Part shown: in pieces, positions 1 to 64,000 of the stretch
Position numbering within the stretch: position 1 is the stretch's first letter
How the letters are laid out: every line of letters starts with the position of its first letter
Origin: Melampsora larici-populina 98AG31
Taxonomy: Eukaryota; Basidiomycota; Pucciniomycetes; Pucciniales; Melampsoraceae
NCBI RefSeq assembly: GCF_000204055.1
Contig: NW_006768774.1
Span: 1,317,819 to 1,381,818, forward strand
Direction of reading: 5' to 3'
Length of the DNA: 64,000 nt
Program-made: the position numbers and the translations under genes
Notes under the pieces: model-generated
Seen by the model: only the letters and a program-made list of their open reading frames with translations
The model's database searches: none
Told to the model about the DNA's origin: nothing

Positions 1-1257
1 CAAAGAGCCAAAGAATGGTCCCAATACTTCTCCTGATGCCCAACCGCTATCACTAGCTGTTGCGAGTGATACTATGAGCATTGCTAAACCCGGGATAATT
101 AATCCTGCTCCAATCCAATCCACGGTGCTGCTCTTCTGTTGGACATCATCTGCTGGAATGATAAATGTGACCAAAATCATCACAAGTGTTGAGAAAGCCA
201 GACAGAAATAGAAGAACTGCCACATAGAAATGTTAGTTTTTGGTGAAATCTCAGCAACTTTTTCGCGCGAAAGGTGCCAGAAAAACCCAAACGAACAGAT
301 CTCCAATGAAGCGCCGTCCTCTCAACAATAAATCCACCGACAAGTAGCCCCATGGCTGATCCAAGCGGTGCACCAGCCGAAAAGGCAGCATACGCGATTA
401 TGCGAATCTGCGAACCCACTTCAAAACTCCTGCCTAGAACTCCAAGAAGTGCAGGTGCGCTAACGGCGGAGCCGAGGCCCATTGCGGCTCTGAAGATTGA
501 TAATTGGATTGATGTACGGGCAAGTGCACTGGCAAGTGAAGATATTGCAAAGATAAAGAGACCGATTTGAAGGAAAAGCTTGTGGCCATACTAACAAAAT
601 CAAGAAGAGTGAGATGACTAGGATTTGAAGATAAAAAAAATCAATGGAATCTTCCTCACAATATCAGCTAACCGACCTGACAGGAGTAAAAAGCTTCCGT
701 AGCCTAATGCGAAACCACCTGAGAGCCATTGAAGGTCGCAAGAGTTGATATCTTTGGGAAACATGAACAGATCATGTACAAATGAAACGGCTAGTAAGTT
801 TGACATTCTAGGGTGTTTTTGAAGCGTAAAATGGGTATGACGATAAGTTAGAAAGAAATGAAGGGATCCTTAGCTTACCGAGTTCGCGTTGAATGACTGG
901 CAAGATCACGTTGATGGCTAATTGAGACGAGTTCTGGAATGTTTTGGCAAGCGTCCATAGAAAAAGAACGCGATAAGAAATACTGTATGTGACGGGAAGA
1001 TGGTGGCACCCAGTGTATGCTGTAATCCAAGCAAAATGAAAAGAAGGAAATTGACAGACGTTGACAATGAAAGCTGAGATGCAAACTGCGAGGATGGCAA
1101 TGGATCGACATATGCTCAGTTGCGGGACAGCTTTTGGTGAAGCTAACGATTCATGATCCTTGTGTGCCACATGACTGCTGGAGCATGTTATATCTACGCA
1201 AGTGGCGTTAGGGGATATCGCTACTGATGATCTCGAAGTAGAATTCACGACTGTCAT
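1..1257 (-). CDS. MFS transporter, DHA2-like drug/proton antiporter (3' part cut by window start)
   Basis: Five exons read on the minus strand: 1060-1257, 879-933, 660-751, 297-590 and 216 to below position 1; all joins are GT-AG and in phase. The start is the ATG at 1257; about 285 residues are visible. After a polar N-terminus of about 45 residues comes a first membrane segment, then LPVIQREL, a DLQW...GGFALGYG segment, the GRLADIYGHK loop that is the MFS signature between helices 2 and 3, and further hydrophobic helices (IGLFIFAISSLASALA, GGFIVERTALHWRSFF). This order is typical of the 14-helix DHA2 family of plasma- or vacuolar-membrane exporters for drugs, siderophores or amino acids. 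The substrate cannot be told from the sequence. The C-terminal helices lie outside the window. Confidence 0.85.
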
Positions 1258-3100
1258 CTGCAACTTATGTAGGAAGGTCGACCAAGAGCGTAATTCACTA
1301 GCTATAAATTTAACCTAGATTAATGAGTCACCGATGCTATTTCTCGTCAATGGATTGTTGAAGGACTTCGAATGAATGAACCAATATCGACCTTCCTTTT
1401 ATAATAGAGACTTCCGATAGTTGAGCATAAGTGATCATAACGAAATAGGGTTCTTCCAACAAGCGGTGTCCACTGAAGCTGGGTTTGCCAAGTGAGCACT
1501 GATACGCATACTCGTCATGATGCCTTTCCATATTCTTGATTTAGGGTCTTTAATCATTTCACTTGATCGATAGGACTATTTTAATTGGAATCATTTCGAG
1601 AAACCTTATAAAGCACAAGTTCATTTCAAAGTGTGATGTTTTCCAACGAATAAAAGAATATCCTACAAGAAATCAGAAACGTGATAAGTATCGGGATCAA
1701 AGTTAGATTGACTCTAATCACCAGAACAGAAAATGAAGGTCATGAATCGAGAGAAATCAATCTAACTAATTGCAAATTGTCTTAAATCCTATCAACTACA
1801 AAAATCGATTTACAACTTTTGAAGTGGTTAGTACTCATGGTGTTTACTTGCTTCAGATATTAAAATCGGGAACATCATCAACTTACATTAGTGCTTAAAT
1901 CAAATTTTCAAAGATGATGTCATACATACCCTGGTGATGTCATGATGATGATATATCTGGGGTATCCTAGTATATCCTCTCGAAGTGGGCTTCCCTGAAA
2001 ACCGGTGAGTCAATCCATTTCTCTCATCATTGATACCCATTGGCCGAATACTTTCACTGCAAGGTTTAGTACCCTGGAATATCAATCTCGCTATGATCGA
2101 AATCTAAAAGCGTAAATAAGGGTAGAGGCTCGGTGTGCTTGATGAGTCCGGCTACGATGAAGATGAAGATACTTGATAATCGATGGCAGACGTATAAATC
2201 GGGAGATCCCTCTGGAGGTGGAGGAAGGCTCTGAGTATATGCAAGCGCTACGAATGAAATAGCACATCAAGTCGATGTAAGGAATATCGTGGTGTACAAT
2301 TATCAAATTTCAGAAACCTTGAGGCTTGCACACTTTTGCCCGCGACACTCAAGCATCCGTGTTGCTAACAGGGTAACTGATAATCCATTCTAATCGCCAC
2401 AAAGCCTGTGATGGTGGAAGAAAAGATGGCTGAGAGATATCGAACCTTAAGTTGAAAGCGCACCTTTATCACATCTCCATCATTCACTTGTTTTCATCCA
2501 TCAATTGGGTCAAAGTGATGCAGACATAGAATTAATCAAACCTACAATGATATCACTGGTGTATCTTGATATCACGATCATCTCTTACAACCATCCCGAT
2601 CAACTTTGCACCTTTTCCAAATCCTCAATGATCAAAGTGTTTTTTTTTCGATCCCATCCCAAATGTTTGCAAACCTGGTCAATTTGAATGTAGACCAATA
2701 AATTTCAAATTTTCCCTGGATGGCAAACCAAATTTGATCCCAGTTATAATGCGCGGGTTGAAAAATCAGTCAGTGCAGGACTGAAAGTATTTGAACCAAT
2801 GAATGCTCGCCTTCTTTTTTCAAAATCCATGGTTTTCAAGGATCACCACTTACATCATGCATGAATCTAGACACGAACGGGGTAGCTATAAATCCCTACT
2901 CAGTCTTCTTCCATTTCCTCCTCACACTATATCCAATTTACATCCTTATTCAGGTCTATTTAAAAAAACTTCTTGACGATTTTCTTCTGAACATCTCAAT
3001 ACCTCTCTTACACCGTTTCGAATCTTTTTACTTTCCAAAAATCCCAATCTCTCAATCAAATCAATCTAAAATTTCTCTCAAACTCTTATCTTTCACCACA
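1258..3100. other. Intergenic, no gene recognised
   Basis: AT-rich DNA between the divergent MFS gene and the small gene at 3101. Open frames here are short, lack plausible splice partners and resemble nothing I know. Promoters of both flanking genes should lie at the two ends. No repeat structure was noticed. Confidence 0.6.
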
Positions 3101-3643
3101 ATGTCATTCATGGAACTCACCAAAGAGTCTTTAGATAGATTAGCCAAGAGTTTAGTAGACAAACCCAAACCAGTAGATCCAGCGATCACTTGTAAGTCCA
3201 AGTTTCTAAACATCCGAATTTCTAATCTCCATATCCAAATTCAATCACATTCAAGAAAAGTTAAACTGAAATATGTTTGATTTTATTATGAAGATGGGAT
3301 ACCTAAAACAATCAAACCAAAAGGATCCGAAATCGACAACGAAAGTGATTTTAGTCAAAGTACAAAATCCGATCAAACAAACCACCAAAAACCAAACCAA
3401 ATCATTAAACCGAAAAAGAAAAAACAAAGGCATCAAACTGGTTCATCAACTTGTAAATCTAAGCCTAAACAAAATCCAAGAGATCATTCATTGGTCTCCA
3501 CCGGTCCGAGTTCCTTTGATTCTAAAACTTCATCTTCGATCGCTACTACTTCAAATTCTTTGGTTTTCAATTCTACTTCAAAGATTTCACTGGGATTTCT
3601 TGTTCCTAGTTCAAGTGGAACCCAGCGATTAAATGAAGTATGA
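3101..3643 (+). CDS. Small basic Ser/Lys-rich hypothetical protein
   Basis: Two exons, 3101-3191 and 3294-3643, joined by a GTAAGT...AG intron of 102 bp in phase, give 146 residues. The ATG at 3101 follows a CACCACA context, close to the favoured fungal start. The N-terminus (MSFMELTKESLDRLAKS) looks helical. The second exon is rich in Lys, Gln, Ser and Thr with basic clusters (KPKKKKQRH) and ends in a Ser-rich tail. No domain, signal peptide or membrane segment is visible. The basic run could be a nuclear localisation signal, but that is only a guess. The clean splice join and codon use favour a real gene; its function is unknown. Confidence 0.5.
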
Positions 3644-4723
3644 AGTCTTCCGAACGTACGTTATCTTCCCATTTCCATTTTTCACCACAAAGAACTGAAC
3701 TCCTGCTTACGTCGGTTTTTTTTTCTTTACAAATCTTCACTTCTTAGGTAATTCTTTCAAATCCAACAAAAAATAAACCTGGACTCACAAGGCGGACATG
3801 CAAAGAACTTTTTTTACCTTTTATTCGTTTAGTCCCTCTGAACATGTAGCATTTAAGCGTTTTTAGTTTCCAAAAGGTCTTGATTTCTTATCAAGTTCAT
3901 ATATCTTGTATAACCATTTTATTCATCACATGAATCCAACTTATCCTCTAAGCTTTAGAATGAGGGTCAATAAAGAGTCAATCTTAGTTCATTTCACACT
4001 TGAAGTCATCTGAGCACCGGGTTTTGTTACTATTTGAGCTGATGTGAGAAAAGTGTCTAGTGAGATTTAACTTGACATGAATTCCAATCAGGTTGACATT
4101 TTGAAGAATAGGTTTGAAATTGGTGCTTCGTGGAATTCGGGCTGGAATTCACAAAGGAAGTTTTAGCCTGAATAGGGGCAAGAGGTCCTAATTGCAAAAT
4201 GTAAACAAAAGACTATGCTGAATAGTTAAATACATGCGCAGACTCAAAGGCATCTAAAAGGTCCGCTATGGGGCGGCCAAAAAAGTAATACAAAACTAAA
4301 AGGGAGTGGTGGGCCGCGGCGGTTCTAAAATTTTTTATATACACCACCAGGTCACTTTTAGTTGACCAACCGGGTTCCAGAGGTGAAAAAATAAACCGAG
4401 TACAATCCGGTGAATACTCCATTCTGCAACCGTCCAAAACCAGTTTTGCAATGGTTTGATCAGGAACGGTTGATCAACCATTGGATCAACCGTTCATCAA
4501 CCACATTTGGTGCAGCGTTTTCAAAACCGTGATGGATACCAACGGTTCCGCAATGGGTCAAGCTTCAACGGATTCAAAACGGGGTTTCAACCATTTTTGT
4601 CGCTGAGCACGCAAGCCACGGGGCTTACCCCGATTCAATGAAAGGTCTTTGACTTTCTCACCTTGAGAAAAAAGCTAAAAACCAAATCAAGACATCTGTT
4701 ACTAATTACCATCATCATCAAAA
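3644..4723. other. Intergenic with a short GC-richer repeat-like stretch
   Basis: No gene recognised. From about 4260 to 4620 the base composition shifts to many ACCG/CGGT words (AACCGGG, AACGGTT), unlike the AT-rich surroundings. Similar words recur near 5570-5750 and 20270-20430, which suggests remnants of one dispersed repeat family. A perfect 12-bp inverted repeat is listed separately. Confidence 0.45.
4464..4495. repeat. 12-bp perfect inverted repeat with 8-nt spacer
   Basis: GAACGGTTGATC (4464-4475) and its exact reverse complement (4484-4495) flank an 8-base spacer. It lies in a CGGT-rich stretch that looks like repeat debris, and no gene overlaps it. Confidence 0.7.
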
Positions 4724-5271
4724 ATGAATCAAGTGAAGAAAATTACACAACCAACTTGGCTTTCTCAACCTTTTCAATTCTCAAAAAGCAGTTTCAATCA
4801 GTCAACTCATAAACAACTTGAAGTTCACCAATTTCTCAGTACCATTCATCATCATCATCACCATGTCTAATTCCACTAACCCTTTTCAACTTCATATCTC
4901 ACTAATCTCATCATTTTGATTCTCACTTCTGCATAACAGATTATCGATCCACTTGGTCAAACTTATCCATCTCCTTATAATCATTTTGCTAATGCTTTGA
5001 TTTCTTCATCATTTGATCCTTCACTTCAATCTAATCGACCACCTTCAAGTTATCATTCAACAAATCCTTTGCCTACTCCTTCTCAATGCAACTCTCATCA
5101 ACACTTACCTTTTGATTCAGATCAGCTGAATTATGTAATGACCACATACTAGTCAAAGTAAACGTAGCCCTGGTCATCTTCAGTTCGCTTTCTTATCAGA
5201 CCGATCACGCAACTGGTGTATCAGATTCAACTCGTGCTATGTATATACATCTCTATTCATCCTATATCTAA
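4724..5271 (+). CDS. Small hypothetical protein with His run (tentative three-exon model)
   Basis: Proposed exons 4724-4864, 4940-5134 and 5200-5271 join in phase and give 135 residues. Exon 1 starts MNQVKKITQP and ends in a run of six His. Exon 2 (IIDPLGQTYPSPY...) is rich in Pro, Ser and Asn, like intrinsically disordered regions of fungal regulators. The second donor (GTAATG) and both CAG acceptors are good; the first donor (GTCTAA) is weak, so the join is uncertain. Without the second intron the protein would end at 5152. It may equally be a 5' fragment of a duplicated gene. No domain is recognised. Confidence 0.3.
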
Positions 5272-6940
5272 ATCTTATCAAGACTCCAAACGGGACTTTA
5301 TCACATATAGACATATAGCTTGCATTAGCAACCAATCAAATTGTCTACATAGCTTCTCAATTGACCATCCAATTTGAAACCACCTGCTTCTTCTCTTCAC
5401 TGATTTACTTAAACAATTATCCAGTTCTGTATTGTCTATCCATGTATCTTCAACTAAGTTTACTAATTGCAATTTAACCAATATATGTGCTCTAGTCTAA
5501 ACCTTTGCTCCTCGCAGGATCCATACAATAAAAAACTGAGCCACCTGACCGCACAGAATCAACCTAACTCAAGGACTGGGTATTTTCCGCTCAACATCGG
5601 GTTTTTCTCTGAGTGAACCCGGCTGAAAAACCGGGGAAAAACCCCCGTTGCAGCACGGTTGGGAGGGACTCGTTCCAAACAGGTTCTTCACCAGTCAAGG
5701 GAAAACCGTTAATCGACCGGGGCAAAATCCGGTTCAAGAACCGGAATAGTGACCTGGTGGTGTATGAGATCAAAGACGATCAAAGACGATAGAAGATCTC
5801 GAAAAGTAAAGACATTACTTTTTAGGAGACAACTTTATTTTGATGTCTTTGAGAAAATATATGAAGTGGGAAGAACGGAGTTCAAACTTCAAAGAGTGCC
5901 CGCTTCATATAGTAATCTCACAAAGGTCAAGAGCATCCTCAGTCAAGGTAATGAGGGAAATCTTTATTCGGAGTTGGTAAAGAGCACAGCAGTGCTGATC
6001 ATTCGCGACGCGAATGCTTACAGATCTTTCGTCGGAGCTGTGCCACATTATCAGCACGTGACACCTATTCTCTTCTCTAGAAGCGCGCTCCTTGGACTAA
6101 ATGAAGATAATCACATTTCTAATTAAAAGCTGAGTGTAAGAGTTGCACACCATATAATAACCAGATCAATCATCTCCAAATCTTTCAGTAAACCCTTCTC
6201 ATCACAAAATCAACCCATACGGTATACCACACCAACTTTCTAACACACTTCATCAATCAGCACAAGCTTTCCCTTTCTACATAACCTTCAATCTTCAACA
6301 TGTTTTTTGGCCTTTACAATTCTTCTTTTGCAAAAAACCAAACTTAAACGTTAAACCATACAAAAAAGCATCATTTCTTTAGACATCTAGAAAAAAAACA
6401 TACATAACAAAACTTTGCTTCAAAAAGAGAAAACTACACACCGATCCTTTTTTTTCGATTTGATTAAATGATTTTATGCTTAAATAAAACTCTAAAAGAA
6501 ATACAATAAACAAACTAGTCTAAAAAACAAAAACCTTTATAAAGAAAACTTTACATGCTAAAAAGGGGAAAAAAACAAGTTACAAAACCCCCCAAAAAAA
6601 CCTCAATACATTTTGTTTACAAAGTAAAAAAGCAGAACTCTTGGATTTTTTTCAAGTCACTCCAATCACTACAGTACATCTCAAAACCGAATGTTTTCCA
6701 ATCGATTTGATGTCCTCTATTGTTGGTGTTGTAGAAGAAGAAGTTAATAAAGACCCCGTTTTTCCAATTCCAGATCCAGTAGAAACCCCTTCGATTTCTT
6801 TCGAACTGATCCCAAGATACTCTTCTCCCATCATAGATCTAGATCGATATCTTTTTATTCAAAAAATCAAATCAAAATCAAATCACACCAATCAGTTTAG
6901 TGTGTATGTAGAATGAAAAAAAAATCAACATCTTTCACTC
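5272..6940. other. Intergenic; one open frame at 5764-6126 of doubtful status
   Basis: The plus-strand ATG frame 5764-6126 (120 residues, basic N-terminus, no recognisable domain) is open, but it starts at the edge of a CCGG-rich repeat-like stretch (5570-5750) and I cannot support it as a gene. The rest, 6130-6940, is A-rich DNA with poly-A and poly-C runs that probably includes the 3' UTR of the BTB gene. An open plus-strand frame at 6641-6916 has no support. Confidence 0.45.
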
Positions 6941-9469
6941 TTACCCCCATGATTGTGATTTAGCAAACCCATCCGGTGCACTTTCAAAAATCGTACCAGA
7001 AGTACCATCCATAGTACCCACTCTCAAAACAAAATAAGCATCAATGACTCCATTCGAATTCGGGTTCGGATTCGAATCCCCATTACTTTTACCTCCAATC
7101 GGTTGATTTGAATGATGATTTGAATGATGATGTTGATGTTGATGTTGAAGAGTTCCAGTCAAAGCTCTAGGTCCTAAAGCCGATCTTAATCTAGACCCTT
7201 CACCAAACAACGAATGAGTTCCAACACTAGGTTGTAACTGAAGTTGTCTAAGACTATTAGCCAAAGCCATTGAAGCATTCGAATTCGAATTTGAGTTCGA
7301 ATCCGCACCCATCATCCGATCTTGTTCCGATTCGATCCCCTCTGATAACCTATGAACATAAACTCCTAATTGAGGTTCGATCAATGAACCTTGTCTAACT
7401 CTTTGTAAATAACAACTAAATTTCGATCCAGCATATAAAATCGTATTCGATCCAATCACATTAGATGGAGGTAAACTATACAATCTATCACGTTCTCTTA
7501 ATCGACTCAAGTTTACAAACTCAGCTGAGAATCGTTTAGGTTCAAACCTTGTGTATAACCTATTAGGATTCACATCAGTTGGGATCGGTAAAGAGGTGAT
7601 CATATCTCGACCTAATCCAAAGAAAAACGAATCAGTAAGTTGAGAAGGAGTGTTTAATTCATCTAATCTACTCGTTCGATCTTCTGGAATCACATAAACT
7701 GGTAAATCATCTTGATGTAGATCTTGAATCGGATGTGTCAAATGATGATCTTGAGATAGTTTTCCTCGAAACTCGGTGGCTAACCAATGTGCTCTTTGTA
7801 AACTTTTAGATCTTACGAACTTTTGATTGGTGATGGAAGATCGATCATTAGAAATAAAAGATAATTGTTCGAATGTCTGTCAAATCAAATCAACAAGAAT
7901 GCATTAGAGATTCAAGTCTTTGACTTTTAAGGAGAGACAGAGAGAAAGAAGAAATCCACAAACCAAATGAGAAAAATAAATCCCATCCTCAAAGATCCTA
8001 CAAAGTTCAGGATCAGGTAAGATCTTAGTAGGATGATCCTCTTGAAACCCAGTTTCGATTGACAATCTCATCCTTTCTCTTTCTCTTAATTCGACCACTC
8101 TTCTAGCCAAACCATATCTTTCCCATTCACCACCAATTCCAGCACTACTACTACTCGATTGATCAATCGGTCCAGAAATATCACGACTAATAAAAAGAGC
8201 ATCACTACTGATCAAGACTCGAATCCATTTAGAACTCAGACCACCAATCTCTCTCCAGATTCTCATCTCAGGTCTTTTTAACCATGGCCATCTTTCTAAT
8301 ACTCTTGATTCATGTGATCCGATCGGTAATAATTCAAATTCGTCTTGATCGATTAAAGCTTCTTCTAATGATAATAATTCAGTTGACCATTTTGATAACC
8401 AGCTTGCACAAGCTTGACCGATTTGTTGTGCAGGAGCTCCATGAGAAAGAATGATATCTTCTTCTTCTTGATTGTCTTCAATTGAATGATGTTGATGTTC
8501 TGAATTTAAATTTGATTCTTTTATAAATTCAAATGATTCGTTTCTAGAAACTTGAAGTTCATGAATAGAAGTAGTAGTAGAAGAAGTGGTGATCGGATCA
8601 AGTTGACTAATCTGTTCAAGTGTAGAACAACTTTGATTTCTTTCCAATTCAGTCATCTCATCATCAATCGATCTTCCATCTGAAAAAGTAAGATATCTAA
8701 CAATCGTAAAAGGTGTAATTGTCTTTCTAATCAATTGAATCGTATCTTGAGCCAAATCGCTCATCCCAAGATAATCAGAACAAACCAAAAGTGATACTAA
8801 GAAAGTAGGAGAAGCAGGTTGTAAATTAGGTATCGTTAAAAGTTGTTCCCATGCTAATTCTTCATCTGATATGTTGACCCATCTATTAGGTGGTGATTTA
8901 GATGCAGCACGTGTAAGTAATGAATGAGTTCTACCTAACAAGAGTGGTTCACCTGATACGTATGCCCATGGTGGAGGTACAAGTAAAGGAGAATGACCAT
9001 AGAGATGAGATAAACAATATTCGAATGAAGATCGATTAACTTGAGGAGGAAATCTGATTGAAATCAAAGGTTGATCTGATTTAGATGATTCGATGGTTGA
9101 TTCATTCCATGGACCTGAGAATAAAGCATGAAAGAAATCCACTTGTGATAAGACTAATCGATGAAGTTGATAAACTCTTCCGAAACATTTGATTCTGATA
9201 TCATTGAATTGAGAGTTTAAGAGTCCGAATCTAAAGAGATGATTTGTTAAGTTTAAATGATTTGAAGATTGAAAGTTTGAAGTAGAAGTAGATTGAGTCA
9301 GTTGAGATTGAGATTGAGATTGAGAAATTGATGGTTGTTGTGGTTGTTGTGGTTGTTGTTGATGATGTTGTTGTTGATTGCTGCTAGCATTGGCAGTAGT
9401 ATTTGAGAATGGTACTAAATTATAAATTCCAATTGAAGTACTATTTTCTTGATGGTTAGTAGTAGTCAT
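6941..9469 (-). CDS. BTB/POZ domain protein
   Basis: Two exons, 7964-9469 and 6941-7876 (87-bp intron, in phase), give 813 residues from the ATG at 9469. The first 75 residues are Gln/Ser/Asn-rich with QQ and SQSQ runs. A BTB/POZ domain follows at about 80-165: FNDIRIKCFGRVYQLHRLVL, then FFHALFSGPW and a later FEYCLSHLYGH segment, the usual strand-helix order of BTB folds. After this comes a long helical and acidic middle region, then a conserved-looking C-terminal part (residues about 500-810) with Arg-rich helices. BTB domains dimerise or recruit cullin-3, but no Kelch, zinc-finger or MATH partner domain is seen, so the role is open. It looks like the fungal BTB proteins that carry only the BTB fold plus a unique C-terminus. 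A long Asn/Ser/His-rich insert lies near residues 690-780. Confidence 0.8.
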
Positions 9470-9527
9470 CGATCAAGTTGATTTATCATTTAATGTCAAT
9501 TTTTAATCAAAACTGTTTTAATAAGAA

Positions 9528-9567
<40 letters not shown>

Positions 9568-11360
9568 GACAGTCTATGTAGCAGATATATATATAGCATA
9601 CAAGTTGAGGTAAACAAGAAATTTAAAGAATTCACTAGAAATCTAAATCAACTCTCTCTCATTCTTGTATCTTCATCTCATCTCATCTCATCACCTCACT
9701 CATCGAGATATACATAAATGAAACTTTGAGGCAAATTCGGAAGGACATATCGAATTCTATTCTCTCGCAATCATAATTCTATCACCCTTGAACTTCTGAG
9801 CTCACAAAGAGGTGTCTTCAAATCACTTCCGGATCACCATTCCATCATCTTCATATCAATCAATTCGTCCCTGACTGATTGATTAGGCGACTCAACACCA
9901 GACGGAGTAATCAATTACTCAGCGAGACTCTAGATTCTGATATGTAGGGTTCACATCTTGAAGATCTCATGAGAAGATCACACAATCTATCCAAACTTAA
10001 TCAACTCCCTCGATGAGCTTTACTGGTCAGCTCAAAGTTCAAACGAGGTACAGCTCATCAACGGACTTTGTCAAGTCATCTATCGAACATTTGGGATGTA
10101 CCCTGTCCATTACCTGAAACACATCGACTGTCTTTGGATATATGAGCACCTGGAAGTCGATTTCTTATGTTTTCATCATGTTTAATGATGAAGTTGAAAA
10201 CCTTGCAGTGAGCCAATTCGGCAAAAAGGTTGAGGCTTTACACAGAATAGACACAGAATGAAAAATCAATGATCAATGAAGCCACTCTATATGAGTGTCT
10301 ACCTTTTACTCTGCTCTTCGGTAATCATCAAAGAATTCACATTCACATGTAGTCTTCAGGAAATCTCTGAGTCAAGATTTCTTGTGTGTTGGTTTCAATA
10401 TGGTCTAGGTTTTGCAACAGATTCCTTAATATTATATAAAAGGCATTCAAGTCTAAGACATCTGGGCGAGTCTGAAATCCTAATAAAACATCAGACTCCA
10501 GTGCTGCAATGCTCTATGGATTTACGCTTCAAGGCATGTGTTGAAACTCAAGGATTCAAATCATCTACAAGACGATTGATAAATCTTGACTTGAAAGATT
10601 AATGGTTACTCGAAGAGATGCTCGGTTACAGGCTCAGAACTACGTGGCAGTCTATCTACATCACAAGATTTCCATACGCCGCCGTCAAATCACACACTGA
10701 TCATACCATACAGGATCTTGAACCATGGTAGCATTAGAGAACATGGGGTAAAGTTTCACATTCGGAAGTTCAGAATCACTTCAAGGGTGACCGCAGATTT
10801 CACCATGATGCGTCTCTATGCTCTTCAGAAGGTCAGCTGGGCTTGCATCTATAAATGGGCGGACCTAAAGACTTTTCAGCCTTTTTGGGATCACTCTCAA
10901 GAATGATAAAGATTTCTATTTAGTACGAGCTTTATTGGATTAACTTCTTTAAAATTTCAAAGTCTCCAACAGCCTCAGAACGAAATTGTAATAGCTCTGA
11001 TACGACGCAGCCCGTGAATTCGTGTTGAAACATGTCGCTTTGCAAATTACTAGCCTCAAACAAACCGTAAACCTCACTGAGGATTTTTGATCGACCTGAG
11101 ATCATAACTCCTCCTGCTTGTCCCACCATCCTTTACATACCTGGTGGCGAGCGAGGCAAAAAAAAGATATACGTCAATAAAGCTTCCTTCGTTTCTCACT
11201 TGAAGACTGAAGACTGAGGTTATTCGACGATTTCTTGGAATCCACTTCAAGTCCTTCAAGTCTTCATTCGATATCGCAACCTCTGCCGGATTTTCGGACC
11301 AGCAAACACTTGACTCTCGAGTGCCTCTGACCTTGTTTGCACCGACTTGGATCAGTCAAG
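9470..11360. other. Intergenic between divergent BTB and PC-esterase-like genes
   Basis: No gene recognised. It begins with an (AAAG)n microsatellite in the 5' region of the BTB gene. Open frames at 10276-10602 and 10718-10906 are unsupported. The last few hundred bases should hold the promoter of the gene at 11361. Confidence 0.5.
9526..9567. repeat. (GAAA)n microsatellite
   Basis: About ten tandem AAAG units lie roughly 60 bp upstream of the BTB start codon, so on the coding strand this is a CTTT-type pyrimidine tract in the 5' leader or promoter. Such tracts are common in fungal promoters. Confidence 0.85.
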
Positions 11361-13139
11361 ATGGGAATCCGAAGGCAACCTGAAAGTGATGCAGCCTATG
11401 TGAACATTCCAAGCGATTCAAGAGAGACATCATCAGTAGAATCAATAGTCGAGAACTCAGGACTAAAAGCACTGAGTAATTTTTGTCAAAGAGCCATTTG
11501 GATTCTGGCCGGTAGTACTCTCATAGGATTTGCACTTTGTACTTTGTGGTGGGATCCGATTGTGTCAGATGAAGTTCAACAAGAAAACCCTCAATCGAAC
11601 AATCAACCCTCAATTGTACAAGAAGAATGTAATCCATTTCAACAACTTGGGTATCTACATTACAATCAAACTGATTATGGTGATAATACATGGAGACCTT
11701 ATCAAAAGGAATGTCGACCTTCTAATTTGTTTTCTAAACTTAAACAAGATTTATTGGTAAACTCGAGGGCAGAAAATGATGAACGATTTAAATGGCTTCA
11801 GAATCGGACTTTAGTTTTGATTGGTGATTCGATTGAAAGGTAAGTCATTTCCAAAAAGAAAAACATCTTCAAAGGTTTTAATTCCTTCAAGTTAAGTTTG
11901 ATCATCTTGTTTCATACCACATAGATGGCACCTCTTTGACTTTTGTACCATGTTGAACGAAGCGCCTGGATCGACTGAAGAATCACCAATTTTCCTTAAT
12001 GATCCACCAGCCGAAACATATTACATTAATGCCGATTCACCTTTATCACCTAAACCATTCCATTTCGATCCAATCGATCCAACAAAACCTCCTTCAAATT
12101 GGCCAGTTGGTGAAGAAGATTTATTTAAATTTCAATCTCCTATTTGGGAATCTGGTAAGAACAATCCTAATACTACTAGACCTAGAGTTTGTAGGATAGA
12201 AAAGTATGGATTCACAGCTGTGAATCTGTTTACATGGGGTCTTGAACCTAAAAATGGTGGAAGGATTTATGCCAATATTTCTGGATGTTAGTCTGCATGA
12301 ATCACTTTTCCCAGTAGAATTGATGCTTGCTCACTGGAATATAAACTGAGACTGAAACTTTCATCTTTTGATTGTCCTTCTACTTTTTCGTCTCTACAGA
12401 TTACCCTCCAGCAGAATACACAAGTCGGGTGACCAACATCATGAAACCTTTACTCACCAACCTAGCTGAACATTACAAGAATCCGAATATAGAAAAACCA
12501 GACTTGATAGAGATGGCATCAGGTTTTTGGGATTTAAGACAATGGGGTGAAGAAGACTTTGAAGAGAGCGAAGAAGAACCTAATTCATATTCTCCAATAG
12601 CTTTTACAGATTTAGATCAAGGAAGATTAAATTGGTGGAGTACTAGAATGAAAAGAGCCGTCAGATTCGTGTCTCAAAACTTTCCAGAGAATCAAACTCC
12701 AATCCTTTGGCGTTCACTTCATCATACACAAAGACATTATTGGGTAGCTTTTAATCGTGTGTTTCAACTTGATCAACTTGCTAGATATAATATTCAGCAA
12801 CTCAAATCACAGGACTCTGTTCTAAAGGATCGTTTAAGGGTAGATGAATCAGGTCAGCTTCTCTTCTTATTTTCAAGCTTTTAATCGAGTATTGACGTCT
12901 AGGATATGTAGGTGCACTTATGTTAGGACAAGAGCATCACTTTCGAGATGTACTTCATCTTGCAGCATTGCCAGGAGCAGTTCTGTGGGCTGATATAATT
13001 CTATGGGAGTGAGTCGTTCATCACTTACAATGCATACATCATTGAGGATTGATGGCTAACAATCATTCCATCTACCTTCTTTAGATTAAAACGTGCAGTC
13101 CTAAGGCGTAATTATACTCATTATCAAAATGTTCTGTAG
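11361..13139 (+). CDS. Membrane-anchored SGNH/PC-esterase-like protein (paralogue 1)
   Basis: Five exons (11361-11839, 11925-12286, 12400-12852, 12903-13008, 13085-13139) join in phase and give 484 residues. The ATG at 11361 is the first in frame; an upstream TTG is not used. A single hydrophobic segment at about residues 45-65 (WILAGSTLIGFALC) after a short polar tail suggests a type II signal anchor, with the enzyme domain in the secretory lumen. The GDS nucleophile motif is at IGDSIER (Ser157), and the Asp/His pair lies in RDVLH (Asp447, His450), as in the GDSL/SGNH-like acyl-esterase (PC-esterase) family related to PMR5 and Cas1p. WRSLHHTQRH lies between them. These enzymes add or remove acetyl groups on glycans; the actual substrate is unknown. 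A paralogue lies at 17688-19640 and a CAS1-like gene between them. Confidence 0.85.
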
Positions 13140-14340
13140 CATTTCCTTATGTTTATTTTCAATTTAATTTAATTCAAAATCTATTGGGTCTTTTTTGTCG
13201 CATCTCTTCAGGTTTCGTTGTTTTTCTATATTATTTATTGGGAATCATGTCAATTTTCTTTATCTATTTATAAAGTTTATATCAAAACCTGTCAATCTTT
13301 TGTAAAGGCCCTAGAGTCTTCGACTATGATATGCAAAATTGAAACAAATAACTCAAGACTCTACTTCAGTGTTTCTGAGTCCCATCTCATCAAACGAGGC
13401 CCCGTCTAAACCATCACTGTTTGACCTCAACAAGTATCCTTGATATGCAGAAATCAGTTTGTAATAGTAATACTCATTGTGATTCATGAGCTGGTCTCAG
13501 AGATTCTTTTCCCAATTTTTTAAAAAAAAATGGCTAGAGGTTGACCATGAATGGTCCAAATTACTGTAAAGGTTTTCCAGTGAAGAAGAAACAGATATTT
13601 TCATCTGGAAACTATTGTTTTTCTTATCCTCTCAAAGATAAAAGTACCAATTCATATCCCAAAAACTTTTTTTAAATCATCAAAATCAAATCATTCTTAA
13701 AATAAATTAGACCCAAAAAAGAAAAGAATAAAAACATAGAATAAAAATAAATACTTCATGAACTTCTCTAGAATTCCAAGTGAAATCTTTTTTTGTCGAT
13801 CTCCAATTTTCACTTCATCTTAACTCAACTCAAAAACCAAAAAAACCTGAAAGTGTTTAAAAAGCTTTTCATAACATACAATCATATAATTTTAATCTGA
13901 GCAAAGAAACACACACCCACAAAAAGAAAAAGAAAAAGAGAGAAAGAAGAAGAAGCAGAAGAAGAAATGAATTCCCCAGACCCAAATATAAGAAAAGTTC
14001 ACAAAACAACTAATTAATCCAAAAAAGAAAAATCTAAAGTGAAAAGAAATCCTCCCCTTGCTGAGTTTACCAAAAAAGGTTAAAGAATCATAAACCTTGA
14101 ATTTATTTACTTTACATGATCTTTCCTTTTTGCTTCTCTTTTTGGAGTATCAATAGACCAGTTCACCAAGTTTGATTTCTTCTTCCGAGTGACTATTCTC
14201 CTTCACCTTTAATAACTGACCAAAGGTTCACCATCAAGATCAATGTGTTGGTACTAACCCAAAGTAAAGAAAACCAAACACATCAGTTGATATCTTAGAT
14301 AAGAACCACCCCAACAAGAAAGAAAGAAATCAAAAAAATA
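13140..14340. other. Convergent intergenic region, A-rich
   Basis: It separates the convergent ends of paralogue 1 and the CAS1-like gene. The DNA is A-rich with purine runs (AAAAGAAAAAG) around 13920-13965, and no coding signal was found. It should hold the 3' UTRs and polyadenylation sites of both genes. Confidence 0.6.
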
Positions 14341-17051
14341 CTAACAGATATGTCCAATAGAATCAGCATGACTTGGATACAACAAGTTCAAGATCCATAA
14401 ACCACACAAAAGAATCAAGAACCTAAACCATAACTTCTTATCAAATGCATCGATGATCCAAATCCAGAACCGATTCAATACACCATTCTTTTCATATCCC
14501 ATTGATAAAACCCTTTGAGCTGCTTCTTTTTGATGATCGGTTTGTACATTGATCTCATCTGATTCATTTGGATTATTAACTACTGGTAATGGAACGTACT
14601 CAGCTGGTTGAGTGCTATTTGGTGTACTCTTTGATTTAGATGATGGTTTATTACAAACCCAATCTGTTAGATTGCCTGTTTTGATTGCCACTTGATGACT
14701 GATAAACACAAAGACAATAGATGAAAGTATAAAGTTTAAGGTTCTCCATCGATTCCATGGGATCATGACCAGGATACCTTTAGTGTCAGCGCCAAGCCAG
14801 AAATGAAACTTTTTTTTGACAACAAACAATCAAAGTATCAGTATCTTGTCATATTCAAAGTGATCTCATTTTTCGAGGAATTCAGCAACTGACCTGTATG
14901 ATGAAAGTTTCAAGAGAACATTGTCCAATAAACACAAAAGCCCTACTATTAACGCTTCTCAAAAAACCCGTCGAGTTTCTCAATATAATAAAGCTCGCGA
15001 TCGGAATGATTGAAGTATAAGGATGAGTTTGATTATATTCCAATTTGTTAGACCGAGTGAGCTCAAACCAAAAGAACCAAACTATACCAAGTCCACTGAG
15101 AATAATACTTGCAGTCCAAACTTTCTGCCACGTTTCCGGATTCCGTTCAATTAACTTTGACTCTTTAACTTTAATGTAAACTAAAGCAGCTATCATTCCC
15201 CAATAAACAATATACATATCTAATGTGACTCTGAAGGCCCATTCAGTTGCAAACCATTGTGTTTGAAAGACTTTGTTCAGAACTGCAAAAGTGAATTTAA
15301 GTGGTGTAGTAGATTGAAAGAGAAATGTAACGAGCGTGGCTGATCCGATCAATTTGACAATCAGAAAATCTAGCCGATCATTCCATTGATGACCAACATA
15401 CATCGTCACCCAGATAATCATAAACCACATACTCACCAGTGGAGAAAAGTAATATGATAAATAATCTGTATCCATGATATAAGCCAAGACGAGTGTAAGT
15501 AAATTAAGTCGAACCATCACACCTACGATCCGTGATAAACCGAAATCTTTCTTTTTATAAAAGAATGTAAAATGACCATAACCGGTCATAAAAAGATAAG
15601 AAGCCACACAAACTCGAATCGGATTATAAATTCCTGAGATCTTAGATGCAGATAAGTAATGATAAATCAAGATGGCGATTTGCATCCAACCTTTCCATTC
15701 GTCTGTTTGTTCACGATTCAATAGACCAAGATCACCCTTATCAGAGACTTGAGATGTAAGAATTCCAACAGCTAAACCTAGTAAATTTAATAGGCCGAAC
15801 CACCACCCATTGAATTGTTTTTGTTCTTTGTTGAAAAATGTTGTCCGATCAGCGAGGAAGATGAGTACAATCGAGTAACCAAACGCCGCCAGAGGACCCA
15901 GGTATTCATGAGCTGGGAAGAACCTCGTCCAATGCGATGAAGCCGTGTTCGAGTTCCGGTAGAGATACAGCCCAGTAGGAGCCCAGACTAAGAGGATAAA
16001 GATGATCAACCATTGTATCCAATTGGGTCTAGGGTAGTCTGAGCAACAGGTCTTGTCCAGTGGAAATTTCTTCACGAGTATATCGTTACATCGCATATTC
16101 AATAACACACGCGCTTGCATACTCGTCAATTTTTCAGAGTAGTGTAATCCGTCTGCTGTCTCTAGATCAGCTTCTGCTGTCATGAGGTTATGAACCGATG
16201 GAATAGCGATTTGGTAATCCGATTTTGAAGCAAGTTTCTGTAATGCATAATCATTCATCTGATTCACTTCTTTAAGTCCAATCGTCTTTCGTTCGGCTGA
16301 TAATTTTTCAGTCACAGGAATCTCGACTGGTAAAAGTACAATCTCATCTGCAATCGATTTTTTTTGTGATAAAGAGTATTCAAATAGTTCGTCTACTCTC
16401 TTACGCCAAAGTTCGAAAGGTAGTTGATGTCGAAGAAACCATACACCTGATCCAACTACTAAGAGTGCAGGTTGATTTGTCTTTCCGTTTCTTTGGGTTG
16501 ATTGATCGGTCAAGATCCGTTTCCAATTCGTAGTATTCAAGAAAGGATCCCAATGAAATGTCCATTCGATCCCACCAGTCGTTCGTATGACGCGATCTGA
16601 ATGTTTAGGTTGACCTTCTTGAGTGATAGTTTGATTGACCGATCTCAAAGCTCCATAAAACAATCCGCGCGTCACTGAATCACCTATGAAAATCACCCTA
16701 CGATCTTCCAAGCATTCGATCACCTCTTTCGGTTTATAAGGATGTAGCATGCATCCATCCGGTTGCCAATTTTGGTAATTCTTTCCATCTAGCCATCTTC
16801 CAGTCTGAAGTAAAGCTTTACAATGGTATGGATCCGATGCATCTATATATCAGGTTGTTAATTATCATTCCACAAACAAATCACACTCAGTCAGATCTGT
16901 CTTGAGTTTTTGATGAATCAAAACAAAAGTCATTACCTACTATGAGAAGCCTATAAGCCGAAAGACCAAGTAGGACGAGAAGAAGTGAAGCGTGACAGTG
17001 AATTGGAGTGATTCCAGTGAATCCAGTGAATCTATCGAAAAGGTTAATCAT
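14341..17051 (-). CDS. CAS1: CAS1-like polysaccharide O-acetyltransferase
   Basis: The main exons are 14894-16842 and 14341-14808, in phase, plus a first exon ending near 16938; about 840 residues in all. The N-terminal half is a lumenal SGNH/PC-esterase domain with FIGDSVTRG near the start and ADGLHYS carrying the Asp/His pair. The C-terminal half is a run of about ten membrane helices (for example WIQWLIIFILLVWAPTGLYL), the acyltransferase part of Cas1p and animal CASD1. Cas1p O-acetylates capsule glucuronoxylomannan in Cryptococcus; in a rust the target is probably another cell-wall or secreted glycan (inference). The 5' end is uncertain: the ATG at 17051 opens a good signal-anchor start, but its frame meets stops just before the donor, while a shift by one base restores a hydrophobic segment that splices in phase to exon 2. 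See the finding on this. Confidence 0.88.
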
Positions 17052-17687
17052 GATGAAGATCAACTGAAGAAAAAAGAAAATTAAAAATTAAAATCAAATT
17101 CACTCAAACTCAATCCAATACAGTCAAACTACAACTTGTCACACCACTCTCACTCTCACTCTCTGATTCACTAACACACTCAAGCTTCATCCAGAGTCTC
17201 AGACCACATATACGCCAGCTCAATGGGATATCAAAAAGGCAATCAAATTGGTTGTAATCTGTAGCACCACTCATTGTAAATATCTCCAATTCAAAGTATC
17301 ATCACGCCAATGTAAATCTCATGAATATGCAGAGTAAAACAAAATCCGATCAATTTTATCAATTTCACAATTTAGGAACCACCCTTACACTCCAAAGAAA
17401 AACAAAAAGACTCTTTACTAATCAAGTGAAAATTTTCAAAAATCTCTTTACTTCCAAAAAAAAAGGAATCAAACATTTTAATCGTGATGATAAATGATGA
17501 TGTTTATAAAAGAAATCAAATTAAATATCAAAGAAGCCAAAAGAAAAACAGGAAGTCCAAAAATTCTAATCTATATCAAATCAAAGTTCAAAAAGTGAAA
17601 TTAAAATAAAAACAAAAGCTTAAGATCATATGAATACAGTGATGGGATTGTGTTTTTTCTTCATATCCTTATGTCTATACAAAGACT
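17052..17687. other. Intergenic, A-rich
   Basis: This is the upstream region of the CAS1-like gene and the 3' flank of paralogue 2, both on the minus strand. CACTCTCACTCTCACTC near 17150 on the plus strand is a short pyrimidine repeat in the promoter region. No further gene is seen. Confidence 0.55.
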
Positions 17688-19640
17688 TCAATGTATGATT
17701 TGTGGTCTTGGTTTGGCTTTGACATTTTCCTTTGACATTACTGTTCTTCGTAATCTACAGAGAGTTGGTCAAGAGAATCCAAATGAGAATGTATCACATC
17801 TATGCATGAGTGAGACAAGGTGAAGCAAGATAAGAGACTTACTCCCATAGTATCATTTCACCCCATAATACATTACCAGGTGCTGCACGAGGATGTAAGA
17901 TATCCCTGAAATGGTTTTCTTGACCCAACATCATCCGACCTGATCAAATCCAATGTGTGTTGATCAGTAGAGAACTTTGAATGTATGCTCAAGAGGAAGA
18001 GAGAAAGATCTAACCCCAATTATCAATTTGTAATCGAGTAGACAAAGCTCCAGGTTTTCGTTGTAATTCACCCACCACATATCTCGCAAGTTGATCAAGT
18101 TGTTCAACCCGACTATAAGGTGCCAATGTATGTCGAAGTGGGTGATGTAAAGTACGCCAAAGGATTGGAGAAGAATGAGGGAAGCGAGTAGCGATGCCTT
18201 CTAAAACTTTAAAAGCTCTTTCTTTCCACCAACCTAATCGATCTTCAGTAAGTGTTTCATAAGGAACTTCACTTGAATCATCAATCCCATGTCCCAATGC
18301 TCTTGAATCATCTTCTGTCCATTGTCTCAAATCCCAAAGTCCTGATCCTACTTCAAGTAAATCAGGTGTAAGGATTTGAGGTGCATTTCTTTCTTTTGCT
18401 AAGTTTTGAAGAAGTGGTAAGAGAATGTGGTCTACACGATGAAGGAATCCAGAAGGTGGCAAATCTAAAGAGAGAGAGAAAAAAATCAAACATTTACTAC
18501 TTTGAATCTACCTTTTTTCTTTCTTTCATGAGTATTACTTACACCAATCTTCATTTGAAAAAAAGTATCCAGATTTATATGGTTCAAGTCCGTACGTAAA
18601 GAGGCTCACGATTCGAAAACCATAGATAGGTACTTCGCAAACCCATGGTTTTGTTCGAATGTTGTCCCTATATAAATTGATTTCTTCCATCAGCAATGTT
18701 TTCCTTCAACTCTTTCATAAAGAATGGATAGTACTACTGACCGCTTGGCCCATTCCTCTTGCTGCTGAGCAAATTGAGATCGTTTGTCCATAGGCCAGTC
18801 ATCTGGTGTTTTAGAATGATCTTCTGAGTCAAAAAAGTAAGGTGGTGTGGTGAGATTAGAATTAGGATCGACGTGAAAAGATTGAGATGGTGCATCGGGT
18901 GTTGATGGTGATGGACTACGCCCTACGTCAGAGACAGGATGAAATGGTGGTTCAATTGACGCTGAGAGCAAATCACAAAAGTCTCTCAGATGAAATCTAG
19001 CCAAATCAAAAAGAAACCAAATCGCATCAGTCTCAATTTCAGTCCAGGGTTTTCATCTGGAATTTGTGAATTTTTGTTTTGAAACTGACCTATCGATTGA
19101 ATCACCAATCAGAACGATAGTACGGTTTTGTAGCCAGGGAAGTGCGCGAGGAGATTTATGATCATGACCACGACTATAACGCTGTAGATCTTCGACTAGT
19201 TGTTTGAAAAGATTTTCCGGTTGGCAATCTGGTCTGAATGTTTTCCATGTATTATTGAGATAATGTTTTGAGTCATAATTGATATACCCAGGTTCTTCGA
19301 AAGGATTACAGCCTCCATCATAATTAAGTCTAGGTGATGCAGCACACCAGGTGCCTGAAAAACTAGTTTTGACCTCTTCTCGTTTCGACTCTGGATGAAG
19401 ATCGATTTGCCAAGTTACAAAGATTACAAAGATGATGGTCAAACAACAGATAATAGGTGTGATTCGATTTGTACAGATTCGATTTTTTTCCAAAGGTGGT
19501 GGACTGTTGTAATTGATTGAGTTGAAAATTCTTGATAATCGAGTTGGAGATGGAGATGGAGGATAATACTCTCGTTGTTCATGATCTGGTGGTGATGAAT
19601 CTGAATCGCTGATAGAGATATAAGGAATATTATTGGACAT
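17688..19640 (-). CDS. Membrane-anchored SGNH/PC-esterase-like protein (paralogue 2)
   Basis: Six exons (19090-19640, 18742-18996, 18543-18667, 18015-18464, 17843-17939, 17688-17754) join in phase and give 514 residues. The start is the ATG at 19640. A disordered Ser/Pro-rich tail precedes one hydrophobic segment at about 60-80 (IICCLTIIFVIFVTW), a likely signal anchor. The GDS motif is IGDSIDR (Ser181) and the Asp/His motif is RDILH (Asp473, His476). The protein aligns along its length with paralogue 1: RFHLRDFC against RWHLFDFC, LWDLRQW against FWDLRQW, WRTLHHPLRH against WRSLHHTQRH, and LGQENHFRD against LGQEHHFRD. Four intron positions and phases are shared; one intron (18668-18741) is extra here. 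Function as for paralogue 1: a glycan acyl-esterase or transferase of unknown substrate. Confidence 0.85.
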
Positions 19641-20800
19641 TTTGTTTAGAGGATCTTGAAGGAAGTTGAGGAGAAAGTATAGGTTTCAATTCGAGTTGAT
19701 TTTGTGGTGAGTAAAGTCGTAGAACACAAAGCCAAGATCTCGCCTCAGTTGTCCAGAAGTTTTGTTAAGATTTCGTTCAGCCCTGCGTACAATCTTGATT
19801 TCTTTTGAGCCCCCTTCACTCAGCCTTTCAACGTGCGCCACGAAGGCACCACAAACTCACGAGAATGTTTTAGTGGGATTCCAATGGAGACAAATCTTCT
19901 TGAGTGTATTGCAAAAAGTACCGTGGCTGTCAGAAGCAAGATCCGGTGGCGTACCATATCAGGCCCAGGGTCATGGCCTGTCATGGCATGTAATCTGCTT
20001 CCGGCCCAATGGAAAAGCCCTGGCAGAGCCCCTGGACAATGTGTAAACAGGCTCAAGACTCGGGAGATGTGGGTGCATGAGACTACATATTTGATCCCCT
20101 ATCTGCAGAAGCAAGGGTGTCACTATACTATACCAGTATCGGTATAGTATCGGTATAGTATCGCAACCCGTTACTATACTGACCACGATACTGGTAAAAA
20201 AGGACCGATACTATACTACACATGTAGCAAAGTATAGTATTGGTCTTCTCAACGATACACCACGAACCCCCCTCTAACTGGTCCTCAGCCGGGGTCGAGT
20301 CACGGTTGAGGACCGGGTTTTTCGTTGGTGGTGACCATCGTTGGCCACACGTGGCCGTTTTACGGTGTTGGAACCCGTGTTTTGCAAGACTGGTGATTGA
20401 ACCAGTTGTCACTTGCTCGAAACTGGTTGAGGCCTTCAACCATCATTCGTCGCAAGGATATGAATGCCTCGTTTTATTTACTAATAAATTTTGTCAATTG
20501 GTAATTGTTTAATGAAACACAAACAGAATATAATATTTCAGATGACTTCAAGTTAATTGCTATAATTGAAACAACTCAAAAACATAAATTCACATTGAGA
20601 TTGATGATAAATGAAAATAAGATTTGACAACGATACAAAAAATTTGAAAATAAGGATAAAAAAAACGAGGTAAAAGAAAAAAAATGAGGGAAAAGACATA
20701 TGTATCAAAGAGCCATTGATAAAAGATAAAATAAAAGATAAAATGATAAATGAAAACATTGACCAAACTGGTCTATATGTCATAGAACCATACATCAAAC
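19641..20800. other. Intergenic, repeat debris
   Basis: From about 19760 to 20440 the DNA is GC-richer than its surroundings, with no intact gene. It includes the short ATAGTATCGG-type repeats listed below and a CGGTT-rich stretch (20270-20430) resembling words near 4300-4600 and 5600-5740. The last 350 bp is plain AT-rich DNA. Confidence 0.45.
20121..20250. repeat. Cluster of direct and inverted CCGATACTATAC-type repeats
   Basis: The word CGGTATAGTAT occurs twice in tandem (about 20140-20161). Its reverse-complement form, CCGATACTATAC, recurs near 20204, with further variants (CCAGTATCGG, GATACTGG, GTATAGTATTGG) between. Together they can fold into several hairpins. This may be a short foldback element. 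Confidence 0.6.
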
Positions 20801-23125
20801 CTAGCCTTCGACGAGTACATGCGACGCCTCTTCGGGTGACTGTTCCGTTCCAAAAGTCTGATTCAAATACTCGATTTCCTCCTCAATTTGTGCCTCACTT
20901 GGCAGCGAGAAGTCGGTAGAATCCTTTAATTGGGCAAAATTCTTGGTCCCATCGATTCGATCGATGTCATTTTGGTCACACAAGGTAAAAAACCTGTAAA
21001 ATTACCCTTGATAAGCATAAGCATTTTAAAGGGTGTAGTTATTCATTAAGATATAGCATGACCTACGCGTGACGATATCGCGTGGATTTACTTCGTAAGT
21101 ACTCCAGTTGTTCATCAATGACGTCCCACAAGGATCGGCTGCCATACTTAAAATTCTTGTTATTACAGTTTAACCCCCAGTGGATTGCCTGCATCCTCTG
21201 AGAGGAGGACCCGGACAAAGGCAGTGGTAAGTTGTACATAAGTTGCAGATAGATGAACAACATGATGAACTTACCACCCATGCATATCGTGATGATCGAA
21301 GGTAGCCCACTTTGTCAAGTACCTCTTTGGTAACGAGGACTTGACCACTGACACCATGTTCCTTTTGGTACAGCTGTGTATACGGGGGAGTCTTTCGATT
21401 CAGTGATATTTCCATAAGCCAAGATAACAAGTAACTTACTTTGACAATAACCGTGTCAAGAATAGGCACTGGTGCATCCACACGTGGCGTTTTTCGATCC
21501 GGAAGATAAATGTTTTGAAGGAGCTGAGAAGTTTCGGTCAGGAAGGTGGACACTTCATGCCAGTTATAAGTAAGACATACCACAGTTTCAAAGTCCTTTC
21601 TGACCTCCTTCAAAGCAGTATTCACCAAAGAATGAAAAGCACGACTCGATTTGTTGTCCGGATCGACACCATATCGTGGTGGAAGATATTCCTTCTTCCA
21701 TTCGGATGGTTTACCTAAGATCTCAGTCTGACGTGAACAATGTATCAGTTCTTGAAGAATGACGTGAAAACAATGGGAAGCACAATTACCATGACTTTCC
21801 CATACAAACAGAAGGGTAGCGGGTCCTCATTGATGACTTTGTTCTCCTTAGCGGTGTATGCCTGGATATCGCCGTCCATGATCTTCTTGACCGCTGTAGA
21901 ACGAACAACTGCCTGTAGAGATGATGACAATGCATTGATCCAGTGTCAGATTAGTTCGATTACACATGTATAACATTTATTTAAATGGTACTTAGCTAGC
22001 AGACGGCTTACTTTGAGCTCGGTATGCTCTTCGTCTTTCCAAGAACTGCCTCTTCCACGAGATATTTTGCTTATTTGTTGCTTGATTTCGTCAAGCTGAT
22101 TTGATAACACTACCATCTCTTGGCGCATGGATAGTGTGGCAACCACGCAGGCATGGAATTGATCGTCACTGCCAGTAACCTGTGAGATAAGATGATGAGT
22201 TCCATGTTCTGTGCGTTATTCAGTTCATCTTACTCACATTACATAACTTTCGTCCAACCGTGCGAGCATCTTGATCAAGATCAGCCCAATTAGCAATGCG
22301 TTCGAAAGATTGGGAATGAGCGGCTGTCATATGGGAAGGTAAAGCAGTCTGTCCGCTATGGTTCTTCGACATAGTTCGAGCAGCGGGGCGGACTGTGGCA
22401 GCTTTGGTGGCTAAGTTCACATAAGCTGATATTATCAATATCCTTCAACTTTAATAAAAAGCAGTGGAGAACTTACGATAATCGTCTTCACCTTCACTAC
22501 TATTACGTTCACTGCTATCCTCCGGTTTATAAGGACTTTCGTCGGTTACATTGTTGTCATCAGAGCCAGTGTTGAATAAATTTAAATCTTTTTGATTGAA
22601 AGGTTCTTCGGAGTCTTCTCTCTGTGACTCTTTGGCAGGCTTTTGAGGTATTTCATCATCTTCTTCTTCGTTTTTCTGATTTCCTTCGGTAGGATTAGAT
22701 AATTGAGAATTGTGACTTTCGAGTTCTTCAGTTTGTTCACGCTGATGATGTCTGTTTTGATATCGTGTAGATCGTGAAACAGAGGCCCTCGGAGTGTTGC
22801 CATGTGTCGATTGCTGAGTTGGAAGACTTGGCTGCGAACGTTTTGAACGTTGGTATGGCCTATAACGTTGAGTACGAGTGGAAACTGGAGATGGCGATGA
22901 TGGGTGGTTTTGAGTGAGTTTCCTCTTTTGAGATCGAGTGGATGCCCGAGAGCCTGAAATGCTGGGAGTGTTCCGATTGGATTGCTCTTGTTGAGGACTG
23001 ATTTGCGAAGCGATGGCCCGTTGGGACGTCTGGGTTCGTTGACTACCAGACTTCATTGGTGAAGGTGAACTTGGAGGGTCTTGAGCGAGAGGGAAGATGC
23101 GAGGAAGTGAAAAGAGAAATGACAT
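20801..23125 (-). CDS. Unknown protein, eight exons, disordered N-terminus
   Basis: Exons 22477-23125, 22238-22425, 22012-22179, 21790-21912, 21440-21727, 21275-21391, 21067-21197 and 20801-20993 all join in phase and give 618 residues, so the gene is intact. The start is the ATG at 23125; the ATG at 23055 (MKSGSQ) is an alternative because the first 23 residues are oddly hydrophobic. Residues 1-215 are Ser/Gln/Arg-rich and then acidic (EEEDDE), clearly disordered. The middle has a possible coiled coil (SMRQEMVVLSNQLDEIKQQI). The C-terminal 330 residues look folded (YLPPRYGVD, LTYNWHEVSTF, KEHGVSGQVLV) but match no family I know. It may belong to a rust-specific multicopy family or travel with the transposon-like gene 0.8 kb upstream. 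No function assigned. Confidence 0.65.
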
Positions 23126-23916
23126 GAAGTCAACAGAAGTCTCAGAAGATAATTTCAAATTGCTACGGTCCGGCCCCGTTGAACTTTTGAAATGTCTTCA
23201 ATCCCTTGATTTCACGGAAAAGATGGGATTGTTGAAGACAGCACAGCGATGAACCACTTATAAGAGAAAAGGTATAATCAGGTGGGTTTCAATGGAATGA
23301 AAGAATACCGAGTAAATATTTAGCACCTTTTGAACGCTCAGAGGATCTTTCAAAAATTGAAGGAATAATGAAGAAGATATCTTTGAAACGTTCAAAGATA
23401 TCGTCGATGGATCTTCTCCGTTTAACACGAAAAGGATATCTTAGATTGACATGTTGGTAAGGGTCTAAGATATATCAACTTGGAAGTTTATACAATTGCA
23501 GTTGTACAATATCTTTTCCTTTGGATTTCGACTCCTTTCATTTTTCTCCAATGGAAGCCAAACGATCAATGATATCTTCAAAAGGTAAAGTATGTATCCT
23601 CCTTTGAACGGCGCATATATATATCTTTGTAATTAAAAAATAAAACAAAGATATATATATTTTAGAATTCTAAATATTTGTTTGATTTATTTGAGAAATT
23701 TGTAAGTTCACTTGGTGATGCGAAGCACCATAAAGAGTTAATAAAATGTTGATACGAAAATGAGATACATAACGGTGGTTAAAAAGAATTATGTTGTGAG
23801 TTTGATCAACATCATAAAAATGAAATATCTTTTCTTCATGAATTGGAAGGGCCCGCGACCGGTTGACCGGTCGAGAGATACCTATCGACAAGTTCAGAGT
23901 TAGATGGTTGTAACTG
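23126..23916. other. Intergenic with GATATC-rich words and a hairpin
   Basis: Words such as AAAGATATC and CCTTTGAA recur between 23330 and 23590, and a perfect 16-bp inverted repeat lies at 23615-23660. No gene seen; a degenerate small foldback element is possible. Confidence 0.45.
23615..23660. repeat. 16-bp perfect inverted repeat
   Basis: ATATATATATCTTTGT (23615-23630) and its reverse complement (23645-23660) flank a 14-base A-rich spacer. On transcription it would form a strong AU hairpin. Confidence 0.7.
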
Positions 23917-25221
23917 TTACTGGCCTTGGTTTGTTTTTCTTTTCTTGTTTGTGGAAGGTTGACCTGTTTGGCTACCTAATATTTTGTCTTTTGCTTTTTG
24001 CCGCTTCTTCTCCTTTGTATCGTCTCTTTTTTTAACAGCGGCATCCCAATTCGCAAGTCCTTTCTCCACAGCCAAGACCCAATCATGCGAGTTGCTTTCG
24101 GCGAATTGAATCCTAGCATATTTACGATGCAATTCCGCTGAATAGAACGCGCCTGAATTTAAGATGTAATCCATGGTTTCCTCGTGAACCACAGCAAAAT
24201 CCAGCTTTTTCGACACTCGTCGTTCAATGATAGTCGGCCTGACCTTCTGCACATTGCATTTGCCTCGATAACAGTCATGTTGGACATTGAGAACGCCTTC
24301 AATGTCCTGCGTGTTTGGTTGAAATACAAATCACGGGTTAGAAAACTCGAGGTAGTGAAGGAAGTGATTTATATGGGTAATAACTCACATCAATTTTGAT
24401 CCAGACACTTGTATCAGTCTGCTGCAGTTCCCGCATTCCATAATATCCGCTCACCTGGCCCATTTGGCAATAGACTGCTTCAACCATTGTCTGAGAAATT
24501 CCGCAGCCTCCTACACCCCAGATTGTTTGAACTCGAGCAATGCTCCCGATGGGGTCATTTTTGGTTTTGAAAGAAATAAAAGAATTGGCAGATACTTTTT
24601 GTTGTGTTGATAAAGTGATATCTTCAAGGACTTTCCAGTCCTCCGCGGAAAATGTATTGAAGATGTTTGTTGGAATCAGAGCTCTCGAATCTGGTGGTTG
24701 GGAGCGTGCTTTCTCTGCAAATTGAAACAAGTTAAAAGCATAACAGTGGTTAAAAATGCGGCATATACATGTTATGAAAATGCTTTATATTACCACAAAT
24801 ACTTACTTCCAATTTGAATTCTAGCTTCCACGTTCCAAGAAGCGTTGTAACCTAAGGCCTTTTGAAAAAGTTTATTGTTTCGAAATAATTCTTGGACTTT
24901 TGAACCTGAACGGATGTATGTTTTGAGCTTGTGATCATATAATGTGGTTCCGGAAGCTAGCGCCCTGATCAGTTTATAACTGTTGAAAGAATTCGCAATA
25001 TCTCGTCCAGGACTTAAATGATTCGAATGAATTGATGAACTTCGTGTGTTTCCGTTATAAGATTCAAAGTTTTCTGTTGCAAAAAGGCAGGGCGGACCAA
25101 ATCGTTGAATTGATTCACATAGATGAATCAACATGTGAAACTTAGGTTTATTGCACCATTGTGCCGATAGTTTTATAATTGATATCAGAAACCGCTGGAT
25201 GAGCTTGTCGAGTTCCATCAC
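23917..25221 (-). CDS. C-terminal part of a transposon-associated-looking protein (5' part lost in assembly gap)
   Basis: Exons 24807-25221, 24389-24714 and 23917-24306 join in phase (377 codons with stop). The first visible exon starts after an acceptor at 25222-25223, so upstream exons must lie in or beyond the N gap. Recognisable segments are KPKFHMLIHL, RFGPPCLFATENFES, HLSPGRDIA and, in the last exon, DIEGVLNVQHDCYRGKC. The same word order occurs in large basidiomycete proteins often found with CACTA/TNP2-type or other large DNA transposons; I am recalling this association and cannot verify it here. The last 50 residues are Lys-rich. The reading frame is undamaged in the visible part. 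Confidence 0.6.
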
Positions 25222-25272
25222 CTAAACGATCCATGTCAGCTATTTCAGTCTGAAATAGATAAGGTGCCAAGT

Positions 25273-26270
25273 NNNNNNNNNNNNNNNNNNNNNNNNNNNN
25301 NNNNNNNNNNNNNNNNNNNNNNNNNNNNNNNNNNNNNNNNNNNNNNNNNNNNNNNNNNNNNNNNNNNNNNNNNNNNNNNNNNNNNNNNNNNNNNNNNNNN
25401 NNNNNNNNNNNNNNNNNNNNNNNNNNNNNNNNNNNNNNNNNNNNNNNNNNNNNNNNNNNNNNNNNNNNNNNNNNNNNNNNNNNNNNNNNNNNNNNNNNNN
25501 NNNNNNNNNNNNNNNNNNNNNNNNNNNNNNNNNNNNNNNNNNNNNNNNNNNNNNNNNNNNNNNNNNNNNNNNNNNNNNNNNNNNNNNNNNNNNNNNNNNN
25601 NNNNNNNNNNNNNNNNNNNNNNNNNNNNNNNNNNNNNNNNNNNNNNNNNNNNNNNNNNNNNNNNNNNNNNNNNNNNNNNNNNNNNNNNNNNNNNNNNNNN
25701 NNNNNNNNNNNNNNNNNNNNNNNNNNNNNNNNNNNNNNNNNNNNNNNNNNNNNNNNNNNNNNNNNNNNNNNNNNNNNNNNNNNNNNNNNNNNNNNNNNNN
25801 NNNNNNNNNNNNNNNNNNNNNNNNNNNNNNNNNNNNNNNNNNNNNNNNNNNNNNNNNNNNNNNNNNNNNNNNNNNNNNNNNNNNNNNNNNNNNNNNNNNN
25901 NNNNNNNNNNNNNNNNNNNNNNNNNNNNNNNNNNNNNNNNNNNNNNNNNNNNNNNNNNNNNNNNNNNNNNNNNNNNNNNNNNNNNNNNNNNNNNNNNNNN
26001 NNNNNNNNNNNNNNNNNNNNNNNNNNNNNNNNNNNNNNNNNNNNNNNNNNNNNNNNNNNNNNNNNNNNNNNNNNNNNNNNNNNNNNNNNNNNNNNNNNNN
26101 NNNNNNNNNNNNNNNNNNNNNNNNNNNNNNNNNNNNNNNNNNNNNNNNNNNNNNNNNNNNNNNNNNNNNNNNNNNNNNNNNNNNNNNNNNNNNNNNNNNN
26201 NNNNNNNNNNNNNNNNNNNNNNNNNNNNNNNNNNNNNNNNNNNNNNNNNNNNNNNNNNNNNNNNNNNNNN
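25273..26270. other. Assembly gap (998 N)
   Basis: An unbroken run of N. Open frames through it are artefacts. It cuts the 5' end of the gene on its left. Confidence 0.99.
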
Positions 26271-26936
26271 AATAAAAGGGTTTTTCACACTCTCCCTCCA
26301 CGACGGCACGCTCACGTTCACACGGATAGATTTTATTGAGATCAGCGCATTTAATAAAAGGTATTCAAAGATAATTGATTAAAATAAAAAAGATTGAAAC
26401 AAGTCACTCTCTAGAACTAACTGCAATTTTTGGTTGATTGATTAAGGTAAAAAAATGAAACTATTTGATAAGCCAATAATGGAGCTGTGGATGATAAAAA
26501 ATTATCACCTATTCCTAGTATCACTTCTTCACGAGGAAAATGATAAATTGAAAAGTTGAACAATATGAAGAAGAAGTTGAGCGAGATCGAATTTATAATA
26601 ATGATGAACTTGTTACTCAAATCAAATCTAATTGTGTTATATCTTTTACATGAAAAGGTTTTTGCAGCTTGACATTCATCTTTGAGATTGTGATGTTTTC
26701 TTTTGTGGCCAATTTGGTAGCTCGGTTAGTCGTCATCATTTTGGACATCTCTTAGGAGGAGTTGAAGCTAATTCGTTCTTGAGATTTTGTAGCACGAGTT
26801 CCAGGAGTTGATGGGATGTAAGACTGTTTGGTGGAAGGCTTCTGGACAGTTTGGAGGTGTTGTGTCGGCAAGGAAGGGGGATGTTGGACTCAGCTAATTT
26901 TCTTTCTTTAATGGGTGATCAGATCTAGCCAATTTC

Positions 26937-27007
26937 AACCCATGAGAAAAAACCCGTCAAAAAAACCCAAAAACAAGTTGGGTTTTCATGGGTTTTTCTC
27001 ATGGGTT
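26937..27007. repeat. Inverted repeat AACCCATGAGAAAAA
   Basis: Fifteen-base arms at 26937-26951 and 26993-27007 are exact reverse complements. The 41-base spacer contains further half-matching AAACCC and GGGTTTT words. A TTTTCAAGTTGGGT word follows the right arm. It could be one end of a foldback element or MITE. Confidence 0.65.
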
Positions 27008-27187
27008 TTCAAGTTGGGTCGTGGGTTTGTACACCGCTAATGACTGGTGATTCCCAGTAGTGATATGTACACCTCTGCACAGAACCCGAGTGCTAATATA
27101 TGGCTTTTCAAATTTCTTTGAGAAACACTTTAATACTTGAATACAGTCCAAAAAAATATCCTCTACTACCTTGAATAATTTTCTTGG

Positions 27188-27422
27188 TAAACCTTGTTTA
27201 TCCATATGGAAGGATGCACAATGTCTGCCAGATCCCAACAGTACTATCTACACCCCTGCAAAGAGCCATGGTGTGGGCATCTCTTAGTTTTGTGTTCTAG
27301 CCTCAAGCCTGGATGTTTCATCATCTCTGTAAACCTTGTTCATCCATGTGGAAGGATGCACAATGTCAGGCGGATCCTAACAGTACTATCTTGTACACCC
27401 CTGTACAGAGCCATGGTGTGGG
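27188..27422. repeat. Imperfect tandem duplication, unit about 94 bp, period about 141 bp
   Basis: The segment from AAACCTTGTTTATCC (27188-27280) recurs at 27329-27422 with scattered substitutions and a few extra bases. Both copies contain GGAAGGATGCACAATGTC and end in AGAGCCATGGTGTGGG. It probably belongs to an old mobile element. Confidence 0.7.
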
Positions 27423-29105
27423 TGCAAGGAGTCAGCTACTGTTGGGTTGACACTTCACTAAAAAAGGTGAAGAATGGACAAAGAGGAACTCTTCCCTTGG
27501 TGCACCCAAGTGAAGACTACAGTTAGGTAAACTCTAAGAAGAGGGTTTGATTCCAGTGGGGTGGCTGAGTAATCCTTCAAAGGATCTTACTCTGAGCTCT
27601 GGTTTGAAGTGCACTCTCACAGCCTGCAGAACTTTACACTTTGATTACTCAAAGGCTCTGCTGGATACTTTACACTCAGTCTCAGGATATATCCTATGCA
27701 TTTCTAAAGCTTGATTCTATAGCTATTCCCACTAGCTTAGAACCACCACTTTAAAGCTTACAAGGGCTTGAGGAAGGTTGTAGAACTATAAGATCAAGTA
27801 CAATAAAATCACTTTACTCAATATTCTTGGTAAGAATCAATGATATCAAACAAATAAAAGAAAATGTGCTTGAAACAAAAAAAAAAGATGCTGCCACAAA
27901 TCTTAAACCCTATCATTGTCATGCCAGGGTCATAGCTATAACAGTGAAATCCCTTGGAATCCTGAATCTCCGTGACCATATGATCATGACAATCAAGAAG
28001 TCATATGTTGGGGTCCAAACCCTTTCTTCATGGGCTTGGACATTGCCATGAGCAATTCACACCATTCATTAAAGACCGTGTGGCGGAGCTACAAGACCCA
28101 TCTCTTGATTGTGATGTTGACACCAGCTCAGGGTCTATATCGCCTGATCATCATGCCACCCAGCTTAAGTACACATTCATTGTGCCTATTTGACACGGTG
28201 CAGAGGAATCCAGCACCATCATTCATGGCCCTCATGCAAATCATAGTAAGGCGGACATTTTCTAGCAGCGGGGTGGTGGTGATGGGGCAAAGTAAAATTG
28301 ATTGTGATGTCTTTTCTGCGGCATTGCCATCAGACATGGCCACTGTGGCATTGACAAAGGACACCGGGACAGTATGTTGGGAGAAAGGCACAGATTAAAA
28401 TGTCTGAATGACAATACTTAAAACAATTGGTTGGAGATGTGGCCATGGCACAGTATGGTGTTAGTGTTGGAACTTGAAGCAGACTATGTTGCTACAACCA
28501 AGATTTCACGGATCAAGATACGGGAGGGCGGCTGGCCGCCCACAAAACTCTAGTATATGAAAAAAAAAAATCTTGTAAAAAAAACAGGAACAGAGATAGA
28601 AAATAAGATCAAGTTGAATTCATTGAATTTTTTCTTCATTTCTTCCAGAAAAAAGGGATACAAGTTGAATGATCATAGAAAAAAACCCTCCAAACAAACA
28701 CAGCAGAAAAAACACTGATTTCAAGACTTAAGATCCATTTTGTAAACCATGATGATATATATATATCTCTTCATTGAAAAAACCAAACCTATCCAAAAAC
28801 CAAAAAACCAAAAAAAAACCAAAAAAAAACCATTCTATCCAAGGGGTTTAATGACTAAACTAGGAAAAAAAGGATTAATAACTAAACTATGAAAAAATAT
28901 CCTAATGACTAAACTACTGATTTTTTTTGAAAAAAACACTTTCGGCTTTAGAAAACCTTGAATCCATCACTCACATATCACACAACAACATCTTAAGAAA
29001 CAGAAAAAAACCTTTCCAAAGTAATTCAAGTCCAAAGCAAAAAAACAGAACATTACAAGAATTGAACACATTCCTCCTTACACAGGTGATATCTCAGTTC
29101 ATGTA

Positions 29106-31277
29106 TCAAAAAGATTCAAACAAATGCTAAAAACCCCCCCAAAAAAATGCAAAAATCAGATTAATGATCAAAAGATAACAGAATCAATCCATCAATCCAT
29201 CAATCAAAAAAAAGGATGACATACACCATAGGGATCTGAAACAGATGGATTAATTTGTGTACCATGAGACCTCATCATTCCAGGCAAATCTTCTAATCTA
29301 ACTTCCGGGTATTTTTCAAAATTCGATGAATCTCCCGGTACACCTATCCTAGGTAAGATTGGAGCCTATTCCAAAAAGTACCCAAACCACAAACCCATCA
29401 ATCAAAAAAAAACCAAACCAAAACAGATAAAAGATTCCAAAAAGGAGATATAGAAAAACTTTGCAAGACTGACTCGAATCGTTTGACGACCCAATGCATC
29501 CCAATCCACACCAGCAAACCAAGGATGATCTCTAATATCATTAGCACCACCTTTCAAGTTTCCCAATCGTTTAGATCGATCATTCATCAAGAGTCTAGTG
29601 ATCAAATCTTGTGCTAATAAATCAAGATGTGATGGAAATCCTAATTCACCACTCAAAATCTTTTCATAAATCCCAAATGGTCCTGATCCATCTGAACAAA
29701 AGAATGGTGGAAATCCCGATAACATTTCATACAGTAACACTCCAAATGCCCACCAATCTGCTGGTTTTCCATGACCTTTAGATTGAATGATTTCAGGGGC
29801 TAGGTATTCTGGTGTACCACATAGAGTCCACGTTCGATCTGGTACTTTCTTAGCAAATCCGAAATCCGTCAATTTAATGTAACCCTATATGAGTCCATAG
29901 TATCGGAAAGAAAAAAAAGGCAAGATGAGCTAAAAAGGTATTTAGGATGGTGAGCTTCAAGAAAAAGCTTACGTTGGGACCCAAAAGGATATTCTCAGGT
30001 TTCAAATCTCTATAAACGATATCCAAATCATGTAAACCTTGTAAGGCCAACAAGACATTAGCCGCAAAGAACCTAGCCACATCCGATGTAAACCGACCAG
30101 CTCGTCTAAGATGACTAAACAATTCACCACCCTGTACAAACTCTAACATCATATATAAGTTACGTTCATCTTGAAAGGTACAATTCAATTTCACACAACC
30201 TTTCGGTTCAGGTTGTTGTGAAGACACTAAGGCTAATAAATCTTTTTCTGAATTCATATGTTCTACTTGTTTTAATCTTACGATTTCTACTTTTGATAAA
30301 ACTTTCATTGCATAGAATTCATCGCTTGATCTGTCTTGTGATGATGATCTTAGTTTGACTAACAAAACTTTTCCAAACGTTCCCGTTCCTAATGTACAAA
30401 TCACTTCAAAATCTGATAAACTTAATCCGAATTGCGCTCCTTTTCGGTATACTGATCTCGGTCGATCTTCACTGATAGGTGGAGAGCTAGGTATGTGTTT
30501 CGGTATAAACGGAAGAGGTTCGATCTGACTAGATGCAGAGGTAGTAGGTAAATGTGATCTTTGATTTGTTGATGACGGTTGTGGTCCAGTTTGATTAGGT
30601 CTTGAATGAGAGATTTTGAATTGATCAAAGGGATGGTGAGATTGAAGTTCAGAAGGTAATTGATGTAGAGGTGAGATCGTTTGATAATCCATCAATGGTG
30701 ATGGAGTGTGTTGATCATCAGAGGATGATTTGTTCAAAAACGAGAGATGTTGATAATGATTTACATGAAGTGGATGAGGTGATGTAGCTGATTTGGTATG
30801 ATCAGGAGTCCAAGGAGACGGGTTATTTGACGAACTAGTTTCAATCGTTGTGGTAGGTGAGAGTAAAGGATGACTTGAATTAGAAGTAGCACTAGAAGTA
30901 GGACTAGATTGATGGTTCGAATTCGAATACTTCATATTTGCTGATTGAAGTTGAGATTGATTGATGGGTGAGTTGGGATGAGCTTGATGATGAAAAGTGA
31001 TCCATTGAGGTTCAGGATGATGAAGTTCATAGCAAGTTGAAATGGTAGGTGAAGAACTCAATGAGATTGTAGAACAAGAAGTACTAGGAGTTGGTTTCAT
31101 ATGAGCTTGATGATCTAGATGAGGATTGATGGATGAAGAAGAAGAAGAAGGATGATCGATTTGATTTAGATTTGGAGATTGAATAGATTGATGATGTTGA
31201 TGATGATGTTGATGAAAGGAGTGTGATTTTGAATGTTTTGATGATGATGGTTGATTGTTATAAAACGAATTAGAATT

Positions 31278-31309
<32 letters not shown>

Positions 31310-31853
31310 GATAGTAAGCCGACATTGGGTTTGGTAAAGTGATCTGATGAAATCCGGTATTGAAAGAGATAGGATGAACGGATGAAATTCCAATATGATT
31401 TCCGGTACTAGTAGTAGTAGTAGGATTGATATGAGGATTGTAATTTGATTGAGGAACAGTAGTGTTTGTGATCAGATGAAATTGATTGATAGGTGTTGAT
31501 GAGTTTGTGACTAGATTGAATGTATTGATTGATGGTAATTGGACGAAATTTAAATTAGATTTAATCTGAGAATTGGTAGAATTACAGATTGCAGATGTTG
31601 GTGCTGTTGTTGTTGTTGCTGCTGATGATGATGAAGATGAAGATGGTACTGGTACTGGTAATGGTAATCTTGGTGATGATGAGAAAGAAGGTGAAAATGA
31701 GATCGGATGATGATGATGATGAAGAGATTGATTTGAAGAATGATATGAAGATGGTCTTTGATTTTCTTGATGATGATATGGATTAGAATTCCAATTTGAA
31801 GTATTCGATGTTTGAATTGGATATCGATGAGTTTGATGTTGATTGTGATTCAT
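29106..31853 (-). CDS. cAMP-dependent protein kinase catalytic subunit with long N-terminal extension
   Basis: Exons 29973-31853, 29474-29884, 29225-29365 and 29106-29126 join in phase and give 817 residues from the ATG at 31853. Residues 1-480 are low complexity, rich in His, Ser, Asn, Thr and Pro, with runs of up to a dozen His. The AGC kinase domain follows: glycine loop GTGTFGKV (from 489), VAIK lysine in YAMKVL (517), YRDLKPEN (Asp616), DFG (634-636), activation loop [15 protein letters not shown], and DIRDHPWF. The tail has FEKYPE and SDPYG, and a 21-nt last exon supplies HLFESF, the hydrophobic FxxF motif that ends PKA catalytic subunits. PKA-C is held by a cAMP-binding regulatory subunit and controls morphogenesis and virulence in fungi. 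The extension is much longer than in yeast Tpk proteins. Confidence 0.93.
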
Positions 31854-33059
31854 AATAAGAATCAATCTTAAAACATTCAATGAAATGATAGAAAATTAAG
31901 AAAAACTAATAAATGATTCAAAATCAAAGCTTTTGCTTCTAGACAAATCAAAAAGAAATCTTCAAGATCAAGTTGAGATCAAACAAGAGAAGGCCAAACT
32001 TTAGAAAGAAACTCTCAATCCAGATATCAAATCAAATCAATCAATCAATCAATCAAATCAATCAATCCAAATGAAGCTGCTTCTCAAGAGTCAAGAGCTT
32101 TGATAGACTTTGGATGGGAGTAAAGTCAAGAGTAATCAGTGAGAAATATCTATCGAATTGACGATGATTAATGATTGATTGATAGGTTTCTTTTCTTTTA
32201 TCTTTGGTCTCACGAGCAGACCATTTGGATCAATCAGATCATAGACTGTAACTGTATCTACAAATTTAATTTAATCTGATTCTCATTCTTCTTGAAACTT
32301 GACTCCAAACTGATATTCAATTCCTATCAAGCCTACCAAACCTTACCAAATCATACTTTTCAACCTTCAATCTCCTCGTTTCAAGTTCAACTAGTTCTTC
32401 GACATTCTAGAATCATCAAACACCCTCTCTTTCATTTTCCCATCAAATCACAATCAATCAATCAATCCACTCGGCTAATTTCTTCTTCTTTCTTTCTCAC
32501 TGCTCACACACTTAAACAAACAATCAAAAACAATAATAAATGATCAATCAAATGATCTTTTTAAATAAATTCATTCGAATCGATCGATTGTGATCTTAGA
32601 TATATAGTATCTGATTTATTAGTTGATCATCATTTTAGGGGAAGAGGAGCGAAGGAAAACAGAGCAAAGACCAACAGAGCTGAACCCTAGAATCATACAC
32701 TATCAAAGTTTCCTTTACTACCAGACTTACATTCATCAAAGTTCAGGTTTATGAACAATTTCTTCATCTTCATCTTCCAATTTATCTGATCATCTCCTTC
32801 ATCGGATCAGGTGAATTTAAATTACCCATATTTTCCTGATTCGGATCCCTTGCATGTGGACACTGAACGACGGGCTTTACAACAGTCACACATGGCAACT
32901 TCTGTTTTGCGTCTCGCAGCCTCACAAGTCAGCACAAGGCCAGGACTAAGACCAAAGGTATTGGGAGATATTGGCAAGTGCATTCGTAGTCACTCAAGAA
33001 AGCTCAACCACACATCCCCTGCTTAAGGAGATTGTAAAAAGAACACCAAATGCGATATA
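31854..33059. other. 5' flank of the kinase gene, no other gene seen
   Basis: The region begins with ATCA/TCAA-type simple repeats (32030-32060) and pyrimidine tracts that probably form the long promoter and leader of the kinase gene. Open frames at 32292-32543 and 32811-33026 have no recognisable product. Confidence 0.5.
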
Positions 33060-33243
33060 CAGTCAACTCTCTCTAATGGCATACAGTTTGGCGGGCAGTT
33101 TTCTTATGCATTTAGAGGAATATGCCTTTACAAATCTTGTTTTGGCTGGCAAATCCCATTTTGGTGGGGAAAAACCTCATAAAAACCTATGCATTTAGAG
33201 GGAATATGCCCATGAAAGGTATGCCTTTATGGAGAGTTGACTG
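33060..33243. mobile_element. MITE with CAGTCAACTCTC termini and TA target duplication
   Basis: A 184-bp element. The left end CAGTCAACTCTC and the right end GAGAGTTGACTG are exact reverse complements, and similarity continues inward to GGCATAC (about 22 of 25 bp). TA flanks both sides (33058-33059 and 33244-33245), as for Tc1/mariner/pogo elements. It has no coding capacity. Internally, the phrase ATGCATTTAGAGG...AATATGCC occurs twice. Confidence 0.75.
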
Positions 33244-33397
33244 TAGATTGACCTTATTCTTTTACCATGAACTTTGAGTATTGACTGTCACGTGGTGGGC
33301 GGGGCACAATTGGCCTGCCCCCGGGGCACGCCTTTTGGGCTTGATTTTGGGGTGGTGTGCCCATGTTAGGTTTAGGTCTATGTATTTCACCCAGTTA

Positions 33398-34262
33398 GAG
33401 CATCTCCTATCGTTTGAGTAAATCTTCTGTAAATTTTCTGTACATACTCACTCGGTACAGTATCTTTAGATACAGAACAGTGGATTTCCACTATCGTTAC
33501 TTTATCTCAAACAAATTACAGTACGTACAGTACAGAAACACCTCATTCCCACTATCGTGCATTTGGTAAAAAAACTGTAAATCTCACACTTGATTTCAAA
33601 GGCTTATGGTTGAAAAGTGTTCTTTTATCAGACAAACATCCACCCGAGAGGAATCAGTTTGCAAAGAACACAACTGATCTGATAACAACTAAGTTCAAAA
33701 TAATCACTTTTGAAACAAGAGGATTGGTTTGAGGATGATTGATTTGAGAACGATTGATTTGAAAACAATTGGTTCAAAAACGATCAATGTGAAAACAATC
33801 GATTTGAAAATGATAAGTTGAGAACGATTGATTTGAAGATGATAATTAATTTGAAGATGATAAATTTGAAAACGATTGAATAAGAAAACGAATTTTTTAT
33901 GAAAAAATGACCCTTTGAAGACGCTTGATCTAAAAAATGAAGAATTTACAAGATGGAAGAGGTACCAACACCTCAAAAATGGTGTTTGATGGTGATGTAT
34001 ATACAGGTGTAGTGGGAAGTGGGAGTTGGGACTGTGATTTTGAGGATGAGTTGTATGATCTGCTCGGTAGAAGTCGAGCAGATCTGCAGATACCGACCTC
34101 TGCAGAATCGGTAGAGGTCCAGTACATTTACTGGACCTCTACAGAATTTCTGCTGATTCTGTAGGTACCGATGCGTGTTTTTGACACGATTGGGGATTTT
34201 GACCCTCGGTACGGTAAAATTTACCGTACCAAAGCCGTTTACCAAGACGATAGGAGATGCTC
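33398..34262. mobile_element. Non-autonomous PIF/Harbinger-type element
   Basis: An 865-bp element with ends GAGCATCTCCTATCG and its exact reverse complement. Its last 165 bp are clearly similar to the right end of the neighbouring full-length element (shared words GGTAGAGGTCCAGTACATTT, GGTAAAATTTACCGTACC), and its left end shares TTAGATAC...CCACTATCGT. It is flanked by TTA (33395-33397) and TAA (34263-34265). No intact gene lies inside. It contains a hairpin, GGTCCAGTACATTTACTGGACC, near its right end. It is probably moved by the neighbouring transposase (inference). Confidence 0.8.
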
Positions 34263-34607
34263 TAAGAGCATCTCCTGTAAAATTACTGTAACGGTACGGT
34301 ACATGTTTGTAAAGTACAGTGTCATTAGATACTGTACGGTCCAAATCCACTATCGTCAAAATTGTTAAGGCTCAGACCGGCTAGGCACCAAAGCAGACAA
34401 GCCACTCAGCCAACTCACCTGTTTTCGGTTTAGGCTAGTTAGAATGATTAGGAAGGTTTAGCTCAAACCGGTCAGAAGGTTTATGAAGATTGTCATCTAA
34501 ACCAGGGTTTCTCTTTCTCATGTTTCGTCATATTGTAAATGCCTTGTGAAACAAGTTTTGTATAAAAGCTACTGTGTTCTTCTGAAACTTGTGTCAGCTT
34601 TTCTCTT

Positions 34608-34740
34608 GTCACATTATCATTTTGTTTCGGTAGAATAGCACTAACGCTAGTCCTTCTAGGTAGAACTACATTTCTCTTTTATGCAATAGTCACATTATCA
34701 TTTTGTTTCGGTAGAATAGCACTAACGCTAGTCCTTCTAG
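34608..34740. repeat. 52-bp exact direct repeat
   Basis: GTCACATTATCATTTTG through CCTTCTAG occurs at 34608-34659 and again at 34689-34740, identical, period 81 bp. It lies at the right side of a segment that has no counterpart in the related element on the left. GTATAAAAG near 34559 looks like a TATA box. The segment may be a solo LTR or another small insertion, but I could not define its target duplication. Confidence 0.75.
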
Positions 34741-34883
34741 CTTTGTCCCACTCTACAAAAATCAGTCTTTGACAGTACAGTAGGTAATGTACAGATATTC
34801 ACTTGTGCCACCATCGCACAGTTTTTTCCTGAACTGTAAATCTTGAACCACAGCTCAAACCTTCGCAAAAATCGATTTTCAAA

Positions 34884-36344
34884 ATGCCCACTCGCGACAA
34901 TCCAGAATACGACATACAAATAAACGAGCTCCTTTCAAACTCCTTTATGTTCAATCACATCCGGAAACTTCAGCAGTACGCAGCAGATGATGACGATAGT
35001 GACAAGGCTTTCTTGGCCCTAGAGTTGACGGATGAACAGATGAATTATGAACAAAAGAACCGAAGAAGAAGGATCAAACGTGAAAGAGAAGAGGCCAATG
35101 CACGCCTTGGTAGAGATTACTTTAATGAAAATGCCCGCTGGGCTGGAGAGATTTTTGAGAGACGCTTCAGAATGAGCAGAGATATGTTTTTGGATATTTG
35201 TGCAAAACTTGAAGCCCATGATATCTTTTGGGTCCAAAGATATGTAGGACCTTTTCTTTCTACATGATTTCAAAGTGCCTGTATCTGATCTGATTTGCCA
35301 TGTTCTGTAGGACTGCTGCCTTCAGCTTGGCCTATCAACTTTACAAAAGGCCACTTGCGCTATTCGTCAGTTGGCTTATGGTGTTTCAGCGAATATAATA
35401 GATGAATATGTGGAAATTGGGGAGACAACTGCAATTTTATGTTTGAAGAAGTTTGTACAAGGAATCATTGAAATCTATGGACCCGAATTCCTCCGCCCAC
35501 CAACAGAAGATGAGCTTGAAAAAATAACCAAAGAGTACGAGATTCGTGGATTTCCAGGTTGCAAAGGTTCCATTGATGGAATGCATTGGGTTTGGAAAAA
35601 CTGTCCATCAGGATGGGCGGGACAGTTTCAAGGGAAAGAAAAGAAAACCACCATTGTTCTTGAAGCGGTGGCCTCTCAAAGCACCCGGATATGGCATGCA
35701 TTTTTTGGAGTTCCAGGCTCTCTTAATGATATCAATGTACTTAATCAAAGTGCCCTCTTTGATAGATTTTTATCTGGTAAGTAATCATTTGTATTTTTTT
35801 AAAAACTCACAAACTGATGATGGGTCAAACAGGCACCGATGAATTATTGAATTTTGAAGTCAATAATAATCAATACACACGAGGTTATTACCTTGCTGAT
35901 GGTATCTACCCAGCATGGCCCGTTTTAATCAAGACCATCAATAATCCGGGAGATGACGCATCAGCACATTATGCCAAATTACAAGAAACCGCTCGAAAGG
36001 ATATTGAACGAGCTTTTGGTGGCCTTCAAGCCCGATGGCATATCCTTGCTGTACCATGCAGACTTTGGGCTTTGCATGATATACGTAGGATTATGTACGC
36101 ATGTATTGTTCTTCACAATATGATTGTTGAAGATAGGGAGGTTGTAGATCCCAAAGTCGAAGATTTTCCTACAAACACAGAGATTGTTCCAAATCACCGT
36201 GATCCACGAATCCGACAAACACCTACTCAGTTGGTATCAAACTATCTCGATTTACGAAATTCTGAATTACATCGCCGACTCATGAATGATCTCAAGATTC
36301 ATAACTGGATGGCACGAGGGGCACAGGTTGGTAGAGGTAGATGA
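34884..36344 (+). CDS. PIF/Harbinger DDE transposase (HARBI1-like nuclease)
   Basis: Exons 34884-35243, 35311-35776 and 35833-36344 join in phase and give 445 residues. A charged N-terminus (RRRRIKREREE) leads to a conserved FERRFRMSRDMF helix and LQKATCAIRQLAYG. The three catalytic acids are in place: GSIDGMHW (Asp209), GSLNDINVL (Asp260) and RKDIERAFGGLQARW (Glu334). These are the standard Harbinger motifs, followed by ACIVLHNMIVEDR at the C-terminal side of the fold. The length is normal for the family. The nuclease cuts at TIR ends and needs the Myb-like partner, encoded on the other strand, for nuclear import and TIR binding (known for this superfamily). No damage is visible. Confidence 0.92.
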
Positions 36345-36761
36345 ATCAAGACTTTTCATCTCTTTGGAATTGGGTCTATACAAGCAACCAGAAACAATGT
36401 GAAGCAATCAAAAATTAAAATGAAATGATAAACAGAAAGAAGAGAAAACAATAACATCTATTTAACAAAAATTGAAGAACATGAGAATTTTGAATCTTTA
36501 ATGAAAAGGAACTCTCTGAATAGATTGATTCTAAGGCCTCTTCTTTTTTAAAATCGATTGAATCTAAAAATACTATTTGAGTTAAAATCAATTGAATCTG
36601 AAAATACTATTCAAGTTAAATTCATTGAGTCTAAAAAGACTTATTTGAGTTAAAGTGATCAAGTGTGAAAAATCATATTGGGTGTCTAATGTACAATATT
36701 GTTTTGAGTTGAGTGATTCTAAAAAGACAACTCGAGTTAAATCTATTGACTTTAAATGATA

Positions 36762-37758
36762 TTAAATTGATGAGGATGAAGATTCGTCCTGAGTTTGATA
36801 CTTTTCTTTTAAACGTTGTTGCATCATTCTGAGGACCTCCTTAGCAACAGGAGTGTGACAATTTTCCTCCGACATCATTAATACTTTCAGCTCGTTGACT
36901 TGAACTAAACTGGCTTTGGCTTCAGCATCAGCCTTGGCCATATCCTTTGCCACCTCATTACCTTCCTGGATAGCCTTTAGTCGGAGTTCAGCTAAATCAT
37001 TGTTGCGTTTGATTTGTTCTTGACGAGTCTTTTCCACCTCTTCAGCCTTTGCATCGTCAAAACGCTTCCGTTTCGATTTTTTGGTTCCAATTGGTCGTTC
37101 TGGGCTAGTGGCACGAGGGGTACTGGGATTGGAGGACTCGGAGGCCGCTTCGCTAGAGGGGATGCTAGCGATCACCATCGCTAATGGACCAGGAGGAGGT
37201 TGTGGGGTAATCCATTTGGGTGCAGTCGACAGAATCCTCCAAGCTGGGAGGGATTTGAAGTGATATCGCGGGTTCATTTCATCGTAGATCTTGATTGCGA
37301 GATCCGGCCAATCGGTCTTGACAGTGCCACTGGGAGGCTCACGTTCGATCTGGGCATAGATCAATGAGAACTTGAGGGTGGCTGTCTTCAAAGAGGCCCA
37401 TCTACAAAGTGTAATACAAATAATCAGTTTGATTATTTGAAATCATTTACAATATAAAAACAACTTGCCTTATTTTGACTGAATTTACATCTCGCTTCTC
37501 AAAAGGTGAGATCGAGTTGAGATAATCGGTCACTCGTAGGAAAAAGACCTCGCCGCTCTGATTTGTTCCGAATTCGGGTTGCTGGCTGATGTGAAGCCAA
37601 GCCTCGGCTAGCTTCTCCTCTTCGGCCGAAGACCAGTTGTTCGATTTTTTCTTTTTTGATTTAATTTGATTGTTTGAAAATTGATTGTTTTGTTTGTTGT
37701 CTTGAGTATCTTCAAAATTATGAATTGATTGTTCTTCAAGTTCATTGAGTTGATTCAT
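36762..37758 (-). CDS. Harbinger ORF1: Myb/SANT-like, NAM-associated DNA-binding protein
   Basis: Two exons, 37469-37758 and 36762-37401, give 309 residues. The join uses a GC-AG intron (donor GCAAGT), which keeps frame and restores SVKIRWASLKTATLKF, the typical helix of this family. The N-terminus is Asn/Gln-rich, then KKKKSNNWSSAEEEKLAEAW marks the first SANT helix. The C-terminal half has a Pro-rich linker, a Lys-Arg nuclear signal (KKSKRKRF) and a long charged coiled coil, as in NAM-associated C-terminal domains. It partners the transposase on the opposite strand. Its Ser-rich tail ends at 36762, about 420 bp from the convergent transposase stop. Confidence 0.85.
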
Positions 37759-38035
37759 TTTGATGGATTGAAACTAAGGTTGAGTTCGATATCAATGAAA
37801 GTCGAAAGATGAAACAAAAATCGAGGCGTGTGTAGGTGTGAAGTTCGCTGGGTTCGGTAGTTTGTGTAGATACCGACTCGGTAGAGGTCCAGTACATTTG
37901 CTGGCCCTCTACCGAATTTCGAGTGAATCCATAAGTACCGATCTGTACTTTGGTCACGATTGGGGTTTTCCGGCCTCGGTACAGTAAAATTTACCGTACC
38001 GAGGCCACTTACCAAGACAATAGTGGATGCTCTTA

Positions 38036-38765
38036 CTGTGTGATTATGGGTGAAAATGTTGGTTCAGCATCAAGAATTTTTTCAAATCACACCTCAAAGT
38101 GCTCAACTTGAAACACATCCCCAATCTCAAACCCACTGTTAGCCACTATTGTTTCAGATGAGGGGTCTGAGAACAAGGATTGGGATGAGGATGAGCTTTT
38201 TGGTGATTAACTTTAATGAATGTTGATGAGATGTATGGCAGTACTGTTATGAGGTAACACAAAGATGCTGTATCTGATGTTGTCAAGTGTTTTTTTACCT
38301 TTTTTGCTTTCTAGGGGGATTTTAAAACCTCAGTGGCACACCTCAGCACCCCCACAATAGGTGTGGCTTTGGAAAGTTCAAAATCTGCGCCCGGGCCTGC
38401 CCCAAATTCAAAACCCATACCCACCACGTGAATATAGTGTCTTTGGGTAGGTTTGGTTTTGGACCGTTCAAGGTGGTGTAATACAAGAATGAGGCTCAAT
38501 TGAGTTGATCAAGGGTGAATAACTTCTCCTTGAGTTTATAACACTTTTTTAAAGACCCATTGACATATTTATCTTTGTCAGGATTATCTTTGACTCTAAC
38601 CAGACAATTTTTTTTCTATGGTTTACTAGGTTCATTGAGTGCCTTGAGCAACTCTTTATTTTGATGAGCTTGCTTTTTCAATCTTTTGCATTCAGCATAC
38701 AGCTTTGGGTTCTCATCATCAGTTCCTTCCAATGATGCAAGAAAAGAAAACAATACCTACATCTC
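38036..38765. other. Gene-free gap between Harbinger and LTR elements
   Basis: No gene recognised. CACGTGGTGGG-type words occur here (38418-38430, minus strand) and again at 33293 (plus), hinting at one more dispersed repeat family. ATCTC at 38761-38765 is the left target duplication of the LTR element. Confidence 0.5.
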
Positions 38766-38930
38766 TGTTATGAGCATATTACCACTTATACACATATGCT
38801 TGTACTGTGCATGTCCGCGCTCCCATGTCTACCCTTGACTGAGCGCTGTGACTTTGCTTCTTCTCTATGTTGCAATCTCATTATCAAAGCACAACATCCT
38901 AGCTCCTGTCCCTCACGTCAGACCCTAACA
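38766..38930 (+). repeat. Left LTR (165 bp)
   Basis: Identical to the right LTR except A instead of G at 38825, which is CCATG here and CCGTG in the right copy, a transition at a CpG. The near identity implies a fairly recent insertion. Confidence 0.95.
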
Positions 38931-38931
38931 T

Positions 38932-38941
38932 ATTGCAACAT
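38932..38941 (+). promoter_or_regulatory. Probable self-primer binding site
   Basis: ATTGCAACAT lies one base after the left LTR, where a primer binding site belongs. It is the exact reverse complement of ATGTTGCAAT inside the LTR (38867-38876). In Tf1-type elements the 5' end of the element RNA folds back onto the primer binding site and primes reverse transcription; this arrangement fits. It predicts transcription start near 38866-38867. Confidence 0.65.
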
Positions 38942-39158
38942 CTGTCATATTAAGGGACCCGAGCAACTGGATTCAAGTTAAGAAGAAAAGAAGACCACCA
39001 AATCTTAAGAAGAAAAGAAAAGAAAGTTTAAAGTTAATCTAAAGAACCAAAGATTTATTAAAGTTTAAATTAAAGTTAAGATTGAAATAGAAGTGTAAAG
39101 ACTAAACTTTAAACATCATTTTGAAACTACAACGGAAGCACCACTCTACCCCGCATTC

Positions 39159-42100
39159 TCAAGATGTGCTCCGAAACCGAAAATCCGTCGGATACTCGAC
39201 GGAGCATCCGACGGTTCCGGATGTCGGATGAGGCCTTGGAGCTATCCGGTTCCCGGATACTCCGGCCGGTTCGGTTATCGGATGAGGGGGTCAGAAAATG
39301 CGATATCCGTCGGATATCCGGCGGATATTTGCATATCATTGCAGTCTCAGGTAGCCGTGTGTTTACATCAATTTAAGGAAAAATATTGAATAAAAAGGGA
39401 AACAAGATGATAAAAAAAATAAAAACTAATCACTATCATCCTCAGCATCACGGCTAGGTTTCAAAGGGCCAAACACCCGATGCCAATCTTTCACACACAA
39501 GAGAGCCTCAACGTGTAAGGACGCGAGATTAGTACGCTGAGGCCCCAAGATCCTTTTTGTCTTGTTAAAAATCCCCTCCGACGGACAGCTAGTTGCTGGA
39601 ATGGCAAGGAAGGTCATGGCCATTTTTGCCAATGCAGGATACATATCGCTACCACGTTTTTTCCAAAAATCTAGGACCTTAGTGTCGCGGGATTCGAGTT
39701 TATCGTTGAGATATTGAGTGATCTCCGCACTGATCGAATGGTCCTGTGGAGCGTCTGGGGCACCAAAAATAGCGTCTTCGAAGTACTCGGAAGTAGACGT
39801 TGCAGTGGATTTCCTGGTGGTAGTTGGAGTGGGCATTGAATCATCGACTTCATATTTCAAGGCCTCTAGTTCAAATGTTGACCTGATGTCTGAAGTAAAG
39901 AGGTCGTACTCAGAAAAAAACATGGATCGTTCCTTTTGGTAAATGAGACATACTTCCTGATCAGTACAACCTCAAAGTAAGATGAGTATTAAGAAACTCA
40001 CTTGAAAATAGCTCATTTTGAGGCGTGGATCCAGGAGGGTAGCACAGACTGGCGCAGGTTTAGTAAGGACTTTCTTGAAGTAGTCTTCAAGTTTTGAGAT
40101 CATGTTTTTAGACGCGGGTTGAAGTTGATCGTGATCGTATTGATGGCGTACCTAGATGTACATTAAGTCACATTAGCCAATTATAATTAATGTGTATTTA
40201 AAATCAAAAAGATACAAATACTTACTAATCTTAATTTTTGCAAGATTGCAACATACAAAGGAACAACTTGATGCATTGTTGGATACTTTGACTTACAGAG
40301 TATGTCAGTTGCTTCGCTCAGAGGTTCCAAGAAGTTGCACATTTGTTTGACGTAATCCCACTCGAGCCCGGAGAGCGCATACTTTTTGTACTCGTTTTGC
40401 AGGCAGAATTCATCACATGCTTCTCGTAGACGCAAAAGTCTTCGAAACATGTGATATGAAGAGTTCCATCTGGTGGGAACATCGACAATCAGGCGAGTTG
40501 CAGTTTCAGCCGGGTTTGTTTTTGGGGGTGGTTGAACATTGTCGACAGTAGGATCATCTAATAGATAATCGAGAGCCTCAGTGTCAGCAGGATCAGAATT
40601 ATCAGTATCAGGGTCGGCTTGGGCTGATGGAGGATTCGCAGCTGGATTTCTTTGAGGCTGAGGATTGTTTCTTGAAATCTGATTCTTCTTCGCAGCAGCA
40701 GCAATAGCACGCTTGAGCTTGACAATATCAGCGAAATGTTGACCACGTTGAGGGCTGGACCGAGTACAAGTAACTAGACCATGGCATCGATTGTAGATGG
40801 TCTTGAGGTTTACTTGAGTCACGTCGGGTGGGTCGACAAGGTTGTTAATATCCATTAAGTTTGATGAATCTTGCTCTTCGTCCTCGTCGAGAATTTCACC
40901 AAAAACCTTCAGTCCCTCTTTTGCAGCTAGGTTGATAACGTGCGCCACGCAACCATGGACTTGTTTCGTGTGATCGAAAGTGATACCATCTGAATTTGAA
41001 AGGACTCGACCTATAGCAGCGTTTGTACCTACATTATCGGCAGTCATCGCACACAACTTATCGGTAAGTTCATACTTGGTAAGATATTCGATGATTAAAC
41101 CGGCAAAGTTATCGGCGTTGTGTGCACCTGGAAGATTGGGTGTCAGTCAGCTTGAGTTGATCAGATCGATAGAAAACAAGATACACTCACCTTTGATTTC
41201 CGCAATGCCAAGAGTCAGGTCCATAAGTTCCCAGTTCTCCGTTATAAAGTGACCAGTGAGCGACATAAACGGCTTATTATTTGGAGACGTCCATGCGTCT
41301 TGAGTAATGGCGATTGCTTTGCAAGGTCCTAAGAAAAGTTTCTTGATATGATCTTCATGATGATAATAAAGTCTGCGCATATGTTTAGAAATTGCATGTC
41401 GTCCGACAAGCATTCCTTTTACTTCAGGATTGACAAGCTTCAATAATCTTCGGAAGGATTCTTTCTCAACGATTGAGAAGGCGAGGTCGTTATCGGCGAT
41501 GAGATAACATATACTAGTCTTGAGGTTGGAAACATCAAGTATATCCTAACAGTTTTTCGAATCAAAAGAACATGAACATCAGCTATTGTCGATGTGTTCT
41601 GGAGTAAGAAGACAAAAAGACTCGCCATGTGAACTGATTTCATCTTCTTGAAACCTGCAGTCAAGCTTCCTTGTCTTCCATCGATTGGACCGTCATCGCG
41701 GAGATTATGCTTGAAAGTGAGGTGGTTCTTCATCGAAGTAGTACTTCCTTTATGATCGCGTTTCAACTTCGTGCCACATTCTTTTCCATCCCTCATGACG
41801 TAACGACACTGATTGATATCTGAGTTTTCTAATCTTTTAAAATATTTCCATACGTAACTTTTTCGAGTTGACTGAGATTCCGTCGTATCGGAGCTATCGG
41901 CATGGGACAAATCAATTGTGGTTGAAGTGGGGGCTTCGGACATGTTGATCAATTGATTTAAGGTTGATTAATTGAAGTGAGAAGGTCGTTTGCGCGGTGA
42001 TAAGTGGATTTCTCAGACAATTGTAAGGTTTGAGGTGGTGGGGAAGATGATCGAAAACGCCCTTTTCTCTTTTTTTTTATTTTTTTTTTTTTTTGGCTGT

Positions 42101-42246
42101 ACCGGCCGGATATCCGCCGGATAGCCGGCGAGTAGCCGGTTCGAGTGTCGGATGGGGGTCCAGCATGCCGGATAGTCAAAAATAACCGTCGGTCCGGATG
42201 TCGGATGGAGCCGACCACGCCGGATATTGACCGGAGCACATCTTGA
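39159..42246 (-). mobile_element. hAT transposon, complete, nested in the LTR element
   Basis: A 3088-bp element with 15-bp perfect terminal inverted repeats, TCAAGATGTGCTCCG, and an 8-bp target duplication, CCGCATTC (39151-39158 and 42247-42254), both diagnostic of hAT. The subterminal 180-200 bp at each end are packed with CCGGAT/TCGGAT words, likely transposase binding sites. It carries one intact five-exon transposase gene on the minus strand. It interrupts the leader of the LTR retrotransposon upstream of gag, so it is younger than that insertion. Confidence 0.95.
39426..41943 (-). CDS. hAT transposase with BED zinc finger
   Basis: Exons 41635-41943, 41191-41545, 40226-41127, 40002-40151 and 39426-39956 join in phase and give 748 residues from the ATG at 41943. 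The first donor (GTTCAC) is weak; the others are standard. A BED finger occupies about residues 30-85 (YVWKYF, Cys pair in the QCRYV...ECGTK loop, NHLTFKH). The catalytic region has ITQDAWTS (Asp186), CAMTADNVGTN (Asp252) and HGCVAHVINLAAK, then an inserted disordered stretch. VPTRWNSSYHMFRRL is the hAT RW motif. The C-terminal dimerisation region reads DFWKKRGSDMYPALAKMA, then ATSCPSEGIF and LHVEALLCVKDW. All key motifs are present and no stop interrupts the frame, so the enzyme may be functional. Confidence 0.93.
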
Positions 42247-42353
42247 CCGCATTCATCTCCAAAACGCCCGAGTTCACCACACCTTCTCGAGTTAGCTCGA
42301 CTTTGTCGACAGAAAGTGACTTGTACATCGAAGTATCAAGTACATTGGACGAG

Positions 42354-43562
42354 ATGTCAAACATCACTTTAGAAGATGTCATGCGACAAGTTCAGGATCT
42401 TAATCAACGACTGTTAGCCAAAACCTCTCGACGTCAGGAAGTTGAAAAAGAATTGCAAATAATGAAGGAAGAAAAACAACAGCACTTCCAAAACATTCCA
42501 CAAGCGTCTAATCTCTCAAACCCCGCTCAACAACAACAACAGATCTCTGCTGTCCAGCAACCTTCTCAACACCGTACTCCAAAGGTGGCCACACCCGACA
42601 AATTTGACGGACCAAAAGGCCCAAAAGCCGAAATTTTTATGAATCAACTTGGAATTTACATGCGGTTGAACTCATCTGTGTTTGAAGATGAACAGGCAAA
42701 AGTGGCATTTGCACTATCCTACACAACAGGAAAAGCAAGTATATGGGGTCAGCATTTAATGGATTTAATGTTAGATGAAGCTCAAGTGCACACCGTAACT
42801 TGGTCAAGGTTCATAGATTCATTTAAGGCAACATTTTTTGATGGTGAAAGAGTATTTAAAGCTGAGAAAGACATACGAGACTTAAAGCAAACCAAGGCAG
42901 TGTCAGACTACTGGATCTGATTTTCTGAATTATCGCTTGTTGTAAAATGGCCTGAATCTGTCCTTATATCTCACTTTCAACAAGGTCTCAAATCCGAAAT
43001 CACTATACATATGGTTAGAGATACCTTTCAAACAGTGGAAGAAATGGCAAAACTGGCGATCAAAATAGACAACACTCTTCATAATCGTAACCCAGATGGC
43101 ATTAATGCGTCAACGTCGACTGTCAGTACACCAATTCAAACCCCCGATCCCAACGCGATGGACTGCTCGGCTTATAAACTCAACATATCAAGTGAGGAGT
43201 ATAATTGTAGAGGTGCAATTGGTGCTTGTTATGAGTGTGGGAAGACCGGTCACTTTATAGGAAACTGTCCGAGAAAAAGGGGAGCGAAGAGGGGGTATTT
43301 TAGAGGTTCGGGTTATCAGGCAAGATCAAATCACTATGGGGGATCAAGTCATTCAAGAATTAGTGAATTAGAAAGTCAGTTGAAGGCGCGTATAGATGAA
43401 TATGATGAAAAGATGGGTAGAAGTGATAAAGAGAAGAAGGAGGAAGGAAGAGCAGGAATGGCAAAAAATGGAGATGCTTGCACTGCGTCCGCCAGAGCCG
43501 TTCTCGACGTCGAGATGGTCATAAACTACAAAGGGGCCCTTTGTAGTCGGCAACGTTCTTGA
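42354..43562 (+). pseudogene. gag of the LTR retrotransposon, interrupted by TGA
   Basis: The ATG at 42354 (MSNITLEDV) opens a frame that continues in the same register past a TGA at 42918-42920 (after DYW-I) to 43562. The first part has a coiled coil and a Gln-rich linker, then the retrotransposon gag core (KFDGPKGPKAE, ALSYTTGKASIWGQ, WSRFIDSFKATFFD). After the stop the frame resumes with FSELSL and reaches a CCHC zinc knuckle, CYECGKTGHFIGNC, near 43228-43269. TGA where gag proteins usually keep an Arg-rich stretch suggests a CGA to TGA change. The end of the frame runs into a 111-bp inverted repeat. Confidence 0.88.
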
Positions 43563-43591
43563 CGTCGAGAACGACTCTGGCGGATGCAGTG
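43481..43591. repeat. 111-bp inverted repeat at the gag-pol border
   Basis: Arms of about 34 bp (43481-43514 and 43558-43591; CACTGCGTCCGCCAGAGC on the left) pair with few mismatches. In the centre, ACTACAAAGGG and CCCTTTGTAGT flank a single G, so the whole unit can form a nearly continuous hairpin. It lies exactly between gag and pol. Confidence 0.85.
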
Positions 43592-46500
43592 TTGGGATTG
43601 AAGGTTGTGCCTCCCCCGAGCGTAATCAATTTAGATTCAAATAGAGATATTATCGATAGTCTTGAAATAAATGATACTCGTGTTATTGATAAGATCCAAC
43701 TATTTGACCCTAAAACTGCCACAACCAAATTTGCTCGAGCCCTAATTGACAGTGGTGCCACGCATGAGGCAATGAGCAAGAAATTTGCAAGTGAGGCAAA
43801 ATTCGAGACTTCACCCCTAGACCAGCAAAGAAGCGTAACCGGCTTCAGTGGTCATGTGTCAATCGTGACTCACACAGGAGACTACTGTGTGAACAATGAA
43901 TTCCCTCCGACTACCTTCATCATAACCAAATTACGCGACAAATACGACGTTATCTTAGGAATGCCCTGGATCAGAATGAATCATCACCTGGTCGACTGGA
44001 CAAACGGATGCTTGAAGAATTCTGATAGAACTGAAATTGCGACCGCTTCATTGGTCTCGTTGCTGCCGACAAAATCCTCGATGGACCACATTACAAGGCC
44101 AAAGAGGAACGCTAGGAACAGTAGCAAGGGGGTGCAAGTCTTGAATGACTTATCTACACCCCCGCAATGTGAGTTCGATTTTAACATTAATCCCATGACT
44201 CCTGAATCAGCTGGCGAGTGTGTCTCTCTCCTAGAAAACTCAACTCCCACCAAACACCAACATACTGGCATTAGGGACGACATCAAAATGGAAAAGCTGC
44301 CAAGTGAATCTCTACAACTACCGAAAACAACCTCAAAGGACCACAAAGGAGACCTGGAGAGGAACGCTAGGGTTGTAGAGATGGGGGTTAAGTCCGCAAT
44401 AGACTTGTCAAACCCCCCGCAGAGTGAGTGCGATAACCTTGTCAGACAAAACATCCATAGAGTAGCTAGCAAGCAAAGATCTCCTCCTATAACATTTGCT
44501 AAAGCAGGTACTACAATACGACGTCTATTCGGTCGGCATACCATGGCTAAACCCACAACAACAATGATTGATTCAGCAAGTGCGTCATGGAACTTATTGG
44601 CCAAACTAGCAGTTGAAGCGTCAAAAGGAAAAGACGACAAGCCAGCATCTGAATTAGTTCCACCGTGCTATCATGAATACATTGAAATGTTTGAAAAGGC
44701 TAAATCAAACGTACTTCCTCCAAGACGACCTTACGATTTTAGAGTAGATCTTGTAGAAGGTGCAACACCACAAGCAGGACAAATAATACCTTTGTCACCC
44801 AAAGAATCCGAAGTTCTTAATGAAATGATAGAAAAAGGATTAGCTAATGGAACCCTCCGCCGCACAACTTCACCTTGGGCTGCACCAGTCCTCTTTACAG
44901 GAAAAAAGGATGGAAATTTAAGGCCTTGTTTTGATTATCAAAAGTTGAATGCTCTTACAGTCAAAAAAAGATATCCCCTGCCTCTCACAATGGAGCTAGT
45001 TGATAGTCTATTGGATGCAGATCAATTCACCAGCCTCGATATGAGAAATGGATACAACAATCTGAGAGTTTGAGAAGGAGACGAAGCAAAACTAGCATTC
45101 ATCTGCAAAGAAGGTCAATTTGAGCCTCTGACTATGCCCTTTGGTCCAACTGGAGCTCCGGGTTTCTTCCAATTTTTTATACAGGATATTCTCAAAGCGC
45201 ATATTGGAAAGGACGTGGCCGCATACCAGGATGACATTTTAATCTATACTAAGCCAGGAGTTGATCATGAAAAAGTTGTCAAAGAAGTACTTGATATATT
45301 GAAAAAGCAAAACGTGTGGCTGAAGCCTGAGAAGTGCAAGTTCTTCAAGAAGGAGATTGGGTACCTAGGATTAGTCATATCTCGAAATCAAATAAGGATG
45401 GATGAGACTAAGGTGCAAGCTGTGTGTGATTGGCCAGCACCAAAAAATCTATCAGAAGTATTAAAATTTTTAGGCTTCTCAAATTTCTATCGAAGATTCA
45501 TACATCATTTCTCTAAGATAGCTAGACCTCTTCATGAATTATCACAAGCAGATGTCAAATTTGAATGGACAGATGAGAGAAATCAGGCTTTTGAAAGTTT
45601 AAAGAAAGCGTTTACAACTGCACCGGTATTAACAATAGCGGATCCTTATCGACCATTCATACTGGAATGTGATTGCTCGGACTTTGCACTAGGTGCAGTC
45701 CTGTCTCAAGTATCAGCTGAAGATAATCAATTACACCCAGTAGCCTTCTTATCACGTTCTCTAATAAAGGCAGAGAGAAACTATGAAATATTTGATAAAG
45801 AACTATTAGCGGTCATCTCAGCTTTCAAAGAGTGGCGTCAGTATTTAGAGGGAAATCCTAATAGACTGAATGTAATAGTATACACCGACCACAAAAACCT
45901 CCAATCACTGATGACGACAAAAGAACTCACGAGAAGGCAAGCGCGTTGGGCCAAAACGCTGGGTAATTTCGACTTTGAAATCAGATTTAGACCGGGGAAA
46001 GACTCAAGCAAACCTGATGCCCTATCTCGTAGACCAGATCTCAAACCTAAGGATCATGAAAAACTATCTTTTGGACAACTCCTCAAACCTGAAAATTTAC
46101 CAAATGATGCATTTATAGAATTGTTAGACCTTATTGACTCATGGATAATTGATGAATCCATTGGAATAAACTCTTTGGACCATGTCGACTCGTGGATTGT
46201 GAATGATTCAATTAGCATGGATGAAATCGAAGCAGAACCGAAAAGAAAAGATGTATGGAGCGATGAGCGCATAATTCAAGAAATCAGATCAAAATCATGT
46301 CAGGACAAAAGAATCATGGACGTAGCCACCTTATGTAATGAACTACCAAATGCAAAATTGATGAAAGATTACTCTTACACCGATGGGATACTGTACAAGA
46401 AAGAAAAGTTAGTAGTTCCAAATGTAAACGAAATCAAACTGCAAATACTACGATCTCGCCACGACAGCCTACTGGCTGGACACCCAGGACGCATGAGAAC

Positions 46501-47740
46501 ACTAATGTTGATTAAAAGGACGTTCTATTGGCCGTCGATGAAAGCATACATCAACAAATACGATGGATGTCAATCATGTCAAAGAGTTAAGACCCGCACA
46601 ACCAAGCCGTACGGTAGCCTTCAGCCACTTCCAATACCTGCTGGTCCATGGGTAGATATTTGTTACAACATGATCACTGACTTACCAATCTCCAAAGAGC
46701 ATGACTGCATTCTGACAGTAGTTGACAGGTTTACAAAAATGGTGCACTTTCTCCCTTGCAACAAGACCATGACCTCCGAAGAACTTGCAACGCTAATGTT
46801 AAGAAACGTATGGAAGATTCATGGAACACCGCGTACAATTACTTCTGATAGGGGCAATATCTTTATCTCGAAGCTGACAAAAGACATGAATCGCAAATTG
46901 GGGATACAAACGCAGTCTTCGACAGCTTACCATCCGCAAACGGATGGTCAATCAGAAATTACTAACAAAGCCGTTGAGCAATTTCTAAGACACTTTACAG
47001 CGTATAAGCAAGATGACTGGGTCGACCTACTCCCAATGGCCGAATTCTCGTACAATAACAACTTACACGTATCCATTGGAATGTCACCTTTTCGAGCAAA
47101 TTATGGATTTGACGTCAGCTTTTCAGGAACTCCTACGCAAGAACAGTGCCTACCAGCGGTTGAAGCAAGATTCTCTCAATTAAATGACATTCACAATGAA
47201 CTGAAAGCGGCAATGAAAGAAGCTCAAGAAGCCATGGCTGAAAATTATGATAGAAAAGTACTGGCATCACCGACGTGGAACATTGGACAAGAAGTATGGT
47301 TGAGCAGCAAACATGTCTCAACGACCCGACCCACTGCTAAGTTTTCACATAAATGGCTAGGCCCGTTCAAAATTGAACAAAGAGTCTCCACTAACACATA
47401 TAAATTGATTCTGCCAAAAGAAATGCAGGAAATACATCCCGTCTTTCATGTCAATCTACTACGAGAATATGTCAAAAGTCAGATAGAAGGTCAAGAAGAC
47501 ATCCCTCCGGACGCAATAATGATACAAGGCAATGAAGAATATGAACTTAATGAAATTTTAAACAGGAGGAAAAGGAGAGGGAAAATAGAGTATCTGGTTA
47601 GTTGGAAGGGGTATGGTCCTAATCACGATTCATGGGAGCCTGAAAAAGCGCTAGGTAATGCAAAGGAAGTGGTCAAAGATTTCAACAAAAGATATCCTCA
47701 AGCAGAAGAACAATTCAAAAGGACACGGGGAAGGAAGTGA
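43562..47740 (+). pseudogene. pol of the LTR retrotransposon (PR-RT-RH-IN-chromodomain), one TGA
   Basis: The frame is -1 relative to gag and lacks a clear ATG, so expression would need frameshifting or reinitiation. The protease motif ALIDSGAT is near 43740. Reverse transcriptase has LDMRNGYNNL, MPFGPTGAPG and the catalytic YQDD (about 45225). A TGA at 45071-45073 splits the reverse transcriptase frame directly after NNLRV. RNase H follows (ECDCSDFALGAVLSQ, YTDHKNLQ), then integrase with its HHCC-like region (HPGRMRTLMLIKRTFYW, CQSCQRVK), the DDE core (VVDRFTKMVHF, TSDRGNIFIS, Glu in DGQSEITN) and a C-terminal chromodomain (YLVSWKGYGPNHDSWEP). Chromodomains of this type target insertion to chromatin marks. 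Confidence 0.9.
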
Positions 47741-47835
47741 GGGTGAAAGCTTTTTTCCCAATGGGTTTTTAATGCTCACCTGTGGAAAGATATCTAACCC
47801 ATCAAGAGGGGGTGAGGATATGAAGGGGGAGTGGT

Positions 47836-48000
47836 TGTTATGAGCATATTACCACTTATACACATATGCTTGTACTGTGCATGTCCGCGCTCCCGTGTCT
47901 ACCCTTGACTGAGCGCTGTGACTTTGCTTCTTCTCTATGTTGCAATCTCATTATCAAAGCACAACATCCTAGCTCCTGTCCCTCACGTCAGACCCTAACA
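47836..48000 (+). repeat. Right LTR (165 bp)
   Basis: Begins TGTTATGAGC and ends CCCTAACA, one mismatch to the left LTR. It is followed by ATCTC, the target duplication. Confidence 0.95.
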
Positions 48001-51000
48001 ATCTCTCACACTGGTCTCACAGCCAACATATAGCCAACTCTTGATGTAAGCATCTAGTATGTATGCATATTGTGCTTTGGGAATCAAGAATTGTGTGCTG
48101 ATCTTTGCTCCCACCATCTAAAGTGCCTTCCAATGTATGCATATCAGCTTATAAGCAAGAGGAAAACTGTGCCAATCTCTATGCTTACATTGCAAGTTGA
48201 CTGTATTAACCTCGGTTTGGGAAATTTGAGGTGTCTTGGATCTGAAACCTCAGACAGAAGCTTTCTGAGGTTTTGATCTGAGGTAATCTTTGACGCATGA
48301 CAAGACATCTGAGAAAAACCTTGAATAAGATTGGTCCAAGGATCTGCATCCAATGATACCTTGGATTGGGAGCATCTATGTTGGTGGTGTCTCTGAAGGC
48401 TGATACTGAGCCTTTTTTTATCATTTGTATGCTTATGAAGCAGGTAATCATTTGATTATAGTCCTTGTTACTTACTGGCTTTATCTCCATTTCCCCACAG
48501 ATACTATACCATTTTCTTGGTCAATCCTACAAACCATCTCAAAACTGATGACATGGTCATTGTCTACCAATGAAAAGGTTTTAACAAGCACATTTAGCCT
48601 CTCATTGCCATTTGAGTATCCAGTAAATCTCTCTGGTCACTTTCCTCTTCTTATTCATATCCTCAACATTTGATCATTGTTTGATTGACAGGCTCCATTT
48701 GGATCATCAGTTGGCCACAGCATATCTGCACAAAGGTTAAGTCTCTAGATTGTGCAAATGATTTTTTTCAAGATACCTATTTTCAGTAATCCAACCTTGT
48801 CTTAGTAGAACCATGACGGAACATGCGGATCAGTCTTCAAGGTGGGGCTTGACTCAAACAGTCTCCAATCACCATTCTCTTCTCCTGTACGCTGTTTTTA
48901 TAAATATGTATGGTTTGATCTATCTTGAGTGACCCCTTATACCTTGTTATACTTCTCATTAGGTATCAAAAATAGCATGTAAATCCTCTTGACACTTGGT
49001 ATGTTTCTGTCGTGATCATTATTCTAGAACCTGAACACTGATACACTGATCAACTTTAACCTGAATGGCAAAATAGGTAGAGCTCTTACCTGAGTGTACT
49101 CCAGTATACTCAACTGTGGGTCACTACCACCTACCTACGTGGATGTGGGTAATTCCAACGCCAGAGATATCATGCTTTGGATCTGATGATGAGGATCATG
49201 ATAGTCACTTGAGTATCAAGAATGTGAGAAAACATCTCTTTGAATCAAAATCTCTCAGAAAAGCATTATCATATCCTCACTTGTTATTTTTTTGCATAAA
49301 CATAGGCACTGAAAATGGAAAGAGACACACTGGTGTGTGTTGGAACAAATTGTTGACTTGAATCATATGAGTCAGGCACGGATTCACAAAATACGTAAGT
49401 AACGGTTTTGTGATCATAGACGATGAAGGCTTTGAACGGATGATCTTCATTCCACAACACACGCAAAAACATAACAAATAAACCTAGCAGAAGAAAAGAA
49501 AACAAAAGAGAAACAGAACAAAAAACCTACCTATGAGTCAAGCACGGATTCACAAAATACGTAAGTAACGGTTTTGTGATCATAGACAATGAAAGCTTTG
49601 AACAGATGATGTTCTAGCCAAGTGCTGAATCATAGGAGTCTTTATAGACTAGGACACACTAGAAGTGAGAGAGTTAAAACGCGCACAAGTTAGACATTAT
49701 GAAATAAAGAGAAACATAACCAATGATCTGTAGTACATATTCAAATGTGGACCAAAAACAATCACTTAACAACAAATCAAATACCCAACACGTAATGAAT
49801 AACTAACAAATCATATATATATTAAATTTATTCCTATGTTTACAATTTGTACTTTGTGTAATTGTTACTCACAATCTTTCTGACAGAACTTCAACCTAAC
49901 CACATGTTGTATCACACAGACTACTATATCAGATTCTAATGTTGTCAAGACTTTCTTCCTCATCAATCATCCAGAACGTTTTCATCAACTACACATCCTA
50001 TCTGACATCTCTTCTCCGGACATCTTATATCCTTCTAAGACTGTTATACTGATTGTGTGTTGATTGATCTGATTAGGAATCAGATATTCCTCTAGTGTGG
50101 TGCACAAGGAGACAAGCCAATTCCTTGGCCATACCACAGGTATGTTGATTTGCTTTTGTTCAGACTTGCTTCTGTTTCTGACAAGCCTGTCTACAAAACT
50201 CCTCATTTGCAGACCACAACAAGGTACAGGATAACGAAGGGGCTGGATACATGTTGCCAAAGGTGAGTTAATTGCACAACTGCTTCATAACAAGCTTATT
50301 CTGATCCTCAATGGGTTCATTGCACCATTGTACATACAGATCCAGAAGCTCATTGGTGACGGACAAGGGGAAATGGGTAGCAACCCAAAACTTTGGACAC
50401 ACAAAGTTCAATGGTCTAGAGTGGCAGTACATTGAACTCTGTCACAGAGTCCTGCACATCCCTGGTCCCAATGTGCAGGGAGACAAGAGGACAAAACACT
50501 TCCAAGAGATTGGCACCAGCCATACTCTCAAGCTTGGAAGGCATGGAGGTGAAGATGGGAGAATCAGGTATGGATCCAATCCATTTGAAATCAAAGATGT
50601 CCCACAGGTCAGCAAATTGAGGCCACCAGGCCTGCCACCTACCTGCCTGCTTCCACCACTACCTACTGACAATTCCTAGTGGAGGATTTGAAAGTTTTGG
50701 CAGTTGGAGCTCCTTCCATTGAGCAAATCTTTGGATTACATGTGGTATTATAACTCCGTTGAGCCTTCTTGTTTGTTCAAAGTTTTCCTTGTTTTGTTTC
50801 CTGGTATTGTACATTGTCTGCCTATCAGTTTATGTAACATGAGTAAATCTCTGAATAATAATCAAGACAAAAAATTCAATGTCTTTTCTTTTTTGGGGAT
50901 CAATTTCATCACTCTGGGTCCAACTCAATGATTTCCCCCAAATTTGGGGGCATTGTAATTGGTTTTAAACTAGGAGCTAGCATGGTTTTTGTAGCTCCAA

Positions 51001-51284
51001 TTGTCAGACTTTCACTCTTCTTGACTGCTCATCCATGAGCAGATCATGTAACTTTCCATTTGTTGGGTTGAGAGTCAACAAATTCACCAAATACTTGAAA
51101 AGTGGGGTTGTCCATCACATGGATAATATTCAAACAGGCAGAATTTTATATTCAAGCAAGATTGGATCTTGGATTTGACAAAGACCCTCTCGGACGCAAT
51201 GAAAGCCAGGAGCCTTAAGAATGATCTAGTTGTGGTGTCAGATATTATGAGATATGATAGGAAAAAAATTAATCACAAGACTCG
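48001..51284. other. Gene-free, old repeat region
   Basis: No intact gene is recognised over 3.3 kb. A 78-bp direct repeat pair lies at 49367-49610. An open frame at 50311-50679 (122 residues, Gly/Pro-rich) has no known relatives to me and no start-site support; it may be a transposon fragment. AT-rich filler and pieces of apparent coding debris make up the rest. Confidence 0.45.
49367..49610. repeat. 78-bp direct repeat pair differing only by G/A transitions
   Basis: Copies at 49367-49444 and 49533-49610 (period 166 bp) begin ATGAGTCA. I count four differences, and all are G in the first copy against A in the second (CAGG/CAAG, ACGA/ACAA, AAGG/AAAG, ACGG/ACAG). Confidence 0.8.
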
Positions 51285-51286
51285 TA

Positions 51287-52618
51287 CAGTGCCCTCCAAA
51301 AATTTTACGTACAGTGCACATCTGCTCTGTATGTAGGGTCATCAAAAATGTTTCAAAGGGACCAATAACTACACTCTTGATGACAAACTTTTTTGCAATG
51401 CATTTCTAAGCATTCTTCTCACTATGGGCAGTGCTCAGGCTATGTATTTAGAACAACATATTGCAGTAGAATCAAAGCAGAATCACCACCGAGTTGCACC
51501 CCCTTTAGCTTTTATCACCGCTCGAATCCGTTCAGGCATTGAAGCAACAAGTGACTTGAGCTTGCTTTCTGGGATAGCCATCCACTTAGACACCAGAAGA
51601 TGATACATCTCTTGTTGAGACTTTGGTCGCTTTTCCTTGGAAATCGAGCTCTTGAGGATCTTCCAAAGGTTCTCGATCGGGTTGAGATCCGGACTGTTTG
51701 CAGGCCAGTCCAACTTGAGGATTGAATGACTGGCATGCCATTCCTTTGAAGCCTGACTCCGATGAACTGGAGCACCATCCTCCATCAAGATGAGGTTAGA
51801 AGGACAGCAAGGATGGGTCACAAAAGGTTTCAAAGCCCGCTCGTAGACAATCGAGATGAAGTCGGAAGAAGAACATCGTCCAGGTGGAATTAAGACAAGA
51901 GGAAGCTTGCAAAATGAAGTAAAAGCACCCCAGACCATGACTGAAGATCGACCACTTCGGAAACTCGGGGTGAGACAATCCAATTCAAACTTTTCATTAC
52001 TCTTTTGCCACACTCGCACTGGGCCTGACATCTTTCCAATCTCAAATGATGACTCATCAGTCCAAATCACTCGTTCCCAGTCCTCCACCGTCCAATCTTT
52101 GTATGCTAGAGCAAAACCTAATCGTTTCCGACGATGTTGAGCACTCAGGTAAGGCTTTTTGACTGCAATGCAAGAATTGAAACCAAGGTCTTTGATCTCG
52201 GCTCTAAGAGTGTTATGACAGACTCGAGTTGGGATCTGAGCTGAGATTTCCGAAAGTGTACTCCGCCTATCTTTCCTCAAGGTTCATTTTAGAGTTCTTC
52301 GATCGCAATCGGTGAGCTTCTTGGGTCTACCAGCGTGACTCTGAGGGTTGGTGGTGGCGTTCTTTTGGTAGTTTGAAAGCACTGTTGAAACTGTTGATCG
52401 AGGATGGTTCAGTTTCTTTGCAATTTGACCCATTGTGAGCCCAGACTTCCTTGCCCCAACTATTTCAGCCCTCTCCTCGGATGTCAGGGATCGTGTCTTC
52501 ATGATTTGGTGTTGATGGGAGACGGTGTGATATTGTATTGAACTCTTATTTGTAGCACTAGTACTTCAACACACAGCTGTATTTACAAAACTGTACGTAA
52601 AATTTTTGGAGGGCACTG
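51287..52618 (-). mobile_element. Tc1/mariner transposon
   Basis: A 1332-bp element with 28-bp identical terminal inverted repeats beginning CAGTGCCCTCCAAAAA, flanked by TA at 51285-51286 and 52619-52620. It encodes a single transposase on the minus strand, interrupted by one TGA. The perfect TIRs suggest a young copy that could still be moved by an intact enzyme elsewhere. Confidence 0.95.
51483..52502 (-). pseudogene. Tc1-type DD34E transposase with one in-frame TGA
   Basis: The ATG at 52502 opens a frame of 340 codons ending at 51483, broken only by TGA at 52284-52286. The N-terminal part has a helix-turn-helix (LTSEERAEIV, MGQIAKKLNHPRSTVS) and a GRPKKL AT-hook-like word. After the stop come RKDRRSTLSEIS and the catalytic core: IWTDESSF (first Asp), LMEDGAPVH (second Asp) and NPIENLW (Glu), with exactly 34 residues between the second Asp and the Glu. 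The stop falls in the conserved Arg-rich helix between the two DNA-binding parts, where Arg is usual, so a CGA to TGA change is likely. Otherwise the protein is complete. Confidence 0.92.
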
Positions 52619-52748
52619 TACAAATAATGAATTCCTCCAAATCCAATCCTTCTCAATACAATCAAAGGTTCAGCTTCCTCCAAGCAGGAACATTGCGTCA
52701 AATAGACAACAAAACAAATGACCGCAAACATTTCGCAGGCCAGAGGAG

Positions 52749-52755
52749 AAAAAAA
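52749..52755 (-). terminator. Pol III T-run terminator of the U6 gene
   Basis: Seven T on the minus strand directly after a hairpin end the U6 gene. Confidence 0.8.
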
Positions 52756-52811
52756 TCTTCACCCGTAGGTGAATCCATTCTGACTACATGTGTCATCCTT
52801 GTGCAGGGGCC

Positions 52812-52843
<32 letters not shown>

Positions 52844-52871
52844 ACGTATGCCACCACCGAAGTGGAGCGAC
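52752..52871 (-). ncRNA. U6: U6 spliceosomal snRNA
   Basis: The minus strand carries the U6 core: AAAATTGGAACGATACAGAG, with the ACAGAGA box that pairs with 5' splice sites, followed by AGATTAGCATGGCCCC with the catalytic AGC triad, and CACAAGGATGACAC closing the internal stem-loop. The 5' end forms a stem-loop, CCAC-TTCG-GTGG. The 3' end departs from the usual tail: a TTCACC-TACG-GGTGAA hairpin precedes the T-run. A TATA box lies upstream, as for Pol III-transcribed U6 genes. The exact 5' end (about 52871) is inferred from the stem-loop. Confidence 0.93.
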
Positions 52872-52888
52872 GGGCAAGCCATTACTGA

Positions 52889-52897
52889 GTATATATA
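52889..52897 (-). promoter_or_regulatory. TATA box of the U6 gene
   Basis: The TATATA core lies 20-26 bp upstream of the inferred U6 start, close to the usual -30 to -25 position. GAGTTCGAATC, similar to a Pol III B box, lies a little further upstream near 52915 in the opposite orientation. Confidence 0.65.
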
Positions 52898-53492
52898 GCA
52901 CAATCAATCCACAAGAGTTCGAATCACGGCATTGGCCACAACCCCCGGCGACGACGTTATCAATTCCTACACTTGATTGTAAAGACGCTCTTCAATCTAC
53001 TTCTGGTTGAGTTGTTGTCTTGTTGGGTTTCACATCGAAGGGGGGTTTGTAGCCATCCAAAGCTTGTCTATGATAACCAATTCATTTTGAGTTAACCGTG
53101 ATGTTTGACTTGATGGCTTCAAACGAGTATGAGCAGCTCAACGACATACGTATCCATGCGACTACAAACGTCACACGATGTTCGTGGTTCTACATCAATA
53201 CTCTTGAGGAATCTACAATTGCAGCAGGCGCATCAAAAAGTACTTTTTGAGAGGGTGAATTGGTCATCATCAAGATGTCTAGACGAGACGCATTATCACA
53301 TGCTATTAGTTGCATGAGATTGCATCTCCGATGAGAATGATGTATTGTATTTCATAACTTTTTAACACTTCGAAAGTCTGATTACATTGTAGATGTCCAC
53401 ATTCCTGCCTAGGCCACCAAATTTACAAGGTTCTCTGTAGCTGCTGCTTTGAGAAGTCTAAATCAACAGGAAGCTTTTATGTATCCAAGAGA
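52898..53492. other. Intergenic between U6 and PRP28
   Basis: No gene recognised. It should contain the PRP28 3' UTR on the right. The 53129-53317 plus-strand frame is unsupported. Confidence 0.55.
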
Positions 53493-56449
53493 TCATCCAT
53501 CATCAAGATCTGCGGCCCTTCGTTTCATGGCGGCAGACATCTAAAAGTTTCGAGGAAAAAAAGATTGAAACTTCAGTATCGATCACTCTGGACGTGAATA
53601 GATGATATCTTACTTTTGATTGAGCTGCCTCATGTTTTGCTAATTCAGGCGGACAGCGAGATACAGGACTCTTAGTGATCTCTTGCTTAAGATCATAGAG
53701 TACATCTGCATCATCATTTGTCAGGAATGTGATTGCAGTACCGACTTTACCGGCACGTCCAGTTCGACCTGATAGTCAAGGTGTGACGGGATCAAAGAGT
53801 GAGTTAGACAACCTACAAACCCAGAGCTTAGCGAGGGAAAAAAACGATGATCGATTCTCACCAATTCTGTGCACGTAAGCCTCGATGGTTCCGGCCATTT
53901 GGAAGTTCACCACCAAACTGACGTTCGGTACGTCGATACCACGTCCTGCCAAGTCAGTTGCCACCAAGATATCCGACTCACCCGCTCGCAGTGAAGCAAG
54001 AGCAGCCTCTCTTTGCTCTTGATTCTTTCCAGAATGAAGTGTAGTCGTAGACCAACCAGCTCGAGAGATATCTTTGGCAAGTTGATCTGCTGTTTTCTTT
54101 TGATTGACAAACACAATGATCGGAGGTGTATGACCTTGGTTCAAGACTTCTAATAATCTTCCACGTTTCTTATCTTCATTTGGTAAGAATTCGACTTGTT
54201 GATCAACTGTGTCAACAGCTTGACCTGCTACACCAATCGTTACGACTGCTGGCCTTCGTAAGTATTTCCGTGCCAATCGTTCGACAGCTGGTGGCATTGT
54301 AGCTGAAAACATCACCTACAGGTTACAAGTTAGTCAGTTAAGTAGACGAGCGACGTGAAATAGGCTATAGGAGAGTTCTGAGTGTAGCTCGATGAAGCCA
54401 ATTACTTACCGTCTGACGATAGAGTCCCTTGATGCCACTGACATCGAATCCTTCGATTCCTCCAATGAAACTGGTCATTTTCGCAGAGTCTTCTGCTTCC
54501 TCAGTGTCAGGCTTGAGGTTGCTGAGTGGTAACTGATCAAGAATGAAGTTGACTACTTCCTCAAATCCTAAATTGATCATTCGATCTGCTTCATCCATCA
54601 CTACATATGTACACTGACCTAACACAAGCACATGTCTCTCAATACAATCTTTCAATCGACCCGGGGTTGCAATGATGATCTCCGCCCCATCCCTCATGTT
54701 CAATGCCTGCTCTTCCATTGCTTTTCCTCCTACAATCGATACACAACGATAACCTAACCGGAGTGCAAACTTGTTTGTTTCACTTTCAATCTGTTGAGCC
54801 AACTCACGTGTGGGTGCGAGTATGAGTGCATAAGGACCTAAATGTCGATTTTCGTCCGTGAGTGGAGCTAGCTTTCCAATGTATGTTAACATTGGAATCA
54901 CAAAGGATGCCGTTTTTCCTGATCCAGTTTCCGCAATACCAATCAAATCTCGATTGTTGAGCCCCAGTGGGATAGCTTGTCGTTGAATAGGTGATGGTTC
55001 TTTATAGCCCACTTCATCAATGATTTCTAAGATTTGCATCGGAATCTTGGATTCATCCCATGAACGCATTGGATTGGGTATGTTACCACCCCTAGCAGCG
55101 ATTGAAAAATCTTCTCTAAAGATTCTCCAATCTCGTTCACGCATAGCTTCCAGCGGTTTCTGACTCCAGTGCAATTCATTGATCACAGCTGAACTTCGTT
55201 TAGATCCTGTTGACATTGGAGTTGAGGTGAGTACTTCATCGTCAGGATTATACCGGGTCTGGTAAGTCGTTCTCGAGTGGTTACGGACGGATTGGGCTGC
55301 TGGATCGATACCGGCCAGCTTGCCGTTTCCGTACAGACCAAACCGGCCGACAACTTGCACGGCTGTGGTTGTAGGTGGCGGAACAGATCCTCGATTACTG
55401 TGACTACTACTGGCTGAAGAACTTGGCGCAGATATTGGAGGTGCTGTGACGGCGTAGAGTGGATCGACTTCTTCAAGAGCAGTATCTTCATCTTTGGCCC
55501 AATCAAACACAAATTTCTTGTCTGACATCTTGCGAATCCGGCGCTTCTTATTATCCGGTTGACCCAAGTAACGAGCCATCAAGAGTTTCTGGTTCAAGGC
55601 AGGTGGAGGGGCAGTGCCGAGCATGGGACCGTTGTTGGGGAGTACACTATTGCCCTTCATATCGGGAAGTGAGGCAGAGGCGGGAAAGTTGGGTGGTGGC
55701 ATAGAGTTGCTCGCTGCATTGTTTGATGTTGAGCTTGAGTCAGTTGCATCAGCTCGTACTGCATTTCGCAGACCAGAAGGACCCGGACCTGAGCCTGTTG
55801 TGCTACTAGAGCCTGTTTTGCTTCTGAGGGCTTTTGGAGCAGTTGGTACACCTTCCATATCGATTCGTGATGAACCGGCACTTCGTCTGTCATTATAACC
55901 GTAAGGAAGTGAACCCCCATTTGATTCCGAATGTTCTCGACCAGCTCCATTCGAATCAGGGTATCCACGATCTCGACTTCCGCCTCCTCTACTAGAGTAA
56001 GATCCGTATTTAGATTCTCGAGCACTTCGTTCAAGTTCGTCACGTTTAGCCGCTGCTTCTGCTAGTCTTGCTTTTTCAGCAGCAACCTCTTGAGCCCGCT
56101 TCTCAATAGCAAGTGTCGCTCGTTCCTCCTTTGACAAGAACTTTGGCTAAAAACACATCATAAACGAAAATCAACAAATCATGCGCGATTGGGATTACGT
56201 AAGTATATGTGGGACACTAACCTTACTAGCCGCTTCCTTTTCAGCTTTTTGTTGCGCAAGTAGACTCTCGATTGAAAGAGGTTGTTTGTTTCCATTGGTT
56301 CGAAGTGTAGATGAAGAACTGGAGGAGATCAAGACGCCGGCAGCGGCCTTTACAGCCGGGGATGGTCCCATACCCATCGTGTTTTGATGATTCGGATATG
56401 GTATAGTGATTGTGTGATTGTGTGATGAAGCGGCTGATGATTTTGCCAT
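53493..56449 (-). CDS. PRP28: Pre-mRNA-splicing DEAD-box ATP-dependent RNA helicase PRP28 (DDX23)
   Basis: Exons 56222-56449, 54410-56146, 53862-54315, 53614-53768 and 53493-53540 join in phase and give 873 residues. The N-terminus (about 400 residues) is charged and Ser/Gly-rich with [17 protein letters not shown] and [12 protein letters not shown], the conserved Prp28 region, then [21 protein letters not shown]. All helicase motifs are present: Q motif [23 protein letters not shown], Ia PTRELAQQ, Ib [47 protein letters not shown]. Prp28 helps exchange U1 for U6 at the 5' splice site during spliceosome assembly in the nucleus. It is divergent from RPN8 with about 650 bp between starts. An ATG at 56449 is the first in frame. 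Confidence 0.96.
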
Positions 56450-57101
56450 GTAGAGGTGCAGCTTCTGGAAGACTTGGCAGATAGGTGCATGCCTCCGGGT
56501 ACTCCCCAGCCGCAGCGGCGCAAAAGGACCCGCACAAATCACTCTTGTAGAAATTTTCTCCTTGTCTTTCTGTTTTTTTTGAGGTTGATCATGGCTAAAA
56601 TTTTGGAAGTGATCGAAAATAAATCATGACAGAAGGCAGCAACAGAGGCATCCTGAGGTTGGCCTGAAGAAGTTTTGTCCTGTCTTGTCATTTTGTGATG
56701 GAATTCTCTTCAATTCTTTCTTTGACCCTGCTTTTTTTTGTCATCCTTGATTTGCGTTATTCTAAAATTTAGGCAGTACCATCAAATGCCAGAAGCAGCC
56801 CAAACTATAACATGGCCTTGAGATGGGACTCGTAGGATATGGCTTGAGCTTGATGAACTTTGATTGAGTGAGGTTATGGAAAGGTGAAAGGTGAAATACA
56901 CAAGACGAATGTGGGTGTGACAGGTCTGTGTAAATCTTCTAACGCAGACGTCATCAACACGGTCACCAAATCAAATGAACTCATCCAATCGATCGATCAA
57001 CAATCTCACCATAAACTTGACGAACTTCACCATCTTATCAATTCACTTTATACTTTCAATCAATCAATCAAACCAATAAATCAATCACTTAATACTTCAA
57101 A
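56450..57101. promoter_or_regulatory. Shared upstream region of PRP28 and RPN8
   Basis: About 650 bp between divergent start codons. CAATCAATCAA-type repeats precede the RPN8 ATG, probably in its leader. I see no defined factor binding site. Confidence 0.45.
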
Positions 57102-58521
57102 ATGGTAGCTGCTACAAGCGAAGAAATGGTGGCTTTGAGTACAACTCAAGTAAGTTAATTTCATCTTTTTGCTATTCATGATTTCATCGATCCAACTCGC
57201 TAATTCTCATTCAATTGACAACCTTAGGTGATCATACATCCTCTTGTCCTCCTCTCTGTAACTGATCATGCAGCTCGTGTAGCCAAAGGTGGAAGAAAGC
57301 GAGTGGTAGGTGTACTCTTAGGTCAAGACCTTGGAACATCTCTCAACGTCGCCAACTCTTTCGCTGTGCCATTCGATGAAGAAGAGTCTAAAGCAGACCC
57401 TTCATCCTCATCGTCAACAACCAATCCGAGTTCAAAAAATCCTACCACTTGGTTCCTTGATCATAACTTTGTCGAATCGATGGGTGATATGTTTAAAAAG
57501 GTTTCGGCTAAAGAGAAGCTCATTGGTTGGTATCATACGGGTCCTAAACTTCGTTCAACTGATCTTGAGATCAATGAGGTTTTCAAACGATATTGTCCTA
57601 GACCGGTGATGGTGATAGTGGATGTGAGACCTGATCGAGGGATCGCCAAGGGATCTGTCACAGATGCTTATTTCGCGATTGAAGAGATCAAAGATGTAAG
57701 TGACTCGAACAAAACTCTATTTGACTCTTTCAAACCGTTGACAATTCATCAATACAGGATGGCACAGCTACCCAAAACACATTTATGCATGTTCCTTCGT
57801 CGATCGAAGCAGAAGAATCAGAAGAAATCGGTGTCGAACATCTTCTAAGGGATATCAAAGACCTTTCTACCGGCACGCTCTCTACTCGAGTCACCGATCG
57901 ACTCAACTCGCTTCGAGGACTCCAAGCTAGATTATCTGAGATCAGCGATTATCTGCAAGGCGTGATCAAGAATGACTTACCTGTAAACCATCAGATCATC
58001 TACAACCTTCAAGACATCTTCAACCTACTTCCTAATATTGATCTAAGCCCAACCACAACCTCACAATCTGCTCCTGTTGAGAAATCTCTCGATGGTGACG
58101 TCTCAATGAGTAGTCTGACAGATATTGCAGCAGGAGCAAAGGATCTCACAAGCCTAGTTCTCGATCGCTCAAGACCTTTGACCACTGTTACTAACGATCA
58201 ACTCTTGGTGATGTATCTCTCAAGTTTAATTCGAGCAGTGATTGCATTACACGGATTGGTGAACAATAAACTCGAAAATGTTGGTCACATCTGCTTTCTC
58301 TTTCATTTCCGTGAATCCATCCTGACAAATGAAGTTTGATCTGGTATTTCAAAATCTACGAACCTGAACAGCAAAGTGCAGCGGCTGCGATTGAACAACA
58401 AAATGAAGATCCAACAGGAACTGATCAAGACATTTTATCCCGGACAAAGCCATCATCAGATGAAAAGGCAAAGGACTCAAACTCGAATAAAGAGAATTCA
58501 TCATCTTCTCGTGGTCTTTGA
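57102..58521 (+). CDS. RPN8: 26S proteasome regulatory subunit RPN8 (PSMD7, MPN domain)
   Basis: Exons 57102-57149, 57228-57695, 57758-58279 and 58372-58521 join in phase and give 395 residues. The MPN domain runs from about 17 to 155: VIIHPLVLLSVTDH, RVVGVLLGQ, GWYHTGPKL and INEVFKRYCPRPV. The zinc-binding JAMM residues are absent, as expected for Rpn8, which is the inactive partner of the Rpn11 deubiquitinase in the lid. The C-terminal helical part has YNLQDIFNLLPN and YLSSLIRAVIALHGLVNNKLEN. The last intron has a weak donor (GTTGGT) but a CTGAC branch-like site and a clean acceptor. The tail is Ser/Asn/Lys-rich. A 36-residue Ser-rich insert after PFDEEE is longer than in yeast. Confidence 0.95.
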
Positions 58522-59660
58522 AAAAAATATTAGTTTCTTGGCTTGTTTTCGATTTGATCTACTATGTTTTTTTTGAAGAAAAAGAAAGCAAGAAATCATA
58601 TATTATGATAGAAACTTGAACTGTTCATCTCGGGTGATTTTGATTAACTGGTTCTTCGTGTCATTGTTTTTAGAGATGTGTCTCAGATTCCTTAATAAAA
58701 TCTTTGGGCGAGCGAGAAGGGGGTGACATCCTGTATGTGCTGCTCTTTCGTCAATCCGGAGTTCGGGTATACAATGTGATTGGAAAGCTAGAAAGCCTCT
58801 GAGCAGGATGAAGATGCTTCAGAAACCGAATTTCTGAGACACCTGAGAGGGCCAGCCCCTTGGATGATAGATCCAACACTTCAGCATCCCTAAGCTTCAG
58901 CCTACCCGTCATTTGCTCTAGGAGCACTTGAAGCCTTGGACAAAAGATACCGAGTTGAGAGCTACGGTGGCCCAGCAACGGCAACTGATACAGGAGGTTC
59001 TGGCTCTCAGACAGATTCATAACCACTTCCATGAACTTATAACTGGGACACACTTTCCCATCCATCCTTGTCCATCCCTATTTCCTGCTCAACCTAATCT
59101 TACCCAAGCTTGATCAATTCACAACCAACCTCAACCCAGTGATCAAATCACTCACAGACAACACTGATGCGCCATCATTGTCCAACGGAACCAATAATCA
59201 TTCACAAATCAATGAGTTTGTACATAACAACATAGCAACCTTGACAGCTTCAAACATCAAGACTGTTACTTCAAAGATAAGATTGCTATGTGGTGAGTTA
59301 CAAAGTCATTAAGATGTGAATGATGATCAGTTTGGTTGCACCATAAGAGAGACTTGGAGTCGGTGGTGAGTGGTTACCTGGAATGAGCTTGCATGAGGTA
59401 GGATTAGATTGGATTCGATTAGATTACATTGAGAAGGAAATCGAGATGAAAAGTGAGATATAAGTCTTTTTTTCCCTCATCAAAAAACTCTTTAAAAATC
59501 GAAGCAAGAAAAAGGTATGTGTAAGAATTGAAATTTTTTCTAATGATACAGAAATCTTGTACAATTTTATGATGACCAAAAAAAAAAAATGAGAAAAAAA
59601 AATGGAAATACTGTGATAGTCAATGAAAGCTTTTGGTTGAAAAAGAAAAAAACGAATGGT
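58522..59660. other. Intergenic with coding-like debris
   Basis: Between RPN8 and the Rab gene (convergent). The plus strand at 58928-59310 shows two short frames with coil-like, Thr/Asn-rich composition that resemble rust repeat-gene fragments, broken by stops. I do not call a gene. The last 300 bp is A-rich. Confidence 0.45.
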
Positions 59661-60858
59661 TTATTTTGAACAACATGAATTAAATGAAGAAGTTGAAGAA
59701 GTTGAATGGATTGGAAAACTTGAACCTTTATTAATTGTGTTGTTTCGATTCGATTTAGATTGATCTAAGAAACCTAATTGATGGATTTGTTTTGCAACAG
59801 AAGCAAATGCCTTCAAGAAGAAGAAAAAACCACACCAAAAAAAGAAAAATGAATGAATTAATGTGATTAAAAAGAAGTCTGTAGTGAAGAGTGGAAAATT
59901 TAAGAAAATTTACTTCTTCTACATTTTCACCTGTCTTAGCACTCGTTTCAATATATTGTAAATCATGATCAATTGCCCATTGTTGAGCTTCTTCTACTGA
60001 AACTTGACGGGTTGAAGTTGATGATGAATCTGATTGAGAATTTGAAGTGATTAAATCCGATTTGTTTCCCACTAAGACGATCACCAAATTAGGATCACCA
60101 AATGATTTTAAATCTTTTAACCAATTCTCTAAATGTTGAAATGATGGACGATAAGTCGTATCAAACACTAATAATGCACCTGATGCACCTCTATACTATG
60201 TAATATCATATGAAAGAGTTGGATTAGATCAATCGAAATTTTGAGATTAGTTTAAAGAATTAGAGTTGGAAAAGTTTGACTACGTACATATGACCTAGTG
60301 ATTGAACGAAAACTTTCTTGACTTTGAAAAATAAAATAAAATAAATTCATTAGTTCATATTAGTTTAACATTAAGATTAAAATCAAGATTATAAATCTCA
60401 TACCCAGCTGTATCCCAAACTTGAACTTTGATAGTTTTTCCATTAGGTAAAGAAATCAAAGAAGCACCAAATTCCACTCCAATCTACCGAAAGAAAGAAA
60501 AAAGAATCAACTTTCGATTAGAAATATGAATGTTTGAATTGATGAAGAGAATTGAAAGATGACTACAAACAGTTGGATCAGATTGAGTTAAGAATCTTTT
60601 ATCAGTAAGTTGTACTAATAATGAAGATTTTCCAGTATTTGAATCTCCTACTACGACCTATTCGAAACCCAAAGGAATTAACAGATTGAAATGTAAATAT
60701 TCAAGAAAGATTGATGATTGATGATGTGAATCTGAAATGAATTGTGACTCAACAAATTTCATGATCTAAAGAAATGTTGAAGAGATGAATTGATCAGGTT
60801 TGAATGAATGACAATTGTTGTTGGATTATAAGAGACTTACATAGTCCCAAGTTGACAT
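59661..60858 (-). CDS. Rab GTPase, Rab2/Rab4 type
   Basis: Seven exons (60841-60858, 60754-60765, 60571-60657, 60404-60483, 60288-60321, 59914-60195, 59661-59810) join in phase and give 220 residues. Exon 2 is a 12-nt microexon (IMKF). G motifs are all present: P-loop GDSNTGKSS, effector TIGVEFGA, DTAGQES, NKSD and ETSAK. TDKRF and QESFRSITRSYYRGASGALL are closest to Rab2, while the start WDYIMKFVVVGD also recalls Rab4, so the subfamily is not certain. The C-terminus CCSK can be geranylgeranylated. Such GTPases steer vesicle traffic at the Golgi/ER interface or on endosomes. It is divergent from PEX2 (280 bp). Confidence 0.92.
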
Positions 60859-61138
60859 GGTGTGATTTGTTTTGATTGGTTGATTGGTTGAGAAATGAAG
60901 CTGGTTGGTGACTCTGAGTTGGATTGGTCAATTGTGAAATCGAGCAACGCACAAGGAAGTGACAGTGTGTATATGTAAAAGGAAATCTGATTGTAATCTG
61001 TGACATTTGGATTGAAAGATCTGTGATATCTCAGCTTTGCATCTCATTCTCAGCTGTTTACCACTTCCTTCTTCATGACCTTGCTCTTGGTTCTAACTTC
61101 TCAGTAAGAGTTCTTTGGTGATACTGATACTTCACTTC
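60859..61138. promoter_or_regulatory. Compact divergent promoter of the Rab and PEX2 genes
   Basis: Only 280 bp separate the two start codons, so both core promoters and leaders must fit here. No clear TATA element is seen in either direction. Confidence 0.5.
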
Positions 61139-62357
61139 ATGATGAACTTCAATCGAGTCAATCAAATTCATTCAAGTTTACTAGACCAGGAACTTTGGGA
61201 AACATTAATTCCATCAATTCATCAAATCACTCAATCAATCTCACTCGATCGATACAATTTAGAATTCATTACATTCTTAAAGTTTTATTGGATTTCAACT
61301 TCTCTTAAACACCATCAAACGACTTTCGGTTCAAAACTTTCAAACTTGAAATTCAATCCATCATCATCCAATCATCATACTCAATACAAATCAACAAATC
61401 AAAGCCTTGGTTCACATCAACTTTCAATCTATATCATCTTAAAGATCTTACCTTCTTATTTAAATTCAAGATTACGTGATTATATGTTATCATCCTCATG
61501 GTCAGATTATACATCAACACCAAACTTATCTTCATTATTTTCATCATCAACTCATCCTTCAATTCGGAAAAAATATTGGTTTAGATTCATTTGGGATACT
61601 TATAATCTTTTAGATCAAATCGATTCAAGTGCAAAATTCATTAATTTTTCAATCTTCTTATATAATGGTCAATATAGATCTTTGATGGAAAGATTACTTA
61701 AGATTCAATGGGTTTCTTCTAATTCGATCAATTCGAATCAAACTCTTAGTTTTGAATACTTAAATCGTCAATTAGTTTGGGAATCCATCACAGTAAGTAA
61801 TCTTAACCTATCATGAACTGATCCGATGATTCTTATTGACTTTTCTTTGGATTTGGGTCAATCAATAGGACTTTATTATCTTCATCTTACCATTTATAAA
61901 TCTCAAAAGAACCAAACTAAGGATCCTTCAAATCCAATCCAAGCTTTCCAAATTCCTAAAATCCAACCTATCTCTCCGACCAAACCCAAACCCAACCCCA
62001 ACACCGACTTCATCTCTCACAAACCCAAACCAAGTATCTAAACCCAAACAAACACCATACCAATCTTTACCCAAAACAACATGTCCGATTTGTATTTCTA
62101 ATTCGACTCATCAAAACCCATTTAACAATCCGAATCATCAAGTTCATCAATCATTCCAACCTAATTCATTAAATTTGATTCAAACTGTCGAATGTCAAGT
62201 GAAAGTACCTTATGTTGTGGATTGTTGTGATGGTCTTTATTGTTATTCTTGTTTAATTAATTCGATTTTGAAACATAGATCTTCACATTTAAATCAGAAT
62301 TGGGAATGTTGGAGGTGTGGTGAGATTGTGAAAAGTTTAAAAAGGTTTCATCCTTAA
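61139..62357 (+). CDS. PEX2: Peroxisome biogenesis factor 2 (PEX2), RING E3 ligase subunit
   Basis: Two exons, 61139-61792 and 61869-62357, join in phase and give 380 residues. The N-terminal PEX2/PEX12 domain begins RVNQIHSSLLDQELWETL and continues with helices including YWFRFIWDTYNLLDQI and NGQYRSLMERLL. After the join, DFIIFILPFINLKRTK is the conserved end of the membrane region. A RING finger follows from CPIC (about residue 290) through VDCCDGLYCYSCL to WECWRCG near the C-terminus. With PEX10 and PEX12 it forms the peroxisomal membrane ligase that ubiquitinates PEX5 for receptor recycling. A Pro/Asn-rich linker between membrane and RING parts is longer than usual. ATGs at 61139 and 61142 are adjacent; either may be used. 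Confidence 0.9.
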
Positions 62358-62726
62358 AAGTTTGATCATTACTTCATTCACATCTGGGTTGATGGTTTTA
62401 AATTATTATTATTATATGAAGAAAAAGATTTGTAATTTTACAAAAATCTAATTGAATCCTTGTTAAATATTGTTCAAGAATAAAAGGTTGAAAACATTCA
62501 AACAATTCAAGAATGAAAGGGTAATAGTCAAATTCTCTGTTCCTTGATTTACTTCTTATTTTTCCATTTTTAAGATCTTTATTCTCACTTGAATCTTGAG
62601 AGACTCAGTAGAATTTTTTTCAACCTCATTACATTCACATGAACTCACATAGATTAAGAAATCGTACAAATTCATCAAACACCATGAAGGACCCCATTTT
62701 TTTCAAAAAAAAAAGAACAGGTATAC
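62358..62726. other. Convergent 3' region of PEX2 and DPH1
   Basis: 370 bp of AT-rich DNA holding both 3' UTRs. ATTATTATTATATG and AATAAAAGG words after the PEX2 stop are candidate polyadenylation signals. Confidence 0.6.
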
Positions 62727-64000
62727 TTATACAGCTTTTGGTCTTCGAGTCGATTTAATACCTTTTCCATGCCTTGGTGTCCAATCACCCAGTGAGTCAT
62801 CAGCATAAAAGTCCATCTGTGAGTAGTTGAGATTCATTTCCATTCCAAAAACTTTGTTAGACTTCATTCCGCATCAAGAGATCCAAGAAAATCACAACAA
62901 GAGTTTAAACTTACGGGATAGTTTTCTAAAAGACCCACTCCATCTTCATCCATGCCAGTAAACCCTTTAGCTTCTCCTAAACTTACTTTAGCTTCGTAAG
63001 GACTCAAGAGTGGTACCTCAAACGATTCACCCCAATCAATGCTAAGACGAGGACAAGAAGTTTGAACAAAGATTCCAATGTGATCTTTGAATAAACTTAA
63101 TTTTTGTGGTGATAGTTCTGATATGAGTATAGGCACTGGAACTTGATGGTGATTACCAGTTCTGGTTCGTAAACCGGTTGAAATGGACTGAAATGCAATT
63201 GAACCAAGATTAGCACTCGTGGAATTGATCAAGTTAAGTCTTACTCACATTGACGACACTTAGACTACCTTGACGTCCAAGAGTACCGATGACGATGGCC
63301 CAAGTTTTCGAATCATCAGTCTTCCCGGATCCAGCTTGATCTTCAAGTTCCTTCAAACTCGACATAGCCTTTTGAATCGATTTTCCTCGGATTTGACGCA
63401 TCTGTCGATGATCATATCCTTCTTCAGTGATCCGTTTTTCATAAGGGTCGTATCGATAAGCCGGAATGGTAGGATTTGCAATCATGATGGACTCCAGATG
63501 AAATCTTCCATCACCCACATACCTAAATTTGATAAATTCAATGGCCAGATGACTCGTCAGCTCAGTTAGGTAGGACTAATAGCGAGGAGACTCTTCGAAG
63601 GAACAAGAACGTGGTATCCACACAGTATTGCATCAACATCCGAGTTCAGCTTGGGCGCTGTGCATCCTAGAATCTCACCAGGGCTAAGAGGTTTTACTTG
63701 AGGAACTGTGACCCGGAACTCGATCGGAGTCTGAATGGATGACGATCTTCCGCGATGAATCTCGTGAGAGTCAGGACCTTCAGTGATTTTCAGCCGCTCT
63801 GAGAGCTGGGGTGATGGTGATAGCTGTTCCAAATCTGTTTTCAACCCTTGAACAGCAGCTACAAATTGAACTGTCCCGACAACGGCCAAATGAACGACTT
63901 TCGTGAGTGTTGTTGATGGTTCGTCCGGGTCCTCTTCCAGAGCGATTTCAATTTGAGTATGACCTTGCCTTGTTGGAGTTGAGCATTCAGCATGAAGTGA
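62727..64000 (-). CDS. DPH1: Diphthamide biosynthesis protein DPH1 (5' part cut by window end)
   Basis: Visible exons are from beyond 64000 to 63624, then 63249-63522, 62915-63187 and 62727-62816, all in phase. Family hallmarks are [87 protein letters not shown] and [14 protein letters not shown]. The Cys in LGCTAP and in QTSCPRL are two of the three that bind the [4Fe-4S] cluster; the first lies upstream of the window edge. With DPH2 it transfers the 3-amino-3-carboxypropyl group of S-adenosylmethionine to a histidine of translation elongation factor 2, the first step of diphthamide synthesis. A basic tail (KSTRRPKAV) ends the protein. Confidence 0.95.

What the first reader, a model, noticed from the sequence alone, without database searches (positions are those of the whole stretch)
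38932..38941. The LTR retrotransposon looks self-primed
ATTGCAACAT, one base after the left LTR, is the exact reverse complement of ATGTTGCAAT at 38867-38876 inside the LTR. In Tf1/sushi-type chromoviruses the 5' end of the element RNA primes its own reverse transcription through such a match, instead of a tRNA. The element has Ty3/gypsy order and a chromodomain, as those elements do. The site also predicts the RNA start, which could be rare direct evidence for this mechanism in a rust element.
Basis: partly seen in the sequence, partly recalled or inferred. Interest (0 to 1): 0.75.

Follow-up and report, generated by a model that had tools for sequence, protein, structure and literature searches.

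The report
Rust-fungus retrotransposon primes its own copying
A jumping gene in a rust-fungus genome probably starts copying its RNA into DNA with the tip of that same RNA instead of a borrowed tRNA, because in its relatives the two matching ten-letter sites change in step; the mechanism is known from fission yeast, but these elements show it unusually clearly.

Summary
ATTGCAACAT (38932-38941) starts one base after the 165-bp left LTR and is the full reverse complement of ATGTTGCAAT (38867-38876). Alone it is only moderately improbable (32 of 50,000 LTR shuffles).

The host genome supplied the decisive test. Of 61 related elements examined (60 plus the window), 47 have an exact 10/10 pair, 6 differ at one base, 1 at three, 2 have a binding site without an LTR partner in the stretch read, 4 show no pair and 1 is masked. 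There are 13 primer sequences; positions 2-6 change on both sides together (16 type changes by parsimony). Complementarity stops sharply: 0 of 51 one base before the pair, 2 of 51 one base after. No tRNA 3' end examined fits. Summed over 51 elements, a second U5-IR duplex beats all 10,000 partner permutations.

This is Tf1-type self-priming, a known mechanism, in rust chromoviruses. The near absence of G-U pairs (1 of 245 at variable positions) suggests, without proving, that the binding site is rewritten from the LTR through the primer. RNA 5' ends and primer cleavage remain unshown. This copy carries in-frame stops and a nested hAT element.

The parts
38766..38930 (+). 5' LTR, 165 bp, TGTTA...TAACA; U3 about 38766-38866, R-U5 from 38867
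   Evidence: direct repeat with 47836-48000, one difference; 5-bp TSD ATCTC; the U3/R division is inferred from the primer boundary
38867..38876 (+). self-primer site ATGTTGCAAT; predicted first 10 nt of the element RNA
   Evidence: exact reverse complement of the PBS; covariation in relatives
38932..38941 (+). primer-binding site ATTGCAACAT, one base after the LTR
   Evidence: same place in relatives: of 14 with two LTRs compared, 8 print LTR end +2, and in the other 6 the BLAST match ran 2-4 bases past the CA end, which read by eye gives the same place
38896..38913 (+). LTR side of the predicted U5-IR duplex (ATCC, GCTC, GTCCCT blocks)
   Evidence: duplex prediction -21.2 kcal/mol; the same blocks pair in the single-sequence fold
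38953..38972 (+). IR side of the predicted U5-IR duplex (AGGGAC, GAGC, GGAT blocks)
39159..42246 (-). hAT transposon nested in the 5' leader; 15-bp TIRs TCAAGATGTGCTCCG, 8-bp TSD CCGCATTC
   Evidence: inverted repeat I6, flanks read, Dimer_Tnp_hAT and zf-BED hits
42354..43562 (+). gag region from its first ATG: Retrotrans_gag, then a CCHC knuckle; in-frame stop at 42918-42920
   Evidence: ATG and CCHC motif read by eye
43547..47740 (+). pol region: protease, RT, RNase H, integrase, Tf2-1-like SH3, chromodomain; in-frame stop at 45071-45073
47822..47835 (+). polypurine tract (purine run 47822-47831) next to the 3' LTR
   Evidence: read; similar tracts in relatives
47836..48000 (+). 3' LTR, with the primer-site copy at 47937-47946

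Best explanation
The element belongs to a group of chromodomain Ty3/gypsy retrotransposons of a rust genome that self-prime as Tf1 does. Transcription starts at the A of the LTR site (38867). The first 10 nt of the RNA pair with the PBS one base after the 5' LTR, helped by a second duplex between U5 and the sequence after the PBS. RNase H cuts after nt 10, and the freed 10-mer primes minus-strand DNA. Shown here: exact complementarity, its sharp ends, covariation over 13 primer types, the excess U5-IR pairing, no fitting tRNA among those examined. Inferred: RNA start, cleavage site, priming. Likely further inference: because the primer itself would be copied into the plus strand, the PBS is periodically rewritten from the LTR.
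For: Of 61 elements, 47 exact and 6 one-mismatch pairs. Anchor-only test that ignores the five variable positions: 49 of 61 elements have an anchor pair, one each; 45 of these 49 match at all five positions, the other 4 at four; shuffled partners give a mean of 9.8 and at most 20 exact in 10,000. Named 10-bp helix: 99.0% of 480 cells paired, 92 two-sided changes, against 23-43% paired when slid by 1-3 columns. RNAalifold, given no structure, returns only this helix. Complementarity 0 of 51 at the base before, 2 of 51 at the base after. 16 type changes by parsimony and 24 single-position changes on a gag tree of 44 exact elements. U5-IR: own pairs sum -990 kcal/mol, best of 10,000 permutations -795. 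tRNA tests negative.
Against: No RNA 5' end or cleavage site was mapped. The plain MFE fold of 38867-38975 does not form the primer:PBS helix and is not exceptional (z -1.5, 18 of 200 shuffles as good), though a pseudoknotted fold is outside that program. The primer is 10 nt where Tf1 has 11. Four of 61 elements (L073, L080, L099, L115) show no pair even with 700 more bases, L102 matches 7 of 10, L090 and L092 have a PBS without an LTR partner in the stretch read, L108 is masked. For two of the six mismatched elements (L065, L070) the PBS carries the window's type and the LTR another. In L066 the 3' LTR lacks the exact primer site. Two of the five measures (pairs with a two-sided change, further pair types) do not exceed its shuffles. 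Some relatives are near-duplicates (48 of 51 rows distinct), several tree nodes are weak, and the rows were chosen with at least 9 of 10 matches and fixed letters at some positions.
Confidence: 0.93

Rival explanations
1. A host tRNA, whole or a half molecule, primes reverse transcription and the LTR match is coincidence.
For: This is the usual way for LTR elements. An 8-nt match GTTGCAAT exists in a tRNA-Ala(cgc) gene.
Against: No TGG in the 30 bases after the LTR; best tRNA 3'-end match 6 of 10. The tRNA-Ala match lies at position 39, where ARAGORN places an intron. Host tRNAs cannot follow 13 co-changing primer types. Not all tRNAs were seen: 53 genes with 23 labels, and several amino acids are missing.
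Confidence: 0.02
2. The two sites pair as an RNA structure with another role (packaging, dimerisation, translation or RNA stability) and do not prime.
For: Covariation shows pairing, or copying, but not priming; a second U5-IR duplex also exists.
Against: The pairing site sits where a PBS belongs, one base after the LTR, in the window and in the 14 relatives with two LTRs compared (six of them read by eye), and no tRNA-type site was found in the window. The helix ends at the presumed RNA start. G-U pairs are nearly absent, unlike in the predicted U5-IR duplex (1 of 245 against 63 of 957).
Confidence: 0.04
3. The window match alone is a chance 10-mer in a degenerate copy.
For: The copy has in-frame stops and a nested hAT element; chance is about 6 in 10,000.
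Against: The same anatomy recurs with at most one mismatch in 53 of 61 elements, the window included.
Confidence: 0.01

Closest known systems
Tf1/Tf2 of Schizosaccharomyces pombe (self-primed chromoviruses)
   Same: First bases of the RNA complementary to the PBS; chromodomain; further duplexes between LTR and PBS-adjacent sequence (PMC7175516 and PMC10085805, passages seen).
   Different: 10-nt instead of 11-nt primer; many co-varying primer types in one genome; short LTRs (165 bp here, 152-205 bp aligned in 14 relatives). RNA start and cleavage not shown here.
Tj1 of S. japonicus and Tosmo/Tcry elements
   Same: Self-priming proposed from LTR/PBS complementarity (PMC4600332 and PMC10085805, passages).
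   Different: Few families; no covariation series in the passages seen.
Tcn1 of Cryptococcus neoformans
   Same: Basidiomycete Ty3/gypsy element for which self-priming was proposed (PMC7175516 passage).
   Different: Relationship to the window element not tested here.
Puccy1/Puccy2 chromovirus clades (basidiomycete-specific, PMC2864245)
   Same: Chromovirus clades named in a survey that includes Puccinia graminis (passages); a possible home of these elements.
   Different: The passages seen say nothing of priming for Puccy; membership not tested.
Melampsora lini polyprotein Q6R662
   Same: Closest named protein in the 120 listed, 82% over the RT/RNase H query.
   Different: Its LTR and PBS DNA were not looked at.

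Membership tests
Tf1/sushi-type self-primed chromoviruses | Ty3/gypsy order of pol with a C-terminal chromodomain | tested here: met
   Protease, RT, RNase H, integrase, SH3_Tf2-1 and Chromo hits in that order.
Tf1/sushi-type self-primed chromoviruses | PBS complementary to an LTR site, 0-5 bp after the LTR, at least 10 bp | tested here: met
   Exact 10 bp at LTR end +2; this meets the criterion in a methods passage of PMC6317226.
Tf1/sushi-type self-primed chromoviruses | No tRNA-complementary PBS | tested here: met
   for the window and on the 53 tRNA genes available; the set is incomplete.
Tf1/sushi-type self-primed chromoviruses | Further LTR/PBS-adjacent duplexes (pretzel or U5-IR) | tested here: met
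   One such duplex, U5-IR: the sum over 51 elements exceeds all 10,000 permutations. For the window alone it is moderate (z -1.8). The other pretzel duplex was not tested.
Tf1/sushi-type self-primed chromoviruses | The LTR site is the 5' end of the RNA | not testable with these tools
   Only the sharp complementarity boundary and the pyrimidine-A context.
Tf1/sushi-type self-primed chromoviruses | RNase H cleavage frees the primer | not testable with these tools
   No biochemical data.
Tf1/sushi-type self-primed chromoviruses | RT/integrase phylogeny within the Tf1/sushi branch | not tested
   No tree with Tf1 or sushi was made; Ty3 was the best relative among solved structures.
tRNA-primed Ty3/gypsy elements | TGG-starting PBS next to the LTR | tested here: not met
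   No TGG in the 30 bases after the window's left LTR.

The most novel reading that the evidence does not exclude
In these elements the primer-binding site is not separately inherited but is rewritten from the LTR through the RNA primer within a few cycles: the plus strand copies the attached primer, so any change in the LTR site appears in the PBS. This would let self-primed elements change primer freely (13 types in one genome) without passing through lasting G-U or mismatched states.
Probability: 0.55. Interest if true: 0.65.

Novelty: new member of a known kind. Interest (0 to 1): 0.55.

Why it matters
Self-priming was worked out in fission yeast and, in the passages I saw, is inferred elsewhere from complementarity. 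A rust genome with many diverged copies offers a natural mutational series: it places both ends of the presumed primer to the base, shows which positions vary (2-6) and which seem fixed (1 and 7-10, partly used as anchors here), and makes the inheritance of the primer-binding site testable. It also gives transposon annotators a rule for rust chromoviruses that tRNA-based PBS finders would miss.

Tried and rejected
tRNA priming: rejected. Plain folding of the leader: uninformative for the primer helix. Rfam on 38700-39200: nothing up to E 1. Relatives in viral contigs: 3 stretches matched a pattern, none confirmed; that tool may leave out records near the window's own genome. A genome-wide count of matched against crossed primer/PBS types was planned but did not complete. 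Three Tf1 papers asked for are not held. The match at 40245 lies inside the hAT element and was set aside.

Literature searches for rust or covariation precedents: (listings); passages were read in six of the listed papers. In those listings and passages I saw no self-priming described for a rust element and no covariation study of self-primed elements; the library lacks most subscription journals.

Full report
Observation. The left LTR is 38766-38930 and the right 47836-48000, 165 bp each with one difference, flanked by ATCTC on both sides. ATTGCAACAT at 38932-38941 is the exact reverse complement of ATGTTGCAAT at 38867-38876, and the right LTR holds the same site. Against dinucleotide shuffles of the LTR this occurs in 32 of 50,000 cases, or 89 if six offsets are allowed. 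So it is real but not conclusive by itself.

The element. Pol carries protease, RT, RNase H, integrase, a Tf2-1-like SH3 domain and a chromodomain in Ty3/gypsy order. A hAT transposon (39159-42246; 15-bp TIRs, 8-bp duplication) interrupts the leader, and in-frame stops lie at 42918-42920 and 45071-45073. The closest named protein among the 120 listed is a Melampsora lini polyprotein (82%), ahead of Puccinia triticina (71%) and P. graminis (69%) (which scored a capped set of candidates); a Melampsora-like rust is an inference.

The test. The window's genome (98.3 Mb) was searched with the gag piece; 150 of 285 candidates were scored and listed. I picked 60 of the 149 others by hand, ranks 2-21 in order and then a spread down to 34% identity, in each case before seeing that element's LTR (the last 20 after results on the first 40). 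I fetched the 641 or 791 bases around the gag start for each, and 700 bases more upstream for six. Result for 61 including the window: 47 exact pairs (two of them, L078 and L093, seen only with the extra bases), 6 with one mismatch (L065, L070, L075, L086, L111, L122), L102 with 7 of 10 (counted by eye on the sequence printed), L090 and L092 with a PBS but no LTR partner in the stretch read, L108 masked, and L073, L080, L099, L115 with no pair.

Covariation. The exact pairs have the form A.....CAAT with 13 different middles. To avoid choosing by complementarity, I located sites by the fixed letters alone: 49 of 61 elements had an anchor pair, one each; 45 matched at all five free positions and 4 at four, while shuffled partners reached 20 at most in 10,000. 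For the named helix on 48 distinct rows, 99.0% of cells pair, with 92 two-sided changes; slid by one to three columns, 23-43% pair. Two of that tool's five measures (pairs with a two-sided change, further pair types) do not exceed its shuffles. RNAalifold returned this helix and nothing else. A nucleotide gag tree was made of 50 elements (three near-duplicates, L068, L071 and L097, left out; several weak nodes). With the six mismatched elements in it, parsimony gives 18 LTR, 19 PBS and 22 joint changes; with the 44 exact ones alone, 16 type changes and 24 changes summed over positions.

Ends of the primer. Complementarity is 0 of 51 at the base before the A and 2 of 51 at the base after the T, though position 12 is complementary in 43 of 51. 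The three bases before the A are CTC in 29 and TTC in 14 of 51. These rows were selected with at least 9 of 10 matches, an A at position 1, CAA at 7-9 and a PBS starting ATT, so the inner counts are conditioned; the outer ones are not. The 3' LTR was found in 14 of 15 elements tried (not for L067), at 98.7% identity or more; in L066 the 3' LTR lacks the exact primer site. The PBS is printed at LTR end +2 in 8 of the 14; in the other 6 the match ran past the CA end and the same place follows by eye.

Second duplex. Passages in PMC10085805 describe Tf1's three-duplex pretzel. U5 and the 45 bases after the PBS pair with -19.4 kcal/mol on average in their own element against -13.7 in crossed pairs; 0 of 10,000 permutations reach the sum. 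Own partner is the best of 51 in only 6 elements by one ranking and 12 by the other; for the window, 1 other IR and 6 other LTRs do as well or better. Against shuffled IR sequence the mean z is -1.8, with 21 of 51 below -2; the window scores -1.8. The plain fold of the window leader forms the U5-IR blocks but not the primer helix, and its z is -1.5.

tRNA. Of 61 tRNA matches listed for the genome, 50 loci were read, giving 53 predicted genes. The best 3'-end match is 6 of 10, and there is no TGG in 30 bases. The set lacks several amino acids, but a fixed tRNA could not follow 13 primer types.

Mechanism beyond Tf1. At the free positions only 1 of 245 pairs is G-U, against 63 of 957 in the predicted U5-IR duplex (Fisher p 9e-6, a contrast that leans on predicted pairs and on related sequences). 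If pairing alone were selected, G-U intermediates should be commoner. Copying of the primer into the plus strand, by analogy with tRNA-primed retroviruses (established knowledge, not tested), would rewrite the PBS from the LTR and explain this. Five of the six one-base mismatches are transitions, as decay after insertion could give; but L065, sister to the window on the tree, has the window's PBS type and a different LTR type, which could be a real intermediate.

Comparison. Self-priming is established for Tf1 and proposed for other fungal and vertebrate elements and for Cryptococcus Tcn1 (passages). The original Tf1 papers asked for were not held; what I say of primer length comes from a passage of PMC7175516. 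The searches listed under Tried and rejected showed no rust case. Verdict: a new member of a known kind, with unusually clean comparative evidence.

Noticed in passing
window 39159-42246: A hAT element with perfect 15-bp TIRs and an 8-bp duplication sits in the retrotransposon leader.
   Followed up: partly
window 35781-37442: A DDE_Tnp_4/Plant_tran transposase piece next to a NAM-associated domain reading frame on the other strand, as in PIF/Harbinger-like elements (the label is recalled).
   Followed up: no
window 49366-49448 and 49532-49614: Direct repeat of 83 nt, 94% alike, copies 166 nt apart start to start.
   Followed up: no
L090 (G000:C34:462719-463359): The end of the LTR plus the PBS is present twice in tandem, and the LTR primer site is not seen.
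   Followed up: no
LTRs of 51 elements, roughly 60-70 columns before the primer site: A conserved block around ATGCTTGTACTG in U3, possibly a promoter element.
   Followed up: no
L003, L004: Two LTR copies 87% and 77% like the window's, not followed by a PBS; both keep CTTCTTCTCTATGTTGCAATCT, read on the LTR strand.
   Followed up: partly
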